A stretch of DNA of 64,000 nucleotides from an uncultured Geobacter sp. (lineage in GTDB: Bacteria; Desulfobacterota; Desulfuromonadia; Geobacterales; CAIOGM01): positions 1 to 64,000 of the forward strand of contig CAIUWK010000018.1 in NCBI GenBank assembly GCA_903902855.1. The letters are read 5' to 3'. The first letter of the stretch is position 1. Each line of letters begins with the position of its first letter. Below are positions 1-64,000 of this stretch, piece by piece. Made by a program: the position numbers and the translations under genes. The notes beneath the pieces are model-generated. The model was not told the origin of the DNA. It searched no databases and saw nothing but the letters and a program-made list of their open reading frames with translations.

Positions 1-101
1 GGTTCCGGCTTGTCCGGCTTAGACAACAACCAAAGCGCTCTCTCGCAGAGGACGCAGAGGAAACCTGACTTCAAACGTCTCAACAATTCAACGATTCAAC
101 A
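1..101. repeat. Composite intergenic repeat at the left edge
   Basis: Three repeat modules seen elsewhere in the window follow one another: a GGTTCCGGCTTGTCCGG module (also near 6389, 7766 and 33816), a CTCTCGCAGAGGACGCAGAG module (40-63; also 6415, 1740, 35325) and a CAACNNTT module of 8-nt period. The composite ends where the dehydrogenase remnant begins, so it marks the breakpoint of that gene. Confidence 0.75.
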
Positions 102-104
102 TGT

Positions 105-479
105 CGACGGCATGATATTGTCGGAGCAACTGTCACTATTTTGGGGCTTACGTTTAAAGAGGATTGTCCCGACTTACGTAACTCGAAGGTAATCGATATC
201 ATCCGTGAACTCTCCGATTACGGGATAACACTTCAGATATGTGATCCGCTTGCGAATACGGCGGAGGCGCGACATGAGTACGGAGTTGAACTCACGTCAT
301 TTGATGCGTTGAAGCCTGCCTGTGCGGTTGTGGCTGCAGTTGCTCATAAGGAATATCGACAACTCTCGAGCGCACAAATTTGCGGTCTGATGCCGAACTC
401 TCCGGTACTTATTGACGTTAAGGGAATGTATAATCGCAACTCTATTGAAACTGCAGGAGTACGGCTTTGGAGATTGTAG
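105..479 (+). pseudogene. 3' remnant of a WbpO/TviB-type UDP-sugar dehydrogenase
   Basis: The remnant encodes only the C-terminal domain of a UDP-N-acetylhexosamine 6-dehydrogenase. Its reading (TVTILGLTFKEDCPDLRNSK through to the terminal RLWRL) aligns without gaps to the end of the intact dehydrogenase at 4996-6282. Everything N-terminal, including the NAD-binding GxGxxG fold and the catalytic Cys, is absent and replaced by repeat modules ending at about position 101. The two copies differ at many codon positions, so this is an old or separately acquired paralogue and not a fresh duplication. No start codon or ribosome site fits a real short protein; the TTG at 141 is internal to the domain. 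It is very unlikely to be functional. Confidence 0.8.
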
Positions 480-611
480 TATTTTTTCACCTACTATGGT
501 GTCGTTGATTATTTTGCCGATTTACTTGTAGAGCGGCAAGTATTAGTAGAGCTGACTGGTGACCCGGAGAGCCACTTTAAAGGAGGAATTCATTCAAGTT
601 GAGGTGTCAGG

Positions 612-1496
612 ATGAAAGTAAATAAACAGCGAAAACTGATTACTTTTGACTGGGCAATGAAACGCCTACTCCGGAGCAAGGCCAACTTCGAGATTCTTGA
701 AGGTTTTCTGAGTGAACTTCTTCACGAAGAGTTAACTATTCTCGAACTGCTGGAAAGTGAAAGCAACAAGGAAACAAAAATAGACAAATTCAACCGGGTG
801 GATCTCAAAGTTAAGAACAGCACCGGCGAGATCATCATTATAGAAGTTCAGCACGAGAGGGAATTCGACTATCTGCAACGAATGCTTTACGGTACGTCTC
901 GGGCTATAACCGAGCATCAACAGGAGAGCGAAGCATATTCAACACTGGTAAAGGTTATATCCGTCAATATTCTCTACTTCGATCTCGGACACGGCAGTGA
1001 TTACATCTATCACGGTATCACAAGTTTTACCGGCATCCATGACAATGACCACCTACAGTTGAGCCGCAGGCAGCAAGAGCTCTATGGCAAGGAGCAGGTA
1101 TTTCATCTGTTTCCCGAATACTATCTGATCAGAATTAATAATTTCAATGATATCGCCACGACGCCCCTTGACGAATGGATCTATTTTCTCAAGAACGAAG
1201 AGATAAAAGAGGAATTTAAGGCTAAGGGGTTACAGAAGGCAAAGAAAGCGTTTTCCTTGTTGAGCATGCCCGAAAAGGAACGGCTGGCCTATGCACGCTA
1301 TCAGGACGACCTGAGGTATCAGGCCAGTCTCATCGAATCAAACTACGGGCTTGGGCGATTGGAGGGGCGAGAAGAGGGTCGGGAGGAAGGTAGGGAAGAA
1401 GAGCGACTACTGACCGCTCGTAAGATGAAAAAGCTTGGTGTCGATCCGGAGGTCATCCTCCAGGTTACCGGTTTGAGTCCTGAAGAGATAACGTGA
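612..1496 (+). CDS. Rpn family recombination-promoting nuclease/putative transposase
   Basis: A 294-residue member of the PD-(D/E)XK Rpn family (formerly the YhgA-like transposase group). The nuclease core is visible as RVDL (Asp64) followed by IIIIEVQ (Glu78, Gln80), preceded by the family opening TFDWAMKRLLRSKANFEILEGF. The C-terminus has an acidic/basic repeat GREEGREEGREEER (about residues 253-266), encoded by a near 12-nt tandem repeat, then a short LGVDPEVILQVTGLSPEEI helix typical of the family. Known Rpn proteins are DNA endonucleases that raise RecA-independent recombination; that activity here is inference from family. The ATG follows GGTGTCAGG, a fair ribosome site. A second copy of the family lies at 6561-7475. 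Both sit among the same repeat modules, which suggests a mobile or repeat-linked life style. Confidence 0.88.
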   Translation: MKVNKQRKLITFDWAMKRLLRSKANFEILEGFLSELLHEELTILELLESESNKETKIDKFNRVDLKVKNSTGEIIIIEVQHEREFDYLQRMLYGTSRAITEHQQESEAYSTLVKVISVNILYFDLGHGSDYIYHGITSFTGIHDNDHLQLSRRQQELYGKEQVFHLFPEYYLIRINNFNDIATTPLDEWIYFLKNEEIKEEFKAKGLQKAKKAFSLLSMPEKERLAYARYQDDLRYQASLIESNYGLGRLEGREEGREEGREEERLLTARKMKKLGVDPEVILQVTGLSPEEIT

Positions 1497-2286
1497 TACT
1501 CCGATAGAAGCGGATTCAGCGAGACAGGTCTCTCAAAGAGGACGCAGAGGAACAAGAAATAAATCATTGTAACTACACAGGTGTTGAGGCTGAAGGCTGA
1601 AGGTTAAACCAGTCTCGTACGGGTCGCCTTTTTGATTTTACTACTCTTCAGCCTTCAGCCTGAGGACAAAGTATTTTAGTTTGCCACTGCCTTGCTCTGC
1701 GAACTCTGCGAGAGAAAGGTCTTCAGACAACGACCAAAGCGGTCTCTCGCAGAGGACGCAGAGGAAACCTTAATCGTTGTCGTATCGATCTCGTTATACC
1801 GGCCAAAACAATCAGTTCAACAGTACAACAGTTCAACGATTCAATATCTCAATCCGCGTTTATCCGCGTTCCTATTTTGTTCCGGTTTATCGGCTTAGGT
1901 TTATTGATATCTGTCCTCCCGTCACCACGGCAGTCCTGAAATCCGGTACCATTTCACTCGGTTAATTTCGGATAAAATCTGATAGATTCCACCTTCCCAA
2001 CCCGTGTTAGCCTGATTCATTAGATTGATTTTGTTTGTTATTTTGGATCATTTCCGATACAAGGTAATGTCTTTGTATACAGTGGCTGCCATAATAACTT
2101 CGTCTGCTCTGTAAGAGAACGGTTTCCTGTCATCGACCAAAGATGTCTCTCGCAGAGGGCGCAGAGGAAACCTGACTTCAAACGCTTCAACAGTTCAACG
2201 ATTCAACATCTTAGCGTATCAACGATTCAACATCTTAGCGTATCAACGATTCAACAATAAATTAAAGTAGCAATCAAGGAAAAAGC
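1497..2286. repeat. Gene-free stretch of repeats between rpn and wbpP-like genes
   Basis: About 790 nt with no credible gene. It holds a degenerate AGGACGCAGAGG module (near 1538), the 51-nt element at 1569-1619, an inverted pair of AGGACGCAGAGG-type modules (about 1692-1715 and 1739-1766), a TTTATCCGCG/TTCCGG module (about 1858-1900), another CTCTCGCAGAGG module (about 2150) and an 8-nt-period CAACGATT array (about 2180-2255) with the block TCAACATCTTAGCGTA present twice. AAGGAAAAAGC just before 2287 is the ribosome site of the next gene. Confidence 0.7.
1569..1665. repeat. 51-nt dispersed element forming a GGCTGAA hairpin
   Basis: Positions 1569-1619 are, as reverse complement, the same element as 30155-30205 (both contain TACGAGAC, then CTTCAG units, then GTTAC). 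Here GGCTGAAGGCTGAAGG at 1586-1603 is mirrored by CTTCAGCCTTCAGCC at 1645-1663, giving a stem of about 17 bp with a T-rich stretch in the loop. It could act as a bidirectional terminator; that is inference. Confidence 0.6.
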
Positions 2287-3330
2287 ATGCTCACCGCGTA
2301 TGACCGATTGAAATCAACTCTCATTGCCGCTCCAAAAACCTTTCTTATCACCGGTTGCGCCGGATTTATCGGTTCCAACTTGTTGGAGCAGCTCTTGTTA
2401 CTTGGCCAGAATGTTGTCGGTTTGGATAACTTCGCCACCGGCAAGCAGGCAAACCTGGACGAAGTGCGTACGCTGGTATCTGAGCAGCAGTGGCAACGCT
2501 TTCGTTTCATCCAGGGAGATATTCGTAACCCGGAAGAGTGTGCCCAGGCCTGTCAGGGTGTTGATTATGTGCTTCATCAGGCGGCCCTTGGTTCCGTCCC
2601 CCGCTCCATCGCCGATCCTGCTACCAGTACCTGTTCCAATGTGAACGGGACGTTGAACATGCTGATCGCAGCCAGAGATGCGAAGGTACGCCGCGTTGTC
2701 TACGCCTCCAGTAGTTCCGTCTACGGTGATCATCCCGCTCTTCCCAAGGTCGAGGATCAGATCGGCGCACCACTCTCCCCGTATGCGGTCACCAAATATG
2801 TCAATGAACTGCACGCCAGTCAATTCGCCAGACATTACGGTCTGGAAAGTATCGGCCTGCGCTACTTCAACGTCTTCGGACCCCGTCAGGACCCGGATGG
2901 ACCCTATGCCGCCGTGATACCAAAGTGGGTCGCAGCCATGATAGCCGGCGAACAGGTAATCATAAACGGCACAGGAGAGACCAGCCGTGATTTCTGTTTT
3001 ATTAACAATGTGGTGCAGGCAAATCTGCTGGCGGCAACCGGCGACAATCAGGAGGCTGCTAATCAGGTTTATAATGTGGCGGTAAATGCCAATACCAACT
3101 TGAATGATCTTTTTGAACTACTCCGCTCGCGCTTGGTCCGCAGTTACAATCACCTGGATACATTCAGTCCGGTCTATAAAGAGTTCCGGCAGGGTGACGT
3201 CATGCATTCCCAAGCGAGTATCCATAAAGCAATGAGTCTGTTAGGGTACAGCCCGACCCATACGATCGAGCAGGGGCTTGATATCGCTCTGGAGTGGTAC
3301 GAAAAATCCTGCAACAAAAACTTGGCGTAG
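2287..3330 (+). CDS. wbpP: UDP-N-acetylglucosamine 4-epimerase, WbpP/TviC type
   Basis: A 347-residue extended short-chain dehydrogenase/reductase, matching the usual 340-residue length of WbpP/TviC enzymes. These interconvert UDP-GlcNAc and UDP-GalNAc (and the uronic acid forms) in the cytoplasm. The N-terminal Rossmann glycine motif is TGCAGFIGS (residues 22-30), and the catalytic pair is in SPYAVTKY (Tyr166, Lys170). [22 protein letters not shown] and the later GTSRDF-like stretch [12 protein letters not shown] are typical of this group. The N-terminal extension before the Rossmann fold is also typical of WbpP. It lies upstream of the exosortase and the wbpO-like dehydrogenase in the same direction. 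Together epimerase and dehydrogenase would give UDP-GalNAcA. The exact substrate is inferred from family. Confidence 0.85.
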
Positions 3331-3384
3331 GAGTTCCGGATCAAGCGAGTCGAAATAGGCAAATTACCCATCTCGTCGAGGAGT

Positions 3385-4971
3385 TTGTCGTATCTGCTCC
3401 TTGGCGGTCTGTTTATAGCTTTTTGTTGGCAAAGTTTCGTCATGCTGGCCAATGTTTACCAGATAAACGACGATTATTCCCACGGATTCGTGGTGCCGCT
3501 CGTCTCACTCTACGCAGCGTACGAGATCCGTAAGCAATATCCGGGTGAATCATATCGGCACAGTTGGTGGGGAGTCCCGATTGTTTTACTTGGATTAATT
3601 ATTATAATAGTTGCTCTTTGGTATCGCGCTGTCTTCATGTTCGGCAGTATGGGAGAGTCGGCCTTGGCCGGCTCGGGCTTGTTCCTCCTGATTATCGGAC
3701 TTTCGGTCACGATTAGCGGGTTTGAATTTTTAAAACGTTATCTCTTCCCCATCGGTTATCTGGTTTTAGCCGTACCATGGCCGGAACGTCTGACCTTCTT
3801 AGTCACATTACCCTTACGTACTCTCGTTTCAAATGCCTCAGTGCTGATCATTCGGTCTCAAGGAATACCGATTTTCCAGGAAGGGAATATTCTTCATCTG
3901 GCGAACAGCACCCTCGGTGTAGCTGATGCCTGCAGCGGCATTCGCTCACTCTGGGTAATGATGGCTGCAGCGGTGGCGATGGGGTATTTTCTCCGTTGCG
4001 GAATTTTACGTACAGTGGTTCTTTTTACGCTTGCAGTACCTCTGGCGGTGTTATTCAATATCATCCGGGTCGTGGCGACTGGTGTGCTGGTCGCTTTGTT
4101 CGGCTCTTGCTTTTCCCAGGGGACACTCCACGAATTGACCGGTGCGATCGTCTTCTTCCTGGGCGTGGTGACTCTTGGTGCTATCGCATATCTCTTCGGT
4201 AAGCAACGTACACCACGTTCATCCGGACACGCAGGTGAAACAGCTGTTGCCGAAGAAGGGAACGTTCCCAACGGTTATCCAAGGCGCGGATCACAAAAAA
4301 TACTTGTGGGCCTGCTTTATGTACTGTTGATAATCGGTGTAGTCGTACAGGTGATAATAGAAAAGCGATACAATCTGATGCGAGCTATTGATATTCAGAG
4401 AATACCCACGACTATTCGTCAGCGTTTTACGAAATTTCCGGGAACGGTTGGTAATTATGTTGAAATTAGCGAGGGTCCCCTCGTAAAGGAGCAACTGGAG
4501 ACGCTGCAACCTTCGGACTCAATGAGCAAAATCTACCGATCCCCCGCCGGATCGGACATTAACCTCTGGAGCCTCTATTGGGAACCTCATGGTAGTGGGG
4601 CAAACGTCGTTCATCCGCATTCGCCGGACGTCTGCTACCCCGTAGCCGGTTGGCATCCTGTCAAGAGCGAAGGGGCTGATGTTCTTACCGATATCATTGC
4701 CGGCAGAACGATCAATTCACGAATATTTACAAAAGATGGACAGACAATGGTGCTGCTCTATTGCAGATTGTCAAACGGTGACATATCGCCATCTCTTTAT
4801 CCTAGAATGAAACATATGGCAACAACACTTATCTCTTTGAAGACGACAATTGGAGCGCAGTATGTAGTGGTTGTTCAATCAATGGTGAAATCTTCCGTTG
4901 GGGAGACAATGAAAGAGGCTACCGATTTCTTCAGATTACTTGCCCCAATCCTCCCTGCATTCGGTATCTGA
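3385..4971 (+). CDS. Exosortase with fused EpsI (DUF3485) domain
   Basis: A 528-residue membrane protein. Residues 1-265 are a multi-span exosortase core with the transpeptidase-like triad visible: Cys183 in VADACSGIRSL, Arg228 in FNIIRVV and His249 in LHELTGA. Residues about 305-528 follow one more membrane span and match the EpsI/DUF3485 domain (VHPHSPDVCYPVAGWHPVKS). Exosortases process PEP-CTERM-like proteins at the outer face of the inner membrane; EpsI is the usual partner and is fused here. Fused forms include the VPLPA-CTERM-specific XrtD type, but the subtype is not certain. The start is TTG at 3385 with GAGGAG just upstream; no ATG/GTG precedes it before the stop of wbpP at 3330. 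No PEP-CTERM substrate gene is visible in the window. Confidence 0.85.
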   Translation: MSYLLLGGLFIAFCWQSFVMLANVYQINDDYSHGFVVPLVSLYAAYEIRKQYPGESYRHSWWGVPIVLLGLIIIIVALWYRAVFMFGSMGESALAGSGLFLLIIGLSVTISGFEFLKRYLFPIGYLVLAVPWPERLTFLVTLPLRTLVSNASVLIIRSQGIPIFQEGNILHLANSTLGVADACSGIRSLWVMMAAAVAMGYFLRCGILRTVVLFTLAVPLAVLFNIIRVVATGVLVALFGSCFSQGTLHELTGAIVFFLGVVTLGAIAYLFGKQRTPRSSGHAGETAVAEEGNVPNGYPRRGSQKILVGLLYVLLIIGVVVQVIIEKRYNLMRAIDIQRIPTTIRQRFTKFPGTVGNYVEISEGPLVKEQLETLQPSDSMSKIYRSPAGSDINLWSLYWEPHGSGANVVHPHSPDVCYPVAGWHPVKSEGADVLTDIIAGRTINSRIFTKDGQTMVLLYCRLSNGDISPSLYPRMKHMATTLISLKTTIGAQYVVVVQSMVKSSVGETMKEATDFFRLLAPILPAFGI

Positions 4972-4995
4972 AAAAAATTGTTTAGGAGTATTGAC

Positions 4996-6282
<1,287 letters not shown>

Positions 6283-6298
6283 GATACTTCTCGCAGAC

Positions 6299-6399
6299 GT
6301 CCAGATCCGTGTCATCCGTATGCTGTTTGTGATCCGAAGTTAACAGATTTTATCCGCGTTCATCGGCGTTTATCCGCGTCCTGTTTGGTTCCGGCTTGT
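6299..6399. repeat. 101-bp direct repeat, left copy (flanks rpn gene)
   Basis: This block (GTCCAGATCCGTGTCATCCG to GGTTCCGGCTTGT) recurs at 7676-7776 in the same direction with the same length and four mismatches by my reading. The copies bracket the rpn gene at 6561-7475. It contains the TTTATCCGCG and GGTTCCGGCTTG modules that occur singly elsewhere. Confidence 0.85.
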
Positions 6400-6414
6400 A
6401 ACAACCAAAGAGAT

Positions 6415-6438
6415 CTCTCGCAGAGGACGCAGAGGAAA
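6415..6438 (+). repeat. 24-nt inverted repeat arm, left of rpn
   Basis: The arm begins CTCTCGCAGAGGACGCAGAG and continues GAAA. Its exact reverse complement is at 7827-7850. The pair encloses the rpn gene over about 1.44 kb. The same 24-mer is at 40-63 and 35325-35348. Confidence 0.85.
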
Positions 6439-6560
6439 CCTTAACCTTAATTGTTGTCGTAACGAATCGATACACGTTATACTGCCCGAAACAAACGAAT
6501 CAACGCTTCACGTTTCAACGCTTCAACAGTTCTGAAAGCCGATCGGCTAAGGTGACCGTT

Positions 6561-7475
6561 ATGAAAGACCGACTTGTAAGATTTGACTGGGCAATGAAAA
6601 AATTGCTTCGCAATAAAGCTAATTTTGGGATATTGGAAGGCTTTATTTCAGAACTCCTTCTCCAGGATGTGAAAATAAAAAACATTCTTGAAAGCGAGAG
6701 CAACAAGCAGCGTGAGGATGATAAATATAATCGAGTTGACCTGCTTACGGAGCTAGACAGCGGCGAATTGGTCTTGATAGAACTCCAGGTAGGTGGTCAA
6801 TATGACTACTTTCACAGAATGCTGTACGGGTCATCAAAACTGATAACCGATCATATGGACGCGGGCTTCAACTATGATAAAGTCCGCAAGATCATATCGA
6901 TCAACATAGTCTATTTTGATCTCGGGCACGGCAATGACTATGTTTATAAAGGTGTAACTGATTTCAAAGGTATTCATAATCACGATCTACTTGAGTTATC
7001 CGCTTTTCAGAAGAATAAGCTGAGTAAACTTGAACTGGTGTCGGATATATATCCGGAATATTACATCATTAAGGTCAATGATTTTAACGACCTTGCAAAA
7101 GACAGCCTTGATGAATGGGTTTATTTTCTGAAAAATTCCGAAATCAAGAGTGATTTCAAAGCCAAGGGACTGGAAAAAGCAGCAATAGAGCTTGACTTTT
7201 TAAAACTCAGCAAAGAAGATCGTGAAAAGTATCAAAATTATATAGAAGATCGACGAGTCCTCGAGAGTTCGATTATAACTTCATGGGGTGAAGGTGAGAT
7301 GAAGGGGAGGAATGAAGGAATTGTCATCGGGATAGAGCAAGGAATAGAGCAAGGAATAGAGCAAGGGAAAATTCAATTCGCCCTTGAGATGATAAAAGAT
7401 GGCGAACCAAATGAAAAGATCAGGAAGTATACCGGGTTGACGGAAGAAGTGATTGGTGAGTTGTCAAAGAAATAA
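6561..7475 (+). CDS. Rpn family recombination-promoting nuclease/putative transposase (second copy)
   Basis: A 304-residue paralogue of the protein at 612-1496, aligning over the full length. Core residues are Asp60 in NRVDLL and Glu74/Gln76 in LVLIELQ; the opening RFDWAMKKLLRNKANFGILEGFI is conserved. The C-terminal linker has GIEQ three times, encoded by a perfect 12-nt repeat (GGAATAGAGCAA) at about 7335-7366, a likely length-variable site, then the small terminal helix EPNEKIRKYTGLTEEVI. I chose the ATG at 6561 with AAGGTG upstream; a GTG at 6552 is also open. The gene is noticeably more AT-rich than the neighbouring dehydrogenase. It is enclosed by 101-bp direct repeats and a perfect 24-nt inverted repeat, an arrangement expected of a mobile cassette; activity is inferred from family only. 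Confidence 0.88.
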   Translation: MKDRLVRFDWAMKKLLRNKANFGILEGFISELLLQDVKIKNILESESNKQREDDKYNRVDLLTELDSGELVLIELQVGGQYDYFHRMLYGSSKLITDHMDAGFNYDKVRKIISINIVYFDLGHGNDYVYKGVTDFKGIHNHDLLELSAFQKNKLSKLELVSDIYPEYYIIKVNDFNDLAKDSLDEWVYFLKNSEIKSDFKAKGLEKAAIELDFLKLSKEDREKYQNYIEDRRVLESSIITSWGEGEMKGRNEGIVIGIEQGIEQGIEQGKIQFALEMIKDGEPNEKIRKYTGLTEEVIGELSKK

Positions 7476-7550
7476 TTCATTCAAGCTTTCTTTGGGGTTT
7501 TAGAATCTTGCTATCTTGGAAGCCCCGCAAACCTTGGAAACTGCCTTTGC

Positions 7551-7625
7551 TGTCATTTCGACCAACGGGAGAAATCCAAAGATTCCAGGGTACTGCGAGA
7601 TCCCTCTCTATCGTTCGGGATGACA
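7551..7625. repeat. Inverted-repeat element of the TGTCATTTCGACC type
   Basis: TGTCATTTCGACC...GAGAAATC at 7551-7576 is mirrored by GATCCCTC...CGGGATGACA at 7597-7625, giving imperfect 26-nt arms around a 20-nt loop. Elements ending in CGGGATGACA are widespread dispersed palindromes in bacterial genomes; no function is known to me. Confidence 0.6.
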
Positions 7626-7675
7626 ACGTATGCTTCCTGCGAATGCATATAGAAAAGACTGATCCGCCATGATCC

Positions 7676-7776
7676 GTCCAGATCCGTGTCATCCGTGTGC
7701 TGGTTGTGAACCGAAGTTGACAGATTTTATCCGCGTTCATCGGCGTTTATCCGCGTCCTGTTTGGTTCCGGCTTGT
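7676..7776. repeat. 101-bp direct repeat, right copy
   Basis: Same length and direction as 6299-6399, differing at about four positions. With its partner it brackets the second rpn gene. Confidence 0.85.
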
Positions 7777-7826
7777 CCGGTTCAGGTCGTTAAAGCGTTT
7801 ACCGAAAAATCGGTTCAAGCCTTTGA

Positions 7827-7850
7827 TTTCCTCTGCGTCCTCTGCGAGAG
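7827..7850 (-). repeat. 24-nt inverted repeat arm, right of rpn
   Basis: Exact reverse complement of 6415-6438. It lies about 50 nt outside the right 101-bp direct repeat, so the inverted and direct pairs are interlaced around the nuclease gene. Confidence 0.85.
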
Positions 7851-8275
7851 ACGGTTATCCGTCGTTGACGTTCATGGTACAGTGGCACGTCATTCATCTT
7901 TTACTGCGGTAACCTCCTTCATTAGATTAATCTTCATTGTGTTTTGAACTCCTTTTCGGTACAAAGTACAATAAGTTCTTCGTCTGTTGCTGCGGTGTAA
8001 CCCCTGGTGCTGGTTTCGGAGAGAAACCGCTGCTCCGGAGTATCCTGTGCCGGGAATATACGTGGTCTTCCGCCCCCCCCCACACACACCATAAACAGAC
8101 GAATGGACCGAATACGGGAGCTTGTTTGCACGTCACTGGTGGTAATCTGCTCAGGATTTCAAGGATAAGATGGTGCTCCTATTCTTGCGATCTTGGAAGC
8201 ACGACCCTACCACCTGCGACCACCCTCCGACCCTACCACCCCCTAATCATCAGGAAGAAAACCATCTGATATAGC

Positions 8276-9727
8276 ATGCCATTTAACTCACTCAAATACT
8301 TTCTGTTTCTGCCGGTTGTGTACCTGGTTTTCTACCTTGTGGGGGAACGGGCACGCTGGATTGTGCTGTTGGCGGCGAGTCTGCTCTTCTATGCCGCGCT
8401 GAATGTACCCTATCTGCTGGCCGTGCTGGTACTGGTGGCAATGACGACCTACGGTTTCGGGATATGGATTGACCAGGCAGAGAGTGCAACGGCAAAACGC
8501 GCCCGGTTATGGGGTGGGGTTGCCGTCAATGTGCTGATTCTGGTCGCCATGAAATACCTGCCGTTTCTCTCGGAAAACCTGAACGCGCTGTCAACGCTTT
8601 TTTCGTTGGATACCCGTATTCAGCCGGTCAAAGCTTTCGTAGCTATCGGAGTATCCTATTATGTCTTCCAGGCTATGTCCTACCTGTTTGATATCTCCCT
8701 TGAGATAGAGAAACCAGAGCGACACTTCGGTTATTTTGCCCTGTACCTGGCATTCTTTCCCAAATTGCTCCAAGGTCCGATAGAGCGGGCCGGTGATCTT
8801 ATTCCGCAACTGAAGAGCAGATATGAGTTCAATTACGACAACATGCGCTTCGGTATGCTGCTCTTTGCCTGGGGGCTCTTCAAAAAGGTAGTGGTCGCCG
8901 ACCGTCTCGGTCTGTATGTGGATACCGTTTATAACGATGTCCATGCCTATACGGGCTTGCCGCTACTGTTGGGCACGTACGCCTACGCCTTCCAAGTCTA
9001 CATGGACTTTTCCGGTTATACCGATATGGCGCTGGGAAGTGCGCGGCTGTTCAACATTAATCTGACTCAGAACTTCAACAGTCCTTACCTTGCCACATCT
9101 GTAGCCGACTTCTGGCGGCGCTGGCACATTACCTTCTCCCGCTGGATACTCGATTACATATTCAAACCTCTCCAGATGCAGTGGCGTAACTGGAAGAACT
9201 GGGGCACCGCTGCTGCCCTGGTTGCTGCATTTCTGGTCTCAGGGATCTGGCATGGAGCGAGTTGGGGATTCGTGATCTGGGGCGGGTTGCATGGCATGTA
9301 TATGGCCTGCTCTGTTTTTTACAAGCCATACCAAAAGAAACTTCATAAAGCGTTGGGGATTGAGAAGACGACGGTTCTGAAAGTCTGGCAGATTTTTGTG
9401 ACGTTCAATCTGGTGAGTTTTGCATGGATATTTTTTAGAGCGAATACTCTTAACGATGCTGTTTATGTATTAATGAATACGGTAAGTGCGACGACAGGTT
9501 TCAGTTCTTTTTTTGGAATAAATGGAAAGTTAGGGCTTGTTTTAACAATAACTGCAGTCGGCTTTTTTATATTTTTTGCATTTAAGATCTTTTTAAAAAA
9601 TGACACAGATAACATTGCTCGAGAAAATGCTTGCTACAGGTATTTTGTGTATAATTTACTTCTTTTACTGACACTTTTTCTTGCTCAGTATTCTGCGACA
9701 AAAAGTTTCATTTACTTCCAATTTTAA
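8276..9727 (+). CDS. MBOAT family O-acyltransferase (AlgI-like)
   Basis: A 483-residue polytopic membrane protein of the membrane-bound O-acyltransferase family, AlgI/DltB branch, which moves acyl groups (often acetyl) across the inner membrane onto exported polysaccharides. The conserved sequence LVSGIWHGASWGFVIWGGLHG carries the invariant His326; VADFWRRWHITFSRWI and SYYVFQAMSYLFDI are further family marks. Length fits AlgI (about 470-520). It begins the glycan cluster and is followed 2 nt later by an SGNH-like gene, the usual pair in which MBOAT supplies acyl groups and the SGNH partner transfers them. The last 250 nt turn strongly AT-rich, like the next gene. Confidence 0.9.
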   Translation: MPFNSLKYFLFLPVVYLVFYLVGERARWIVLLAASLLFYAALNVPYLLAVLVLVAMTTYGFGIWIDQAESATAKRARLWGGVAVNVLILVAMKYLPFLSENLNALSTLFSLDTRIQPVKAFVAIGVSYYVFQAMSYLFDISLEIEKPERHFGYFALYLAFFPKLLQGPIERAGDLIPQLKSRYEFNYDNMRFGMLLFAWGLFKKVVVADRLGLYVDTVYNDVHAYTGLPLLLGTYAYAFQVYMDFSGYTDMALGSARLFNINLTQNFNSPYLATSVADFWRRWHITFSRWILDYIFKPLQMQWRNWKNWGTAAALVAAFLVSGIWHGASWGFVIWGGLHGMYMACSVFYKPYQKKLHKALGIEKTTVLKVWQIFVTFNLVSFAWIFFRANTLNDAVYVLMNTVSATTGFSSFFGINGKLGLVLTITAVGFFIFFAFKIFLKNDTDNIARENACYRYFVYNLLLLLTLFLAQYSATKSFIYFQF

Positions 9728-9729
9728 TT

Positions 9730-10659
9730 ATGACTAAACTACTGACTAAAATTGTATTTGTTCTATTACCTGTTTTTGCAATTGCAATAACGTTCGAGCT
9801 GATTGCGCGTAAGGTTCCTACATCGTACACGTCTAAACTTGATAATTTTAATCAAAAGAAAAGTCAGATTGAAATACTCGTAATGGGTAATTCTCACTCG
9901 AATTTTGGAATAAATCCGCAATATTTCGGGAAAGAAGCCTTTAACTTTTCCAATACTAGTCAGGGTTTATATCAGGACTATAGGCTGCTGTTAAAATATC
10001 TGCCCGAATGTAAGAATTTAAAAATGGTTATTATTCCTATTTCTTATTTTACTCTTCAATCAGACTTGACTAAGGGTTCTGAGGCCTGGCGCTGTGCTTA
10101 TTATTCATTATACTTGGGAGTTCAAACCGATACCTCTCTTTCGAAGTATGATCTGAGAAATTACAGTGCTCTTTTCTTGTGTGATGGACCGTTTAATTCT
10201 GTTATTAGAATGCGTAATAGTGACAAATTAAGTATAAATAAATACGGATACCAGTCGCCAAAAAAATCAGAATTAAGTATTGATAAAATAATTAATGATA
10301 GCGCTGGCAAGAAGAGAGTTGTTTCACATGATGAGTATATGCACAAAAGTTTAATCGATTTCAATATCGATACATTGGATAAGATGGCTAGTGAGTTAAC
10401 CAAGAGAAATATTAAAATTATATTTGTAACAACTCCAGTTTATAAAACATACTATCAAAATATTACAGATTGCAATTATCAACTAATGATCAATGTGATA
10501 GACTTGATGGTAAAAAAGTATTCAGCGGTTAGTTGTAACTATTTTTACGACAATAGATTTGATATTAGTGATTTTATGGATAATGATCATCTTTATGCGG
10601 ATGGTGCTAAGAAGTTTAGTGAGATTTTGAGGCATGATGTTATTGATAAAATGATGTAG
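9730..10659 (+). CDS. Membrane-anchored SGNH-like protein, probable acyl transfer partner of MBOAT
   Basis: A 309-residue protein with one N-terminal membrane segment (about residues 5-23) and an extracytoplasmic domain. The motif ILVMGNSHSNFGINP places Ser55 in an SGNH block-I-like position (GNSHS in place of GDS). Near the end DNDHLYADGAKKFS gives a block-V-like Asp284/His287. No named family is certain from sequence, but it resembles AlgX/AlgJ/DUF1574-type partners of MBOAT acyltransferases. The start is 2 nt after the MBOAT stop, so the two are surely co-transcribed. It is strongly AT-rich compared with the 5' half of the MBOAT gene, which suggests a separate origin. Confidence 0.65.
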   Translation: MTKLLTKIVFVLLPVFAIAITFELIARKVPTSYTSKLDNFNQKKSQIEILVMGNSHSNFGINPQYFGKEAFNFSNTSQGLYQDYRLLLKYLPECKNLKMVIIPISYFTLQSDLTKGSEAWRCAYYSLYLGVQTDTSLSKYDLRNYSALFLCDGPFNSVIRMRNSDKLSINKYGYQSPKKSELSIDKIINDSAGKKRVVSHDEYMHKSLIDFNIDTLDKMASELTKRNIKIIFVTTPVYKTYYQNITDCNYQLMINVIDLMVKKYSAVSCNYFYDNRFDISDFMDNDHLYADGAKKFSEILRHDVIDKMM

Positions 10660-10723
10660 TTTTATTGCCAATAATTTTTAGTAAACATAAATTAATTCAA
10701 ATGATCTCTGTGTGTTGATTCAC

Positions 10724-10737
10724 CGCCACTCGTGGCG
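10724..10737. other. Short perfect hairpin CGCCAC-TC-GTGGCG
   Basis: A 6-bp GC stem with a 2-nt loop in the gap after the SGNH-like gene, followed by ATTTAAAAATC and not by a T run. It could be a weak terminator or attenuator; the evidence is slight. Confidence 0.35.
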
Positions 10738-10807
10738 ATTTAAAAATCAACCAAGTTTACAGATATCACGCTACTTACGGCAGGGCGATTCATTTACGGA
10801 GAAATAA

Positions 10808-11272
10808 ATGAAATATTATAGACATGATCAAGCACTGGTGGAGTCTGGTAATATCGGTCAACGGACCAGAATTTGGGCTTTTTCGCATGTGTTACCGGGT
10901 GCAGTTATTGGAAGTGATTGTAATATCTGCGATCATGTATTTATAGAAAACGACGTTGTTATCGGCGATAGGGTTACCATCAAGTGCGGTGTCCAGATTT
11001 GGGATGGATTGCGTATAGAAGATGACGTGTTCATTGGACCGAATGCAACTTTCACCAATGACCTGTTTCCGCGCAGTAAACAGGAATTCACCTTGCTCTC
11101 TACAACTGTCAAGAAAGGCGCGACCATTGGCGCAAACGCAACCATTTTACCCGGCCTGACAATTGGGGAAAACGCGATGGTGGGCGCTGGCTCCGTCGTA
11201 ACCAGGGACGTGCCGCCGAACGCAATGGTGGTCGGAAACCCTGCTCGGATTTTGATGAAGAAGATGGGGTAA
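10808..11272 (+). CDS. Left-handed beta-helix N-acetyltransferase, FdtC/QdtC-like
   Basis: A 154-residue hexapeptide-repeat acyltransferase. Repeated [LIV]-G-x4 turns run from about residue 20 to 150 ([51 protein letters not shown]). The ending [21 protein letters not shown] is typical of nucleotide-amino-sugar acetyltransferases. [24 protein letters not shown] closely resembles FdtC/QdtC and WlbB-type enzymes, which acetylate dTDP-3-amino-3,6-dideoxyhexoses or UDP-amino-uronates. The neighbouring fdtA-like and fdtB-like genes point to the dTDP-3-amino-sugar route. The ATG at 10808 follows ACGGAGAAATAA. Confidence 0.78.
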
Positions 11273-11362
11273 TATGTTTGTTGTATTGTTGATTTTACTG
11301 GTACAACAAGTCGATCGATCAGTAGCAAGCGCTGTTAGCAATTTAAATCTCTCGAAATAAAT

Positions 11363-12628
11363 ATGACAGTACACACTATGAGTAAAACAATCAGCAATAT
11401 TCTGTACAAACTTATATTCAAGGCTATGGATGTCGGTGGAATTATGTCATCAGCTTCATATTATGTGATGAAGTTGCGGAATAATAGTTGGCATAATTGT
11501 AAAGTACTACCGTATTTTTGGATGGATGAAGCGACTGTTGCAAATCAACTATTGCTGCCGGGCTGTGACTCAATCTCCTACGGTCCCAATTTTATTGATA
11601 CTGGCAACGCAATTTTGCAAAACATATCTCAACCTGCGGTTTATTGCAGGTGGCTAGCCAATGTTACTGTTTCGGCACACTCGTCTTCGATCGTCCTTGG
11701 TGGTAAGACTCTTATTATTGAGAGGTGCGGACGTGACGCGTGTAGATCTTATAGTTATCAAGTCAGACGAATAGTCTGGCATGGCAAAAAAAATGCGTTA
11801 CTAAAGTGGAGTTACACAACAAGGAAGATTAAGCAGGGTATTTTTCTGGGAGGCAATGGAGCCTTTAATTATTATCACTGGCTCATCGAAATACTCGTAA
11901 AATGTATGTTTTTGAATGATATTCCTGGTGAATATTCTGCTTTCCCTCTGCTAGTGAGTAATGATGCACGTGAAATTCCCCAGTTTTCAGAAATGCTGAA
12001 GATAATTGCAAAGGATCGTGAAATTATTTGGCTTTCTAAAGATGATATCTATGATGTGGCTGAATTGGTTTACATAGATGCACCTAATAACCTGCCGTTC
12101 AATGTCGTCGGTACATATCGCTTTTCCGCCGGAGATTTTTTTATTAGGAGGGAGTCAATCGATTATCTCAGAAGTGTTTATTTGACGCCGAGTCATTCTT
12201 TAGACGCTTCTTGGAGCTCATGTCCCAAGAATATTTTTCTGTGTAGAGGGAATGACCGCAGGGGATATAATCAGAATGAGGTGAAATTGCTGCTCGAAGG
12301 CATGGATTTTGTGAGCCTCGATATGTGCGAATTATCCTTCATGCAGCAGGTCGAAATATTCAATAACGCAGATTGGATTGTAGGGCCAACTGGTGCGGCT
12401 TGGACGAATCTTGTCTTTGCGAAAAAAGGCTTGAAGTGTCTTTGCTGGATGGCGGAAGGATATGGGGAATTCTCTGCTTTCTCCAATCTAGCTGTATGCG
12501 CAGGGGCTGATCTCAGGTATTTAACGGTTGATGCTAAAGCACCATTAACCAGCAGTCTGTATGAGGCAAGTTACGTTCTCGACATAGAAAAACTCAAATC
12601 CGCACTAACGTCCATGTGGGCACCCTGA
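11363..12628 (+). CDS. Glycosyltransferase family 61 (DUF563) protein
   Basis: A 421-residue protein with the GT61 pattern. GNGAFNYYHWLIEIL occupies about residues 170-184, IFLCRGNDRRGYNQNEV falls where family members have the R-x-R stretch, and IVGPTGAAWTNLVFAKKG matches the usual GxHGAxLxN region, here with Thr-Gly-Ala. Bacterial GT61 proteins transfer sugars in O-antigen and capsule assembly in the cytoplasm. No signal peptide is evident. The gene is AT-rich and sits between the fdtC-like and fdtA-like genes, splitting that amino-sugar set. Donor and acceptor cannot be told from sequence. Confidence 0.8.
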   Translation: MTVHTMSKTISNILYKLIFKAMDVGGIMSSASYYVMKLRNNSWHNCKVLPYFWMDEATVANQLLLPGCDSISYGPNFIDTGNAILQNISQPAVYCRWLANVTVSAHSSSIVLGGKTLIIERCGRDACRSYSYQVRRIVWHGKKNALLKWSYTTRKIKQGIFLGGNGAFNYYHWLIEILVKCMFLNDIPGEYSAFPLLVSNDAREIPQFSEMLKIIAKDREIIWLSKDDIYDVAELVYIDAPNNLPFNVVGTYRFSAGDFFIRRESIDYLRSVYLTPSHSLDASWSSCPKNIFLCRGNDRRGYNQNEVKLLLEGMDFVSLDMCELSFMQQVEIFNNADWIVGPTGAAWTNLVFAKKGLKCLCWMAEGYGEFSAFSNLAVCAGADLRYLTVDAKAPLTSSLYEASYVLDIEKLKSALTSMWAP

Positions 12629-12668
12629 ATGTATCCACTTGCATTATGTATTGTAAGGATAAATTATT

Positions 12669-13082
12669 ATGCCACTTAAAGATTGTGTTATCATCGATCT
12701 CCCCAAAATTTATGACCCCCGAGGCAATCTGACCTTTATTGAAGGTGGCAACCATGTCCCTTTTGATATCAAACGGGTATATTACCTTTACGATGTGCCC
12801 GGAGGTTCCGAGCGTGGCGGGCACGCGCACAAGGCACTGAATCAACTTATCATTGCTATGTCTGGCAGCTTCGATGTCGTCCTGGATGACGGCCATGAAA
12901 AGACACGTTTTCACCTTAACCGCTCCTACTATGGACTGTACGTCTGTCCTATGATGTGGCGGGAGCTGGATAATTTCTCTTCAGGGTCGGTGTGCATGGT
13001 GCTGGCATCGAACACATATGATGAATCAGATTATTATAGAGATTACGAAACATACATTACTGACGTCAAGAGGCTAAAATGA
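12669..13082 (+). CDS. fdtA: dTDP-4-keto-6-deoxyglucose 3,4-ketoisomerase, FdtA/QdtA type
   Basis: A 137-residue cupin of the WxcM-like family. The family signature [22 protein letters not shown] is present with the catalytic His pair (His52, His54), followed by [11 protein letters not shown] and the NPxM-like ending. FdtA/QdtA/TylM-type enzymes move the keto group of dTDP-4-dehydro-6-deoxyglucose to C3 so that an aminotransferase can make a 3-amino sugar. It overlaps the aminotransferase gene by ATGA at 13079-13082, implying translational coupling. FdtA and QdtA differ in C4 stereochemistry; which applies here I cannot decide. No rmlA/rmlB genes are present in the window to supply the substrate. 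Confidence 0.85.
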
Positions 13083-14185
13083 CAATACCTTTTCTGGATC
13101 TACATGCCCCATATCGTGAACTGCGTGAAGAATTTGATTCCGCCTATCACCGGGTTATGGAGTCAGGCTGGTACATACTTGGTCTTGAAGTCGAGGCCTT
13201 CGAAGCGGAGTTTGCTGCTTACTGTGATGCAAAGCATTGCATCGGTGTCGGAAACGGTCTGGACGCACTGCACCTTATACTTCGTGCTATGGACATAGGA
13301 CCTGGTGACGAGGTGATCGTCCCATCCAACACCTATATTGCCACTTGGCTTGCAGTGACCTATGCGGGCGCAACCCCCGTGCCGGTCGAACCGGATGAAC
13401 GAACCTATAACATTGATCCAACGAAGATTGATCAGGCCATTACGCCGAAGACAAAGGTGATAATGGTGGTTCACCTCTATGGCCAGCCGGCAGACATGGA
13501 TCCGATTAATGCCCTAGCACGTAAACATGGCCTTAAAGTGATTGAAGACTGCGCTCAGGCGCATGGTGCCCTTTACAAGGGACGCAAGGTAGGTGGCCTC
13601 GGCGACGCAGCTGGTTTTAGCTTCTATCCTGGTAAGAACCTTGGTGCAATAGGTGATGGTGGTGCGGTTACCACCAATGATCCCAAACTCGCTGAGCGCA
13701 TTCAGGTTTTGCGTAATTACGGTTCTAAGATAAAGTACCAAAACCAAGTGATCGGCTACAACTCCCGCTTGGATGAGCTACAGGCTGCTTTGCTGCGGGT
13801 GAAGCTGACCAAGCTGAATGAATGGAATGAGCGGCGCAGGCTGGTCGCCGCACAATATATGCAGGAGCTTTCCGGTCAACGAAATCTGACTTTGCCCTAT
13901 GTGCCGGAATGGGCCGAGCCGGTATGGCACCTCTTTGTGGTCCGTCATGCGCAGCGCGATGCCCTGCAAAAGGCACTTGCTGAAGCTGGGATCGGCACCA
14001 TGATCCATTATCCGATCGCGCCGCATTTGCAACCGGCCTATGCTGATCTCGACCTGAGCGTGGGTGACTTCCCTCTTTCAGAGCGGATGGCAGAAGAGGT
14101 CTTGAGTCTGCCGATTGGGCCGCATCTGGCTGAATCAGGATGTTCGAGCGTCATAACCGCCATGCAGAAAGTAAGTTTCACTTGA
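13079..14185 (+). CDS. fdtB: DegT/DnrJ/EryC1/StrS aminotransferase, FdtB/QdtB type
   Basis: A 368-residue PLP-dependent sugar aminotransferase. Lys186 in [18 protein letters not shown] is the expected PLP Schiff-base lysine, and the DCAQAHGA stretch upstream supplies the PLP ring contact. The FYPGKNLGA form with ALGDGGA-like glycine pattern is typical of the 3-aminotransferases (FdtB, QdtB, DesV) and differs from 4-aminotransferases such as PglE, which have FHPTK. It follows the fdtA-like ketoisomerase with a 4-nt overlap, making a direct pathway pair. Its stop overlaps the flippase start as TGATG at 14183-14187. Confidence 0.88.
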
Positions 14186-15699
14186 TGGAAGAAGCCGGCA
14201 AAGTCAGCCCTGAGGGTGGCAGCTATCGCAGCATTCTCAAATCAACGTCTTTGATCGGTGGCGCATCGATTCTCAACATCCTGATCGGCATGGTGCGCGT
14301 AAAGTTTGTCGCAGTTCTCCTCGGTCCAACCGGCGTTGGTCTGGTCGGTATGTACGGCCAGGTAACCGGTTTGGTCGGCTCTATTACGGCGATGGGGCTC
14401 GGCAGCAGTGGTGTGCGTCAGGTTGCCGAAGCGGTCGGCACCAATGACCAGGATAGAATTGCTCGTACCGTTAAAACCCTGCGTCGTACGGCCTGGCTTA
14501 CTGGCGGACTCGGCCTGCTGGTAAGTATCACCCTTTGTGTTCCGTTGTCGCGGATGACCTTCGGTTCCAACGATTATGCCCTGCCCGTTGCGGTCCTCGG
14601 CATCACCCTTCTGACCGGCGCCATAGCCGGCGGTCAAGGGTGCATCATCAACGGCAGCCGCAGGATTGCCGATTTGGCCAAGATCAGCGTCATCGGCGCC
14701 GTCAACGGCACGATCATCAGTATTCCCTGTTTCTATCTCTGGGGACAAGCTGGTATCGTTCCGAGCCTGGTTCTCTCGGCGTTCGCTGCCCTGGCCACCT
14801 CTTGGTGGTTTGCCCGTCGGGTGCCGGTGAAGGCGATCACGTTGTCGTGGCGTGACAGTTACGGCGAGGCGCGCCAGTTGCTGTCGCTGGGTGTTAGCTT
14901 CGTGGGCGCGGGTCTGGTAACGACCCTGTCTAATTATTTGATTCGCGTCGTCATGCTGCGTCAGTTCGGCCTTGCCGATGTCGGCATCTATCAGTCAGCT
15001 TTCAACCTTTCCGGCATGTTGGTCGGGTTTGTGCTTGGGGCAATGGGCTCCGACTACTACCCGCGGCTGACCGCGGCTGCCGGCGATAACTCAAGCCTCC
15101 ACCGTATGGTCAACGAACAGTCGCAAATCTCAATTTTACTCGCGTTGCCGGGACTGGCCGCGATGATGATTTTTTCGCCGCTGATCATCAAGCTCTTTTA
15201 TGCCGCGTCATTCGCAACAGCTGTGCCGATCTTGCGCTGGTGTATTCTGGGAATTCTCTGTCGGGTTTTTTCCTGGCCGATGGGATATGTCATGCCGGCA
15301 AAGGGGAAGGGTAAGCTCTTCTTTGTTACGGAAGTTTCAGGTAACACCCTGCATCTCGTAGCGGTCTTTTTTTTCATCCGGATATGGGGACTCAAAGGGG
15401 CCGGCATCGCTTTTATGGTTTCGTATATCGTTTATACGGTCTTGATGCTCTTTGTCATGCGCAGGTTGGTTGGTGGTGCATGGGATCGCCATACTTTGAA
15501 GTTGTCGTTGATAGCGGCTTTTACCATGTTACTGTTGATTATTAACTGCACATATAATGAAAAAACTAGTGTATTGTATGTTGTTGATGTTATTGTTTTA
15601 TTTGTTGTTTTTTGTTTTTGTTTCAATCAGCTCTCTCGTCAATCTAGTATCAATCTGCAGATGATACTTTTTAAATTACGGGGAAAAAGGGTGCTGTGA
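14185..15699 (+). CDS. wzx: O-antigen/repeat-unit flippase, Wzx-type MATE/MOP transporter
   Basis: A 504-residue polytopic membrane protein (about 12-14 spans) of the MOP superfamily. The opening ILKSTSLIGGASILNILIGMVRVKFVAVLLGPTGVGLVGMY matches O-antigen translocases of the WzxE kind, which flip undecaprenyl-diphosphate-linked repeat units to the periplasm. The start at 14185 (TGATG overlap with fdtB) gives a better N-terminus than an ATG at 14140, which would overlap by 46 nt. Codon use is GC-rich to about 15.5 kb, then switches abruptly to AT-rich for the last 150 nt, the same composition as the following glycosyltransferase genes; this looks like a recombination boundary. Confidence 0.88.
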   Translation: MEEAGKVSPEGGSYRSILKSTSLIGGASILNILIGMVRVKFVAVLLGPTGVGLVGMYGQVTGLVGSITAMGLGSSGVRQVAEAVGTNDQDRIARTVKTLRRTAWLTGGLGLLVSITLCVPLSRMTFGSNDYALPVAVLGITLLTGAIAGGQGCIINGSRRIADLAKISVIGAVNGTIISIPCFYLWGQAGIVPSLVLSAFAALATSWWFARRVPVKAITLSWRDSYGEARQLLSLGVSFVGAGLVTTLSNYLIRVVMLRQFGLADVGIYQSAFNLSGMLVGFVLGAMGSDYYPRLTAAAGDNSSLHRMVNEQSQISILLALPGLAAMMIFSPLIIKLFYAASFATAVPILRWCILGILCRVFSWPMGYVMPAKGKGKLFFVTEVSGNTLHLVAVFFFIRIWGLKGAGIAFMVSYIVYTVLMLFVMRRLVGGAWDRHTLKLSLIAAFTMLLLIINCTYNEKTSVLYVVDVIVLFVVFCFCFNQLSRQSSINLQMILFKLRGKRVL

Positions 15700-15702
15700 A
15701 AA

Positions 15703-16668
15703 ATGACTGATCGCCCGCTTATTACCTTTGCACTGTTTGCATACAATCAAGAAAAATTTATAGAAGAGGCTGTGCTAGGTGTTTTTTATCAGACCTATTC
15801 ACCGCTGGAGATAATTTTATCTGACGACGGATCTTCTGATAACACTTTTGAGATTATGTCGCGAATGGCGTCAGAATACGTTGGTCCACATACGATTGTC
15901 CTAAATAGAAATCAACCCAATATCGGCTTGATTCAGCACGTCAATAAAGTTGTTGATGAGATATCTAAGGGTGAGATTGTAGTCATGGCTGCCGGAGATG
16001 ACATTTCTTTCATGGATCGTGTCGACAAAACTTGGTTAGCTTTTTGTCGTGACCCCAACATTTTTTCAGTCAGCATGAACTTTCAAATGATCGATGAGTC
16101 AGGCAAGCATGTTGAGAGTAAATTTCATCATAAAGAGTCATGTTTTTCGCTTGATGATTATTTGAATGGCGAATTAATACCTAAATTCGGATGTACTCGT
16201 GCTTACAGGAAGATTTTATTCGACGTATTTGGGCCGCTTGCTGAGTTCAATAAAACAGAAGATGTACCCTTAATGTTTCGAACAATATTATTGGGTAAAT
16301 CATATCATGTTGAAGATGAAGGTGTTTTTTATAGAGATTGCTGTGAGTCTATTTCAAAGAATATAGATTTTAAGTTTAGGGAAGCCACCTACCGACAGAT
16401 ATCAAGTGATTTGGTTATTGCGAATGAAAGAAATATTGTTGACCGCTTGCGCCTAGACAGATTGAGCTTTATGTTGAGCGAAGAGTTGAGATTGAATTAT
16501 ATTTGGTCGCTATTGCCTGAAAATGAATATAAGTGGAGATATTATTGTCGTAATGTATTGTTGGTTAACGACTTTAGTGCTAGAGAAAAGATTCTTTTAT
16601 TTAAAGTTATGATGTGGAACTGTAAAATAATAACTAGTATTTTGACGCTATTCCCCAAATTTAAATAA
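15703..16668 (+). CDS. Glycosyltransferase family 2
   Basis: A 321-residue GT-A fold glycosyltransferase. The N-terminus ITFALFAYNQEKFIEEAVLGV and the nucleotide contact LSDDGSSDNTFEIM are visible, and the DxD region reads MAAGDDISFMDRV (about residue 100), a Gly-Asp-Asp variant of the usual Asp-x-Asp. It starts 3 nt after the flippase stop. The gene is strongly AT-rich, as are the next five, so this block probably entered together. Donor and acceptor are unknown. Confidence 0.85.
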   Translation: MTDRPLITFALFAYNQEKFIEEAVLGVFYQTYSPLEIILSDDGSSDNTFEIMSRMASEYVGPHTIVLNRNQPNIGLIQHVNKVVDEISKGEIVVMAAGDDISFMDRVDKTWLAFCRDPNIFSVSMNFQMIDESGKHVESKFHHKESCFSLDDYLNGELIPKFGCTRAYRKILFDVFGPLAEFNKTEDVPLMFRTILLGKSYHVEDEGVFYRDCCESISKNIDFKFREATYRQISSDLVIANERNIVDRLRLDRLSFMLSEELRLNYIWSLLPENEYKWRYYCRNVLLVNDFSAREKILLFKVMMWNCKIITSILTLFPKFK

Positions 16669-16769
16669 TGAAACAAATTGCGTGTATGTTGATGTCGATT
16701 GCTATGTGTATTGTGCTATGCCATATTTCAGATCAAGAAATTTAACTTTCAAGTGACGGAGTTGATAAA

Positions 16770-17900
16770 TTGGATTTAAATGCAAAGCGAATATGTTTCT
16801 TTATGGAGAACCTATACGGTGGTGGTGCTGAACGGTCAATGCTAACTACTGCAATCGGTTTTAAAGATAAAGGTTATGCTGTCGACCTATTTTTGATAAG
16901 CGCTGATGGTGCTTATCGTAAAGATGTGCCCAAAGATATTCGAATAATAGAATCTGGTATTTATAGATACAAATTAACCTTGATAATTTTGTTTTTTAAA
17001 ATTGTGCGCCACATATTGTTCATTAAACCGGATGCTATTGTTTCAGCGCTAAACGTTTGTAATATATTATTAATATTTGCAAAAATAATAACCAGGAGTA
17101 AAGTGAAATGTTTAGTGACTATCCGTAATATTGAGGACACATTAGTTTCAAAAAAATATATTATTAGATATTGTAAGCACGAATTACTTTCAAAAATGCA
17201 AGTATTTCTCTCTCCTTGCGCAGATAAAATTGTAACAGTGTCACTTGGCCTTGCAGATTATGTTAAATCAAAGAATCATTGTTCAAGTGCTAAATTAGTA
17301 ACAATATATAATCCTGTTAACTCGGAAGAGATAATTGCTAAGTCTAAAGAAAATATTGATGTGACTATTGGTTTAAATAATGATAGTCTTCCAGTTGTGA
17401 TTACATCTGGAAGACTTCATTCTGACAAAAATTTTTCAGCACTAATAACCGCTATAAAAAAAGTTCATCAGAGGATGTTGGTGCATTTAATTATTCTTGG
17501 AGATGGAGATTTGCGTGATGAACTGCAAGAGTTAATTGATAGACTTGAATTGCAATCATATGTCGATTTACTTGGATTTAAAGACAACCCTTTTGCTTAC
17601 ATGTCACACTCGGATTTGTTCGTACTTTCATCTAATCACGAAGGTTTTGGCAGGGTATTAGTGGAGGCGATGGCGTGCGGATGCCCTGTAGTCTCAACAG
17701 ATTGTCCTAGTGGGCCAAGAGAGATTTTAGAAGATGGAAAATGGGGCCGTCTGGTTCCGATTGGCGATATTGACGCTATGGCAGAGGCAATTATTGATAC
17801 TCTCGAAAATCCGATTCCCAAAAAGTTATTGGTTGAAAGAGCAAAATATTTTTCTATAGAGCGCGCAGTAGCTGAGTATGAAAGAGTCATTTATGGATAG
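16770..17900 (+). CDS. Glycosyltransferase family 4
   Basis: A 376-residue GT-B fold retaining glycosyltransferase. The N-terminal glycine-rich loop is FMENLYGGGAERSML and the C-terminal donor site is VVITSGRLHSDKNFSALI followed by EX7E in HEGFGRVLVEAMACGCPVV. The start is TTG at 16770, with GACGGAG at 16755-16761; no ATG fits. AT-rich composition matches its neighbours. It likely adds an internal sugar to the repeat unit in the cytoplasm. Confidence 0.85.
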   Translation: MDLNAKRICFFMENLYGGGAERSMLTTAIGFKDKGYAVDLFLISADGAYRKDVPKDIRIIESGIYRYKLTLIILFFKIVRHILFIKPDAIVSALNVCNILLIFAKIITRSKVKCLVTIRNIEDTLVSKKYIIRYCKHELLSKMQVFLSPCADKIVTVSLGLADYVKSKNHCSSAKLVTIYNPVNSEEIIAKSKENIDVTIGLNNDSLPVVITSGRLHSDKNFSALITAIKKVHQRMLVHLIILGDGDLRDELQELIDRLELQSYVDLLGFKDNPFAYMSHSDLFVLSSNHEGFGRVLVEAMACGCPVVSTDCPSGPREILEDGKWGRLVPIGDIDAMAEAIIDTLENPIPKKLLVERAKYFSIERAVAEYERVIYG

Positions 17901-17923
17901 ATGCTACGGGAGTACGTTTTAAC

Positions 17924-18928
17924 ATGAGTATTGTAGGCGTATCACCATTAATATCAATTATCATCCCGGTATTTAACGTTGAGTTGTATCTTCGGGATTG
18001 TTTGGATTCTATCGTGAATCAATCCTTTTCCGAGATTGAAATTATTTGCGTGAATGATGGATCGTGTGACGGGTCTCTTTCTATTCTTCATGAGTATGCT
18101 TCTAGAGACTCACGTATTAAAATTATTGATAAGCCGAACGGAGGACAATCGGTTGCGCGCAATATTGCTTTATCTGTTGCTACAGGGAAGTATATTGCTT
18201 TTATCGACTCCGATGATCTGGTCGATCATGAACTGTGTGTAAAAGCATATGAGCTTGCTGAAAAGAATTGTTGCGACGTGGTACTTTATGATCATTTAGA
18301 TTTTAAAAAACCAGTAGAAATTCAACAAAAAAAGAGAATACCATCCATGCTGACAACAATTGTCGGTTCGGACAGGAATGCAATTTTGAAAGGAATGAAT
18401 TCAGTTTGGACCAAATTTGTTAGAAAGTCATTTATCCAAGCGAATCAGATAAGTTTTCCTGAAGGTCTGATATATGAGGATGTTCTGGTACACTGGCAAT
18501 TAATCATCTTGGCCAATAAAATATCAATTTTACCTGAAAAACTTTACTATTATCGTGTTCAACCTTTAGCAACTACACAACGAACAGATTGGGGGTTGTC
18601 TAGTTTAATTGTCATAATGGATTACGTGCAAAAATTTCTTCTTGCTCATCAGGTTTATGATGATTATAGGGACGTTTTTATTAAATACCAAATGGAAAGC
18701 TTTTGCACGGTTTATGATAATATAAATTTACAAAATAAAGAAAAAGTTATGACTTTGATTGAAGCGCGTCTAAATAATGATCATTGGGAGTATTTTAAAT
18801 CGCAAAAACCGCTTACTTGGAGAGCACGCTCACTTTTTAGTTACATAAGTGGCGATACCATTGCGAAAATACAACGTAAATTATTCTTTTTTCTACGCAG
18901 TTGCTATAGAAAGCTGAAAATAATATAA
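17924..18928 (+). CDS. Glycosyltransferase family 2
   Basis: A 334-residue GT2 enzyme with ISIIIPVFNVELYLRDCLDSI at the N-terminus, CVNDGSCDGSLSIL as the nucleotide loop and the DxD motif in FIDSDDLVDHEL (about residue 95). A helical C-terminal region of about 130 residues has no motif I recognise. It is AT-rich and in line with the flanking transferases. About 150 nt of AT-rich sequence without a gene follows. Confidence 0.85.
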   Translation: MSIVGVSPLISIIIPVFNVELYLRDCLDSIVNQSFSEIEIICVNDGSCDGSLSILHEYASRDSRIKIIDKPNGGQSVARNIALSVATGKYIAFIDSDDLVDHELCVKAYELAEKNCCDVVLYDHLDFKKPVEIQQKKRIPSMLTTIVGSDRNAILKGMNSVWTKFVRKSFIQANQISFPEGLIYEDVLVHWQLIILANKISILPEKLYYYRVQPLATTQRTDWGLSSLIVIMDYVQKFLLAHQVYDDYRDVFIKYQMESFCTVYDNINLQNKEKVMTLIEARLNNDHWEYFKSQKPLTWRARSLFSYISGDTIAKIQRKLFFFLRSCYRKLKII

Positions 18929-19085
18929 TAGTCAATATGGAGGGACACGTTGCATCTTCTATGTGTTTGTATGCTATCAGATACACTTGTAGTGAGTTAA
19001 AATTAGCCAGTTTCAGAGAAAGTAACATATAATATTTTACTGTAACGTAAATAACGGAAATAATAAATTTGAGAGTACATAAAGT

Positions 19086-19835
19086 ATGATACCAAAAATT
19101 ATTCATTATTGTTGGTTTGGGCGAGGGAAAATTCCCGACTCAGCTTTGAAATGTATAGATTCATGGGAGAAGTATCTTCCTGATTACGTCTTAAAAAAAT
19201 GGAGTGAAGACAATTTCGACATCAATTCAAACCATTACGTTAAGCAAGCATACGAAAACAAAAAATATGCATTTGTAACAGATTATGTAAGGTTATATGC
19301 AATCTATATAGAAGGTGGTGTCTATATGGATACAGATGTTGAGGTGCTTAAATCCTTTGATGACTTTCTCATTCATTCAGCATTTTCCGGATTCGAAAAT
19401 AATAACTATGTACCTACGGGAATTATGGCTTCTGAAAAAGGCAGTCAGTGGGCGAAAGAACTTTTGGCAGATTACAGTAATCGAACCTTTGTTCGTGAAG
19501 ACGGTAGTCTTGACATGACGACAAACACCAAGACGATCACTGACTATATGCTAACAAAAGGGCTGATTTTGAATAACCGATATCAAGAAATAGAAAAGCT
19601 GGTAGTGATTTATCCGCATGATTACTTTTGCCCGAAAGATCATCGTACTGGTGTTATTAGACTTACAGAGCGATCTGTTTGTATTCATCATTTTGCTATG
19701 TCCTGGTGTGATCCAAAATCAATTCGTATGTCAAATATAAAAAAGTTACTCATGAGGGTGATTGGTGTGAATGCTGTCGATGGTATTATTGAGTTGCTCA
19801 ATTTACGACAATCGAAAGGGAAGTCCTTGAAATGA
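19086..19835 (+). CDS. Glycosyltransferase family 32 (capsule/OCH1-like)
   Basis: A 249-residue enzyme of the DXD-containing sugar-binding family. [16 protein letters not shown] opens the protein, SEDNFDIN follows, and the metal-binding Asp82-Thr-Asp84 lies in [23 protein letters not shown] near the C-terminus is typical for bacterial GT32 members, which often use UDP-Gal or UDP-GalNAc. It overlaps wecB by ATGA at 19832-19835. No membrane segment is seen. Confidence 0.88.
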
Positions 19836-20983
19836 AAGTGCTTGTTGTTTTTGGAACCCGACCTGAAGCCATAAAGATGGCCCCATTAGTAAAAGCATTG
19901 CAGGCGGATCAGGACAATTTTACTACATATGTTTGCGTTACAGGTCAGCACCGTGAAATGCTTGATCAAGTTTTACAATTATTTGAGATAACGCCTGAAT
20001 ACGATTTAAATATCATGACGTATGGACAAGATCTGTACGATGTTACATCCCGTGTGCTTTTAGGTATGCGCGATGTGCTTATAGATGTGAAACCAGATTT
20101 AGTTTTGGTTCATGGGGACACTACTACATCTGCAGCTTCAGCCTTAGCGGCATTTTATCAGCAAATCCCTGTAGGGCACGTTGAGGCAGGTTTACGCACA
20201 CATAATATATATAGCCCGTGGCCGGAAGAAATGAACCGACAATTAACAGGAAGAATCGCATCCTATAATTTCGCTCCAACTGCTTTAAGTGAACAAAACT
20301 TATTGGACGAAGGGGTTAATAGTAAAGATATTATAGTTACCGGTAATACAGTCATTGATGCACTTCATGCTGTTTTAGGCAAAATAAAAGATAATTATTC
20401 ATTGGTTAGTACACTAAACGGAATGTTATGTAAGTGTGGTTATGATAGCTCCAGGCTTGTTGACAAAAAGCGTATGGTTTTAATTACTGGGCATCGACGT
20501 GAGAATTTTGGAGATGGATTTATTAGTATCTGTACGGCAATCAAGTTGTTAACTGAGAAATATCCTGATGTAGATTTTGTTTATCCTATGCATTTGAATC
20601 CAAATGTTCGAGATCCAATATATGAGGTCTTTGGTGTTGAAATATCAAATAATATGTTTTTTATTGAACCGCTGGATTATCTTACCTTTGTTTATTTGAT
20701 GGAAAAAAGTACGTTACTGCTGACAGATAGTGGTGGCATTCAGGAAGAGGCCCCTGGATTAGGCAAACCGGTGTTGGTGATGAGAGAAACAACAGAACGG
20801 CCAGAAGCTTTAGTCGCTGGTACGGTTAAGCTTGTTGGTACTGATTTTAATAAAATCGTAATGGAAGTTTCAGCCCTTTTAGACGATGACTTTTATTACA
20901 GTAAAATGAGTACAGCTGTAAACCCGTATGGTGATGGGATGGCTTGTGATCGAATTATTTATTTTCTGAAGCAACTTGGTTGA
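19832..20983 (+). CDS. wecB: UDP-N-acetylglucosamine 2-epimerase (non-hydrolysing)
   Basis: A 383-residue WecB/MnaA enzyme converting UDP-GlcNAc to UDP-ManNAc. Diagnostic stretches are [53 protein letters not shown] and [11 protein letters not shown], which carry the conserved Asp, Glu, Glu and His catalytic residues, plus [28 protein letters not shown]. Length fits the family. No wecC-type UDP-ManNAc dehydrogenase is adjacent, so free UDP-ManNAc may be used, or the wbpO-like enzyme may act on it. It ends the AT-rich block and is followed by an IS4 remnant. Confidence 0.93.
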
Positions 20984-21771
20984 AAATTTCAGAGTTTTTT
21001 CCGTAACGTTTGTTCTCGGGAGTGAATGACGAGGTGTGAAATGGAGATAACGCATTTACAACACAATATTCTGTCTGTGGCCTACGGGGTTAGGTGATTA
21101 GCATCAAAGAGCATATCCTCGTCAATAGTTTAACGGTTTTATGCTGGACATTCCGCCTGATTCTGCATCGTATCCGACATGCTGACGTCTGACCCATCAA
21201 TAACTACAACACGCCGATTGTTTAGCATTCCGCTTTCCGGCATCAGCTCAAGACGTTCAGCTGTATGGGCACGAATGTCAGAAAGCATCTTTTCATCCAG
21301 CTTCTTGCGACGGTGCAATACGAAGCGGTCGAAGAAGGATGCACCTTAATCCCCTAGACGGAGGCATAGGACTGAAGCTTACGGATCACTTTCATGCAGC
21401 CTCCGTCGGCATCCAGCATCTGACTGAAGAAAGGCCAGAATGTGTCTCCTTAGTAAAAAGCCTTCTGCGGCTCATTGCACCTGACGACTCCGGCTTGAGC
21501 AGCGCACTGGGTATGATTTTTCCAAAGACCTCGCCAATTTGCTTGATGACTTCTTTTGCATAAGAGTAATTTTATCTGTGATTTCTGTTTTTCCAAAATG
21601 GGTCTTCGACGCAGAGATCGTAGAAGAATACCTGCCACCAGTGGCGTAGTTTATGTTTTATTCGGCATGATTCAATTTAGCGTATTTGCCACAAATGTAA
21701 TATTAATTATTTAATTTGGTATTTTCCATATGATGATGGCCTTAAGCTAGTGCCATTCGGGTCAGATCTGC
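20984..21771. other. 788-nt intergenic region with an IS remnant
   Basis: The centre holds the decayed IS4-type transposase on the minus strand (21139-21565). No intact gene is present. I see no clear terminal inverted repeats. The last 100 nt before the polymerase gene are AT-rich and may hold its promoter. Confidence 0.6.
21139..21565 (-). pseudogene. Decayed IS4-family transposase fragment
   Basis: Read on the minus strand, 21345 to 21139 gives DRFVLHRRKKLDEKM followed by RRVVVIDGSDVSMSDTMQNQ, matching the IS4 DDE signature region (Asp in VVVIDGSDVSMPDT-like) before a premature stop. Upstream, in shifted frames, are SALLKPESSG and TFWPFFSQMLDADGGC, also typical of the N-terminal part of these transposases (FTKENTFWAFFSQVLD-like). 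At least two frame changes and stops break it, and the catalytic C-terminal half is missing. It lies between wecB and the polymerase gene and marks an old insertion at that junction. Confidence 0.72.
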
Positions 21772-22863
21772 ATGCTTGTATATTTTACAACTCTCGTTAT
21801 TGTTCTGCTAGCCGTCCATATGGCAGGTACGATCAGAAAATCGTCGACAGCATCAACGGTATTTCTTGCTGTCGCTTTTGCCGTTATGGTCCTCGTAGCC
21901 GGTCTGCGCAATTACAACGTGGGCACTGACACACCAAATTATGTAGGATTTTTTACTGATATATTGACGCTTTCAGACGCGCTGCAATACGGCTTTAATC
22001 ACGGAGAGTACGGGTTCTGGATCTTTACCTGGCTGATGCGCACCATTTCTGATCAATTCGCAATATTCTTCATTGCCATCGCCATAATTGTCGTCGGTTG
22101 TTATCAATGGACGATTGTCAAGTATTCGGCAAACTGGTCAATTTCTTTTTTCGTCTTCATCACCATGGGCTTCTATAGTTTCTTTTTCAATGGAGCCCGT
22201 CAGGGGATTGCCTGCGCTATCTTTGCCTTGGCCATTGGGCCGCTACTGGAGCGTAACTCGATGGCATACATCGGGTATGTCCTGCTGGCCTTTCTGTTTC
22301 ACAAGACTGCTCTTATGATGCTGCCGGTTTATTTAATTTTCGACAATAACATCTCTATCAAGAAAAACCTGCTGATTCTCGGAGTTGGCGTCGCAGGGTC
22401 GGCTGCGTTTCAGCGTATCGTCGTGTTGGGCACCCAAGTCGATGATAGATATTCGACTTTTGGCAATACCAGCGAGGGCGGAGGGTATTTCACAAGCGGG
22501 TTCACGGTTGTACTGGGGATATTCTTTTTTCTGTTCAAAAAGTATGTGCATACGGAACGGGAGCGTTACGGGCTTTTCCTCAACATGTTTTTGTTTGGGG
22601 CAATGATATCCCTATCCTCTGCCATTTTGAGCGTCAACCCGAGCGGTTTTTTGCGGTTTGCTATGTACTTCAACGTCAGTGCGATTTTTCTGTGGGCTAT
22701 TGTATATGAAAACATTGTCAGTCGTTCTTCCAGAATGTTTTTCGGTTATTTTTTTTCGACGTGCTATATAGTCATGTTTTATTTGATGACCGAACGCTTC
22801 AGCCATCTTGTCCCTTACACCTTCAACCCGGCCATATCGGCTCTGCTGCCGTTTGGAGGCTAG
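21772..22863 (+). CDS. EpsG-like O-antigen/exopolysaccharide polymerase (Wzy role)
   Basis: A 363-residue polytopic membrane protein with about ten hydrophobic segments. The N-terminal pattern VAGLRNYNVGTDTPNYVGFF is the hallmark of EpsG family polymerases (R-x4-GxDTxxY). The periplasmic loop near the end and lack of other motifs are also typical. It probably polymerises the repeat units flipped by Wzx. It is the only polymerase candidate in this first cluster. Start ATG at 21772; the gene is 3 nt from the next transferase. Confidence 0.8.
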   Translation: MLVYFTTLVIVLLAVHMAGTIRKSSTASTVFLAVAFAVMVLVAGLRNYNVGTDTPNYVGFFTDILTLSDALQYGFNHGEYGFWIFTWLMRTISDQFAIFFIAIAIIVVGCYQWTIVKYSANWSISFFVFITMGFYSFFFNGARQGIACAIFALAIGPLLERNSMAYIGYVLLAFLFHKTALMMLPVYLIFDNNISIKKNLLILGVGVAGSAAFQRIVVLGTQVDDRYSTFGNTSEGGGYFTSGFTVVLGIFFFLFKKYVHTERERYGLFLNMFLFGAMISLSSAILSVNPSGFLRFAMYFNVSAIFLWAIVYENIVSRSSRMFFGYFFSTCYIVMFYLMTERFSHLVPYTFNPAISALLPFGG

Positions 22864-22866
22864 TTA

Positions 22867-23748
22867 ATGCCGATCTCCATCGGGATTCCTTTTTATAATG
22901 CTGAAGCGTACCTGGCCGATGCCATACGCTCCATATTCGCCCAGTCCTATCAGGATTGGGAACTTATCCTTGTCGATGACGGATCGACCGACCGCTCTCT
23001 TGAGATTGCCCACTCGGTCAACGATCCCCGCGTCCGTGTTCTTTCCGACGGGCAAAACCGACGACTCCCGTACCGGCTCAATCAGATTACGGCTGAAGCG
23101 CGCTACGATCTCATCGGCCGGATGGACGCTGACGACCTGATTTCGCCGACCCGCTTCGAGAAACAATTATCATTCCTCAACACACATCCGGAGTTCGACT
23201 TGGTTACGACAGGGGTCTGTTCGATAACCAATGACAATCGTCCGGTCGGTGTACGCTGTGGTTCTCCCGATGACCAGATTAGCGGCAGGAAACTACTCTT
23301 AGGGCAATGTGCCGTCGTGCATGCGGCTATGCTCGGGAGAAAGGCTTGGTTTCAACGTAACCCGTACGATGTTTCGAATAATCGGACAGAGGATTACGAG
23401 CTTTGGTTGCGAGCCTATTCTAAAAACGATTTCCGCCTCCATATCCTGACTGAACCACTTTACTATTATCGGGAAGAGGATAATGTCACCGCACAAAAGC
23501 TTCTGACGGCATATGCCAGCCAGCGTGATTTATATCGTCAGTACTGGCAGTTGGGATTCAGTCGTGTTGAATTGGAACTTACCGTCGCAAAATCTTATTT
23601 GAAATCTGTGGTCGTCAGGGGATTAGATCTGCTCGATAAGACCGATTTCTTACTAAAGAAGCGCAACACAACGATTACCGACGAATGTCTTCTCCTACAT
23701 TTTAACCGTGAAATAGAATTGATCACGCAAACAGGCCTTCCTGAATGA
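22867..23748 (+). CDS. Glycosyltransferase family 2
   Basis: A 293-residue GT2 enzyme. ISIGIPFYNAEAYLADAI and LVDDGSTDRSLEIA form the nucleotide-binding half; the DxD motif is in GRMDADDLISPTRF and the likely catalytic base lies in NRTEDYELWLRA. GC content returns to that of the cluster backbone. It overlaps the next gene by ATGA at 23745-23748. Confidence 0.87.
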   Translation: MPISIGIPFYNAEAYLADAIRSIFAQSYQDWELILVDDGSTDRSLEIAHSVNDPRVRVLSDGQNRRLPYRLNQITAEARYDLIGRMDADDLISPTRFEKQLSFLNTHPEFDLVTTGVCSITNDNRPVGVRCGSPDDQISGRKLLLGQCAVVHAAMLGRKAWFQRNPYDVSNNRTEDYELWLRAYSKNDFRLHILTEPLYYYREEDNVTAQKLLTAYASQRDLYRQYWQLGFSRVELELTVAKSYLKSVVVRGLDLLDKTDFLLKKRNTTITDECLLLHFNREIELITQTGLPE

Positions 23749-24926
23749 TTAATAAGCAAAAAAAAATCTGCTTTGTTGTGACCCTTCCCGTCACCTTTAA
23801 GGCATTTGTATGTCCACAAGCTGAAGTCCTCGTACAAAATGGATGGGATGTTACGTTTGTTTGCGCTGAAGATCCGTTCTTTTCGGCTGATATTCCGAAA
23901 GGTGTCAGATACATCCCTGTTCGTATGAAACGCGGTATCGATTTTTTCACTGTATTGGGCTCTATTTTGTCGTTATTCAGATTGTTCAAGCGAGAGAAAT
24001 TCGACATTGTGCAATTCTCAACACCCAATGCCGCTTTTTACGCCAGTACTGCCTCAATGTTAGCCCGTGTCCCTGTTCGCATATATGCCCAGTGGGGAAT
24101 CCGCTATGTTGGATTCCGTGGTCCTACCCGTTTTCTTTTCAAGTTTCTTGAACGTTGGTGTTGTTGGTGCTCGACAATTATTCAACCTGATAGTTTAAGT
24201 AATCTGGAGTATTCGATACAAGAAGGACTTTACCACAGAGATAAGGCACGAGTAAACTGGAACGGTAGTGCCTGTGGGGTTAATCTTGAACGTTTTGATA
24301 TTCGCCAAAAGAATAACTGGCGGATCGAATATCGGAAAATGATTGGATTGGAATCACATCATCTGGTAATTGGATTTGTCGGATCCATCCGTCGTGATAA
24401 AGGCTGCAATGAATTGATCGCCGCCTGTCGCTACTTTTTTAGTGCTATGCCTGAAGCGAGGTTGTTGCTCATCGGCGATAAGCATTTTTATGACACTATT
24501 GATCAGGAATTACGAGATTGGGCCGCATCGTCCGCTCAGGTGATTCATATTCCACCGAATAACGAAATACCGCAGTATGTGTCGTGTATGGATATATTTT
24601 CCTTACCGAGCTATCGAGAGGGTTTCGGCTTGGTCATTGTCGAGGCAGAAGCGATGGGAGTTCCTGTGGTGGTCAGCGATGTTCCCGGCCCTGTTGATGC
24701 CATACGACATGGTGAGACTGGGCTCATTGTCCCTGTCAAGAATTATGAGGCATTGGCCACAGCACTCCAAACGCTTCTGCAGGACCACGCCAAACGCGAA
24801 GCATTCGGTTCCGCCGCTGCTGCATTTGCACGTGACAATTTTGAGCAAAATGAATTTTTACGGCGGGTTCTCAATGATAAGATTAGCCTCCTCTCTGAAG
24901 CAAACCCGGTAAGCTGTCATGTTTAA
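23745..24926 (+). CDS. Glycosyltransferase family 4 (PglA-like position)
   Basis: A 393-residue GT-B transferase. [17 protein letters not shown] starts the donor-binding half, and [37 protein letters not shown] carries the EX7E pair. Its neighbours downstream are the pglC- and pglD-like genes; in such loci the GT4 next to pglC often adds the second sugar to the diphospho-lipid-linked first sugar. That role is inference. It overlaps pglC by 8 nt. Confidence 0.86.
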
Positions 24927-25524
24927 ATTTCTTTTTGATCAGATTGTCACAGGTGCCGGCATATTTTTTATATGGCCTTTGCTGTTGGTGCTTGCCCTGT
25001 TGGTGAGGATCAAGCATGGTTCACCGGTTCTCTTTTGTCAGGAGCGCCCCGGTCTACACGGCATATCTTTCATGATGTACAAATTCCGCACAATGACCAA
25101 TGAACGGGATGTGGCCGGCAATTTGCTGCCGGATGCCCTTCGATTGACCAGTCTTGGGAAATTCCTCAGGAGTACCAGTCTAGACGAGTTGCCGGAGTTG
25201 ATTAATGTGCTGAAGGGGGAGATGGCCCTCGTGGGGCCGCGACCGCTCCTTATGGAGTATTTGCCGCTTTACACCAAGGAGCAGGCCCGTCGTCATGACG
25301 TTCGCCCCGGCATTACCGGTTGGGCACAGGTGAACGGCCGTAATGCTATCAGTTGGGAAGAAAAGTTTGAGTTTGACGTCTGGTATGTGGATAATCGTAC
25401 ATTCAGGCTGGATTTGACGATTCTTTGGAGGACATTTGCCAAGGTATTCAAACGTGAAGGGATCAGCCACGAAGGGCAGGCGACGATGGAAAAATTCAAT
25501 GGAAGCAACATAGATATATCATGA
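24919..25524 (+). CDS. pglC: Undecaprenyl-phosphate sugar-1-phosphate transferase, PglC-like
   Basis: A 201-residue monotopic phosphoglycosyl transferase, the minimal PglC length. A single N-terminal re-entrant membrane helix (about residues 8-30) precedes [11 protein letters not shown]; the catalytic Asp89-Glu90 pair is in [18 protein letters not shown], followed by [15 protein letters not shown] and [14 protein letters not shown]. PglC enzymes transfer a sugar-1-phosphate, typically di-N-acetylbacillosamine phosphate, to undecaprenyl phosphate to start glycan assembly. The directly overlapping pglD-like acetyltransferase, and the pglE-like (28455) and pglF-like (36239) genes, agree with a bacillosamine-type substrate. 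Confidence 0.92.
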
Positions 25525-26150
25525 AAAATAATATCTTCGTTTATGGCGCCAGTGGTCATGCAAAGGTTGTTATCGATATAATCGAACGCCAAGGGCTGTA
25601 TGATATCGCTTTTCTTGTTGATGATAATCCGTGTCTAAAGGATACCGATTTTTATGGCTATCACGTTATTGGTGGTAAGCAGGAACTCCTTGCGGAGCGG
25701 AATCGGGTTACAGGAGGTATCGTTGCCATCGGTAGTAGCAGGGTGCGAAGTTCTATGGCTGCCCGGTTGACTGAACATGGATTTAACCTTCTGACTGCGG
25801 TTCACCCGTCGGCACAGTTGGGGCGTGGAGTAACCATCGGGAACGGCACCGTGATTATGGCCGGAGTGGTTATCAATTCAGACAGTAGGATCGGTCGGAA
25901 TGTTATTATTAATACAAGAGCCGGCATTGACCATGACTGTACCATTGGTGATGATGTTCACATCGCGCCGGGATCTGTTTTGTGCGGTTCAGTGACTATA
26001 GGTGACGGTACCTTCGTCTGTGCCGGTTCGACAATCATCCCTAACCTGTCCATCGGGAGTCATGTGACCATTGGGGCTGGTTCCACCGTTATCCGTGATG
26101 TGCCGAATGGGGTGACTATCATGGGGAACCCGGCAAAAAGGCGATGTTGA
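25521..26150 (+). CDS. pglD: UDP-4-amino-sugar N-acetyltransferase, PglD-like
   Basis: A 209-residue NeuD/PglD family protein. The N-terminal Rossmann-like half ([16 protein letters not shown]) binds the UDP-sugar, and the C-terminal left-handed beta helix has repeats from about residue 100 ([22 protein letters not shown]). The catalytic His138 lies in [11 protein letters not shown]. It acetylates UDP-4-amino-4,6-dideoxy-GlcNAc in bacillosamine synthesis using acetyl-CoA. It overlaps pglC by ATGA at 25521-25524, matching the gene order of many pgl loci. Confidence 0.9.
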
Positions 26151-26203
26151 TTTCTGATTTGATTGTTCGATGATGCATTTGTCTGCGTTCCTTTTTATCG
26201 AAT

Positions 26204-26935
26204 TTGATACTCCCCTTACCACTCTTTTTCGTCTTGACGATAATTGCATGTACCTGTTGCCGGTGTCGACGCAAGATGTTCGGTATTGTTGTCGGTTCGT
26301 TGGCTTTATTGTGCCTGCTGACCATCTCCACACCCTTTCTCCCCAATCTGCTGGTTTCAACCTTGGAAGAGCGTTATCCCGTCTATACTCCTGCAGCAAA
26401 TAAGATACCGCCCGGGCCGGTGAATATTCTCGTATTGGGTGGCGGGCACACCATTGATAGCCGTCTCCCTGCCAACGATCAGTTGTCAACCGTCGCTCTG
26501 GCACGCTTGGCGGAAGGTATTCGGTTACAGCGCCGGATTCCCAACAGTACGTTGATAACCTCGGGTTACGCTGGGAAAGGGGAGGTTACCCAAGCCGAAG
26601 TGTTGTCCAAGACCGCTATGCTGCTCGGGGTGGACCCTGCGAGGATTCGGATGCAAACCGCACCGAAAAATACCCGGATGGAGGCCGCCGAGTACAAGAG
26701 GCTTTTCGTAGAGAGGGCGCAGCTGGTGCTTGTTACCAGCGCCGTGCATATGCCGCGCGCCATGTATCTGTTTCGCCAAGCAGGTTTGAATCCCATCGCC
26801 GCTCCTACAAACCACCTGGTGAAAAACAGTAAAGACAGAGATCCCTGGTTTTGGGTGCCGGCGTCCGGTAATATCCAGATGGTTGAGAGCGCGATCCATG
26901 AATATGCGGGGATGTTAGAGGCGGGTTATAGGTGA
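26204..26935 (+). CDS. YdcF/ElyC family protein (DUF218)
   Basis: About 243 residues. Two hydrophobic N-terminal segments (residues 3-15 and 25-42) precede the DUF218 domain, with its opening VNILVLGGGH, then SRLPANDQLS, ITSGYAGKGEVTQAEVL, NTRMEAAEY and VLVTSAVHMPRAMYLFRQAG. ElyC-type proteins affect undecaprenyl phosphate/peptidoglycan precursor use in the envelope; the reaction is unknown. The start is uncertain: TTG at 26204 keeps the first hydrophobic segment, while ATG at 26276 would lose it. The last two or three codons and the stop (GGTTATAGGTGA) are formed by the start of a 7-nt-period repeat array. Confidence 0.8.
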   Translation: MILPLPLFFVLTIIACTCCRCRRKMFGIVVGSLALLCLLTISTPFLPNLLVSTLEERYPVYTPAANKIPPGPVNILVLGGGHTIDSRLPANDQLSTVALARLAEGIRLQRRIPNSTLITSGYAGKGEVTQAEVLSKTAMLLGVDPARIRMQTAPKNTRMEAAEYKRLFVERAQLVLVTSAVHMPRAMYLFRQAGLNPIAAPTNHLVKNSKDRDPWFWVPASGNIQMVESAIHEYAGMLEAGYR

Positions 26936-27012
26936 GAGAAACAGGTGAGGGGTCAGAGGTCAGAGGTCATAGGCCATAGGTCATAGGTTAGAGGTTATCG
27001 GTTAAGGGCGAG
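26933..27012. repeat. GGTCATA/GGTTAGA 7-nt-period array
   Basis: About ten units of GGTCATA, GGTCAGA, GGTTAGA and close variants, starting at the stop codon of the ydcF-like gene and ending one nucleotide before the S23 gene fragment at 27013. Arrays of this family recur at 29683, 31417, 31966, 33836 and 59764, and as reverse complement (CCCCTAA/CCTGACC) at 30098, 32260 and 33741. Confidence 0.8.
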
Positions 27013-27117
27013 ATGGTTGCTGGGTTTCGTGAGTTGAAGGTGTGGCCGCGGGCGAAGGATCTGGCTGTACTCATTTGCCGGATTACCGACGCCGGCGGAA
27101 TTGCCAGGGATTTCTGA
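27013..27117 (+). pseudogene. Truncated four-helix-bundle (S23/IVS) protein gene
   Basis: The 34 codons read GFRELKVWPRAKDLAVLICR then ITDAGGIARDF and stop. This is the first third of the intact S23-like protein at 29722-30114. It is preceded by the same GGTCATA-type array as the other two copies. It is too short to fold as a four-helix bundle. Confidence 0.75.
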
Positions 27118-27143
27118 CTGATTGTTTATCTCGTCGGTTCAGG

Positions 27144-27488
27144 GTTTCCTCTGTGATACCCTGCGACCTCGGCGGTAAGAAGAGGTTTTCAAAGGCATTA
27201 ACCGCGGAGGACGCTGAGGAACGCAGAGGAACATCAACAGCCGGACTAATTGTTTATCTCATCGGTTCAGGGTTTCCTCTGTGGTAACCTGCGACCTCGG
27301 CGGTAAGAAAAGGTTTTCAAGCATTAACCGCGGAGGACGCGGAGGGACGCAGAGGAAAGACTGAAGTAGAAGCTGTTGGATTGTCTCCGGCTTTCAAGGT
27401 TTTCCTCTGCGTTACCTTGTGTCCTCGGCGGTAAGAAAAGGTTTTTACAAGCATTAACCGCGGAGGACGTTGAGGTACGCAGAGGAAA
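27144..27488. repeat. Three tandem hairpin units upstream of the GxxExxY gene
   Basis: Units of about 88 nt start at 27144, 27272 and 27400, an exact 128-nt spacing. Each has a left arm like TTTCCTCTGCGTTACC...TCCTCGGCGGTAAGA, a loop AGGTTTTCA...GCA, and a right arm TTAACCGCGGAGGACGC...GTACGCAGAGGAAA that is its near reverse complement (about 34 nt each). Spacers of about 40 nt are themselves related. A fourth left arm starts at 27528, again 128 nt on, and leads into the gene. Confidence 0.88.
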
Positions 27489-27527
27489 GACTGATGCAGA
27501 AGCTATCGGTTTGTCTCTGGTATTCAA

Positions 27528-27549
27528 GGTTTACATCTTCGTTACCCGC
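27528..27549. repeat. Left arm of the hairpin unit that carries the GxxExxY gene
   Basis: GGTTTACATCTTCGTTACCC-type sequence is a worn copy of the left arm seen at 27400. It sits 128 nt after the previous unit start and directly before the ribosome site of the gene. The matching right arm is at 27968-28000. Confidence 0.7.
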
Positions 27550-27569
27550 AGATTTTAAGGAGAATAATC

Positions 27570-27947
27570 ATGGAACTCAACGACATTACAGCGATAATAA
27601 TTGATGCTGCCATGAAGGTCCACTCCCGACTCGGGCCCGGATTACTCGAAAGTGCCTATGAATCGTGTCTGAAGCACGAGTTGCAGCAACGCCGGTTATT
27701 CGTGACTAGTCAGGTAACCGTGCCTATTGTTTATGACGGAGTTATGATTGACGCCGGTTTCCGTGTGGACCTTATGGTGGATGGCAAGGTAATTGTTGAA
27801 CTGAAGGCGGTAGAAAAGATGAATCCGTTATACGAAGCTCAGCTCTTGACCTATTTGAAATTGAGTGGTCTCAAGGTCGGTCTTCTCATAAATTTCAATG
27901 TGCTGCATCTTAAAGATGGGATTAAGCGGATAGTAAACGACCTGTAA
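27570..27947 (+). CDS. GxxExxY protein (PD-(D/E)XK-like nuclease fold)
   Basis: A 125-residue protein of the GxxExxY family (TIGR04256). The name-giving motif is in GPGLLESAY (Gly24, Glu27, Tyr30). FRVDLMVDGKVIVELKAV (Asp67, Glu77, Lys79) gives the D...ExK signature of PD-(D/E)XK nucleases. No activity is established for the family as far as I know. A strong ribosome site, TTTTAAGGAGAATAATC, precedes the ATG. The gene lies exactly between the left arm (27528-27549) and the right arm (27968-28000) of one hairpin unit in a tandem array, so it is carried inside a repeat copy. Confidence 0.88.
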   Translation: MELNDITAIIIDAAMKVHSRLGPGLLESAYESCLKHELQQRRLFVTSQVTVPIVYDGVMIDAGFRVDLMVDGKVIVELKAVEKMNPLYEAQLLTYLKLSGLKVGLLINFNVLHLKDGIKRIVNDL

Positions 27948-27960
27948 CCTCAAAGTTTTC

Positions 27961-28395
27961 ATAGCATAAACCACGGAGGGCGCTGAGGTGCACAGAGGAA
28001 CATCAACAGCCGGACTAATTGTTTATCTTGTCGGTTCAGGTTTTCCTCTGTGGTACCCTGCGACCTCGGCGGTAAGAAGAGGTTTTCATAGAAATTAACC
28101 GCGGAGGACGCGGAGGTACGCAGAGGATAGACTAAGCCTGAAATCTTTTCGGTTACACCTCTTGGTCTCAAGCTTTTCCTCTGCGTTACTCTGCGTCCTC
28201 TGCGGTAAGAAGAGGTTTTCATAGAAATTAACCGCAGAGGACGCGGAGAAACGCAGAGGACAGACTAAGTCTGAAATCTTTTCGGTTACACCTCTTGGTT
28301 TCAAGCTTTTCCTCTGCGTTACCCTGTGTCCTCGGCGGTAAGAAAAAGGTTTTCACAGGCATTAACCGCGGAGGTCGCGGAGGTACGCAGAGGAA
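27961..28395. repeat. Right half-unit and three hairpin units downstream of the GxxExxY gene
   Basis: A right arm (AAACCACGGAGGGCGC..., 27968-28000) resumes the repeat just after the gene stop, followed by the same spacer found after unit 1 (ATCAACAGCCGGACTAATTG). Full units then start at 28040, 28174 and 28308, spaced 134 nt. The last ends 60 nt before the pglE-like start. Confidence 0.87.
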
Positions 28396-28454
28396 GGCAA
28401 AGGCTGAAAGCTTAAAGATGTTTTATCTGCATATTGAATACGAGGAATATCATA

Positions 28455-29690
28455 ATGGCTTCTGAAAATCTGGCAATCAATGACGGCACACCGATTCGCA
28501 CTACTGCTTTTAACCCTTGGCCTCATTTCCCCGATGACGAGGTTGCCGCGGCGACTGCTGTGCTCCGCTCCGGCAAGGTCAACTACTGGACCGGGACGGA
28601 AGGACGGGAGTTCGAAAAAGAGTTTGCCGCTTACTCCGGTTGCAGCCACGCCATCGCCCTGGCCAACGGGACCATGGCCTTGGAACTGGCTCTGTACGGT
28701 CTGGGGATCGGACCGGGCGATGAGGTGATCACCACCAGCCGCACCTTCATCGCCTCGGCATCCTGTATCGTCATGCGCGGCGCGACGCCGGTGCTGGCCG
28801 ATGTGGACCCGGTGAGTCAGAACATCACCGTGGAGACAATCCGTCCCTGCATCACCCCCCGAACGAAGGCCATTATTGCCGTCCATCTGGCGGGGTGGCC
28901 CTGCGACATGGCGCCGATCATGGCACTGGCCCAAGAGCACGGGTTGAAGGTGATCGAGGATTGCGCCCAGTGTCACGGCGCAACCTACCAGGGGCGCCCT
29001 GTGGGGTCGCTGGGGGATGTGGCTGCTTTCTCTTTCTGCCAGGACAAGATCATGTCCACGGGAGGGGAGGGTGGGATGCTGACCACCAATGATGCCGACC
29101 TCTGGGAAAAGGCGTGGAGCTACAAGGATCACGGCAAGAGTTGGGACGCCGTCTATACGCGTGAGCATCAGCCCGGTTTCCGCTGGCTCCATGAAAGTTT
29201 CGGCACCAACTGGCGGCTGACTGAGATGCAGTCGGCCATCGGCAGGTTACAGTTGGCCAAGATGCCGGAGTGGACCCGTATCCGGAACCGTCACGCCGCC
29301 ATCCTCACCGAAGGTTTCTCCAAAATTCCGGCTCTCCGGCTCACCGTTCCCCCCTCGGAGATCGGTCACGCTTACTATAAATACTATGTTTTCATCAGAC
29401 CGGAGATGATGTCCCTATCCCCAGTCCCCGGTCCCCAGTCCCCAAGTTTTGTACGCGATCGGGTGATGACGGCAGTTAACGCCGAAGGGATTCCCTGCTA
29501 TAGCGGCAGTTGCAGCGAGATTTATCTGGAGAAGGCTTTTATTGATGCAGGGTTGGGGCCGAAGGAGCGGCTGCCGGTGGCCCGGGAGCTGGGGGAGACG
29601 AGTCTCATGTTTTTGGTTCATCCGACGCTGTTGGAGGAGGATATGCTGGATACGGTGAAGGCTGTGGCTAAGGTTTTTAATAGGCCATAG
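28455..29690 (+). CDS. DegT/DnrJ/EryC1/StrS aminotransferase, PglE-like
   Basis: A 411-residue PLP aminotransferase. Lys198 in FSFCQDKIMSTGGEGGML is the PLP lysine and DCAQCHGATYQG the ring contact. The TGTEGREFEKEFAAYSGC opening resembles UDP-4-keto-6-deoxy-GlcNAc 4-aminotransferases, so it could make the 4-amino sugar acetylated by the pglD-like enzyme. I chose ATG at 28455 with CGAGGAAT upstream; a TTG at 28434 is open too. Residues about 322-332 (LSPVPGPQSPS) are an in-frame insertion of the GTCCCCG 7-nt repeat (29418-29447). The last two codons and the TAG stop (AGGCCATAG) come from a GGTCATA-type array. Confidence 0.85.
   Translation: MASENLAINDGTPIRTTAFNPWPHFPDDEVAAATAVLRSGKVNYWTGTEGREFEKEFAAYSGCSHAIALANGTMALELALYGLGIGPGDEVITTSRTFIASASCIVMRGATPVLADVDPVSQNITVETIRPCITPRTKAIIAVHLAGWPCDMAPIMALAQEHGLKVIEDCAQCHGATYQGRPVGSLGDVAAFSFCQDKIMSTGGEGGMLTTNDADLWEKAWSYKDHGKSWDAVYTREHQPGFRWLHESFGTNWRLTEMQSAIGRLQLAKMPEWTRIRNRHAAILTEGFSKIPALRLTVPPSEIGHAYYKYYVFIRPEMMSLSPVPGPQSPSFVRDRVMTAVNAEGIPCYSGSCSEIYLEKAFIDAGLGPKERLPVARELGETSLMFLVHPTLLEEDMLDTVKAVAKVFNRP
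29418..29447. repeat. In-frame GTCCCCG-type repeat inside the aminotransferase gene
   Basis: CCCCAGTCCCCGGTCCCCAG with flanks forms four 7-nt units read as SPVPGPQSP. The same units occur at 38747-38850 and 45385-45417. The insertion falls in a C-terminal surface region before FVRDRVMTAV. Confidence 0.75.
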
Positions 29691-29735
29691 GCCATAGGTC
29701 ATAGGTTGGAGGTCATGGGTTATGGGTGGCGATGG
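29683..29735. repeat. GGCCATA/GGTCATA array before the S23 gene
   Basis: Seven-nt units run from the stop codon of the pglE-like gene to the start region of the S23 gene; the last unit, GGTTATGGGTGG, overlaps its ATG (29722). The array after the gene is in inverted orientation. Confidence 0.78.
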
Positions 29736-30114
29736 ATTCCGTGAGTTGAAGGTTTGGCAGCGGGCGAAGGATCTGGCTGTACTCATTTACCGGATTACCG
29801 ACGGCGGCGGAATAGCCAGGGATTTCGGTTTGAAAGATCAGATCCGTCGTGCTGCGGTTTCAGTCCCCAGCAATATCGCGGAAGGTGATGAGCGTGACAC
29901 CAACAAGGATTCCGTCCGTTTTCTCTTTATCGCAAAGGGCTCACTGGCAGAGGTGATAACTCAAACGATTATCGCCAACGAAGTCGGCTATATTAACGAT
30001 GTGGACCGTAGTCACATCGAGCAGGAATGTGAAGTTCTCGGCAAGATGCTCGGCTCCCTCATCAAAGCCCGTTCCGCCCCGCCTCAAAAAGCCGGCATGA
30101 CCCCTGACCCCTAA
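29722..30114 (+). CDS. Four-helix-bundle protein (S23 / 23S rRNA intervening-sequence family)
   Basis: A 130-residue member of the S23/IVP family, with FRELKVWQRAKDLAVLIYRI, GLKDQIRRAAVSVPSNIAEG, RFLFIAKGSLAEVITQ and YINDVDRSHIEQECEVLGKMLGSL in the usual order. Members fold as pentameric four-helix bundles; function is not known. Some are encoded inside 23S rRNA intervening sequences, but no rRNA is near here. It is the only intact copy of three in the window. Arrays of 7-nt repeats bracket it in inverted orientation; the upstream array reaches into its start and the downstream one supplies the last codons (TPDP) and the TAA stop. Confidence 0.85.
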   Translation: MGGDGFRELKVWQRAKDLAVLIYRITDGGGIARDFGLKDQIRRAAVSVPSNIAEGDERDTNKDSVRFLFIAKGSLAEVITQTIIANEVGYINDVDRSHIEQECEVLGKMLGSLIKARSAPPQKAGMTPDP

Positions 30115-30153
30115 CCCCTAACCCCTAACCCCTAACCCCTAACCCCTAACCCC
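30098..30153. repeat. CCCCTAA 7-nt array after the S23 gene
   Basis: Seven near-perfect CCCCTAA/CCCCTGA units, the first giving the C-terminus and stop codon of the S23 gene. This is the reverse complement type of the array at 29683-29735. It is followed at once by the 51-nt element at 30155. Confidence 0.85.
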
Positions 30154-30154
30154 A

Positions 30155-30205
30155 TACGAGACGGCTTCTACCTTCAGTCTTCAGCCTCAATACCTGAGCA
30201 GTTAC
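30155..30205. repeat. 51-nt dispersed element, second copy
   Basis: TACGAGAC...CTTCAGTCTTCAGCCTCAA...GTTAC matches the reverse complement of 1569-1619 at about four positions in five. It abuts the CCCCTAA array. Confidence 0.6.
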
Positions 30206-30258
30206 GTTTCTCTCTTCGACGCCATCAGGTGAAAGCAGGGATTTTAGAAAAATATACC

Positions 30259-30278
30259 AATTCCGGCCGGCCGGAATT
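30259..30278. other. Perfect 20-nt palindrome AATTCCGGCC/GGCCGGAATT
   Basis: AATTCCGGCCGGCCGGAATT equals its own reverse complement. It lies in a 345-nt gene-free stretch downstream of the convergent S23 and parB-like genes. A protein-binding site is possible but not shown; surrounding sequence is AT-rich. Confidence 0.5.
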
Positions 30279-30386
30279 CGGGCGTAACTTCCCGTAAAAT
30301 AAGCATTAATGTGAAAATAGAACGATATTTTTATTGTTTAAAAACTAATGAAATGATGATTTTCATTGTTTGTCGCGTGGGCTTTT

Positions 30387-30450
30387 CGGCGCACGGGAGA
30401 AGAGCATAATCGGCATGACTCGCTGACGATGGGCCTCTTTCCGTGCGCCG
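30387..30450. terminator. Inverted repeat just downstream of the parB-like gene
   Basis: CGGCGCACGG at 30387-30396 is exactly mirrored by CCGTGCGCCG at 30441-30450, and the match extends imperfectly inward (GAGAAGAG / CCTCTTT). With a long loop it could end transcription of the minus-strand parB-like gene, whose stop is at 30461. There is no clear T run, so a terminator is only one reading; an operator is another. Confidence 0.4.
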
Positions 30451-30460
30451 TGGCGTTTCG

Positions 30461-31240
30461 TCACCCTACGATATGATGGAGCGTCTTGAGCGCGGATGAA
30501 CGGAGTTTCTCCAGCAAATCACGCAACGTGAGTTTCTGGTCGTCGTCCAGTTTAGTCAGATCCAGTGCCGTGATCCGATCTGTGCATGCAGTGATGAAGG
30601 CGAGGTTAATGGGGAGGTCTGCCTGTTTCTGTTTGGTAGTCGCCTTGCGTATTTCGCCGCGTGTCAGGCCGCTCTTTTTGTATTTGTCATACAAGGCGGC
30701 CATCCTCACCGTGCTCTTCTGCTTGGCGATTTCCACGAGAATCCCCCGGATGGCCTTGGGGTCGTTGCGGCAATCACTCTTCACCTCATCCGGCAGTTTC
30801 ATAAGCGACAGAATTTCCGAAATGGTGGCGTCGGATTTCCCCAACACGGCGGAGAGATCGCTCAGCTGATAATCGTGCCGGTTTTTCAGCCGGTCGATGG
30901 CCTCGGCCTCTTCCACGGCTGTCAGATTTTCCCGGATCAGATTTTCCACGATGGAGATTTCGATGGGGTCGCCGTCGGTGAGGAGCGCCGGAATGGTTGC
31001 GCATCCGGCCAGTTTTGCCGCCTGATACCGCCGCTCGCCTGAGACCAGCAACAGTGGACCACCGCCGTTCCGCCGCATCAGCACCGGCTCCAGGACACCA
31101 TGCTTCTGGATGGATGTCTTCAACTCTTCAAGCGCCACTGCGTCGAAATACTTGCGCGGTTGCTCCGGATCGGGTTGGAGCTCTTCAAGGGGCAGGTCGT
31201 AGAGTTTCCCTTTTTCGTAGGACATCGTTACCGTTGCCAT
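30461..31240 (-). CDS. Solitary ParB/RepB/Spo0J-like protein
   Basis: A 259-residue ParB-like protein. The N-terminal CTPase/ParB domain begins LPLEELQPDPEQPRKYFD and contains GERRYQAAKLAG (from residue 68) and IVENLIRENLTAVEEAEAI. A helix-turn-helix follows (QLSDLSAVLGKSDATISEIL, about 127-146). The remaining 110 residues, with lysine-rich linker KATTKQKQ, match no chromosomal ParB dimer domain that I recognise. No parA gene is near and the gene runs against all others. A strong ribosome site, AAGGAGG, lies upstream on the minus strand (31248-31254). Orphan ParB proteins occur on plasmids, phages and islands as regulators or nucleases; the role here is open. Confidence 0.85.
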   Translation of the reverse strand: MATVTMSYEKGKLYDLPLEELQPDPEQPRKYFDAVALEELKTSIQKHGVLEPVLMRRNGGGPLLLVSGERRYQAAKLAGCATIPALLTDGDPIEISIVENLIRENLTAVEEAEAIDRLKNRHDYQLSDLSAVLGKSDATISEILSLMKLPDEVKSDCRNDPKAIRGILVEIAKQKSTVRMAALYDKYKKSGLTRGEIRKATTKQKQADLPINLAFITACTDRITALDLTKLDDDQKLTLRDLLEKLRSSALKTLHHIVG

Positions 31241-31604
31241 ATACGCCTCCTTTTCACCAATTGAGTGTTGTCACCGGCAGAGTGCTTTCCTCCTTTCCTC
31301 GACACGTTTTTTGGTAGCAGCATAAATATAACGTTGTTAATTATCAAGAGTTATTTTGTTTTTTTAATTACCACCATGAAATCATGGATTGGCCGCCAAT
31401 AAAGGCGTGCAGTCATATAGGTCAGAGGCTATAGGTCATAGGTCAGAGGCAATAGGTCATTCTGATTGCTACTGATTCTGCGGCTTATGGTTCGACAAGC
31501 TCACCATGAACAGAAAATCGGCCAGTTACAGAGCTGAAAACCGTTCGTCCTGAGCCTGTCAGGGAAAGTATGCATGAATAAAGATCTATGGAATTCTCGT
31601 TCTG
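31241..31604. other. 364-nt gene-free stretch with two dispersed repeats
   Basis: It contains the promoter side of the parB-like gene, a GGTCATA-type array (31417-31466), and a palindromic element (GGTTCGACAAGCTCACCATG at 31489 against CGTTCGTCCTGAGCCTGTC at 31542). The latter type is a common dispersed bacterial repeat. The DUF4160 remnant starts just after it. Confidence 0.6.
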
Positions 31605-31724
31605 ATGTTCTTCAGGGATAATCGCCGACACTATCTTCCTCACATTCATGTGCGCTACCAAGACGATGAGGCTGCTGCTTCAGTAAACGGCGATGAGCCA
31701 TTCCGAATAGCGCCCCTCCAATGA
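31605..31724 (+). pseudogene. DUF4160 protein with internal deletion
   Basis: The open frame from 31578 reads YGILVLMFFRDNRRHYLPHI then HVRYQDDEAAASVNGDEPFR and IAPLQ before a stop. The front part matches DUF4160 proteins (MFxxDHxPPHxHVRY) and the ending IAPL matches their C-terminus, but about 40 residues in between are missing. The true N-terminus is cut by the palindromic repeat ending near 31565. Only a 39-codon frame from ATG 31605 remains. It overlaps the DUF2442 gene by ATGA at 31721-31724, the usual gene pair, so it may survive as a leader for translational coupling. Confidence 0.62.
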
Positions 31725-31975
31725 AGTCGTGTATGACACTCGATGTTGTTGCGGTTACACCATTACCTGATTTCATGCTAGATCTTGTTTTTGCAAATGG
31801 GGAGAAGCGTCGGTTCGACATGAAACCTCTGCTCACCATGAATCCTTGGAGACGGCTTGCTCACTCACAATTGTTTGAGCGCGTACGAGTTGATTATGGC
31901 ACTGTGGTCTGGCCGGGTGAGTTGGATGTTGCGCCGGAAACACTCTACGAAGATTCGGTGATAATTAGGTCATAG
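31721..31975 (+). CDS. DUF2442 domain protein
   Basis: An 84-residue protein with the DUF2442 pattern: VVAVTPLPDFMLDLVFANGEKRRFDMKPLL, then FERVRVDYGTVVWPGELDVAPETLYEDS. DUF2442 genes commonly follow DUF4160 genes and the pair has been suggested to be toxin-antitoxin-like; that is not proven. Start is ATG 31721 (or 31733). The final codons and TAG stop (AGGTCATAG) come from a GGTCATA-type array. Confidence 0.8.
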   Translation: MKSCMTLDVVAVTPLPDFMLDLVFANGEKRRFDMKPLLTMNPWRRLAHSQLFERVRVDYGTVVWPGELDVAPETLYEDSVIIRS

Positions 31976-32063
31976 GCCAGAGGTTAGAGGTTAGAGGTCA
32001 TAGGTTGTAGGTCAGAGGTGAGAGGTTATAGAAACAGGTTAGAGGTTGGAGGTCATAGGTTAT
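31966..32063. repeat. GGTCATA/GGTTAGA array before the broken S23 copy
   Basis: About twelve 7-nt units with one interruption (GAAACAGG, also present at 26939), running from the DUF2442 stop into the ATG of the S23 copy at 32062. The counterpart in inverted orientation follows at 32260. Confidence 0.8.
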
Positions 32064-32265
32064 GGGTGGCGATGGCTTTCGTGAGTTGAAGGTGTGGCAA
32101 CGGGCGAAGGACTTGGCCGTACTCATATACCGGATTACTGACACCGGCGGAATTGCCAGGGATTTCGGTTTGAAAGATCAGATCCGTCGCGCTGCGGTTT
32201 CAGTCCCTAGCAATTCGGCTCTCTCATCAAGGCCCGTTCCACCCCGACTCAAAAAGACAGCATGA
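32062..32265 (+). pseudogene. S23 four-helix-bundle gene with internal deletion
   Basis: The first 51 codons are nearly identical to the intact gene at 29722. After PSN the sequence jumps to the distal part (TCGGCTCTCTCATCAAGGCC corresponds to 30053 onward), removing about 186 nt. The rest is read out of frame (SALSSRPVPPRLKKTA). Two of four helices are gone. Inverted 7-nt arrays bracket it exactly as they bracket the intact copy. Confidence 0.85.
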
Positions 32266-32368
32266 CCCCTAACCCCTGACCTATAACCCCAAACCTATGA
32301 CCCCTGACCCCGAACCTATGACCTATAACCCCTAACCTACGCCTAACCTCTGACCTATGACCTTTGAA
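32260..32368. repeat. CCCCTAA/CCTATGA array after the broken S23 copy
   Basis: About fourteen 7-nt units (CCCCTAA, CCTGACC, CCTATGA), the reverse complement family of the array at 31966-32063. It ends 11 nt before the ATG of the AlbA_2 ATPase gene. Confidence 0.82.
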
Positions 32369-32379
32369 GGTATAACGAC

Positions 32380-33759
32380 ATGACTCTTGTCAAAGATATC
32401 GGGACACTCCTGCGGGATGGGGAATCCCGGACGCTTGAGTTTAAATCGTCTTTTGATCGCGAAACCATCGAGACAGTCGTTGCCTTTGCCAATGCAGGCG
32501 GAGGCGTGATTCTGATCGGTGTTTCCGATAAGGGAGTCGTTACGGGAGTGTCGCTCGGCAAGGAGACGATGAATGAGTGGCTTGGCCAGATCAAGTCGGC
32601 TACCAGCCCTATGGTCATCCCTGACATCGAGGCACACTCAGGAGAAGGTAAAACCGTAGTCGCCATTATAGTCGGTGAATATCCCGTCAAACCGGTCAAC
32701 ACCAGAGGTAAATATTTCAAGCGGATTGCCTCATCGAACTATCAACTGACCCTTTCTGAAATTACCGACCTCTACATGCAGTCGCTGCAGCTCTCCTGGG
32801 ATGCCTACGAAGCGCCGAAAGAAAATCTGGATGCCCTCTCGCTGGCCAAAATAGAGACCTTTATCGACAAGGTCAATCAATCCGGTCGCTTCACTCTGGA
32901 CAAATCCCCCCTGCTCGCCCTGGAAAAACTGAAATATCTGACTCACGGTCGTCCCACCTGGGGGGCACTGCTCCTCTTTGCCGAAGAGCCTCTGCGCCAT
33001 CATATTCATATCGGCAGGTTCAAGACGCCGACCATGATCATCGATGACCGCCAGATTACCGACACCCTGTTCGAGGCGGTTGAGCAGGCGATGAAGTGCA
33101 TAGTCTCACACATAAGCGTGGCCTTCACCTTTGACGGGAGCCTGCAACGCAAGGAGCGTTTTGCGTATCCTCTCCCTGCCCTGCGTGAGGCGCTGCTCAA
33201 TGCCGTCGTTCACCGGGACTATACCAATTCCTCGGATATTCAGATCAAAATATTCGACGACCGGATTACCATCTTCAGCCCTGGTACTCTCTATGGTGGT
33301 CTGACCCTGGAGGATTTGAAGGGCGACAGCTATCAGTCCCGAACTCGCAATAAACTTGTTGCCGAGGCTTTCTACCTGACAAACAATATCGAAAAATACG
33401 GCAGTGGCTTTATCCGGATACGGAAAGAGTTGGCTTCATACCCGGAACTTGGCGTCTCCATAGAAGAAATAGGAGGCGGATTATTGATAACTTTCCGACA
33501 ACTGAGCGGTGTAAGTGAGGGCGTAAGTGAGGGTGTAGGTGAGGGTGTAAATGAGGGTGTAAATGGTTTGATCGAAAGTTTAAAAATGAAACCCGGCATG
33601 AGAACTCCCGAGATTTCCAGAATGCTCGGTGTTCCTCCAAAGACACTAGAGCGCTGGCTAAAAGAGCTTAAGGCGCGCAACCGTATTGTTTATAAAGGCC
33701 CTGACAAGACCGGTGGCTACTATGTGACCGACGGTGATGCCCTGACCCCTGACCCCTGA
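32380..33759 (+). CDS. AlbA_2/Schlafen-type DNA-binding domain with GHKL-like ATPase and wHTH
   Basis: A 459-residue protein. Residues about 12-125 are an AlbA_2 (Schlafen N-terminal-like) domain: ESRTLEFKSSFDRETIETVVAFANAGGGVILIGVSDKG and GKYFKRIASSNYQLTLSEI. Residues about 265-370 form a HATPase_c_4-like domain with LREALLNAVVHRDYTN, FDDRITIFSPG and NNIEKYGSGFIRIRKEL. A low-complexity GVSEGVSEGVGEGVNEGVN linker (encoded by a 12-nt repeat) leads to a winged helix at about 405-450 (MRTPEISRMLGVPPKTLERWL). Such proteins are annotated as regulators or ATP-dependent helicases and some are in defence islands; the role is unknown. The ending LTPDP and TGA stop derive from a CCCCTGA array. Confidence 0.82.
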   Translation: MTLVKDIGTLLRDGESRTLEFKSSFDRETIETVVAFANAGGGVILIGVSDKGVVTGVSLGKETMNEWLGQIKSATSPMVIPDIEAHSGEGKTVVAIIVGEYPVKPVNTRGKYFKRIASSNYQLTLSEITDLYMQSLQLSWDAYEAPKENLDALSLAKIETFIDKVNQSGRFTLDKSPLLALEKLKYLTHGRPTWGALLLFAEEPLRHHIHIGRFKTPTMIIDDRQITDTLFEAVEQAMKCIVSHISVAFTFDGSLQRKERFAYPLPALREALLNAVVHRDYTNSSDIQIKIFDDRITIFSPGTLYGGLTLEDLKGDSYQSRTRNKLVAEAFYLTNNIEKYGSGFIRIRKELASYPELGVSIEEIGGGLLITFRQLSGVSEGVSEGVGEGVNEGVNGLIESLKMKPGMRTPEISRMLGVPPKTLERWLKELKARNRIVYKGPDKTGGYYVTDGDALTPDP

Positions 33760-33885
33760 CCCCTAATCCCGACAAGCCGGAACCATATCGGGTCCACTGT
33801 ACTATTTGGTTCCATCTTGTCCGGCTTAGAAGGCAGAGGTTAGAGGTGCTACACACAGGTCATAGGTTTGAGGCCATTGGTAATC
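33741..33885. repeat. Mixed repeats between the ATPase genes
   Basis: CCCCTGA units (33741-33768) supply the stop of the preceding gene. GACAAGCCGGAACC at 33770 is mirrored by GGTTCCATCTTGTCCGGC at 33810-33827, a palindrome of the module found at the window start. A short GGTTAGA/GGTCATA array follows at 33836-33880. Confidence 0.75.
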
Positions 33886-34028
33886 AATCCCTCAAAATCA
33901 TTCGTAATCGTTTGCTTGCTTTCCTCCTGTGGCTACATAATTCGGATTATTAGGTCATTTAACTCGGATTTTATCTGTACTTATTTTCGGATTATGCCGT
34001 ATAGTTCCATCCCTTGGAGGGGATGGTC

Positions 34029-35276
34029 ATGTTATTTAAACGGCATATCAAGGGACGGATCATAGAGCTGCTGCATGATTTTCGGATCGTATACCTCACC
34101 GGCCCAAGGCAGGCGGGGAAAAGTACACTGGTCAGGGAGATCGCCAAAGAACTGGGAATGGGCTATTACACCCTCGATGATGCGGCTCTTGCAGCCTCGG
34201 CAGAAAGCGACCCGCAGGGACTGCTGGCTTCACTGCCGAAACCACTTGTCCTGGATGAATTCCAGATGGCCCCACACCTGATCGGCGCCATCAAGATGGC
34301 TTCAGACACCGCAAATGGTCAAAAAGGGATCTTTCTTCTCACCGGATTATCCGATATCTTTCGTTCGGCACAGGTTCAGGAATCTCTGCCGGGGCACATG
34401 GCCCGGGTTGAGCTCTATCCTCTGTCGCAAACAGAGCGACATGATGGGCATCTCAACCTGGTCGATTGGCTGATCAGCGGCACCTTCGAGCAGATGATGA
34501 GGCCGTCGCTGGACAGAGTTGAGTTCGGCAAGCTCCTCATAGAAGGAGGATACCCTGAAGCAATAACCAAAAGCCCGCGCTCACGTAGTATCTGGTTTTC
34601 TTCATATATTGAAGGGCGATTGTTCAAAGATTTCGAAACCATGCATCATGCCAAAGGGGAGTATCACACAAAACTCTCGGCGCTTATCCGTAACCTGGCA
34701 GGGATGACAGGCAATCTCATCAAATACGCCAATATAGCCAATGACCTGTCCCAGGACGACAAAACTGTCAAACGGTATATGGAGATACTTGAACTCATGT
34801 TTATCATCCGCCGGCTCCAGCCGTACGTGCGCAACAGCGCCAAGCGTGCCGTGGTTGGTATGCCGAAACTTCATTTTATCGACACCGGCCTGGCCTGCCA
34901 CCTCCTGGGATTGAAAAACCCGGACACGCCGCACACCTCGCAGTTTTTCGGTGGGCTCGTGGAAAACTTTGTTTTTTGCGAACTGCTGAAACATGCCGCC
35001 TGGGCGGATGAGGATGTAGCCTTTTACCACTTCCGTGACACAAGCCGGCACGAACTTGATTTTGTTATCGAGCGGAGTGACGGTGGAGTGGTTGGTATTG
35101 AAATCAAGGCATCCATGACGGTTAAGGCCGAGGATTTCTCGGGATTATCGATCTTTAAAGAGTATGCCAAAGACAAGTTTCTCCACGGGGTACTGTTCTA
35201 TTCAGGTGACAAGGTCCTTCCCTTCAGGGTACATGATACAATTTTCCATGCCCTGCCGATTTCTTCACTGCTGTGA
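34029..35276 (+). CDS. AAA+ ATPase with DUF4143 domain
   Basis: A 415-residue protein of the DUF4143 family. The Walker A motif is GPRQAGKST (Lys31) and Walker B lies in KPLVLDEFQMAP. A sensor-like stretch, FLLTGLSDIF, follows. The C-terminal DUF4143 part has HFIDTGLACHLLGL, QFFGGLVENFVFCELLKHA and a nuclease-like HELDFVIERSDGGVVGIEIKAS (E...D...ExK pattern). I chose ATG 34029 with GGAGGGG at 34015-34021; TTG 34014 and ATG 34023 are also in frame. The family is widespread in accessory regions; its function is not settled. The position beside the Schlafen-type gene and the MNT-HEPN pair fits an accessory or defence island. Confidence 0.87.
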   Translation: MLFKRHIKGRIIELLHDFRIVYLTGPRQAGKSTLVREIAKELGMGYYTLDDAALAASAESDPQGLLASLPKPLVLDEFQMAPHLIGAIKMASDTANGQKGIFLLTGLSDIFRSAQVQESLPGHMARVELYPLSQTERHDGHLNLVDWLISGTFEQMMRPSLDRVEFGKLLIEGGYPEAITKSPRSRSIWFSSYIEGRLFKDFETMHHAKGEYHTKLSALIRNLAGMTGNLIKYANIANDLSQDDKTVKRYMEILELMFIIRRLQPYVRNSAKRAVVGMPKLHFIDTGLACHLLGLKNPDTPHTSQFFGGLVENFVFCELLKHAAWADEDVAFYHFRDTSRHELDFVIERSDGGVVGIEIKASMTVKAEDFSGLSIFKEYAKDKFLHGVLFYSGDKVLPFRVHDTIFHALPISSLL

Positions 35277-35324
35277 CGACGTTCAGGGCAGGTGCAACGA
35301 ACGGGCGAGAGATGCTTGAACCGT

Positions 35325-35348
35325 CTCTCGCAGAGGACGCAGAGGAAA
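35325..35348 (+). repeat. CTCTCGCAGAGG module, single copy
   Basis: Identical to the 24-mer at 6415-6438. Its wider context (ACCGTCTCTCG... to ...GAAATCAAA) equals the reverse complement of 7822-7853. No inverted partner was found nearby. It sits directly upstream of the MNT gene. Confidence 0.75.
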
Positions 35349-35382
35349 TCAAAGACCGGACTATTTGTTTGCGGTGGGAGCT

Positions 35383-35664
35383 ATGAGACTTAATGAGTTT
35401 GAGCGGGCGGCTATTCTGGCTACGGTGAAGAGTTTCGATGAGCATGCCCAGGTATATCTGTTCGGTTCCCGGGTCGACGACACTAAAAAGGGGGGGGATA
35501 TCGATCTCCTTGTTTTTTCGGATATCTTTACCAGGGATGATAGAAGAGCCGTCAAATCGAGGCTGTACGACCTTATCGGAGAGCAGAAAATAGATCTTGT
35601 GGTGGCGGCTGACGCTTCAGATCCTTTCGTCAGCCTGGCACTTCAGACAGGGGTGAAATTATGA
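35383..35664 (+). CDS. MNT-type nucleotidyltransferase (antitoxin, MntA-like)
   Basis: A 93-residue minimal nucleotidyltransferase. LFGSRVDDTKKGGDIDLLVF has Gly28-Ser29 and Asp39-x-Asp41, the GSx(9-10)DxD active-site motif. MntA antitoxins of this fold AMPylate their HEPN toxin. It overlaps the HEPN gene by ATGA at 35661-35664, as expected for the pair. The ATG at 35383 is preferred to TTG 35365 by the family N-terminus, though the ribosome site is weak (GGTGGGAG, very close). Confidence 0.85.
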   Translation: MRLNEFERAAILATVKSFDEHAQVYLFGSRVDDTKKGGDIDLLVFSDIFTRDDRRAVKSRLYDLIGEQKIDLVVAADASDPFVSLALQTGVKL

Positions 35665-36110
35665 CCGATCAATTGCGGGTACTGCTGAAAAATGACCTGA
35701 AACTGCTTCATGATGCCTGTGACGTGCTGGAATATTCCTTCAAAAAGTGTCGTGATATCGGACTCAAGGAGTACTATGAACCGGAAGAGCTTGAAAGCTT
35801 TGAGTCCTTTACCGGTAGATTTGCGCGTTTGAGCGATATTCTGATTCAGAAACTGTTTCGGCTGGTGGATGAGCTTGACCTTGATTCGGCGGGGACGGTG
35901 AGAGACCGGATTAACAGGGCGGAAAAAAAGGGGTTGATCGAACGGAGTGACGTTTTTGTCGAGATCCGGATGGTGCGAAATGACATTGCCCATGAATATC
36001 TTCCTGAGGCGATTCATGATATTTTCGGGAAAGTTTTGACGTTGACGCCGCATTTGATGGACGGCGTTGGGCGCACCATGGAGTATTGCCGAAAATACGA
36101 ATTGAATTGA
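35661..36110 (+). CDS. HEPN-domain toxin (HepT-like, HI0074 family)
   Basis: A 149-residue all-helical protein of the nucleotidyltransferase-substrate-binding HEPN family. The RNase motif Rx4HxY is visible as Arg106, His111 and Tyr113 in MVRNDIAHEYL; in characterised HepT proteins the Tyr is the residue AMPylated by MntA. SFTGRFARLSDILIQKLFR is the second conserved helix. Together with the preceding MNT gene it forms a type VII toxin-antitoxin pair. Both genes are intact, so the pair is probably active. Confidence 0.87.
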   Translation: MTDQLRVLLKNDLKLLHDACDVLEYSFKKCRDIGLKEYYEPEELESFESFTGRFARLSDILIQKLFRLVDELDLDSAGTVRDRINRAEKKGLIERSDVFVEIRMVRNDIAHEYLPEAIHDIFGKVLTLTPHLMDGVGRTMEYCRKYELN

Positions 36111-36238
36111 AGGGACATGACCTCCGGTTGCTGTTTTCGTTTGCATTTCGAGTACAGAGTGCTTACTATAATGTTCCTGAAAATTACTGTGATGACACAT
36201 GAAGTCCCGCTGTTGACACGAGGAGCCACGACCTTATC

Positions 36239-38185
36239 ATGACACTGCTTTCCTGGATTACTAACATTAAAAAGAGTTCCCGCCAGTATCTCGTCTTTAC
36301 CATCGATTTCGTCTGCATCATCGTGGCGCTCCTCCTTGCCTATCTCTTCAGGACCGATTTCGATCTGCATAACTCGATCTGGGACGGCTTCACTCATACC
36401 CTGCTGACCGTCATGGCCACCAAGCCGCTGGTCTTCTATTTCTCCCGGATGTACCGGAGCATGTGGCGCTACGCCTCCATCGCCGAGACCCTGGTCCTGG
36501 TGAAGACCGTCTCCATCGCCTCCCTGGCGGCTATCTGCGCCCTGGTCCTCAGCGGCGAGTTCAACCACTTCTCCCGGGTTATCTTTCTCCTGGACTGGGG
36601 ATTCCTCTGTGCCCTCACGGGGGGGAGCCGTTTCATCTGGCGCTTCTATCTTGAGCGGCAGGTGCATGCCAACACCTCCGATGCGCTCCCCACCCTGATC
36701 ATCGGGGCCGGCGATGCCGGGTGCCTCCTTCTTGATTCCATCCGCCGACATCCCAAGCCCCCCTACCGGATCGTCGGCTTTATCGATGATGATCCGGTCA
36801 AGCAGGGGATGTTCCTGAAAGGGACACCGGTGCTGGGGAATACTCATGATCTCCCCTCCCTGGTCCTGTCTCATGAGGTCAAGTTGGCCATCCTGGCGAT
36901 CCCCTCGGCGGGGCTCTCCCGTATCCGGGACGTGATCCGCCGCTGTCAGACCGCCAAAATATCATTCAAGATCTTGCCGCAAATCAAGGACTTGGTTCAT
37001 GGAGAGGTGGAATTTTCCCAGATCAAGGAGGTGGAGCTGGAGGATCTCCTGGGGCGTGAGCCGGCAGTGCTGGATATGGCGGCCATCAGCAGTTACCTGG
37101 CAGGTAAACGCGTTATGGTCACCGGAGCCGCCGGGAGTATCGGGAGCGAGATCTGCCGCCAGATCGCCCGGTTTAACCCGGCCAAGCTGATCATCTTCGA
37201 TAACGCCGAAACCCCCCTCTATCACATCGAGAAGGAGCTCAGGGGACAGCATCCGGGGCTCCACCTCATCCCGCTTTTAGGGGACGTACGGGCCCGCCGG
37301 CGGCTGGAAACCGTCTTCGAAGAGTTCCTTCCCCAAGTGGTCTTTCATGCCGCCGCCTACAAGCATGTCCCGCTGGTGGAATACAATCCGCTGGAGGCGG
37401 CCAACAACAACATCAGGGGGACCGCCATCCTGGCCGAGACCGCCGACCGGTTCGGAGTCTCGGATTTCGTCATGGTCTCCACGGACAAGGCGGTGAATCC
37501 CACCAACGTCATGGGATGCACCAAGCGGATAGCGGAACTGTTCGTTCAGGGGCTCTCCCAGCAGAGCCGGACCAAGTTCGCTACCGTCCGTTTCGGCAAC
37601 GTCTTGGGGAGCCAGGGGAGCGTGATCCCCCTTTTCAAGGAGCAGATTCGCCGGGGGGGACCGGTAACCATCACCGATCCGGCCATCACCCGTTATTTTA
37701 TGACCATCCCGGAGGCGAGCCAGCTGGTACTCCAGGCAGGCTGTCTGGGGAGGGGAGGGGAGATCTTCGTCCTGGAGATGGGGGAGCCGGTCCTGATCCT
37801 GGATCTGGCCGAAGAGCTGATCCGGCTGTCGGGGCTGGAGCCGAATAAGGATATCAAGATCACCTTCACCGGACTCCGGCCGGGGGAAAAGCTGTATGAA
37901 GAGCTGACCACCGACCGGGAGAGTGTGCAGAGGACCTCTCACGAAAAGATCATGGTTCTGACCCCCACACCGCTGAACTTTTCTGAGATCTGCACCGAGC
38001 TGGAAAATATCTTTGCGGGGGTCATCGCGGCGGACATCTGTCTGGTGATGGAGGCCATGCACCGGCTTGTGCCGGAATTCGTCTCCAATCACCATTTCGG
38101 CGAAACCGCTCCCATCACCTTCCGGCGTCTCCGTCCCGACCTCTTCCCCGAAGAGAGGCGACATTGTAAGGAAATCGGCCTCTGA
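36239..38185 (+). CDS. UDP-GlcNAc 4,6-dehydratase, PglF/WbpM/CapD type
   Basis: A 648-residue membrane-linked dehydratase of full WbpM/PglF length. Four N-terminal membrane spans (about residues 15-125) are followed by a small Rossmann-like domain (LIIGAGDAGCLLLDSI) and the C-terminal extended SDR with TGAAGSIGSEICRQ (about residue 294), VFHAAAYKHVPLVE and the active region STDKAVNPTNVMGCTKR (Asp416, Lys417). These enzymes make UDP-4-keto-6-deoxy-GlcNAc, the first step to bacillosamine or QuiNAc/FucNAc-type sugars. It fits with the pglE/pglD/pglC-like genes 8-11 kb upstream. The ATG at 36239 starts the GC-rich part of the window. Confidence 0.9.
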   Translation: MTLLSWITNIKKSSRQYLVFTIDFVCIIVALLLAYLFRTDFDLHNSIWDGFTHTLLTVMATKPLVFYFSRMYRSMWRYASIAETLVLVKTVSIASLAAICALVLSGEFNHFSRVIFLLDWGFLCALTGGSRFIWRFYLERQVHANTSDALPTLIIGAGDAGCLLLDSIRRHPKPPYRIVGFIDDDPVKQGMFLKGTPVLGNTHDLPSLVLSHEVKLAILAIPSAGLSRIRDVIRRCQTAKISFKILPQIKDLVHGEVEFSQIKEVELEDLLGREPAVLDMAAISSYLAGKRVMVTGAAGSIGSEICRQIARFNPAKLIIFDNAETPLYHIEKELRGQHPGLHLIPLLGDVRARRRLETVFEEFLPQVVFHAAAYKHVPLVEYNPLEAANNNIRGTAILAETADRFGVSDFVMVSTDKAVNPTNVMGCTKRIAELFVQGLSQQSRTKFATVRFGNVLGSQGSVIPLFKEQIRRGGPVTITDPAITRYFMTIPEASQLVLQAGCLGRGGEIFVLEMGEPVLILDLAEELIRLSGLEPNKDIKITFTGLRPGEKLYEELTTDRESVQRTSHEKIMVLTPTPLNFSEICTELENIFAGVIAADICLVMEAMHRLVPEFVSNHHFGETAPITFRRLRPDLFPEERRHCKEIGL

Positions 38186-38199
38186 TATGAGGAGAGAGT

Positions 38200-38481
38200 A
38201 TGGCCGAATTTGCCGTGAAGATGCAGGAACGGCATACGTATGGTCACTATCGTGATTGGCCGGTTGATGAGCGGTGGGAATTGATCGATGGTGTGGCTTA
38301 CGCCATGTCCCCTGCTCCTTCCCGGCAGCATCAGGAAATCTGCGGCACTCTCTATCGGCAGTTTTCCGCGTATCTTGTCGGTAAGCCCAGTAAAATCTAT
38401 TTCGCCCCCTTCGATCTCATCCTCCCCGAATCGGATGAGGCTGATGATGACTGTGATACGGTGGTGCCGCCTGATTCATGA
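38200..38481 (+). pseudogene. Truncated Uma2 family (DUF820) nuclease-like gene
   Basis: The 93 codons give the N-terminal half of a Uma2 protein: TYGHYRDWPVDERWELIDGV, then YAMSPAPSRQHQEICGTLYR and FAPFDLILPESDEADDDCDT. It stops at VVPPDS, where full proteins continue VQPDI and go on to the ExK part of the PD-(D/E)XK fold. The catalytic half is therefore missing. The stop overlaps the next glycosyltransferase start by ATGA at 38478-38481. It may persist as a translated leader for that gene. Confidence 0.75.
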
Positions 38482-39530
38482 AGATATCTATCATTACCGC
38501 CACTCGCAACTGCGCCGCCACCGTGGCCCACTGCATGAACTCCCTCCGGCAGCAGACCTATCCCCACATCGAGCATCTCATCATCGACGGCGCCTCCACC
38601 GATGACACGCTGAAGATAGTTCAAGGTTTAACGGATAAGGTTCAAGGTTCAAGGACGAAGGTTCAAGGTTCAAGGTTCAAGGTTAAACCCCTTTCTTCCC
38701 CAGTCTTCGATTATGATTTACCCGCAGTTCCCGCAGTTCCCGCTTCCCCGGTCCCCGGTCCCCGGTCCCCAGTCCCCGGTCCCCGGTCCCCATTCTCCGC
38801 TTCCCCAGTCCCCGCTTCCCCGGTCCCCGGTCCCCGGTCCCCGGTCACCGTTCTTCTAAGCGAGCCTGACAACGGCATCTATGACGCCATGAACAAGGGG
38901 ATAGCCCTTGCCACCGGCGACATCATCGGCATCCTCAACGCCGACGATTTTTATGCGGATTCCCGGGTGTTGGCAAGGGTGGCGGCTGTTTTTGAAGATC
39001 CAGCGGTCATGGGCTGTTACGGGGATCTGGTATATGTCAACGATGCGAGAAACAATGGACAATGGACAATGGACAATGGGCAATGGATAGTGGACAATGG
39101 GCAACGGAAAACTGACAATTGTCAATTATCAATTGTCAATTGTCAATTGCCTCTCCACCGTTACTGGAAGGCCGGAAGTTTTGACCATACTCGCTTTGCC
39201 TGGGGGTGGATGCCGCCGCACCCCACCTTCTTTGTCCGGCGCAGCGTGTATGAACGGTACGGAACGTTTCGCCTGGATATGGGGTCGGCTGCCGACTACG
39301 AGCTCATGCTCCGTTTTCTCCTGAAAGAGCGGATACGAGCCGCCTATATCCCTTCCGTGCTGGTGGCCATGCGAACGGGGGGGGCCAGCAATGCGTGCCT
39401 GAAGAGCCGCCTGCGCGCCAACCGGATGGACCGTCGGGCCTGGAAGGTGAACGGTCTCACCCCTCTCCCCTGGACGATTCTGTGCAAGCCGCTGCGCAAG
39501 CTGTCACAGTGGTTTGTGAAAAACTGTTGA
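38478..39530 (+). CDS. Glycosyltransferase family 2 with two in-frame repeat insertions
   Basis: A 350-residue GT2 of the WcaA/colanic-acid type. The fold is clear: ISIITATRNCAATVAHCMNS, IDGASTDDTLKIVQ, then SEPDNGIYDAMNKGIALATG, the DxD region ILNADDFYAD, and HPTFFVRRSVYERYG. Two stretches do not belong to the family. Residues 50-124 are repeats (KVQGSR units and SPVPGPR units) set between the nucleotide loop and SEPDNGIYD, which are normally joined by about ten residues. Residues 193-224 are NGQWTMDNGQW and DNCQLSIVNCQL units. Both insertions keep the frame. The stop TGA lies in a CTGTTGAAGCG repeat. Whether the enzyme still works is unknown. Confidence 0.83.
   Translation: MKISIITATRNCAATVAHCMNSLRQQTYPHIEHLIIDGASTDDTLKIVQGLTDKVQGSRTKVQGSRFKVKPLSSPVFDYDLPAVPAVPASPVPGPRSPVPGPRSPFSASPVPASPVPGPRSPVTVLLSEPDNGIYDAMNKGIALATGDIIGILNADDFYADSRVLARVAAVFEDPAVMGCYGDLVYVNDARNNGQWTMDNGQWIVDNGQRKTDNCQLSIVNCQLPLHRYWKAGSFDHTRFAWGWMPPHPTFFVRRSVYERYGTFRLDMGSAADYELMLRFLLKERIRAAYIPSVLVAMRTGGASNACLKSRLRANRMDRRAWKVNGLTPLPWTILCKPLRKLSQWFVKNC
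38625..38849. repeat. Insertion 1 in the glycosyltransferase: GGTTCAA and GTCCCCG arrays
   Basis: 225 nt (75 codons). First GGTTCAA 7-nt units (38640-38685), then GTCCCCG/CTTCCCC 7-nt units (38747-38849), joined by CCCGCAGTTCCCGCAGTTCC. Both families lack stop codons in the frames used, and the length is a multiple of three. Confidence 0.85.
39054..39149. repeat. Insertion 2 in the glycosyltransferase: ACAATGG and TCAATTG arrays
   Basis: About 96 nt (32 codons): five ACAATGG-like 7-nt units followed by five TCAATTG-like units, the two halves being partly complementary. It lies between VYVNDARN and PLHRYWKAGSF of the transferase. Confidence 0.83.
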
Positions 39531-40033
39531 AGCGTTGGTATGAAGCTGTTGAATCGTTGAACTGTTGAATTGTTGGTATGAAACTGTTGAAGCGTTGAAT
39601 CGAAGGTAACAGGCCAGCTCAATGCAGGTGCGCGACTTTCGTAACCCCTCCTGTCCTCCCCCCTTCGGCTCCCTTCGACTTCCCTTCAACTTCGCTCAGG
39701 GACCACGCTCAGGGCAGGCTTGACCCAAGGGGAGGGACGTGCTGAGAGAATCCGGCAGAGATGGTCCCCCCTCTTGAGACAAGAGCGGGCCAGGGGGAGT
39801 TATGATGACCGGGGTGCAGGAGCGCTGAATAGTTACAATCGAAAAAACAGTTCCTCGATTCAACAACTCAACGATTCAACGATTCAACAACTCAACAACT
39901 CAACAACTCAACAATTCAACAATTCAACGATTCAACAGTTCAACAAGCACTAACCCCCTTTCCTTTCTCTCCCGGTCGGTGGTATCATGAGGACCTTTTT
40001 CCTCACCACCCCGGGAGTGATCGACCATATACC
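39520..40033. repeat. 500-nt gene-free region with inverted 8-nt-period arrays
   Basis: TGTTGAAGCGTTG/GTTGAATC units (39528-39602) begin at the stop codon of the glycosyltransferase; the complementary CAACGATT/CAACAACT array runs at 39853-39953. In between is a CCCTTCGACTTCC...CGCTCAGGG dispersed element (39665-39715). The two arrays could pair into a long stem. The sequence 39970-40033 leads into the wecA-like gene. No gene is present. Confidence 0.8.
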
Positions 40034-41698
40034 ATGCACTTTCTTCTCGTTTTTTTTACCTTTGTCCTGGGACTCTTCACCTCACTGGTTCTGATATCCC
40101 CCATCTCCCGCCTGGCGGTGAGTATCGGTATCCTTGATCAGGGTGACGCGCGCAAGATCCACACCGGTCGGATTCCTCGTCTGGGGGGGATCGCCATCTT
40201 CTTCTCGGTCCTTCTGGCTACCATCCTCTTCAGCACCGTGGATCAGGTCATCAAGGGGTACCTTGCCGGGGGGATCATCATCTTCCTCACCGGTCTCAGT
40301 GACGACCTGCAGGAGCTTTCGCCCCGACAGAAGTTTCTGGGGGAGTTGGTTGCGGCAACGGTGGCCATCGTTATCGGTGGTCAGGAGCTTCACTCGCTGG
40401 GGAACCTGCTGGGTTTCGGGGAGGTGGCTCTCGGAGGATGGGCTCTCCCCTTCACCATCATAGCCCTGGTGGGGGTCATCAATGCCGTCAACCTCATCGA
40501 CGGATTGGACGGACTGGCCGGTGGCGTCACGGCTATTGCCGTACTGGGGTTTCTGATGCTGGCCTGGATGGGCGGGAATCAGAATCTCATGTACATTTCG
40601 GCGGCCCTCTTCGGGGCGACCCTGGGGTTTCTCAAGTTCAATACCCATCCCGCGCAGATCTTCATGGGGGATTCGGGAAGCCTTTTCTTGGGGTATAGTT
40701 TGGGTTTTTGCGCCATTAACCTGGCGTTGCAAGGGGGAGGGCACGTCTCTCCGGTGACCCCGCTCATGGTGCTGGCTCTCCCCATCGTGGACACCATCGT
40801 GGTCATGGTGGGAAGGATACGGCGAGGGGTTCGTTTCTCCGCCCCCGACAACAGCCACCTGCATCACCGGTTGCTGTCTCTGGGGTTCAGCCACGGTATG
40901 GTGGTGGCGCTGCTTTACTTCGTATCCTACTCCTTCGCCCTGGCGGCGCTTTTTTTCCGGGTTGCTCCTGATTACCTTCTCTTTTACGCTCTTCTGACAC
41001 TCCTGGGGTTGGGGTACCTCAACCTCCGGATGATGGAGCGGGAACAGGCACGTCGGGGCACCTTGAAGATCTTCGACCTGAAGCTCCCCTATCTGAAACT
41101 CTACCATAACCCCCGGTTGCTGCAGCTGTACATCGCTCTTCTCAGAGGTGCCAAGTACCTGTTGGTGGCGGTTTTTGTCCTGACCATGTTCATCCCTCCG
41201 GTGATCCGGGGGGATATCGGCATCGTCGCCGCGCTCCTGGTGGCGCTCTTCGGGGTGATGCTCTTCGTCCGTACCGACGAGAAGAACCGTTTCCTGCACT
41301 TTGCCATCTATTTTAACGGGGCGTTCGTCATCTATCTGATGCAGAACTATACCGGAAAGGTAGAACTCTTCGGTACGCCGCTCTACACCATCTCCAACAT
41401 CGTCTTCGGCGCGCTCTTTCTGGTGGTTCTGCTGCTGGTCTCCATTCGGGCCAATCCCACCGCCGTTATCAGCACCCCCCTGGAATATCTCATTATTTTT
41501 CTCGTGATCTCCGTGCCGCTCCTTCCGGAACAGTTCCGGCAACATCACCACCTGCTGCTGGTTGCCGGGAAATCGGTGATCCTCTTCGTGGCGCTGAAGC
41601 TGGTGCTGAAGCCGTGGGCGCACCGGAACCGGAAAATCATCCTGGCGGCGCTGGTCTCCCTGCTGGTGATCGCCCTCCGTAATCTGTTATCCCGGTAA
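40034..41698 (+). CDS. MraY/WecA-like undecaprenyl-phosphate GlcNAc-1-phosphate transferase, C-terminally extended
   Basis: A 554-residue polytopic membrane protein. Residues 1-345 match WecA/TagO-type polyprenyl-phosphate sugar-1-P transferases: HTGRIPRLGGIAIF, GLSDDLQELSPRQK (the metal-site Asp pair), INAVNLIDGLDGLAGG, IFMGDSGSLFLGY and the HLHHRLLSLGF His motif. About 200 further residues add five or six membrane spans (LLLVSIRANPTAVISTPLEYLIIFL and others) that ordinary WecA proteins lack. It probably starts the second polysaccharide on undecaprenyl phosphate. It follows a 500-nt repeat region and precedes tex by 12 nt. Confidence 0.87.
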   Translation: MHFLLVFFTFVLGLFTSLVLISPISRLAVSIGILDQGDARKIHTGRIPRLGGIAIFFSVLLATILFSTVDQVIKGYLAGGIIIFLTGLSDDLQELSPRQKFLGELVAATVAIVIGGQELHSLGNLLGFGEVALGGWALPFTIIALVGVINAVNLIDGLDGLAGGVTAIAVLGFLMLAWMGGNQNLMYISAALFGATLGFLKFNTHPAQIFMGDSGSLFLGYSLGFCAINLALQGGGHVSPVTPLMVLALPIVDTIVVMVGRIRRGVRFSAPDNSHLHHRLLSLGFSHGMVVALLYFVSYSFALAALFFRVAPDYLLFYALLTLLGLGYLNLRMMEREQARRGTLKIFDLKLPYLKLYHNPRLLQLYIALLRGAKYLLVAVFVLTMFIPPVIRGDIGIVAALLVALFGVMLFVRTDEKNRFLHFAIYFNGAFVIYLMQNYTGKVELFGTPLYTISNIVFGALFLVVLLLVSIRANPTAVISTPLEYLIIFLVISVPLLPEQFRQHHHLLLVAGKSVILFVALKLVLKPWAHRNRKIILAALVSLLVIALRNLLSR

Positions 41699-41710
41699 CC
41701 TTGCCACTTT

Positions 41711-43891
41711 ATGGAGGAATTTTTGAAAAACGATCTGCTGCAACAGGAGCGGGTACTTCGCTTCATTATCGAAGAATCCGGTTTGAAACCCTTTCAGGTG
41801 GAAAATACCGTGGAGCTGTTCCGGGAAGGGGGGACGGTCCCCTTCATCGCCCGGTACCGGAAGGAGCGGACCGGCGAACTGGATGAGGTGCAGATCCTGG
41901 CCATCGAGGAGCGGCTGGCCTATTTCAGCGAACTGGAGGAACGCAAGGTTACCGTTCTCAAGGCCATTGTCGATCAGGGGAAACTCTCCCCGGAGCTGGA
42001 GGGGCGGATCGGGGCATGCCGGCAGAAGACCGAGTTGGAGGATCTCTACCTCCCCTATAAGCCCAAGCGACGCACCAAGGCGACCATCGCCCGGGAACGG
42101 GGGCTGGAGCCGCTGGCAGAGCTGATGGCGGCCCAGGAGCTGACCCGCGGCACCCCTCAGGAGGCGGCTCTCCCTTTCGTCACCCCGGAGGTTCCGGACC
42201 CTGCCGCAGCCCTGGCCGGGGCAGGTCACATCCTGGCCGAACGGCTCAGTGACAACGCCGACGCCCGGGCCCTGGTCCGGCGGCTTACCTGGGAAGAGGG
42301 GATTTTTTCCTCTCGGGTTGCCGCGGAGAGGGTGGGGAGCGTCACCAAGTTCGAGATGTACTACGATTACCGGGAGCCGCTGAAGGGGATACCTTCCCAC
42401 CGGATGCTGGCCATGCGCCGGGGGGAGAAGGAAGAGGTACTCTTTCTGGCCATCGAGGCGCCGGAAGAGGCGATCCTGGCCGGACTGAAACGGCTGATGA
42501 TCAGCAGGGGGAGTATCTTTCAGCCGCTGCTGGAGCTGGTCGTGGCCGATGCCTACAAGCGGCTCATCGCCCCCTCCATGGAGGTAGAGCTCAGGCTGGA
42601 GGCGAAGAAGCGGGCCGATGAAGAGGCGATTTCCGTCTTTGCCCGGAACCTGCGCAACCTCCTCTTGGCACCTCCCGCCGGGAGCCTCCGGACCTTGGGG
42701 ATCGATCCGGGGGTCCGGAGCGGTTCCAAACTCACCGTGGTGGATCAGACCGGACGGCTCCTGGAGCACGCCGTCATCTATCCACTCACCGGCGGAGGGA
42801 AAGCGGCCGCCGCAGCCAAAGAGGTGGAGCGGCTGCTGCTGGGGCATCAGGTGGAGATGATCGCCGTGGGGAACGGTACGGGCGGTCGGGAGACGGAGCG
42901 GTTCGTGAAGGAGAGTCTGGCCGCCGGCGGTTTCCTGGTCCCGGTGGTGATGGTGAGCGAGGCCGGGGCCAGCGTCTACTCCGCCTCGGAGATCGCCCGG
43001 GAGGAATTTCCCGATCTGGACCTGACCCTGCGGGGGGCGATCTCCATTGCCCGGCGGCTCCAGGACCCTCTGGCGGAACTGGTGAAGATCGACCCCAAGA
43101 GCATCGGCGTGGGGCAGTACCAGCATGACGTGAACCAGGCGGGACTGGGGAAATCCCTGGACGACGTGGTGGTCTCCTGCGTGAACTATGTGGGGGTGGA
43201 TCTGAACACCGCCTCCCGTCCCCTCCTGGCCTCCGTGGCCGGTATCGGTCCCTCTCTGGCCGGGGCCATCGTGACGTGGCGTGACAAGAAGGGGTCGTTT
43301 TCCAGTCGGGATGAGCTGCGCAAGGTCCCCCGCTTCGGGGAGAAAGCTTTTGAACAGGCTGCCGGGTTCCTCCGGATTCGGGGGGGGAAGAACCCCCTGG
43401 ACAACAGCGCGGTCCATCCGGAAAATTATCCCTTGGTGAACCGGATGGCCGTTGACCTGGGAGTAACTGTGGCCGAGCTGATGGCGAAGGAAGAGCTCAT
43501 GGACCGGATTCAGCCGACCCGCTATCTGGGGGAGGGTATCGGGCTGCCGACCCTGCGGGACATCATTGCGGAGTTGAAGAAGCCGGGGCGTGACCCGCGG
43601 CACTCCTTCGTGGCGCCGTCATTTCGGGACGATCTCCAAGAGATGAGCGACCTTCAGCCGGGGATGATGCTCCAGGGGTGCGTCACCAACGTGGCTGCCT
43701 TCGGCGCCTTCGTGGATGTGGGGGTTCATCAGGACGGGCTGGTCCATATCAGTCATCTGGCCAAGAAGTTTCTGAAAGATCCCCATGACGCGGTGCGGGT
43801 GGGGGATCTGGTGACGGTGAAGGTTCTGGCAGTGGATCTCCAGCGAAAACGGATCTCCCTTTCCATCAAGGATGCGGTTAAAAGCTGTTGA
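41711..43891 (+). CDS. tex: Tex family RNA-binding transcription accessory protein
   Basis: A 726-residue cytoplasmic protein of usual Tex length. Order: N-terminal helical Tex_N (QERVLRFIIEESGLKPFQVENTVEL, FIARYRKERTGELDEVQI), YqgF-like RNase H fold (LRTLGIDPGVRSGSKLTVVD), helix-hairpin-helix (LLASVAGIGPSLAGAIVTWR), and the C-terminal S1 domain (GMMLQGCVTNVAAFGAFVDVGVHQDGLVHISHLA). It is a housekeeping gene inside the polysaccharide region. The start is uncertain: ATG 41711 lacks a ribosome site, while TTG 41723 has GGAGG five nt upstream. The final codons and TGA stop (AAAAGCTGTTGAAGCG) overlap an 8-nt-period repeat array. Confidence 0.94.
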   Translation: MEEFLKNDLLQQERVLRFIIEESGLKPFQVENTVELFREGGTVPFIARYRKERTGELDEVQILAIEERLAYFSELEERKVTVLKAIVDQGKLSPELEGRIGACRQKTELEDLYLPYKPKRRTKATIARERGLEPLAELMAAQELTRGTPQEAALPFVTPEVPDPAAALAGAGHILAERLSDNADARALVRRLTWEEGIFSSRVAAERVGSVTKFEMYYDYREPLKGIPSHRMLAMRRGEKEEVLFLAIEAPEEAILAGLKRLMISRGSIFQPLLELVVADAYKRLIAPSMEVELRLEAKKRADEEAISVFARNLRNLLLAPPAGSLRTLGIDPGVRSGSKLTVVDQTGRLLEHAVIYPLTGGGKAAAAAKEVERLLLGHQVEMIAVGNGTGGRETERFVKESLAAGGFLVPVVMVSEAGASVYSASEIAREEFPDLDLTLRGAISIARRLQDPLAELVKIDPKSIGVGQYQHDVNQAGLGKSLDDVVVSCVNYVGVDLNTASRPLLASVAGIGPSLAGAIVTWRDKKGSFSSRDELRKVPRFGEKAFEQAAGFLRIRGGKNPLDNSAVHPENYPLVNRMAVDLGVTVAELMAKEELMDRIQPTRYLGEGIGLPTLRDIIAELKKPGRDPRHSFVAPSFRDDLQEMSDLQPGMMLQGCVTNVAAFGAFVDVGVHQDGLVHISHLAKKFLKDPHDAVRVGDLVTVKVLAVDLQRKRISLSIKDAVKSC

Positions 43892-43938
43892 AGCGTTGAG
43901 TTGTTGAAGCGTTGAACTGTTGAACTGTTGAGTTGTTA
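43880..43938. repeat. TGTTGAAGCGTTGAG array filling the tex-ybgC gap
   Basis: Seven 8-nt units of the GTTGAAxx type cover the whole interval from the last tex codons to the AGGAGG ribosome site of ybgC. The first unit supplies the tex stop codon. Orientation is the reverse complement of the CAACGATT arrays. Confidence 0.85.
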
Positions 43939-43947
43939 GGAGGTTTC

Positions 43948-44340
43948 ATGCAACTCCGTATCTATTACGAGGACACCGATGCCGGTGGGGTGGTCTATCA
44001 TGCCAACTACCTTGGCTTCTTCGAGCGGGCACGGACGGAGTTTTTCCGGCGGCGCGGGCTTTCGGTGCGGCAACTCCACGACGATGGTTTCATCTTTCCG
44101 GTGCTCCGGGTGGAGGCGGATTTCCGCTCTCCGGCCCGGTTGGATGACCTGCTCCAGCTGGAGACGGAGGTGATGGAGGTGGGTAAGGCCTCCTTTATCC
44201 TGCGGCAGCGGGCGATCCGGATGGCGGATGAACGGCTTCTGGTGGAGGCGAGAATCACACTCGTCTGCGTCGGACCGGGGATGAAGGCCAAGCGGCTCCC
44301 GGCGCCTCTCCTGGATTCCCTGGATGGCTCCCATGATTGA
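43948..44340 (+). CDS. ybgC: YbgC/FadM-like acyl-CoA thioesterase
   Basis: A 130-residue hotdog-fold thioesterase. RIYYEDTDAGGVVYHANYLGFFERARTEFF holds the signature Asp11 and His18 region of the 4-hydroxybenzoyl-CoA/YbgC type. It hydrolyses short- or medium-chain acyl-CoA in the cytoplasm; YbgC is tied to the Tol-Pal system in many species, but no tol genes are here. The ATG at 43948 has AGGAGG at 43939-43944. Its end overlaps the following glycosyltransferase start by 8 nt. Confidence 0.9.
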   Translation: MQLRIYYEDTDAGGVVYHANYLGFFERARTEFFRRRGLSVRQLHDDGFIFPVLRVEADFRSPARLDDLLQLETEVMEVGKASFILRQRAIRMADERLLVEARITLVCVGPGMKAKRLPAPLLDSLDGSHD

Positions 44341-45337
44341 GCCGCTCCTCTCCATTCTCCTCCCGGTGAGAAACGGTCAGCCGTTTCTCATGGCGGCACT
44401 GGACTCCCTTCTGGGGCAGACGTTTCGTTGTTGGGAGCTGGTCTGCGTGGACGACGGCTCGACGGACGGGACCCCCCGCATCCTCGCCGACTATGCCCGT
44501 CAAGACCGGCGGATACGGATTATCACTACCGACCACCAGGGGATCGTCGGGGCGCTTACCGCCGGGCTGGATGCCTGTCGTACGCCGCTGGTGGCGCGCA
44601 TGGACGGGGACGATATCTCTCATCCCCGCCGCCTGGAGCGGCAGTTCGCCTTCATGGAAGAAAATCCCGGCGTGGGTCTTGTTGCCTGCGGCTTCCGGCA
44701 CTTTCCCCGGCAGGGGGTCCGGGTGGGGATGCGTTCCTACGAGAGCTGGCAGAACACTCTCCTGACCCATGAACTCATCACGCGGGACCTCTTCGTGGAG
44801 TCACCCTTTGTCCACCCCTCCGTCGTCTTCCGTAAATCCTTGGTGCTGGCCGCCGGTGGGTACCGCGACCCCGGCTGGAGCGAGGATTACGATCTCTGGC
44901 TCCGGTTGGCTGCCGCCGGAGTCCGGTTCGCCCGGCTCCCGGAGACCCTCTTCTTCTGGCGAGACCGTCCGGAGCGGCTCACCCGCACGGACCCGGCCTA
45001 CAGCGCCGCCTGCTTCCGTGCCTGCAAGATTCACCATCTGAAACAGGGATTTCTCTCCGGCAGCGATGCCGTCACCCTGGTGGGGGCAGGTCAGGAAGGG
45101 CGGGCTTGGATGCGGAGCCTGGGGGAGGCCGGGATCGGACTCTCCCACTGGATCGACGTGGACCCGCGCAAGCAGGGGCGACTGCTCCACGGCGCGCCGG
45201 TCCTTTCGCCGGAAACGGAGGAACTTTCGGGGAAATTACTGGTCACGGTGGGGACCCGGGGGGCACGGGAAGGGATCCGTTCCTGGCTGGCTTCGCGGGG
45301 GCTAACGGAAGGGGTGGAGATCCTCTGCGTGACATGA
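44333..45337 (+). CDS. Glycosyltransferase family 2 with C-terminal Rossmann-like domain
   Basis: A 334-residue protein. Residues 1-230 are GT2: LSILLPVRNGQPFLMAAL, CVDDGSTDGTPRIL, the DxD motif ARMDGDDISHPRRL, and SEDYDLWLRL as the acceptor-base region. The last 95 residues form a nucleotide-binding-like fold: VTLVGAGQEGRAWMRSLGEA, then HWIDVDPRKQGRLLHGAPVL and LLVTVGTRGAREGIRSWLAS. This resembles the N-terminal sugar-binding half of PglD/NeuD proteins, here at the C-terminus of a transferase. The fused domain may sense or bind a nucleotide sugar; this is inference. ATG 44324 is an alternative start. Confidence 0.85.
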   Translation: MIEPLLSILLPVRNGQPFLMAALDSLLGQTFRCWELVCVDDGSTDGTPRILADYARQDRRIRIITTDHQGIVGALTAGLDACRTPLVARMDGDDISHPRRLERQFAFMEENPGVGLVACGFRHFPRQGVRVGMRSYESWQNTLLTHELITRDLFVESPFVHPSVVFRKSLVLAAGGYRDPGWSEDYDLWLRLAAAGVRFARLPETLFFWRDRPERLTRTDPAYSAACFRACKIHHLKQGFLSGSDAVTLVGAGQEGRAWMRSLGEAGIGLSHWIDVDPRKQGRLLHGAPVLSPETEELSGKLLVTVGTRGAREGIRSWLASRGLTEGVEILCVT

Positions 45338-45384
45338 TGAGGGGGGCGGGATACCTGACGCGGGGCTCCTGACACGAGGCACTT

Positions 45385-45417
45385 GGTCCCCGGTCCCCGG
45401 TCCCCAGTCCCCGGTTT
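45385..45417. repeat. GTCCCCG 7-nt array
   Basis: Five units (GGTCCCC/AGTCCCC) in the gap before the wza-like gene. Same family as the in-frame insertions at 29418 and 38747. A possible promoter follows 15 nt later. Confidence 0.8.
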
Positions 45418-45431
45418 TCCCGGCTTTAGAG

Positions 45432-45460
45432 TTGACTTCACGCACGGCAAATGGTATGCA
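45432..45460 (+). promoter_or_regulatory. Possible sigma-70 promoter for the wza-wzc operon
   Basis: TTGACT at 45432-45437 and an extended -10-like TGGTATGCA (TATGCA at 45455-45460) are 17 nt apart, about 30 nt before the chosen wza ATG. The -35 is good and the -10 is only fair. It would drive the long export operon downstream. Confidence 0.4.
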
Positions 45461-45491
45461 TCATGAGATTTTTCAGCTTTCGGGGGGACCC

Positions 45492-46610
45492 ATGGGTACA
45501 GTTTTGAAACAGGGGATACGACGTCTCACCTGCGTCGGCATCATCGCTCTCGCGCTCTGCGGTTGCGCCCGGTACCAGGCGCTTCCCGACGGCACCACGA
45601 GGCTTCTGGGGGGTGCCGGTTCCGCCGTCATCGAGCGGGAAGAGGTCACCATACCTGTTCAGGAGTTGCGTGAGCCCCCCCCCGAGGATTACCAGGTGGG
45701 ACCCACCGACCTCCTGCTGATCAACAGCACCCCCAACTCCGTGGCGGTGGCCATGCAGTTCAGCAGCCAGAGCGGACCGCAGGCAGGGACCGCACCCCTG
45801 CCCCAGGTTGCCGGTCAGCTCTGCAAGGTCGACGGCAGCGGCTTCATCACCATCCCCCTGGCCGGGAGGATGAAGGTGGCAGGGCTCTCCGTGGGGCAGA
45901 TCCAGGAGAAGCTGAACAAGGCTCTGATAAAATATGTCAAGGAACCTGCGGCCATCGTGGAGGTGAGCAAGCCCAGCAGTCAGCCGCTCTATCTCATCGG
46001 CGCCTTCAAGGCTCCCCAGGTCTACTATCTGGACCGGCCGCTCACCGTGCTTCAGGGGATGGCCCTGGGGGGCGGTCCCGATATGGGGGCCACCGCGGGA
46101 GCCAATCTCCGGGGGGCCCGCCTGGTGCGTGACGGGAAGATCGTGCCGGTGGATATCTATGAGGCGCTCATGCGGGGCGACCTCCGGTACAATGTCTGGC
46201 TCAGGGGGGGGGACACCATCTTCATCCCCGGCATCGGCAGCACCAATGTTTTCATCTTCGGCGCCGTCTCCAAGCCGGGCCCCATCCCCATCGGCAACAG
46301 CATGATCACCCTCCCCCAGGCCCTTACCGCCGCCGGTTTCGGTGATCTCAGCTACGACTCGCGCATCAGGATCATCCGCTCCCTCTCCCTGACCCGGGGG
46401 GAACTGCTGGTGGTGGATGTGGACAAGGTCATGCGGGGCGAGGCGCTCCCCTTCGTGCTCAATGACGGCGACATCGTCTATGTCCCCAGAGGCCCCATCG
46501 GCAACTGGAATCATGCTCTGGGGGAGATCCTGCCGTCCCTCCAGGCCGTGAGCTCCGTCCTGCAGCCCATCGTCCAGCTTCAGTACCTGTACAAGCAAGG
46601 GGTTAAATAG
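45492..46610 (+). CDS. wza: Outer-membrane polysaccharide export lipoprotein, Wza/OPX family
   Basis: A 372-residue polysaccharide-export protein. A lipoprotein signal ends in LALCGC (Cys about 25). The Poly_export domain starts at DYQVGPTDLLLINS and is followed by SLBB-like stretches (LIGAFKAPQVYYLDRPLTVLQGMALGG; FIFGAVSKPGPIPIG) and the family ending NDGDIVYVPRGP. It forms the outer-membrane end of the export channel. I chose ATG 45492 with GGGGGGACCC upstream, which gives a proper signal peptide; the frame is open to 45432. It precedes wzc by 7 nt. Confidence 0.9.
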   Translation: MGTVLKQGIRRLTCVGIIALALCGCARYQALPDGTTRLLGGAGSAVIEREEVTIPVQELREPPPEDYQVGPTDLLLINSTPNSVAVAMQFSSQSGPQAGTAPLPQVAGQLCKVDGSGFITIPLAGRMKVAGLSVGQIQEKLNKALIKYVKEPAAIVEVSKPSSQPLYLIGAFKAPQVYYLDRPLTVLQGMALGGGPDMGATAGANLRGARLVRDGKIVPVDIYEALMRGDLRYNVWLRGGDTIFIPGIGSTNVFIFGAVSKPGPIPIGNSMITLPQALTAAGFGDLSYDSRIRIIRSLSLTRGELLVVDVDKVMRGEALPFVLNDGDIVYVPRGPIGNWNHALGEILPSLQAVSSVLQPIVQLQYLYKQGVK

Positions 46611-46617
46611 AGGAATT

Positions 46618-48939
46618 ATGCAGGAATTTCACGACAACCAGCCACCGGAGCGTCATCTCACCGACTACCTCCGGATGATCCGGAGGCGCTGGATCTCCGC
46701 AGTAGTGGTCTTTAGCCTGATCTTGCTCGGCATCATCGGTTACAACTTCTGGGTGAAGCCGATCTACGAGGCCTTGAGCACCCTGCAGGTGCTGGAATCG
46801 AAATCGGCCATGCAGGTCCCCTGGGAAACCAAGAGCCCCCTGGAAACCGAGATCGAGATCATCAGGTCCCGTTCGGTTGCCGAGCAGGTGGTACAGCGGC
46901 TGCATCTTAACTGGCAGATCTCGGAACGTTCCAAGGGGGTCGGGTTCAAGCTCCTGGAGCTGTCGTTTGCCCCGCCGTTGCGAGCGGTGAAGGTAGAGGT
47001 CGCCGGAGGGAAAAACTTTGCCGTCAAGACTCTTGAGGGTAAGAGTCTCGCCTCAGGAGTATCGGGGACCCTCCTCACCACTCCCGGATTCACCCTCCTC
47101 ATCACCGATCTCAAGGGGAAACCGGGAGACACATTCATCCTCCGGATGATCCCGGTTACCTCTGCGGCGTTAGCGGTGAGAGGCAAGCTTGTGGCCGGAA
47201 AGGTTGTCGGGGCAACGGGCCAGTCCAACGTTATGCTCCTCTCCTACCGGGATACCGATCCGGTGCGGGCCCGGGATATTCTCAATACCACAGTCCAGGC
47301 GTACCAGGAAAAGACCACCGCCTACAAGACCGAAGAGGCGACCAGGACTATCGATTTTCTTGAAGGGCAGCTGCAGAGCATCGACAAGGAACTGGATGTG
47401 GCGGAGAAGAACGTCGAGGCGTACAAGAAATCCGTGGGGATTTATACCCTGGATGGAGAGGCGTCCCTCATCTTCGGCAAGCTTACCGCCATTGATATGG
47501 CGAAAATGGAGCAGGGGCAGCAGCGCAAACTGCTGGAACTGGCCATGACGTCGGTTCAGGGAGCTCGTAACAAGGGGACGGCCTATTATCCCGGTGACCC
47601 CATCGGCATGACCATGATGGCGAAGATGGAGGAGCTGGATTCCCAGAAGAAGGCGCTCCTCTCGGAATATACCCCGGAACATCCCCAGGTGAAGTCCGTT
47701 CAGTCCCAGATCAATGAGCAACTGCGCCAGCTCCTCCTCATCTATCAGTCCGCCGTGGCCGGTGTTGATGAAAAGGTGACATTCCTCAACAAAAAGCTCT
47801 CCGCAGAGGAGCGCGATCTTTCGGCCCTGCCGCAGGAGGAGCGCGAGCTCATCAAACGGATGCGGGTCTCCAAGGTGAACGCGGACACCTACTCCCTTCT
47901 CATGCAGAAGTACCAGGAGGCACGGATCGCCAAGGCCTCCTCCACCGGCAACGCTAACATCATCGATACGGCCATTACCCCTGACAGTCCGGTTTTTCCC
48001 CAGAAGCAGAAGAATATCCTCCTGGGGCTGGTCCTCGGGCTGTTTCTGGGGGTGGGGAGCGCCTTTTTTCTGGAATATCTGGATGATACCATCAAGGATT
48101 CCGATGCGGCGCTGCGGGAGGTGGGGGCCCCGGTTCTGGCGGTGATTCCCCACATCAATCGCAAGGACACCGCTGGTCCTGACTCCGGCATTCTCATCGC
48201 CTATAGTCAGCCCCAGTCGCCGGCGGCCGAGGCCTTTCGGGGGCTGAGGACCAGCATCCATTTTTCCGCCGTGAACAAACGGAAGCAGCTCCTTCTCATC
48301 ACCAGCTGTTTCCCCGGAGAGGGGAAGAGCACCATCATCGCCAATCTGGCGGCGGTCTATGAGCAGACCGGCGCCAGGGTGCTTCTGGTGGATTGCGACT
48401 TGCGGCGCCCGTCGCTCCATACGCTCTTCGGTGTGGAAAAATTCCCCGGCATCACCGACGTCCTAGCCGGTGACATCTCCTGGAAGAAGGCGCTGCACCG
48501 GGTGGGAGGGGAGAAGTTCGACTATCTGGCGGCAGGAACGACTCCCCCCAATCCCGCCGAACTCCTCGGCTCGGAATCCATGAACTCCCTGATGAACGAA
48601 CTCAGGAAAGAGTATGATTTCATCTTTATCGATGCTCCTCCGGTGCTGGCGGTAACCGATGCCCCGGTGCTCACCAGCCTGGCGGATATTGTCCTTCCGG
48701 TGATCGAAACGGCCAGGGTCCCGGCAAAGGCCGCCAAACGGATGGGGGATATCCTGGAAAGCGCCAAGGCGCCGGTGGTGGGACTCGTGGTCAATGACAA
48801 GTCCGGCCAGAGTGAGCGGTACGGCTACTACGGCTACTACGGCTATCGCTACTATGGCGAGGATGCGGCCCGGGTGCACTCTCTTCCCTGGTGGCGACGT
48901 CTGGTGAAGCGGAAGCGTGGCAATGGGGATGGTCGCTAG
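46618..48939 (+). CDS. wzc: Polysaccharide co-polymerase/tyrosine autokinase, Wzc type
   Basis: A 773-residue BY-kinase. A Wzz domain with the first membrane span (WISAVVVFSLILLGIIGYNFW) is followed by a long periplasmic coiled coil (about residues 235-440), the second span (ILLGLVLGLFLGVGSAFFLEYL), and a cytoplasmic kinase with Walker A CFPGEGKST (Lys570), Walker A' LLVDCDLRRPSLH and Walker B FIFIDAPPV. The C-terminal tyrosine cluster YGYYGYYGYRYYGED is the autophosphorylation tail. It controls chain length and export with Wza. It is followed by its likely phosphatase. Confidence 0.93.
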   Translation: MQEFHDNQPPERHLTDYLRMIRRRWISAVVVFSLILLGIIGYNFWVKPIYEALSTLQVLESKSAMQVPWETKSPLETEIEIIRSRSVAEQVVQRLHLNWQISERSKGVGFKLLELSFAPPLRAVKVEVAGGKNFAVKTLEGKSLASGVSGTLLTTPGFTLLITDLKGKPGDTFILRMIPVTSAALAVRGKLVAGKVVGATGQSNVMLLSYRDTDPVRARDILNTTVQAYQEKTTAYKTEEATRTIDFLEGQLQSIDKELDVAEKNVEAYKKSVGIYTLDGEASLIFGKLTAIDMAKMEQGQQRKLLELAMTSVQGARNKGTAYYPGDPIGMTMMAKMEELDSQKKALLSEYTPEHPQVKSVQSQINEQLRQLLLIYQSAVAGVDEKVTFLNKKLSAEERDLSALPQEERELIKRMRVSKVNADTYSLLMQKYQEARIAKASSTGNANIIDTAITPDSPVFPQKQKNILLGLVLGLFLGVGSAFFLEYLDDTIKDSDAALREVGAPVLAVIPHINRKDTAGPDSGILIAYSQPQSPAAEAFRGLRTSIHFSAVNKRKQLLLITSCFPGEGKSTIIANLAAVYEQTGARVLLVDCDLRRPSLHTLFGVEKFPGITDVLAGDISWKKALHRVGGEKFDYLAAGTTPPNPAELLGSESMNSLMNELRKEYDFIFIDAPPVLAVTDAPVLTSLADIVLPVIETARVPAKAAKRMGDILESAKAPVVGLVVNDKSGQSERYGYYGYYGYRYYGEDAARVHSLPWWRRLVKRKRGNGDGR

Positions 48940-48945
48940 CCGGTG

Positions 48946-49755
48946 ATGTCCGACTTTATCGACAGCCACTGCCACCTTATTCCGGGGATCGATGACGGCG
49001 CCGGGAGCTTTGACGAGTCCCTGGAGATGGCCGAGGCCCTTGTGGGCGCCGGTTTCTCCAAGATCTGGTGCACCCCCCACCGGATCACCGGCGCCTATGA
49101 TGCCGACCCTCCGCTCATCCGGGAGTTGGTGAAGGAGTTGCAGCAGCGGATTACCCGTGCGGGGATACCGCTCATTGTTGCGCCGGCATCGGAATATTAT
49201 TTCGACGAATTTCTCCTCTCGTTACTCGCCGACCCCCTGCCGCTCTACGAAACAATGATTCTGGTGGAATTTCCCCCCTCAACCCTGGCGGCGGTGGTCC
49301 CCGAAATCCTCTATCAGGTGCTCCGGAGCGGTTACACACCGCTCATCGCCCATCCGGAGCGTTCCCGGATTTTTTTCCCCACAGACGAACCGTCATCCGC
49401 TTCCGATTTTTCTTTGCTCGCTTCCCTCCGGGCACTGCTGACGGGAAAGAGGCGGGAGCGGGTGGAGGAGCGGGACAGTGAACTTCCCCCGCTCCTGCTC
49501 CAGCTCCGCTCCATGGGGTGCCGGTTCCAAGGGAATATCGGCAGCTTCGCCGGACTCTATGGGGAGGCTGCCAAGGAGACCGCTCTGCTCTTTCTGCGGG
49601 GAGGTCTCTACGACCGGCTGGGGAGTGACGCTCACCGCTCCGGACAGCTCTCCTCCCTGTTGACGGAGGGGCTGGGGGTGGTCCGGGATACGGTGGGGCC
49701 GGCCGGTCTGAAGCGGCTGCTCCAGGAGAAGAAGAGGGGGGCGGCCATCCCATGA
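48946..49755 (+). CDS. PHP-family tyrosine-protein phosphatase, CpsB/YwqE type
   Basis: A 269-residue polymerase-and-histidinol-phosphatase fold protein. The metal-binding DSHCHLIPGIDDGAGSFDESLEMA opening, WCTPHRITG, PLIAHPER and the final RLGSDAHRSG are all present. CpsB/YwqE enzymes dephosphorylate the BY-kinase tyrosine tail and so tune polysaccharide export; the place directly after wzc supports that. Residues about 150-180 (DFSLLASLRALLTGKRRERVEERDSE) look like an insertion. GTG 48943 is an alternative start. It overlaps the next gene by ATGA at 49752-49755. Confidence 0.88.
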   Translation: MSDFIDSHCHLIPGIDDGAGSFDESLEMAEALVGAGFSKIWCTPHRITGAYDADPPLIRELVKELQQRITRAGIPLIVAPASEYYFDEFLLSLLADPLPLYETMILVEFPPSTLAAVVPEILYQVLRSGYTPLIAHPERSRIFFPTDEPSSASDFSLLASLRALLTGKRRERVEERDSELPPLLLQLRSMGCRFQGNIGSFAGLYGEAAKETALLFLRGGLYDRLGSDAHRSGQLSSLLTEGLGVVRDTVGPAGLKRLLQEKKRGAAIP

Positions 49756-50870
49756 CCGGTCCCGACTCTCCCCCCTTCCGGGCTCTGGTTCTCCTCACCG
49801 ACGCCTTCGGCGGGGTGGGGGGTATCCAACTGTACAACCGGGACCTGCTGACGGCGCTCGGCGCCCATCCCCGCTGCGGGGAGGTGGTGGCCATTCCCCG
49901 GAAGATCACCTACGCCGCTGGAGCGCTCCCCCCCAGGCTTACCTACCGCACCGACGGGGTGGGGAGCGCCCTGGGGTACTGCCGCTCCCTGGCGCGGGCC
50001 ATGGCCGGGGGGCGATTCGATCTTCTCATCTGTTGCCACCTGAACCTCCTCCCTCTGGCATGGTTGGCTGCCGCGCTCTGTCGGGTTCCGCTCCTGCTGG
50101 TTTTGTTCGGCAAGGAGGCGTGGCAACCTCCGGGAAATGTTCTCACCCGGCTGCTGCTGAAACGGGTGGATGCCTTTGCGTCCATCAGCCGAGTGACGGA
50201 TCAGCGTTTTCGCTCCTGGGCCAGGGTCCGCCCCGGCGAGACGGTTCTTCTCCCCAACGCCATCCGTCTGGAGCAGTATGGTCCGGGGCCCAAAGAGCCG
50301 GCACTGCTCCGGCGGTTCGGCCTGGAAGGGAAGCGGGTGCTCATGACCTTCGGTCGACTGGAGTCCCGCGACCGGCAGAAGGGGTTCGACGAGGTGCTGC
50401 AGCTCATGCCCCGACTTCTGCTGGAGTATCCCGATCTGGTTTATCTCATCGCCGGCCAGGGGCCGGACCGGGGACGGCTGGAAGCCGTGGCCGCGAGCCT
50501 GGGGCTGGCTGACCGGGTGATCTTCACCGGCATGGTGCCGGAGGAGGAGAAGGCGCAGTACTACCGGCTGGCCGACGTCTATGTGATGCCCAGCGCGAAG
50601 GAAGGGTTCGGTTTCGTCTTTCTGGAAGCCATGGCCTGCGGCATTCCGGTGATCGCCAGTAACAGCGACGGGAGCCGGGAGGCGGTGCGTGACGGTCTGC
50701 TGGGGAGGTTGGTGGACCCGGCTGATCCCGATGAGCTGTTCCGGGCCATCGGGGCGGCCCTGGAAGAACCCCGGGGGGTGATCCCCCAAGGGGTGGACTA
50801 TTTTTCCTATGGTAACTTTGCCGGGCGTCTTCATGAGTTGGCGGAGAGGGTGATGAGGCGTGAGACATGA
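49752..50870 (+). CDS. Glycosyltransferase family 4
   Basis: A 372-residue GT-B enzyme. FGGVGGIQLYNRDLL is the N-terminal acceptor loop, VLMTFGRLESRDRQKGFDEVL the donor half start, and KEGFGFVFLEAMACGIPVIASNSDGSREAV gives EX7E. It lies between the wzc phosphatase and the ABC transporter permease, so it belongs to the exported glycan. The sugar is unknown. Confidence 0.87.
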   Translation: MTGPDSPPFRALVLLTDAFGGVGGIQLYNRDLLTALGAHPRCGEVVAIPRKITYAAGALPPRLTYRTDGVGSALGYCRSLARAMAGGRFDLLICCHLNLLPLAWLAAALCRVPLLLVLFGKEAWQPPGNVLTRLLLKRVDAFASISRVTDQRFRSWARVRPGETVLLPNAIRLEQYGPGPKEPALLRRFGLEGKRVLMTFGRLESRDRQKGFDEVLQLMPRLLLEYPDLVYLIAGQGPDRGRLEAVAASLGLADRVIFTGMVPEEEKAQYYRLADVYVMPSAKEGFGFVFLEAMACGIPVIASNSDGSREAVRDGLLGRLVDPADPDELFRAIGAALEEPRGVIPQGVDYFSYGNFAGRLHELAERVMRRET

Positions 50871-50880
50871 GGAGCGAGGT

Positions 50881-51720
50881 GTGAAACAGAGCTACACAAT
50901 CCGGCCGGCAACGGGGTGGTTTGACCTGCATCTGGCAGATCTCTGGCGCTACCGCGATCTGATCCTCCTCTTTGTTCGCCGGGATTTTGTGGCGCTCTAC
51001 AAGCAGACTGTTCTCGGGCCGCTCTGGTACGTGATCCAGCCGCTTCTGACCACCCTCGTCTTCACCATCATCTTCGGCAGGGTCGCCAGAATCCCCACGG
51101 ACGGTCTCCCCCCCACCCTCTTCTATCTGGCCGGGCTCACCCCCTGGAATTATTTCGCCGGCTGTCTCACCAAGACCTCCGGTACCTTCATCAGCAACGC
51201 CAATATCTTCGGCAAGGTCTATTTCCCGCGACTGGCGGTCCCCCTTTCCGTGGTCATCAGCGGGCTCATCGGCTTTGCCATCCAGTTGGCGCTCTTTCTC
51301 TGTTTCATGGCGTTTTATGCTCTCAAGGGGACGGTTATCTCCGTCTCGCCGCTTCTCATCCTCTTCCTCCCGCTCCTGGTGCTTCAGACCGCGGCCCTGG
51401 GGCTCGGTTTCGGGATCATCGTCTCGTCACTGACCACCAGATACCGCGATCTTGCCTTTCTTGTCAGCTTCGGGGTCCAGCTCTGGATGTATGCCACCCC
51501 CATTGTCTACCCGGCCTCCCGGATCCCTCCGGCGTGGCTCTGGCTCAGCTACCTCAATCCCATGACCCCGGTGGTGGAGCTCTTCCGTTACGCCTTTCTG
51601 GGGAGCGGCACGGTGAATCCGTGGCAGGTGGCGTTCAGTCTGGCCATGACTCTTCTGATTCTTTTCAGCGGCATCGTCCTCTTCAGCCGCGTGGAAAAGA
51701 GTTTCATGGATACGGTGTAG
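50881..51720 (+). CDS. wzm: ABC-2 type polysaccharide export permease, Wzm
   Basis: A 279-residue inner-membrane permease with six spans. The family opening DLWRYRDLILLFVRRDFVALYKQTVLGPLWYVIQP is complete, as is the ending NPMTPVVELFRYAFLG. With Wzt it exports undecaprenyl-diphosphate-linked O-antigen or capsule across the inner membrane. I chose GTG 50881 with GGAG spaced 7 nt; GTG 50860 is possible and would overlap the previous gene by 11 nt. An inverted repeat array separates it from wzt. Confidence 0.92.
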   Translation: MKQSYTIRPATGWFDLHLADLWRYRDLILLFVRRDFVALYKQTVLGPLWYVIQPLLTTLVFTIIFGRVARIPTDGLPPTLFYLAGLTPWNYFAGCLTKTSGTFISNANIFGKVYFPRLAVPLSVVISGLIGFAIQLALFLCFMAFYALKGTVISVSPLLILFLPLLVLQTAALGLGFGIIVSSLTTRYRDLAFLVSFGVQLWMYATPIVYPASRIPPAWLWLSYLNPMTPVVELFRYAFLGSGTVNPWQVAFSLAMTLLILFSGIVLFSRVEKSFMDTV

Positions 51721-52014
51721 CGGCGGGAAGACTGTTGAATTGTTGAATCGTTGAATCGTTTTATTGTTGAATTGTTGAATTGTTGAATCATTGAATCGTT
51801 GAATCGTTGAATCGTATGATTGTTGAAACGTTGAGGCTCTTGCAAAGGAATTTCCGTTCAACACCTCAACACCTCAACACCTCAACACCTCAACAATTCA
51901 ACATTTCATCAATTCAACATTTCATCAATTCAACATTTCAACGATTCAACATTTCAACGATTCAACATTTCAACATTTTAACATTTCAACAGCTCAACAG
52001 CAAAACGGTTTCCC
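51721..52014. repeat. Inverted 8-nt-period arrays between wzm and wzt
   Basis: GTTGAATT/GTTGAATC units run at 51733-51833 and the complementary CAACACCT/CAACATTT units at 51858-52002, filling nearly the whole 294-nt gap. The RNA could form a stem of many tens of base pairs between two genes whose products work as one transporter. No ribosome site of normal strength is seen before the wzt ATG. Confidence 0.85.
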
Positions 52015-53286
52015 ATGCCAGATATCGCCATCAACGCGGAACATATTGCCAAAGAGTACCGCTTGGGGACCATCAGCCACCGGCGGATCTCCAAGGACCT
52101 GCAGAGCTGGTGGGCCCGGTTCCGGGGGAGGGACGACCCCAACTCCCCCCTGGATTCACCACTTCAACGATTCAACGGTTCAACAGAGAGTGATCGTTTC
52201 TGGGCGCTGCAGGATGTCTCCTTCCAGGCGCGGGAAGGGGAGGTCATGGGGATCATCGGCCGTAACGGCGCCGGCAAGTCCACCCTGTTGAAGATCCTCT
52301 CCCGGGTCACCTCCCCCACCAGGGGGGAGATAACCGTCACCGGGCGGATCGCCAGCCTCCTGGAGGTGGGGACCGGATTCCACCCGGAGCTCACCGGCCG
52401 GGAAAATGTCTTTCTCAACGGAGCCATCCTGGGGATGAGCAAGGAGGAGGTCCGCCGGAAATTCGACGAGATCGTCGCCTTTGCCGAGGTGGAAAAGTTC
52501 ATCGATACCCCGGTGAAGCGCTACTCCTCAGGGATGTACGTCCGTCTGGCCTTCGGGGTGGCGGCCCATCTGGAGCCGGAGATCCTTATCGTGGATGAGG
52601 TTCTGGCGGTGGGGGATGCCCAGTTCCAGAAAAAGTGTATCGGCAAGATGGAGGATGTGGGGAGAGAGGGGCGGACCGTCCTCTTTGTGAGCCACAACAT
52701 GCCGGCGATTCAGAAAATGTGCAGCCGGGCCCTGCTCCTGGAGGGGGGAAGGATCAGCCTGGATGGAGAGGTGCAGGGGGTGGTCAACGCTTATCTGGCC
52801 ACCGGCGAAGGGGACTCCCTCTCCTGGGAGCGGAGCGAGTCGCCGGGGGGGGAGGCCTTTCTGCAGCGGATCTTTGTGGCCGCCCCTGACGGTTCCCCCA
52901 GAAACATCGTGGAAACAGGCGGCACTCTGCGGCTCTCGGTGACGTTCGTCATCGTCGCTCCCAGCCCCAACCTGCAGCTCAACGTGGAGCTGTTGGACGA
53001 AACCGGCAACAAGATCTTCTGCTCCGCCCCCCAGGATGCGGGGGTCGGGCTCCCCCAGCGCCCCGGCAGCTATTGTGCCGTGATCACCCTTCCTGCGGAG
53101 CTCCTCATGCCCATCAGTTACTGCATCAGAACCGTCATCTGGAAGCGGTTCGTGGGTATTCTGGACAAGAGCGAGGCGATCCGGTTTCTTCCCCACGAGA
53201 CCGAATCCCTGGCCAACAACACCCCCGGCGGCCGCACCGGGCTCATCGCCCTCAGCTGTCACTGGCAGATAGAGTCGCTGTCATGA
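52015..53286 (+). CDS. wzt: ABC transporter ATP-binding protein Wzt with C-terminal glycan-binding domain
   Basis: A 423-residue ATPase of the polysaccharide exporter. Walker A is GRNGAGKST (Lys88), the Q-loop/GTGFHPELTGREN region and signature YSSGMYVRLAFG follow, then ILIVDEVLAVGD as Walker B and FVSHNM with the switch His. Residues about 275-420 are a Wzt_C-like beta-sandwich that in O-antigen systems binds the capped chain end. Residues about 48-58 (SPLQRFNGSTE) are an in-frame 8-nt-period repeat insertion in the loop before FWALQDVSF. The insert is absent from Wzt proteins in general. Confidence 0.91.
   Translation: MPDIAINAEHIAKEYRLGTISHRRISKDLQSWWARFRGRDDPNSPLDSPLQRFNGSTESDRFWALQDVSFQAREGEVMGIIGRNGAGKSTLLKILSRVTSPTRGEITVTGRIASLLEVGTGFHPELTGRENVFLNGAILGMSKEEVRRKFDEIVAFAEVEKFIDTPVKRYSSGMYVRLAFGVAAHLEPEILIVDEVLAVGDAQFQKKCIGKMEDVGREGRTVLFVSHNMPAIQKMCSRALLLEGGRISLDGEVQGVVNAYLATGEGDSLSWERSESPGGEAFLQRIFVAAPDGSPRNIVETGGTLRLSVTFVIVAPSPNLQLNVELLDETGNKIFCSAPQDAGVGLPQRPGSYCAVITLPAELLMPISYCIRTVIWKRFVGILDKSEAIRFLPHETESLANNTPGGRTGLIALSCHWQIESLS
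52156..52188. repeat. In-frame CAACGATT repeat inside wzt
   Basis: CACTTCAACGATTCAACGGT plus TCAACA: four 8-nt units, same family as the array ending 150 nt upstream. It adds about eleven residues ahead of the nucleotide-binding core. Confidence 0.78.
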
Positions 53287-53302
53287 GGAAAGAGGAGACG
53301 CC

Positions 53303-54631
53303 ATGAAGAGCGTCATGATCTGCTCCCCCTCCTATGCCCTCCATGGCGGGGTAGAGAGCATCGTCAACGATCTTTGCCGTTATCTCCCCTCCCGGGGGTG
53401 GAATCCCGTGCTGGCCCTTGCCAAGGGGGCACGGTTCAACGACGTGGAGCGGTACCGTCAGACTCATCCGGGGCTCCCCATCATCGAACTGGACGGGACC
53501 AGGGGGACGCGCCAGGCCAGGATCGAGAGCTTGATCCGGCAGATCCGGCGAGTCCGTCCTGACGTGGTGATGAACGCCCGGATCTACGACAGCTATGCGG
53601 CCATGGCCCAGTTCAAGCAGAAAGCCGGTTCCCCCCGCTTTATTACCACCATCCGGGCCTATGAGGCCGACTACTTTCATGACGCCTGGGTCTACCGTAA
53701 CATCGTGGACCTCTGCCTGGTGAGCGGCAACATGGTGGCGGCGGCGGCCCCCCGATTCACGGGGATCGCGCCGGAACGGATCATCAGCATCCCCGGCGGG
53801 GTGCACAAACCGCTGCTCCCCGCTCTTCCCCGCACCCTCAGGTCACCGATCCGCCTGGGGTATGTGGCGAGGATCAATCAGGAGCAGAAACGGAGCCTGG
53901 ACCTCCTCCCCACCCTGGAGCGGCTGGAGCGGCTGGGGATCAGTTTTACCCTGGCCATTGCCGGTTCCGGCCCCCAGGAGGAGGAGCTGAAGTCGAGCCT
54001 GCACCGCTTCATCCGGAGCGGGCAGGTGACCTGGTACGGCTGGGTCTCCAGGGAGCGGCTCTACGAAGAGCTCTATCCGGAGATGGACTGTCTCCTCCAT
54101 TTTGCCCAGGTGGAAGGGGTGACCATCTCCCCCCGGGAGGCCATGGCCCACGGTGTGGTGCCGGTCATTTCCCGCTTTGCCGGGCTGAAATGCGAAGGGC
54201 AGTTTCTTCATGAGAAGAACTCCCTGACCTTTCCGGTGGGGGATACGGAGGGGGCCGCTGAGCATCTGCGGCGGCTGGTTCAGGAGCCGGGACTCCTCAC
54301 CCGGCTCTCGGCGGAGGCGATCCGCTCGCAGAGCGGCGTCTACGGCTTTGAGGGGAATCTGGACGCCTGGGCCGCAGCCTTTGACCGCTCCCTGGAACTT
54401 CCTCCCCTCACCGGTCCGGTTCCTGGGGGGGATTGCGCCGACAAGGGGCGGCTGGCCCGACTGGGACTCTCCCCCTGGCTGGCCCAGCGACTCCGTGATC
54501 TGACGGGGAGGCGCCCCCTCTACGATGATCCGGGGAGTGAATGGCCCACCAGCACCCGGCAGATCCCTCGGGAGACCGCCCAGGCGCTCATGGATTTTGC
54601 CCGGGAGTACGAGGCGGCACTTGACCACTGA
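53303..54631 (+). CDS. Glycosyltransferase family 4
   Basis: A 442-residue GT-B enzyme: YALHGGVESIVNDLCRYL at the N-terminus, IRLGYVARINQEQKRSLDL at the donor domain start, and EGVTISPREAMAHGVVPVISRFAG as the EX7E region (Glu at EGV and REA). The last 60 residues (GRRPLYDDPGSEWPTSTRQI) form a tail that recurs in the next gene's product. The two are therefore tandem paralogues. Clear ribosome site GAGGAGACGCC before ATG 53303. Confidence 0.86.
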   Translation: MKSVMICSPSYALHGGVESIVNDLCRYLPSRGWNPVLALAKGARFNDVERYRQTHPGLPIIELDGTRGTRQARIESLIRQIRRVRPDVVMNARIYDSYAAMAQFKQKAGSPRFITTIRAYEADYFHDAWVYRNIVDLCLVSGNMVAAAAPRFTGIAPERIISIPGGVHKPLLPALPRTLRSPIRLGYVARINQEQKRSLDLLPTLERLERLGISFTLAIAGSGPQEEELKSSLHRFIRSGQVTWYGWVSRERLYEELYPEMDCLLHFAQVEGVTISPREAMAHGVVPVISRFAGLKCEGQFLHEKNSLTFPVGDTEGAAEHLRRLVQEPGLLTRLSAEAIRSQSGVYGFEGNLDAWAAAFDRSLELPPLTGPVPGGDCADKGRLARLGLSPWLAQRLRDLTGRRPLYDDPGSEWPTSTRQIPRETAQALMDFAREYEAALDH

Positions 54632-56045
54632 TCATCGGCAAAAAAAAGGGGAGGAGAGGCCGCGCTTGCTCCTCATCTACGCCCCCACCCTCCGGACCAG
54701 CGGTGTCGGTTCCTTCACCGCAGGGCTCTGCACTCTCATGGAGGAGCGGGGGTGGGAGGTGACCGTGGGGCTGGCCTGGGGAGCCGCCTTCCATGATCCC
54801 TGCCTGTTCCGGGAGCAATACCCCGGGATCAGGACCATCCTGATGGACGGTCGGACCGGGAGCGAGGAGGGGCGGATTCAGGCGCTCTGTCGCACCATCC
54901 GGGAGGCGAACCCCCATATCCTCCTCCACAGCTGCCTCAATTCGGCCTTTGCCGCGGTCCGTCGTCTCCGCGGGAGAGGGGAGGGGAACTTCACCTTTTG
55001 CGTGGTCAATCACGGCAGTTTCCCCGAACACGCCGCAACCCTGCTGGTGAACCGGGACGTGGTGGATCAGGTGGTCTGTGTCAGCCGGTGGAGCTATCTG
55101 GCCCTCCTCTCCGGGAAGGTGACCTTCACGGCCGACCGGGTGCATCATATGCCCAACATGGTCTCCCCCCCAACCGCACCCCTCGGGAAGAGGGGGGGGG
55201 GAGCGCCGCGCATCGGCTATGCCGGTCGGCTGATGCCGGACAAGCGGTTCCGTGATATCTTCCCCTTTTTCCGGACAGTGGCTGCCACCCATCCCGATGC
55301 TGAACTCTGGATTGCCGGTGACGGCCCCTACGCCGAAGAGAGCCGCAGCTTCTGCCGGGAGTTCCCCGGACGGGTCCGCTATTGGGGAGCCGTCTCCCGG
55401 GAGGAGTTGTATCGCTCCTTCTACCCGGAGCTGGATCTCTTCGTTAATTTCTCCCCGGCGGAAGCGGGGAAGAGTCTGGCCATCTGCGAGGCCATGGCCC
55501 ACGGGGTCGTGCCGGTGGTGGCCGAATACACCGGCTTCTTCCTGGAACGGTTTGCCCTCCCCAACCGGACTGCTCTTCTTTTCCCGGTGGGGGAGAGCGG
55601 CGCAGCGGCCCGCCTGGCCGGAGCGCTGCTGGATAATCCGGTTCAGCTGCAGGCCATCTCCAGGGAGGCCCGGGAGCTGATGGCCCGGGAGTATCCGCTG
55701 GAGCTCTTTGTCCGGCAATGGGGGGAGACGCTGGAGGGGTTCCTCTCCCTGCCTCGGCTTCCCGCAGCAGGGGAGAGGAACCGGGACTCTCTGCTGGAGG
55801 GGATCAAGGAGCGGCTGCGGCGGCTCCTGGGACGGCACTTTCCCCATCGTGATCCCGGCGGAGAGTGGCCTCATTTCTCCTGCAAGAGCTGTCCGGAGCT
55901 GGTGGTGGAACTCAGGTCGGTGATGGCAAAAATGGAGCGGGACGAGCGGGAACGGGTCCTCAGTGGGGTGGGAGAGGGGGGTGCTGTGGCCCGGTTGCAG
56001 GCGGAGCTGTTGCGGGGGGACGGTGCCGTCCCCGCTGCAGGGTGA
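54621..56045 (+). CDS. Glycosyltransferase family 4, paralogue of the preceding gene
   Basis: About 474 residues. LRTSGVGSFTAGLCTLMEERGWE, PRIGYAGRLMPDKRFRDIFP and FSPAEAGKSLAICEAMAHGVVPVVAEYTG match the layout of the neighbour at 53303, as does the tail GRHFPHRDPGGEWPHFSCKS. The start is uncertain: TTG 54621 overlaps the previous gene by 11 nt; TTG 54666 has GGGGAGGAGAGG upstream and would give MLLIYAPTLRTSG. The frame is open farther left but that part has no family match. It probably adds a related sugar to that of its paralogue. Confidence 0.83.
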   Translation: MTTDHRQKKGEERPRLLLIYAPTLRTSGVGSFTAGLCTLMEERGWEVTVGLAWGAAFHDPCLFREQYPGIRTILMDGRTGSEEGRIQALCRTIREANPHILLHSCLNSAFAAVRRLRGRGEGNFTFCVVNHGSFPEHAATLLVNRDVVDQVVCVSRWSYLALLSGKVTFTADRVHHMPNMVSPPTAPLGKRGGGAPRIGYAGRLMPDKRFRDIFPFFRTVAATHPDAELWIAGDGPYAEESRSFCREFPGRVRYWGAVSREELYRSFYPELDLFVNFSPAEAGKSLAICEAMAHGVVPVVAEYTGFFLERFALPNRTALLFPVGESGAAARLAGALLDNPVQLQAISREARELMAREYPLELFVRQWGETLEGFLSLPRLPAAGERNRDSLLEGIKERLRRLLGRHFPHRDPGGEWPHFSCKSCPELVVELRSVMAKMERDERERVLSGVGEGGAVARLQAELLRGDGAVPAAG

Positions 56046-56058
56046 GGAGAGAAATCCC

Positions 56059-57087
56059 ATGGCTCCTCTTACCCTGAAACAGCGGTTGGGGGGGCTGCTC
56101 AAGGAGTGGCCCTCCTTCGAGTGGCGGCTCCGGCGCAGGCCGCTGGCCATCCGTAACCGCCGGGAGAGTCTGGAGTTCTCCCTTGACGGAGAAGGGGTCC
56201 GCTGCTGCTGGCGCTGGACCACGGACCTCCATCTCTGCCGGCTTTTTCCCTCCCTGGGGCGCCGCCTCATGGGGCGGATGCTGGGGGAGTGGCCCCTGGA
56301 GTTTGCCCCCTTGCCGGCGTGGTCCGGCGGGGGGGAGAGGCTGCCGTTACTCTCCTTCATCATCGGCCACCGGGGGAAAGAGCGCCTGGACCATCTCCTG
56401 GCCACCTTGGGGAGTATCGCGGCCCAGCTGGATGTCTCCTGTGAGTGCATCGTGGTGGAGCAGTCGCTCCGGCCGGAGCTGGCGGAACTCCTCCCGGCGT
56501 GGGTCCGCTATTGCCATACCCCCATCCCCAGTGAGGAGCACCCCTATTGCCGGTCATGGGCGTTCAATGTGGGGGGGCGACTGGCCCGGGGGGAGCTCCT
56601 CATCCTCCACGACAATGATCTGCTGATCCCCCGTGACTATGCGGCCCAGGCGTGGCGCCGTTTTCGGGAGGGGTACGAGGTGATCAACCTGAAACGTTTC
56701 ATCTTCTATCTGACCCGGGAGGCCACGCTTGGGCTGCTCCGGTCGCCCGGGACCATCCCGGTGACGGCACCTCTGTCGGTGATGCAGAACGCACAGGGGG
56801 GGGGGAGTCTGGCCGTGGGGCGGCGTTCCTATCTCGCCCTGGGTGGTTTTGACGAGTCCTTTGTGGGGTGGGGTGGGGAAGACCTGGAATTCTGGGATCG
56901 AGCGCTGACCCTCCCCCTCTGGTCCTGGGGAAGTCTCCCTCTCGTGCATCTCTGGCACCCTCCCCAGGCGGGGAAGGAGGACAAAAGCTGGGCAAACCAG
57001 GTGCTTCTGGAACAGCGGCTGGGGCTTCCCTCCCTGGAGCGAATCCGGGAGCTGGCCGCACGGAAGTTCGGTGAGCCTTTCCCATGA
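56059..57087 (+). CDS. Glycosyltransferase family 2, GT27-like galactosyltransferase domain
   Basis: A 342-residue protein. LSFIIGHRGKERLDHLLATL and CIVVEQS replace the usual GT2 start; SWAFNVGGRLARGELLILHDNDLLIP holds an AspxAsp (HDND) motif, and GGFDESFVGWGGEDLEFWDRAL is the diagnostic GWGGEDxD/E stretch of the galactosyltransferase C-terminal domain. The N-terminal 90 residues are unusual and arginine-rich (WRLRRRPLAIRNRRESLEF). ATG 56059 has GAGGAG upstream. It overlaps the next gene by ATGA at 57084-57087. Confidence 0.82.
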   Translation: MAPLTLKQRLGGLLKEWPSFEWRLRRRPLAIRNRRESLEFSLDGEGVRCCWRWTTDLHLCRLFPSLGRRLMGRMLGEWPLEFAPLPAWSGGGERLPLLSFIIGHRGKERLDHLLATLGSIAAQLDVSCECIVVEQSLRPELAELLPAWVRYCHTPIPSEEHPYCRSWAFNVGGRLARGELLILHDNDLLIPRDYAAQAWRRFREGYEVINLKRFIFYLTREATLGLLRSPGTIPVTAPLSVMQNAQGGGSLAVGRRSYLALGGFDESFVGWGGEDLEFWDRALTLPLWSWGSLPLVHLWHPPQAGKEDKSWANQVLLEQRLGLPSLERIRELAARKFGEPFP

Positions 57088-57980
57088 AAATCGTTCATCT
57101 GATCAATGCCCACAAGAATCTGCCTCAGCTGGAACGGCTCGTTGCCCGGCTGAGCCATGACAACGCCGTTTTTTTTATCCACCTGGACCGGAAAGTGGCT
57201 GATGCCGAGGTTGCCGGGGTGACTGCGGCGACTGCCCGGTACAATGTCCATTTTGTGAAGGAGCGGGTGGCGGTGGGGTGGGGGGGCTTTTCCCAGGTGG
57301 AGGCGATCCTGAACGGTCTCCGGGAGGTGCTGCAGTCGGGGATCGAGTTCGACTATCTGAATTTCTTGAGCGGCCAGGATTACCCGCTGCAGTGTAATGA
57401 CTCCCTGCTGCAGTTCCTGGAAGAGTCCCGGGGGAGTGAATTCATGGAATATTGTGAATTGTCACGGTACGGCTTCGGCACGGAACTGTATCGTTATGAG
57501 AAGTATCACCTGACGGAGAAGATACTGGTGAGCTGCACCCTGCGCCGCTGGATCGAGCGGTTCCTCAACCGGGCGCTTCCCGTGAGAACCGCGCCGTTGG
57601 GGTATCAGGTCTATGCCGGGTCATCCTGGTGGACCATTACCGCGCACTGCGCCCGCTATATCCGGGATTTTTTGGAGCGAAACAGCGAGTATGCCCGATT
57701 CTTCGCCACAACCCGGTCGGCGGATGAGATGTTTTTCCAGACTATCGTCATGAATTCCCCCTTCAGGGAGCAGGTTCTCAACAGGAATCTCCATTATCTG
57801 GACTGGTCGGAGCATGGCAGAAGCCCCAAGAGCCTGACCGGAGAGGATTTTCTCCCCATGCTGGCGTCGGGGAGATTCTTTGCCAGAAAATTCGACACGG
57901 AAACCGACGCAACGGTGCTGGATATGCTGGATGACCATCTAGCGGTGGAGAGCCGACGGTTCTCCACGGGAGAGGGATAA
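57084..57980 (+). CDS. Glycosyltransferase family 14 (beta-1,6-GlcNAc transferase-like)
   Basis: A 298-residue core-2/I-branching enzyme-like protein. VHLINAHKNLPQLERLV, FIHLDRKV, NFLSGQDYPLQ and GSSWWTITAHCARYIRDFL are all in the expected order, and RSADEMFFQTIVMNSPF is the conserved E-x3-Q-x3 region. Bacterial GT14 members transfer GlcNAc or xylose in surface glycans. Soluble, no membrane anchor seen. Confidence 0.88.
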   Translation: MKIVHLINAHKNLPQLERLVARLSHDNAVFFIHLDRKVADAEVAGVTAATARYNVHFVKERVAVGWGGFSQVEAILNGLREVLQSGIEFDYLNFLSGQDYPLQCNDSLLQFLEESRGSEFMEYCELSRYGFGTELYRYEKYHLTEKILVSCTLRRWIERFLNRALPVRTAPLGYQVYAGSSWWTITAHCARYIRDFLERNSEYARFFATTRSADEMFFQTIVMNSPFREQVLNRNLHYLDWSEHGRSPKSLTGEDFLPMLASGRFFARKFDTETDATVLDMLDDHLAVESRRFSTGEG

Positions 57981-57984
57981 GAGG

Positions 57985-59760
57985 ATGTGCGGTATCAGCG
58001 GATGGTTCCTGACGGAGGGGGGAGTTCGACACCCCGATACCCTCCCGGCCCTGGCGGAGAGCCTGGCCCACCGTGGGCCCGATGACCGGGGGTACTACCA
58101 TGACCAGGAGCGGGGAGTTGCCCTGGCCCATAACCGTCTCAGCATCATCGACCTGAGCAGCGCCGGCCATCAGCCCATGCTCAGTGACGACGGCAACACC
58201 GTCCTCGTCTACAACGGGGAACTCTACAACTTCCGGGAGCTTCGTGACCAGCTGGAACGCCGGGGGCACCGGTTTGTCTCCAGAAGCGACAGCGAGGTGG
58301 TGCTCCGGAGTTTTCAGGAATGGGGGAGCAGTTGCCTCTCCCGTTTCTGCGGGATGTTCGCCTTGGCCCTCTGGTCCCGCCGGAGCGGCACGCTCCTCCT
58401 GGCCCGGGACCACCTGGGGATGAAACCACTCTACTATACGACCCTTCCCGGCGACGGGGTGACCTTCGCCTCGGAGCTCAAGGCGTTTCTCTCCCTCCCC
58501 GGTTTCCATCCGACCATGGAGCCCACGGCGCTGCGGCAGTTTCTGGAGTTCGGCTATACCTTCGACCCCCGACTCACCTCCCTGGCCGGGGTGGCCAAGC
58601 TCCCGCCGGGGCACTACCTGGAGTGCCGCGGCGGCAGAGCGGGAGAGCCGATTCCCTACTTCACCCTCCCCTCGCCGGAGCCGTCGGACCGCCGGAGCCG
58701 GGAGGAGCGGCAGGAGGAGCTTCATGACGTCCTCTCCAGGGTGGTGGAGCAGCACCTCCTGGCCGACGTGCCGGTGGGACTCCTTCTCTCCGGGGGGCTG
58801 GACTCCAGCGTCATCGCGGCCCTGGCCTCCCGTCACGGCCGGATCACCACCATCAGCATGGGGTTTGCCGATTCCACCCTGGACGAGCGCCCCTTTGCGC
58901 GGAGTGTGAGCGACCATGTGGGTTCCGACCACCGGGAGGTGACCATTCACCCCCATGAGATCGTGGAGAGCCTGGAGTCGGTGGTCCCGGTTTTTGACGA
59001 CCTCTTTGCCGACTGGGGAACTTTTTCCACCCGTCTCCTCTACCGGAACTGCCGGGAGCAGGGGATCAAGGTGGTGCTGGTGGGGGAGGGGGCCGATGAA
59101 CTCTTCGGCGGCTACCCCATATTCCGGAAGGGGGGAGAGCTCCGGGGGCCGCGTCTCTGGCGACTCTTTCGCCTCTACCAGCGGTATGCCGGACAGCGCC
59201 ACGGCACCCAGTTTCGGGCGTTTCGGGAGATCATGGAGCGTTACCTGGAGGAGGGAGAGGGGGATCTCTTCCATGCCATCAGGCTCTTCGAGATTCGGAA
59301 CCAGATTCCCAACAACTATGTCATGAAGGTGGACAAGGGGAGCATGGCGGTGAGCGTGGAAGCCCGCTCCCCCTTCCTGGACCGCCGGGTGGCGGAGCTG
59401 GCCTGCGGGACCCCGGCCGGCTTTCTCCTGGGAGAGGGGACCAGCAAGCTGCTCCTGCGGGAGATGGCGGAGCGGTACGACCTCCTCCCCCGGGAGATCA
59501 CCCGTCGCGCCAAGTTCGGCGGCTCCATGGCCAACTCCTGGATGGACGACTCCCCCCGTTTCAGGGAGTTTAGCCGGCAGGCGATCCTGGACCCCGCCGG
59601 GTGGGTGGATGAACTGGGGCTTCGGCAGGGGATGACCGACTATTTCGACGGCCGCCGTCAGGGATACCGTTTCCCCCGGGCCGTGAGCGTTTTCCGGAAC
59701 CTGGCCTGGCGGCTCCTCCTCCTGAACCTCTGGTCCCGCCATTACCTGGGAAGAAGGTGA
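57985..59760 (+). CDS. asnB: Asparagine synthase (glutamine-hydrolysing), polysaccharide-locus type
   Basis: A 591-residue AsnB-like amidotransferase. Cys2 (after Met removal, MCGISGWF) is the glutaminase nucleophile, with the family NTN domain through RSDSEVVLRSFQEWG. The synthetase half has the PP-loop LLLSGGLDSSVIAALAS and VVLVGEGADELFGGYPIFRKG. Such genes are common in capsule and exopolysaccharide clusters, where they may amidate a sugar uronic acid or acceptor in place of aspartate; that is inference. It ends 90 nt before the next gene, the gap being a repeat array. Confidence 0.91.
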   Translation: MCGISGWFLTEGGVRHPDTLPALAESLAHRGPDDRGYYHDQERGVALAHNRLSIIDLSSAGHQPMLSDDGNTVLVYNGELYNFRELRDQLERRGHRFVSRSDSEVVLRSFQEWGSSCLSRFCGMFALALWSRRSGTLLLARDHLGMKPLYYTTLPGDGVTFASELKAFLSLPGFHPTMEPTALRQFLEFGYTFDPRLTSLAGVAKLPPGHYLECRGGRAGEPIPYFTLPSPEPSDRRSREERQEELHDVLSRVVEQHLLADVPVGLLLSGGLDSSVIAALASRHGRITTISMGFADSTLDERPFARSVSDHVGSDHREVTIHPHEIVESLESVVPVFDDLFADWGTFSTRLLYRNCREQGIKVVLVGEGADELFGGYPIFRKGGELRGPRLWRLFRLYQRYAGQRHGTQFRAFREIMERYLEEGEGDLFHAIRLFEIRNQIPNNYVMKVDKGSMAVSVEARSPFLDRRVAELACGTPAGFLLGEGTSKLLLREMAERYDLLPREITRRAKFGGSMANSWMDDSPRFREFSRQAILDPAGWVDELGLRQGMTDYFDGRRQGYRFPRAVSVFRNLAWRLLLLNLWSRHYLGRR

Positions 59761-59763
59761 ATG

Positions 59764-59851
59764 GTGAAAGGTTAGGGGTCAGGGGTTAGAGGTTAGGGGT
59801 GAGAGGTTAGGGGTGAGGGGTTAGGGGTGAGGGGTTGGGGTGAGGGGTGAA
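59764..59851. repeat. GGTTAGG/GGGTGAG 7-nt-period array between asnB and a glycosyltransferase
   Basis: About twelve units of GGTTAGG, GGTCAGG and GGGTGAG fill the gap and run into the start region of the next gene; GAGGGGTGAA just before ATG 59852 may serve as its ribosome site. Same broad family as the array at 26933. Confidence 0.8.
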
Positions 59852-60829
59852 ATGGTCATGGTGGAGGGGTTGGTCAGCACCATAATCCCGGTTTTTAATC
59901 GTCCTCGGCTGCTGGGGGAGGCGGTGGCCAGCGTTCTGGCCCAGAGCTGGCGCCCTCTGGAGATTATCATCGTGGATGACGGCTCCACCGACGATACCCC
60001 TCAGGTGGCTGCCGACCTTGCCAGGAGCAATCCCGCTGAAATCCGGCTCATCCGCAAGACCAATGCCGGTCCGGGTCCGGCCCGGGAGGCGGGGAGGCTG
60101 GCGGCCAGGGGGGAGTTCATCCAGTATCTGGACAGCGACGACCTCCTGCTCCCCGACAAGTTCCTGCTTCAGGTGACGGGGTTAAGGAGCTCACCGGAGT
60201 GCGGGGTCTCCTACGGGATGACCCGCTTCGTGGGGGAGGGGGAAGAGCCGCAAGATATCCCCTGGAAGCGGACCGGGGAGCGGCTGGAGAGGATGTTCCC
60301 CTCCATGCTGGCCTCACGCTGGTGGGGGACTTCCACCCCCCTCTACCGGAGAAGCGTGCTGGATAAAGCCGGGCCCTGGCTCTCCCTGGTGAACGAGGAA
60401 GACTGGGAGTATGACTGCCGTATCGCAGCCCAGGGGGTCCGTCTGCAGCAGGTCACGCAGTTCGTCTCAACGGAGCGGGATCATGGCGGAAGCCGGCTCA
60501 GTCGGGGAGGCTCCCAAGATCCGGCCAAGCTCCGCTCCCGGGTCCGGGCTCATGCCCTGATCCTGGCGCATGCCCAGGGAGCCGGTATTACCCATGAGGT
60601 GGCCGAGATGCGGCGCTTTGCCCGGGAACTGTTCCTCCTCTGCCGCCAGTGCGGCGCCGCAGGGCTCCCCCGGGAGTCGGCGGAGTTGTTCGCCCTGGCG
60701 CGCCGGGCATCGGGCCCAAAACGGGGCGAGGCCCGGGATTTTCGTCTGTATGGGCTCCTGACCCGGCTCTTCGGCTGGAGCGCCATGGGGAGACTCTTTT
60801 GCCTTCTGGACAGGATGAGGCCTCGATGA
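59852..60829 (+). CDS. Glycosyltransferase family 2
   Basis: A 325-residue GT2: VSTIIPVFNRPRLLGEAV, IVDDGSTDDTPQVAADL, the DxD motif in IQYLDSDDLLLPDKF, and VNEEDWEYDCRIA as the acceptor-base region. The start is ATG 59852 (ATG 59858 also possible); the repeat array upstream provides the only ribosome-site-like sequence. It overlaps the next gene by ATGA at 60826-60829. Confidence 0.87.
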   Translation: MVMVEGLVSTIIPVFNRPRLLGEAVASVLAQSWRPLEIIIVDDGSTDDTPQVAADLARSNPAEIRLIRKTNAGPGPAREAGRLAARGEFIQYLDSDDLLLPDKFLLQVTGLRSSPECGVSYGMTRFVGEGEEPQDIPWKRTGERLERMFPSMLASRWWGTSTPLYRRSVLDKAGPWLSLVNEEDWEYDCRIAAQGVRLQQVTQFVSTERDHGGSRLSRGGSQDPAKLRSRVRAHALILAHAQGAGITHEVAEMRRFARELFLLCRQCGAAGLPRESAELFALARRASGPKRGEARDFRLYGLLTRLFGWSAMGRLFCLLDRMRPR

Positions 60830-61821
60830 TGGTCTCTCAGAATTCCTGCCAGATTTCGGTGATCATCCCCACCCGTAACCGGGAGCTCCTGCTCCGGCAG
60901 ACCCTGGATTCCCTCCTGGGGCAGCAGAGCCTCGTCGGGATGACGCTCCAGGTGATCGTGGTGGACGACTGCTCGGCCACCCCTCCACGGGAGCTGCTGG
61001 CCCGGTACGGAGAGCAGCTGGAGGCTCTGTTTCTTACCGAAAATGTGGGACAGAACCGGGCCCGCAATGCGGGGATCGCCCGGGCAACGGGGAAGTATCT
61101 CAAGTTCCTGGATTCCGACGACATCCTCGCGGACGGCTCCCTGGCCCGGGAGTTCGCCTTGGCGGAGCGGGAGCAGGCCGACATCATTCTCTCCGGCTGG
61201 GGGACCGTCACCATAGACTCTCTGGGGAATCATGATGAAGCCACGGCCCGGATCTTTTCTCCCCCGGAGATGAACCCTCTCCCTGATATGCTCCTCCTGG
61301 GGCGGGCGGTTCCCGTGGCAGCGGCGCTTTACCGGAGGAGCTACCTGGGAGAACTTCTCTGGGACCCCCAGGTGCTCAAGCTCACCGACTGGGACTGGTT
61401 CTGCCAGGCGGCTCTCCGGGGGGGGAAGATCGTCTCTTGCCAGGGGGTGGCCTACTGGTGGCGGCAGCACTCCGGCGAACGGGAGACCCAGCGCCCCCGG
61501 ATCAGCACGGCCCGCAATTTTTACCGAATACTGGGGAAGGTGGAGAGTTCTCTGAGAAGCTCCGGCCGGCTCACCCCCCCCAGGGCCAGGCGGCTGGCCC
61601 AGTATTACTACAAGGAGCTGAGGGCGCTCTGTCTCTATGATCGGCCGCTCTTTCATGAGATCCTGGAGAAGATCCTGCTGCTGGACCCGGAGTTCGTCCC
61701 GGCGGAGGAGGAGTGCCAACCCTATATGCGGCTCCTGGCGCGGCTGTTGGGGACGAAAAACGCCCTCCTCCTCCATACGGCGGTGAAGAAGGCGCTGAAG
61801 CCCGGATGGGAGGAGATGTGA
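60826..61821 (+). CDS. Glycosyltransferase family 2
   Basis: A 331-residue GT2: ISVIIPTRNRELLLRQTL, VDDCSATPPRELL, RARNAGIARATGKYLKFLDSDDILAD with the DxD, and LTDWDWFCQAAL. The open frame extends left to 60649 but that part lies inside the previous gene; the ATGA overlap at 60826 and GGATGAGG at 60813-60820 decide the start. It is followed directly by another GT2 gene. Confidence 0.87.
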   Translation: MMVSQNSCQISVIIPTRNRELLLRQTLDSLLGQQSLVGMTLQVIVVDDCSATPPRELLARYGEQLEALFLTENVGQNRARNAGIARATGKYLKFLDSDDILADGSLAREFALAEREQADIILSGWGTVTIDSLGNHDEATARIFSPPEMNPLPDMLLLGRAVPVAAALYRRSYLGELLWDPQVLKLTDWDWFCQAALRGGKIVSCQGVAYWWRQHSGERETQRPRISTARNFYRILGKVESSLRSSGRLTPPRARRLAQYYYKELRALCLYDRPLFHEILEKILLLDPEFVPAEEECQPYMRLLARLLGTKNALLLHTAVKKALKPGWEEM

Positions 61822-62783
61822 GCGGAGTCGTTGTTTCCGTGGTCATGGGGGTCTGTAACGGCGTCGATCTCCTGGCGGAAACCGTTGAGAGTATCCTGGG
61901 GCAGGAGGGGGTGGAGCTGGAGTTCATCGTCGTGGATGACGGCTCCAGTGACGGCGCCGGAGCGCTGCTGGACGGCTATGCGGCTGGGGACCCGCGGCTC
62001 CGGGTGATCCATCAGGAAAACCGCGGATTGACCCGGGCTCTCATCCGGGGGTGCAGCGAGGCCCGGGGAGAGTTCATCGCCCGTCAGGACAACGGTGACC
62101 TCTCCCTTCCCGGTCGGCTCCGCCGGCAGCAGGGGCTTCTGGCAGTCACGCCGGAGCTCCTCTTCGTCTCCGCCTGGACCGAATACTGCGGTCCTTGCCT
62201 GGAGCATATCTCCACGGAGAAGGGGTCCGGGGAGGGGGGTACCCCTTGCCGAATCATCGACCTGCAGCGGGAAAAACTGGTGCTGGACGGCCCCTCCCAT
62301 CACGGCTCGGTGATGTTTCGCCGCAGCGCCTACGAGGCGGTCGACGGGTATCACCACCAGTTCGCCGTTGCTCAGGACTGGGACCTCTGGTACCGGCTGG
62401 CGGAAAGAGGGAGCTTCATGATGATCCCCGAAACCCTTTACCGGGCGCGGCTCCTTCCGGGGAGCATCAGCGGAGAACGGAAACCGGAGCAGCGGCTCCT
62501 CTCCCGGCTCTCTCAAGAGGCGCTCCGGCTCCGGCTGGCCGGGGAGCCGGAAACGCCCCTCCTGGAGAGAGCGGCCCTCATCCGTCCGGAGCGGCGTCCG
62601 GAGCAGGCGGTCAACCGCGCCGCCTGGCTCTACTTCATCGGTGAAGGGTTGCGCCGGAACGGGGACCGTCGGGCAAGGGGCTACTTCAGGGGGGCGCTCC
62701 GGGAGAATCCCCTCCTCTGGAAGGGGTGGTTCCGGCTGGTTCAGGCGTTTCTCTCCCCCCTCCGGCAGGGGAAGAGATCGTGA
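61818..62783 (+). CDS. Glycosyltransferase family 2
   Basis: A 321-residue GT2: VSVVMGVCNGVDLLAETVES, VDDGSSDGAGALL, and ARQDNGDLSLPGRL where most relatives have MDADDxS, so the DxD is altered to Asp-Asn-Gly-Asp, as in some capsule GT2 proteins. AQDWDLWYRL is the base region. The C-terminal 60 residues contain a TPR-like stretch (RARGYFRGALRENPLLWKGW). The start is GTG 61818 (GTGA overlap, GGAGGAG upstream) or ATG 61806. Confidence 0.86.
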   Translation: MSGVVVSVVMGVCNGVDLLAETVESILGQEGVELEFIVVDDGSSDGAGALLDGYAAGDPRLRVIHQENRGLTRALIRGCSEARGEFIARQDNGDLSLPGRLRRQQGLLAVTPELLFVSAWTEYCGPCLEHISTEKGSGEGGTPCRIIDLQREKLVLDGPSHHGSVMFRRSAYEAVDGYHHQFAVAQDWDLWYRLAERGSFMMIPETLYRARLLPGSISGERKPEQRLLSRLSQEALRLRLAGEPETPLLERAALIRPERRPEQAVNRAAWLYFIGEGLRRNGDRRARGYFRGALRENPLLWKGWFRLVQAFLSPLRQGKRS

Positions 62784-62817
62784 GAATGCTTGTAAAATCG
62801 CGTAAAAGGCTTTATAC

Positions 62818-63753
62818 ATGAAACCGTTGTCACCGGATACCGCCCCTGGTCGGGACTCCCTGCGGCTTTCCGTGGTCATCCCCACCTACGGCAGGGGAGA
62901 GCTGCTGCTGGATACCGTGAGGATGCTGTCGGAGCTGGCCGTCCCTCCCCATGAGATCATCCTGGCGGACCAGACCGAGCAGCACTCCCCCCAGGTCGGG
63001 TCGGCCCTGCAGGGGCTGGCGGAGAGGGGGGTAATCCGGTGGCTGAGGCTGGAACGCCCTTCCATCCCCGGGGCCATGAACCAAGGGCTGCTGGCGGCCC
63101 AGGGGGAGATCGTCCTCTTTCTGGATGACGACATCATTCCGGGAGAGGAATTGGTGGCCGCCCACCTCCGGGCACAGGAAGAGCCGGGGGTTACCGTGGT
63201 GGCGGGGAGGGTCCTGCAACCATGGGACCAGGACGCCCCCCCCCCAGACGACGGTCCCTTCCGCTTTTCCGGCGGTCGTCGCCAGTGGATCGAGGATTTC
63301 ATGGGAGGAAATTTTTCGGTGAAACGCGAGAGTGCCCTCAGCATGGGGGGGTTTGACGAAAATTTCGTCCAGGTCGCCCACTGGTTTGAAAAGGAGTTCG
63401 CCGACCGGCTCAAGCTTCGGGAGGTTCCCGTTCTTTTTGTTCCCCAGGCCGTTCTGAGGCACCTGAAGGCCCAGGGGGGAGGGATCCGCGCCTACGGTCA
63501 GTGGCGCAGGACCGTCCGTCCGGGCTACTCCGTGGGCTCCTATTATTACCTGCTTCGTTCCCCCCGGGTCAGGCACCGCCTGGTGACAATCCTCCTGCGG
63601 CCGCTGAAGGTGATCCGGACCCGGCATCACCTGACCCACCCCTGGTGGATACCTCCCACACTCCTGGCGGAACTCCTCGCCTTTTGCTGGGCGCTCCGGC
63701 TGACCCTGCAAGGGCCCCGACTCATCGGCCGGAGCAAAAGGGGGGAGCCGTGA
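62818..63753 (+). CDS. Glycosyltransferase family 2
   Basis: A 311-residue GT2: LSVVIPTYGRGELLLDTVRM, ADQTEQHSPQV in place of the usual DDGSxD loop, SIPGAMNQGLLAAQGEIVLFLDDDIIPG with the DxD, then GGNFSVKRESALSMGGFDENF. The altered nucleotide loop suggests a GT2 subgroup with a different donor contact. It overlaps the following gene by GTGA at 63750-63753. Confidence 0.86.
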   Translation: MKPLSPDTAPGRDSLRLSVVIPTYGRGELLLDTVRMLSELAVPPHEIILADQTEQHSPQVGSALQGLAERGVIRWLRLERPSIPGAMNQGLLAAQGEIVLFLDDDIIPGEELVAAHLRAQEEPGVTVVAGRVLQPWDQDAPPPDDGPFRFSGGRRQWIEDFMGGNFSVKRESALSMGGFDENFVQVAHWFEKEFADRLKLREVPVLFVPQAVLRHLKAQGGGIRAYGQWRRTVRPGYSVGSYYYLLRSPRVRHRLVTILLRPLKVIRTRHHLTHPWWIPPTLLAELLAFCWALRLTLQGPRLIGRSKRGEP

Positions 63754-64000
63754 TTCAGGCCGTCATCCTCCTCTTATTCCTCTGTTGTTTCTCCCTCTGC
63801 CTGGTGGACCTCCGGAAGGGGTTTCTCGTCTGTGTGATCATCGGATTGCTGCAGGACCTGCTCCGGAAGCTGATGCCGGACCAGCCGGTCTATTTCACGG
63901 TGCTGGTGGGGGCCATGATGGGAGCCACCTTCCTGGGGGCGCTGCTGCGGGGGGTGCCGCTGAACTTCCGTTCCATCAACGCCTGGGACAGCACACTGCG
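63750..64000 (+). CDS. Partial membrane protein, start of a possible O-antigen ligase/polymerase-like gene
   Basis: The first 83 codons are open to the window edge. They begin GTG (GTGA overlap with the preceding stop, GGGGGGAGCC upstream) and encode two or three hydrophobic segments (VILLLFLCCFSLCLVDL, FLVCVIIGLL, FTVLVGAMMGATFLGALL). Position at the end of a glycosyltransferase run suggests a Wzy or WaaL-like protein, but no diagnostic motif is inside the window. Confidence 0.6.
   Translation, partial: MIQAVILLLFLCCFSLCLVDLRKGFLVCVIIGLLQDLLRKLMPDQPVYFTVLVGAMMGATFLGALLRGVPLNFRSINAWDSTL

Follow-up and report, generated by a model that had tools for sequence, protein, structure and literature searches.

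How does a small nuclease-like gene come to stand inside a tandem array of hairpins, and what is its relationship to them? The question is raised by a 64,000-nucleotide stretch of the genome of an uncultured Geobacter sp. (contig CAIUWK010000018.1, positions 1 to 64,000; hereafter the window), in which an initial annotation had described both a hairpin array and a GxxExxY-type gene within it. An arm scan, hairpin folding and profile matches confirm the two. The array is composed of seven left (L) and seven right (R) arms of ~31 nt that alternate in inverted orientation, in the order L R L R L R L* gene R L R L R L R, where L* denotes the degenerate L4. The features are as follows, with arms placed by the arm scan unless another source is given.

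27129-28413, no strand assigned: whole array, arms plus gene (arm scan)
27146-27176, minus strand: left arm L1
27201-27231, plus strand: right arm R1
27274-27304, minus strand: left arm L2
27327-27357, plus strand: right arm R2, with an exact genome-pattern match at 27328-27354
27402-27432, minus strand: left arm L3
27457-27487, plus strand: right arm R3, the closest intact R arm 5' of the gene
27515-27547, minus strand: degenerate left arm L4 plus leader, immediately 5' of the gene (aligned locally with units 3 and 7, score 20)
27570-27947, plus strand: GxxExxY gene, 125 aa, predicted PD-(D/E)XK nuclease (TIGR04256, PF13366, invariant residues, model)
27952-27969, plus strand: unit end or loop sequence AAAGTTTTCATAGCATAA after the gene (aligned to the L-R gaps of other units)
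27970-28000, plus strand: right arm R4, the first arm 3' of the gene
28043-28073, minus strand: left arm L5, the closest L arm downstream of the gene
28098-28128, plus strand: right arm R5
28176-28206, minus strand: left arm L6
28231-28261, plus strand: right arm R6
28309-28339, minus strand: left arm L7
28365-28395, plus strand: right arm R7

Six complete hairpins are present (27146-27231, 27274-27357, 27402-27487, 28043-28128, 28176-28261 and 28309-28395), and all six of these L-R pairs fold as single-stranded DNA far better than dinucleotide shuffles (z of -4 to -11). An 18-nt arm core is found eight times in the window, each time within the array, against a chance expectation of 0.1; Rfam gave no matches in the window. 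The left arms recur with a period of 128 nt before the gene, as annotated, and of 133 nt after it, where 134 nt had been given. The fourth left arm proposed in that annotation is present but degenerate, since it can be aligned to other units only over about 27515-27547. On the 3' side of the gene, positions 27952-28025 align with unit 1 over its loop, right arm and spacer (score 55), and the claim that the same spacer follows R4 and unit 1 therefore stands. Pairwise identity among the array units is only 66-85%, so the array does not derive from a recent tandem expansion.

The gene at 27570-27947 encodes an intact member of the GxxExxY family, identified in a profile search with TIGR04256 (150.5 bits versus a cut-off of 35, E 2e-44, profile positions 2-116 of 116) and PF13366 (145.9 bits versus a cut-off of 22, E 9e-43). 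Profile matches of the window protein are limited to these two, with no match to a Y1 tyrosine (HuH) transposase. The PD-(D/E)XK residues are intact, in the catalytic pattern D67, E77-x-K79 and Q91xxxY95; the GxxExxY motif, D67, K79, Q91 and Y95 are invariant in 34 relatives, and E77 is found in at least 90% of them. None of the solved structures is matched by sequence. An AlphaFold model of the protein (pLDDT 94.5) has as its top Foldseek matches the lambda-type exonuclease LHK-Exo (3sz4) and the Cas4 protein SSO0001 (4ic1), each with a probability of about 1, an E value just above 1e-3 and a TM score of about 0.5. On the strength of the modeled fold and the conserved residues, the window protein is likely an active nuclease. 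It has in common with lambda exonuclease, Cas4 and RecB-type nucleases the D-ExK-QxxxY pattern and the predicted fold, and differs from them as a minimal, stand-alone protein of 125 aa that is tied to repeat arms. The three GxxExxY proteins encoded in the window's own genome are 40-51% identical to one another, and the window protein is ~66-70% identical to proteins from other families and phyla; this combination suggests old lineages or an outside origin, and the divergence of the paralogs argues against recent gene copying. Carriage on plasmids or phages was considered and rejected, since relatives are encoded in only 8 of 72,556 plasmid records and in a single viral contig, where the gene is also flanked by arms.

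We drew 80 loci from genome contigs and, in 97 genomes of the window's order, about 90 more. Association was scored as an inverted match of at least 12 between the upstream and downstream 260 nt of flank, with flank pairs 1 kb farther out at the same loci as control. Arms at other GxxExxY genes, for which the initial annotation had proposed a search, are the rule: matching inverted arms flank 133 of the 144 distinct genes with enough flank (92%), versus 0 of 138 control pairs. A stricter first pass found arms at 84% of genes, versus 1% of control flanks and 1% of shuffles, and cross pairs, made of an upstream and a downstream arm from different genes, match in only 13%. The 11 low scorers are mostly truncated genes or carry visibly weak arms; arms seem to be lacking at L098 and L172. 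Armed genes occur in Acidobacteria, Planctomycetes, Chloroflexota, Bacteroidetes, cyanobacteria and the window's order, and the other two GxxExxY genes of the window's own genome lie within similarly built inverted repeats of other letters (ACCACGGAGGCACGGAG and CCACGAAGGACACGAAG). The association of GxxExxY genes with inverted arms is family-wide. Exact matches to the arm pattern CCRCRRAGN{1,3}CRCRRAGN{1,4}CRCRRAG number 64 in the own genome and 37, 85 and 146 in three congeners, and the reversed pattern, used as control, has none in any of the four. Since the arms are repetitive and purine-rich, one might suppose that low-complexity intergenic DNA of this composition yields inverted matches near many genes by chance; the far-flank, shuffle, cross-pair and reversed-pattern controls refute this supposition, and we regard it as almost certainly wrong.

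Each arm is built of tandem units of ~8-10 nt, usually three and sometimes four, commonly CNCRRAG plus a linker. The purine-rich strand is the one that points to the gene, R and L arms are reverse complements, and R lies upstream and L downstream at 109 of 113 genes. Arm letters are lineage-specific (CGCAGAGGA, CACGGAGA, CACGAAGGA, CGCAAAG, CGCAGATGA, CAGGGAT and others), and the two arms of any one gene agree in letters although lineages differ. Arm similarity drops with protein distance (Mantel rho 0.67 with a permutation maximum of 0.18, a signal that partly reflects the common descent of Nostoc orthologs), and the correlation is 0.44 among pairs with a protein distance above 0.3. These sequence comparisons indicate that the arm dialects co-diverge with the protein, which makes recognition directly testable by dialect swaps in vitro. 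Among the mismatches between the paired arms that flank genes, G-U-compatible changes in the sense RNA are not overrepresented (128 versus 163), so that the arms look conserved as DNA; this disfavors an RNA stem as the selected feature.

Gene-less relatives of the element, as the initial annotation supposed, are found genome-wide, and they reveal the extent of the unit. In three sister genomes, R...L spacing is bimodal, with 36 pairs at 54-245 nt, four at 404-420 nt, and none at 246-403 nt or 421-1500 nt. A GxxExxY gene lies inside all four of the long pairs, and the 36 short pairs are gene-less; the dispersed gene-less units and the gene-bearing ones thus form two size classes. The outer ends are marked by TTCAAAGGTTTT-like sequence outside both arms (24 units, 48 ends), such that terminal inverted repeats, made up of the arms plus outer TTCAAAGGTTTT, are present at both ends. 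The L-R loops of the window array, 24 nt in length, contain this same TTCAAAGGTTTT-like end sequence; the dispersed unit is therefore R-L, and an L-R loop is a junction between units. The original placement of the gene in the loop of one unit is to be revised in this respect; under either reading of the units, the gene interrupts the array between L4* and R4. The enzyme genes are single, distinctive and unamplified with the repeats (three genes versus 64 arms in the own genome).

We consider it reasonably probable that GxxExxY genes and their flanking arms belong together as the two components of a single repeat-element system, similar to REPIN/RAYT, with a PD-(D/E)XK nuclease as the cognate enzyme; gene and arms resemble a kind of miniature mobile DNA and its enzyme that had not been linked before. 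REPIN/RAYT systems likewise have a gene between inverted palindromic repeats of its own kind, dispersed gene-less doublets, arrays beside the gene and an intergenic location, with several dialects per genome and single distinctive genes (PMC3116915). The two are unlike in the enzyme, which is a PD-(D/E)XK nuclease here and a Y1 HuH transposase (TnpA-REP) there, and in the arms, which here have three tandem units of ~8-10 nt and another sequence; movement, moreover, is inferred here. RAYT itself was rejected as the mover, as none of the 15 Y1_Tnp/RAYT genes of the genus has such arms nearby. MITEs with an autonomous parent are also comparable, being short units with inverted ends, and the present system has gene-less (~80-270 nt) and gene-bearing (~450 nt) forms; it differs from them in having neither a DDE transposase nor a demonstrated target duplication, and in that its gene-bearing copies are old single lineages rather than recent copies.

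The nuclease is a plausible mobilizing enzyme, a protein that would bind the arms, cut DNA and move the units. Each unit may be written as AAAACCTTTGAA-[R arm]-inside-[L arm]-TTCAAAGGTTTT, where most units have a short, gene-less inside and a few carry the nuclease gene inside or adjoining the arms. The lambda-exonuclease/Cas4-like nuclease would recognize its own arm dialect, most likely in hairpin or cruciform form or via the tandem units, and cut or trim DNA at the recognized arms. Cutting could then lead to the copying of arm-bounded units into new intergenic sites and to their amplification into arrays like that of the window, in a manner analogous to the presumed mobilization of REPINs by the RAYT transposase. 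A broader proposition is that GxxExxY nucleases drive a widespread form of miniature mobile DNA by a new route, without transposase or reverse transcriptase, in which the three-unit arm code differs from lineage to lineage, each nuclease reading its own and spreading mostly gene-less units through many phyla; we put this forward tentatively, as a conjecture that is less likely than not.

The distribution of gene-less arms also bears on a different explanation, in which the hairpins form a repeat family of their own, mobilized by other means, and the nuclease is a hitchhiker akin to a homing endonuclease, which uses the arms as landing sites and as homology. Two related genomes (G022 and G054, genus g12) carry about 80 exact arms each and no GxxExxY gene at E 0.001, and for their congener G050 the count is 92 arms and one such gene; arms without a gene mean either that arms outlive the gene or that there is another mover. 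Dialects B and C in the own genome are likewise without a GxxExxY gene, other arms are nested within dialect A units, and gene-less and gene-bearing forms of one dialect share a site in sister species (see below), all of which a passenger gene would accommodate. Such a passenger would leave unexplained, on the other hand, why arms are found at nearly every GxxExxY gene with letters that track the protein lineage, and why genomes with the gene are richer in arms (median of 8.5 per genome versus 1 in those without, P 0.006); the obvious alternative movers, the Y1/RAYT genes of the genus, lie apart from the arms. We therefore judge a passenger gene unlikely, if still a serious contender.

Comparison of loci with and without the element, suggested in the initial annotation, yielded orthologous occupied and empty sites, the exact ends of which are blurred by intergenic divergence. 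The interval that separates the methylmalonyl-CoA mutase gene from the epimerase gene (mcm-mce, named by eye from the translations) contains a dialect A gene element in all four genus members, and in three of these the inverted repeat is perfect over 30 nt; in two genomes of another family, a gene with dialect B arms occupies this interval, and in genomes of other genera the interval is only 10-250 nt long and the element is absent. One dialect A hairpin is found in the own genome (G000) and in G003 and is absent from G002. At another site, the hairpin of G000 and G003 is of dialect A and that of G002 of dialect D, and G001 has an unrelated one. A fourth site has a gene-less C hairpin in G000, a gene plus C hairpins in G003, and a truncated gene plus a C hairpin in G002; at a further site the gene is present in G002 and G003 and absent from G001. 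Presence and absence thus vary between sister species, and the occupied, gene-less and empty versions of these sites fit gain and loss. At an intergenic identity of 80-90% at best, the comparison showed neither a transposition event nor a target-site duplication, and gave no exact junctions. Separately, the same intergenic sites hold different hairpin families (A, D, heptamer and other palindromes) in sister species (L302/L319/L305 and L371-L381), which could reflect an insertion hot spot or functional replacement, the latter meaning function rather than mobility.

Function is central to a further reading, that the arms are cis-acting host sites, bound by a regulator or nucleoid protein or serving as mRNA 3'-end or processing hairpins, which are kept for host regulation and which the nuclease gene merely carries. 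In Geobacter metallireducens, 21 "class 2" pairs of three tandem TCTCCGTS[Y] sequences on opposite strands were annotated as putative binding sites of a global regulator (Aklujkar and others, PMC2700814), and a given intergenic site often holds a hairpin of some kind in sister species as well. The published consensus corresponds to dialect A, with the same opposite-strand arrangement and variable distance; the text consulted treats the pairs as regulator sites and makes no link to a nuclease gene or to mobility. Host sites of this kind are hard to reconcile with presence and absence between close species, with different dialects at one site and with the lack of G-U bias in gene-flanking arms, and would not explain why, across many phyla, the gene between the arms always belongs to one nuclease family; we consider this reading improbable.

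Non-random multicopy intergenic sequences have also been described in G. bemidjiensis (PMC2996986). In the open literature, which we covered in part, we found no paper that ties these sequences or the G. metallireducens pairs to GxxExxY, and a description elsewhere is possible; the GxxExxY family itself receives passing mentions only, and the arm sequences returned no relevant match. For a large, uncharacterized nuclease family, the arms represent a candidate natural substrate, and the GxxExxY protein is in turn a candidate enzyme for Geobacter intergenic palindrome families noted more than 15 years ago without one. The gene-arm pair would also be a further case of the REPIN/RAYT arrangement, unrelated to the first.

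Several other repeats accompany these elements. A second palindrome (ACAGGGATATACAGGAT...; AACAGGGATATACAGGAT...ATCCTGTATATCCCTGTTAAT) is nested inside several dialect A units, at loci L276, L281, L289, L290, L293 and L294; letters like these also flank GxxExxY genes at loci L166, L170, L178 and L179. All four 23S-rRNA-IVP genes (four-helix-bundle, TIGR02436) of the own genome, at loci L249-L252 (window 29722-30114; G000:C47:51576, C26:18125 and C18:32092), are situated between inverted heptamer or octamer arrays (AGGTCAT, AGGTTCA and TTGAATCG), the copy at 29722 having the weakest arms (score 11.5). The anatomy is as at GxxExxY genes, with a different protein family and repeat grammar. The 23S rRNA intervening sequences similarly comprise a small ORF within a hairpin-forming insert; they are distinguished by a four-helix-bundle ORF in place of PD-(D/E)XK and by heptamer or octamer repeats, and the own-genome IVP copies are intergenic, outside rRNA. 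A truncated relic of a four-helix-bundle IVP gene lies immediately 5' of the window array (27010-27120), with AGGTCAT heptamers upstream of it at 26943-27004. Finally, further 7- and 8-nt tandem arrays of the AGGTCAG, GTTGAATC and TTCAACAT types are found across the window at 30100-30153, 31967-32062, 38619-39946, 51734-51999 and 59770-59848.
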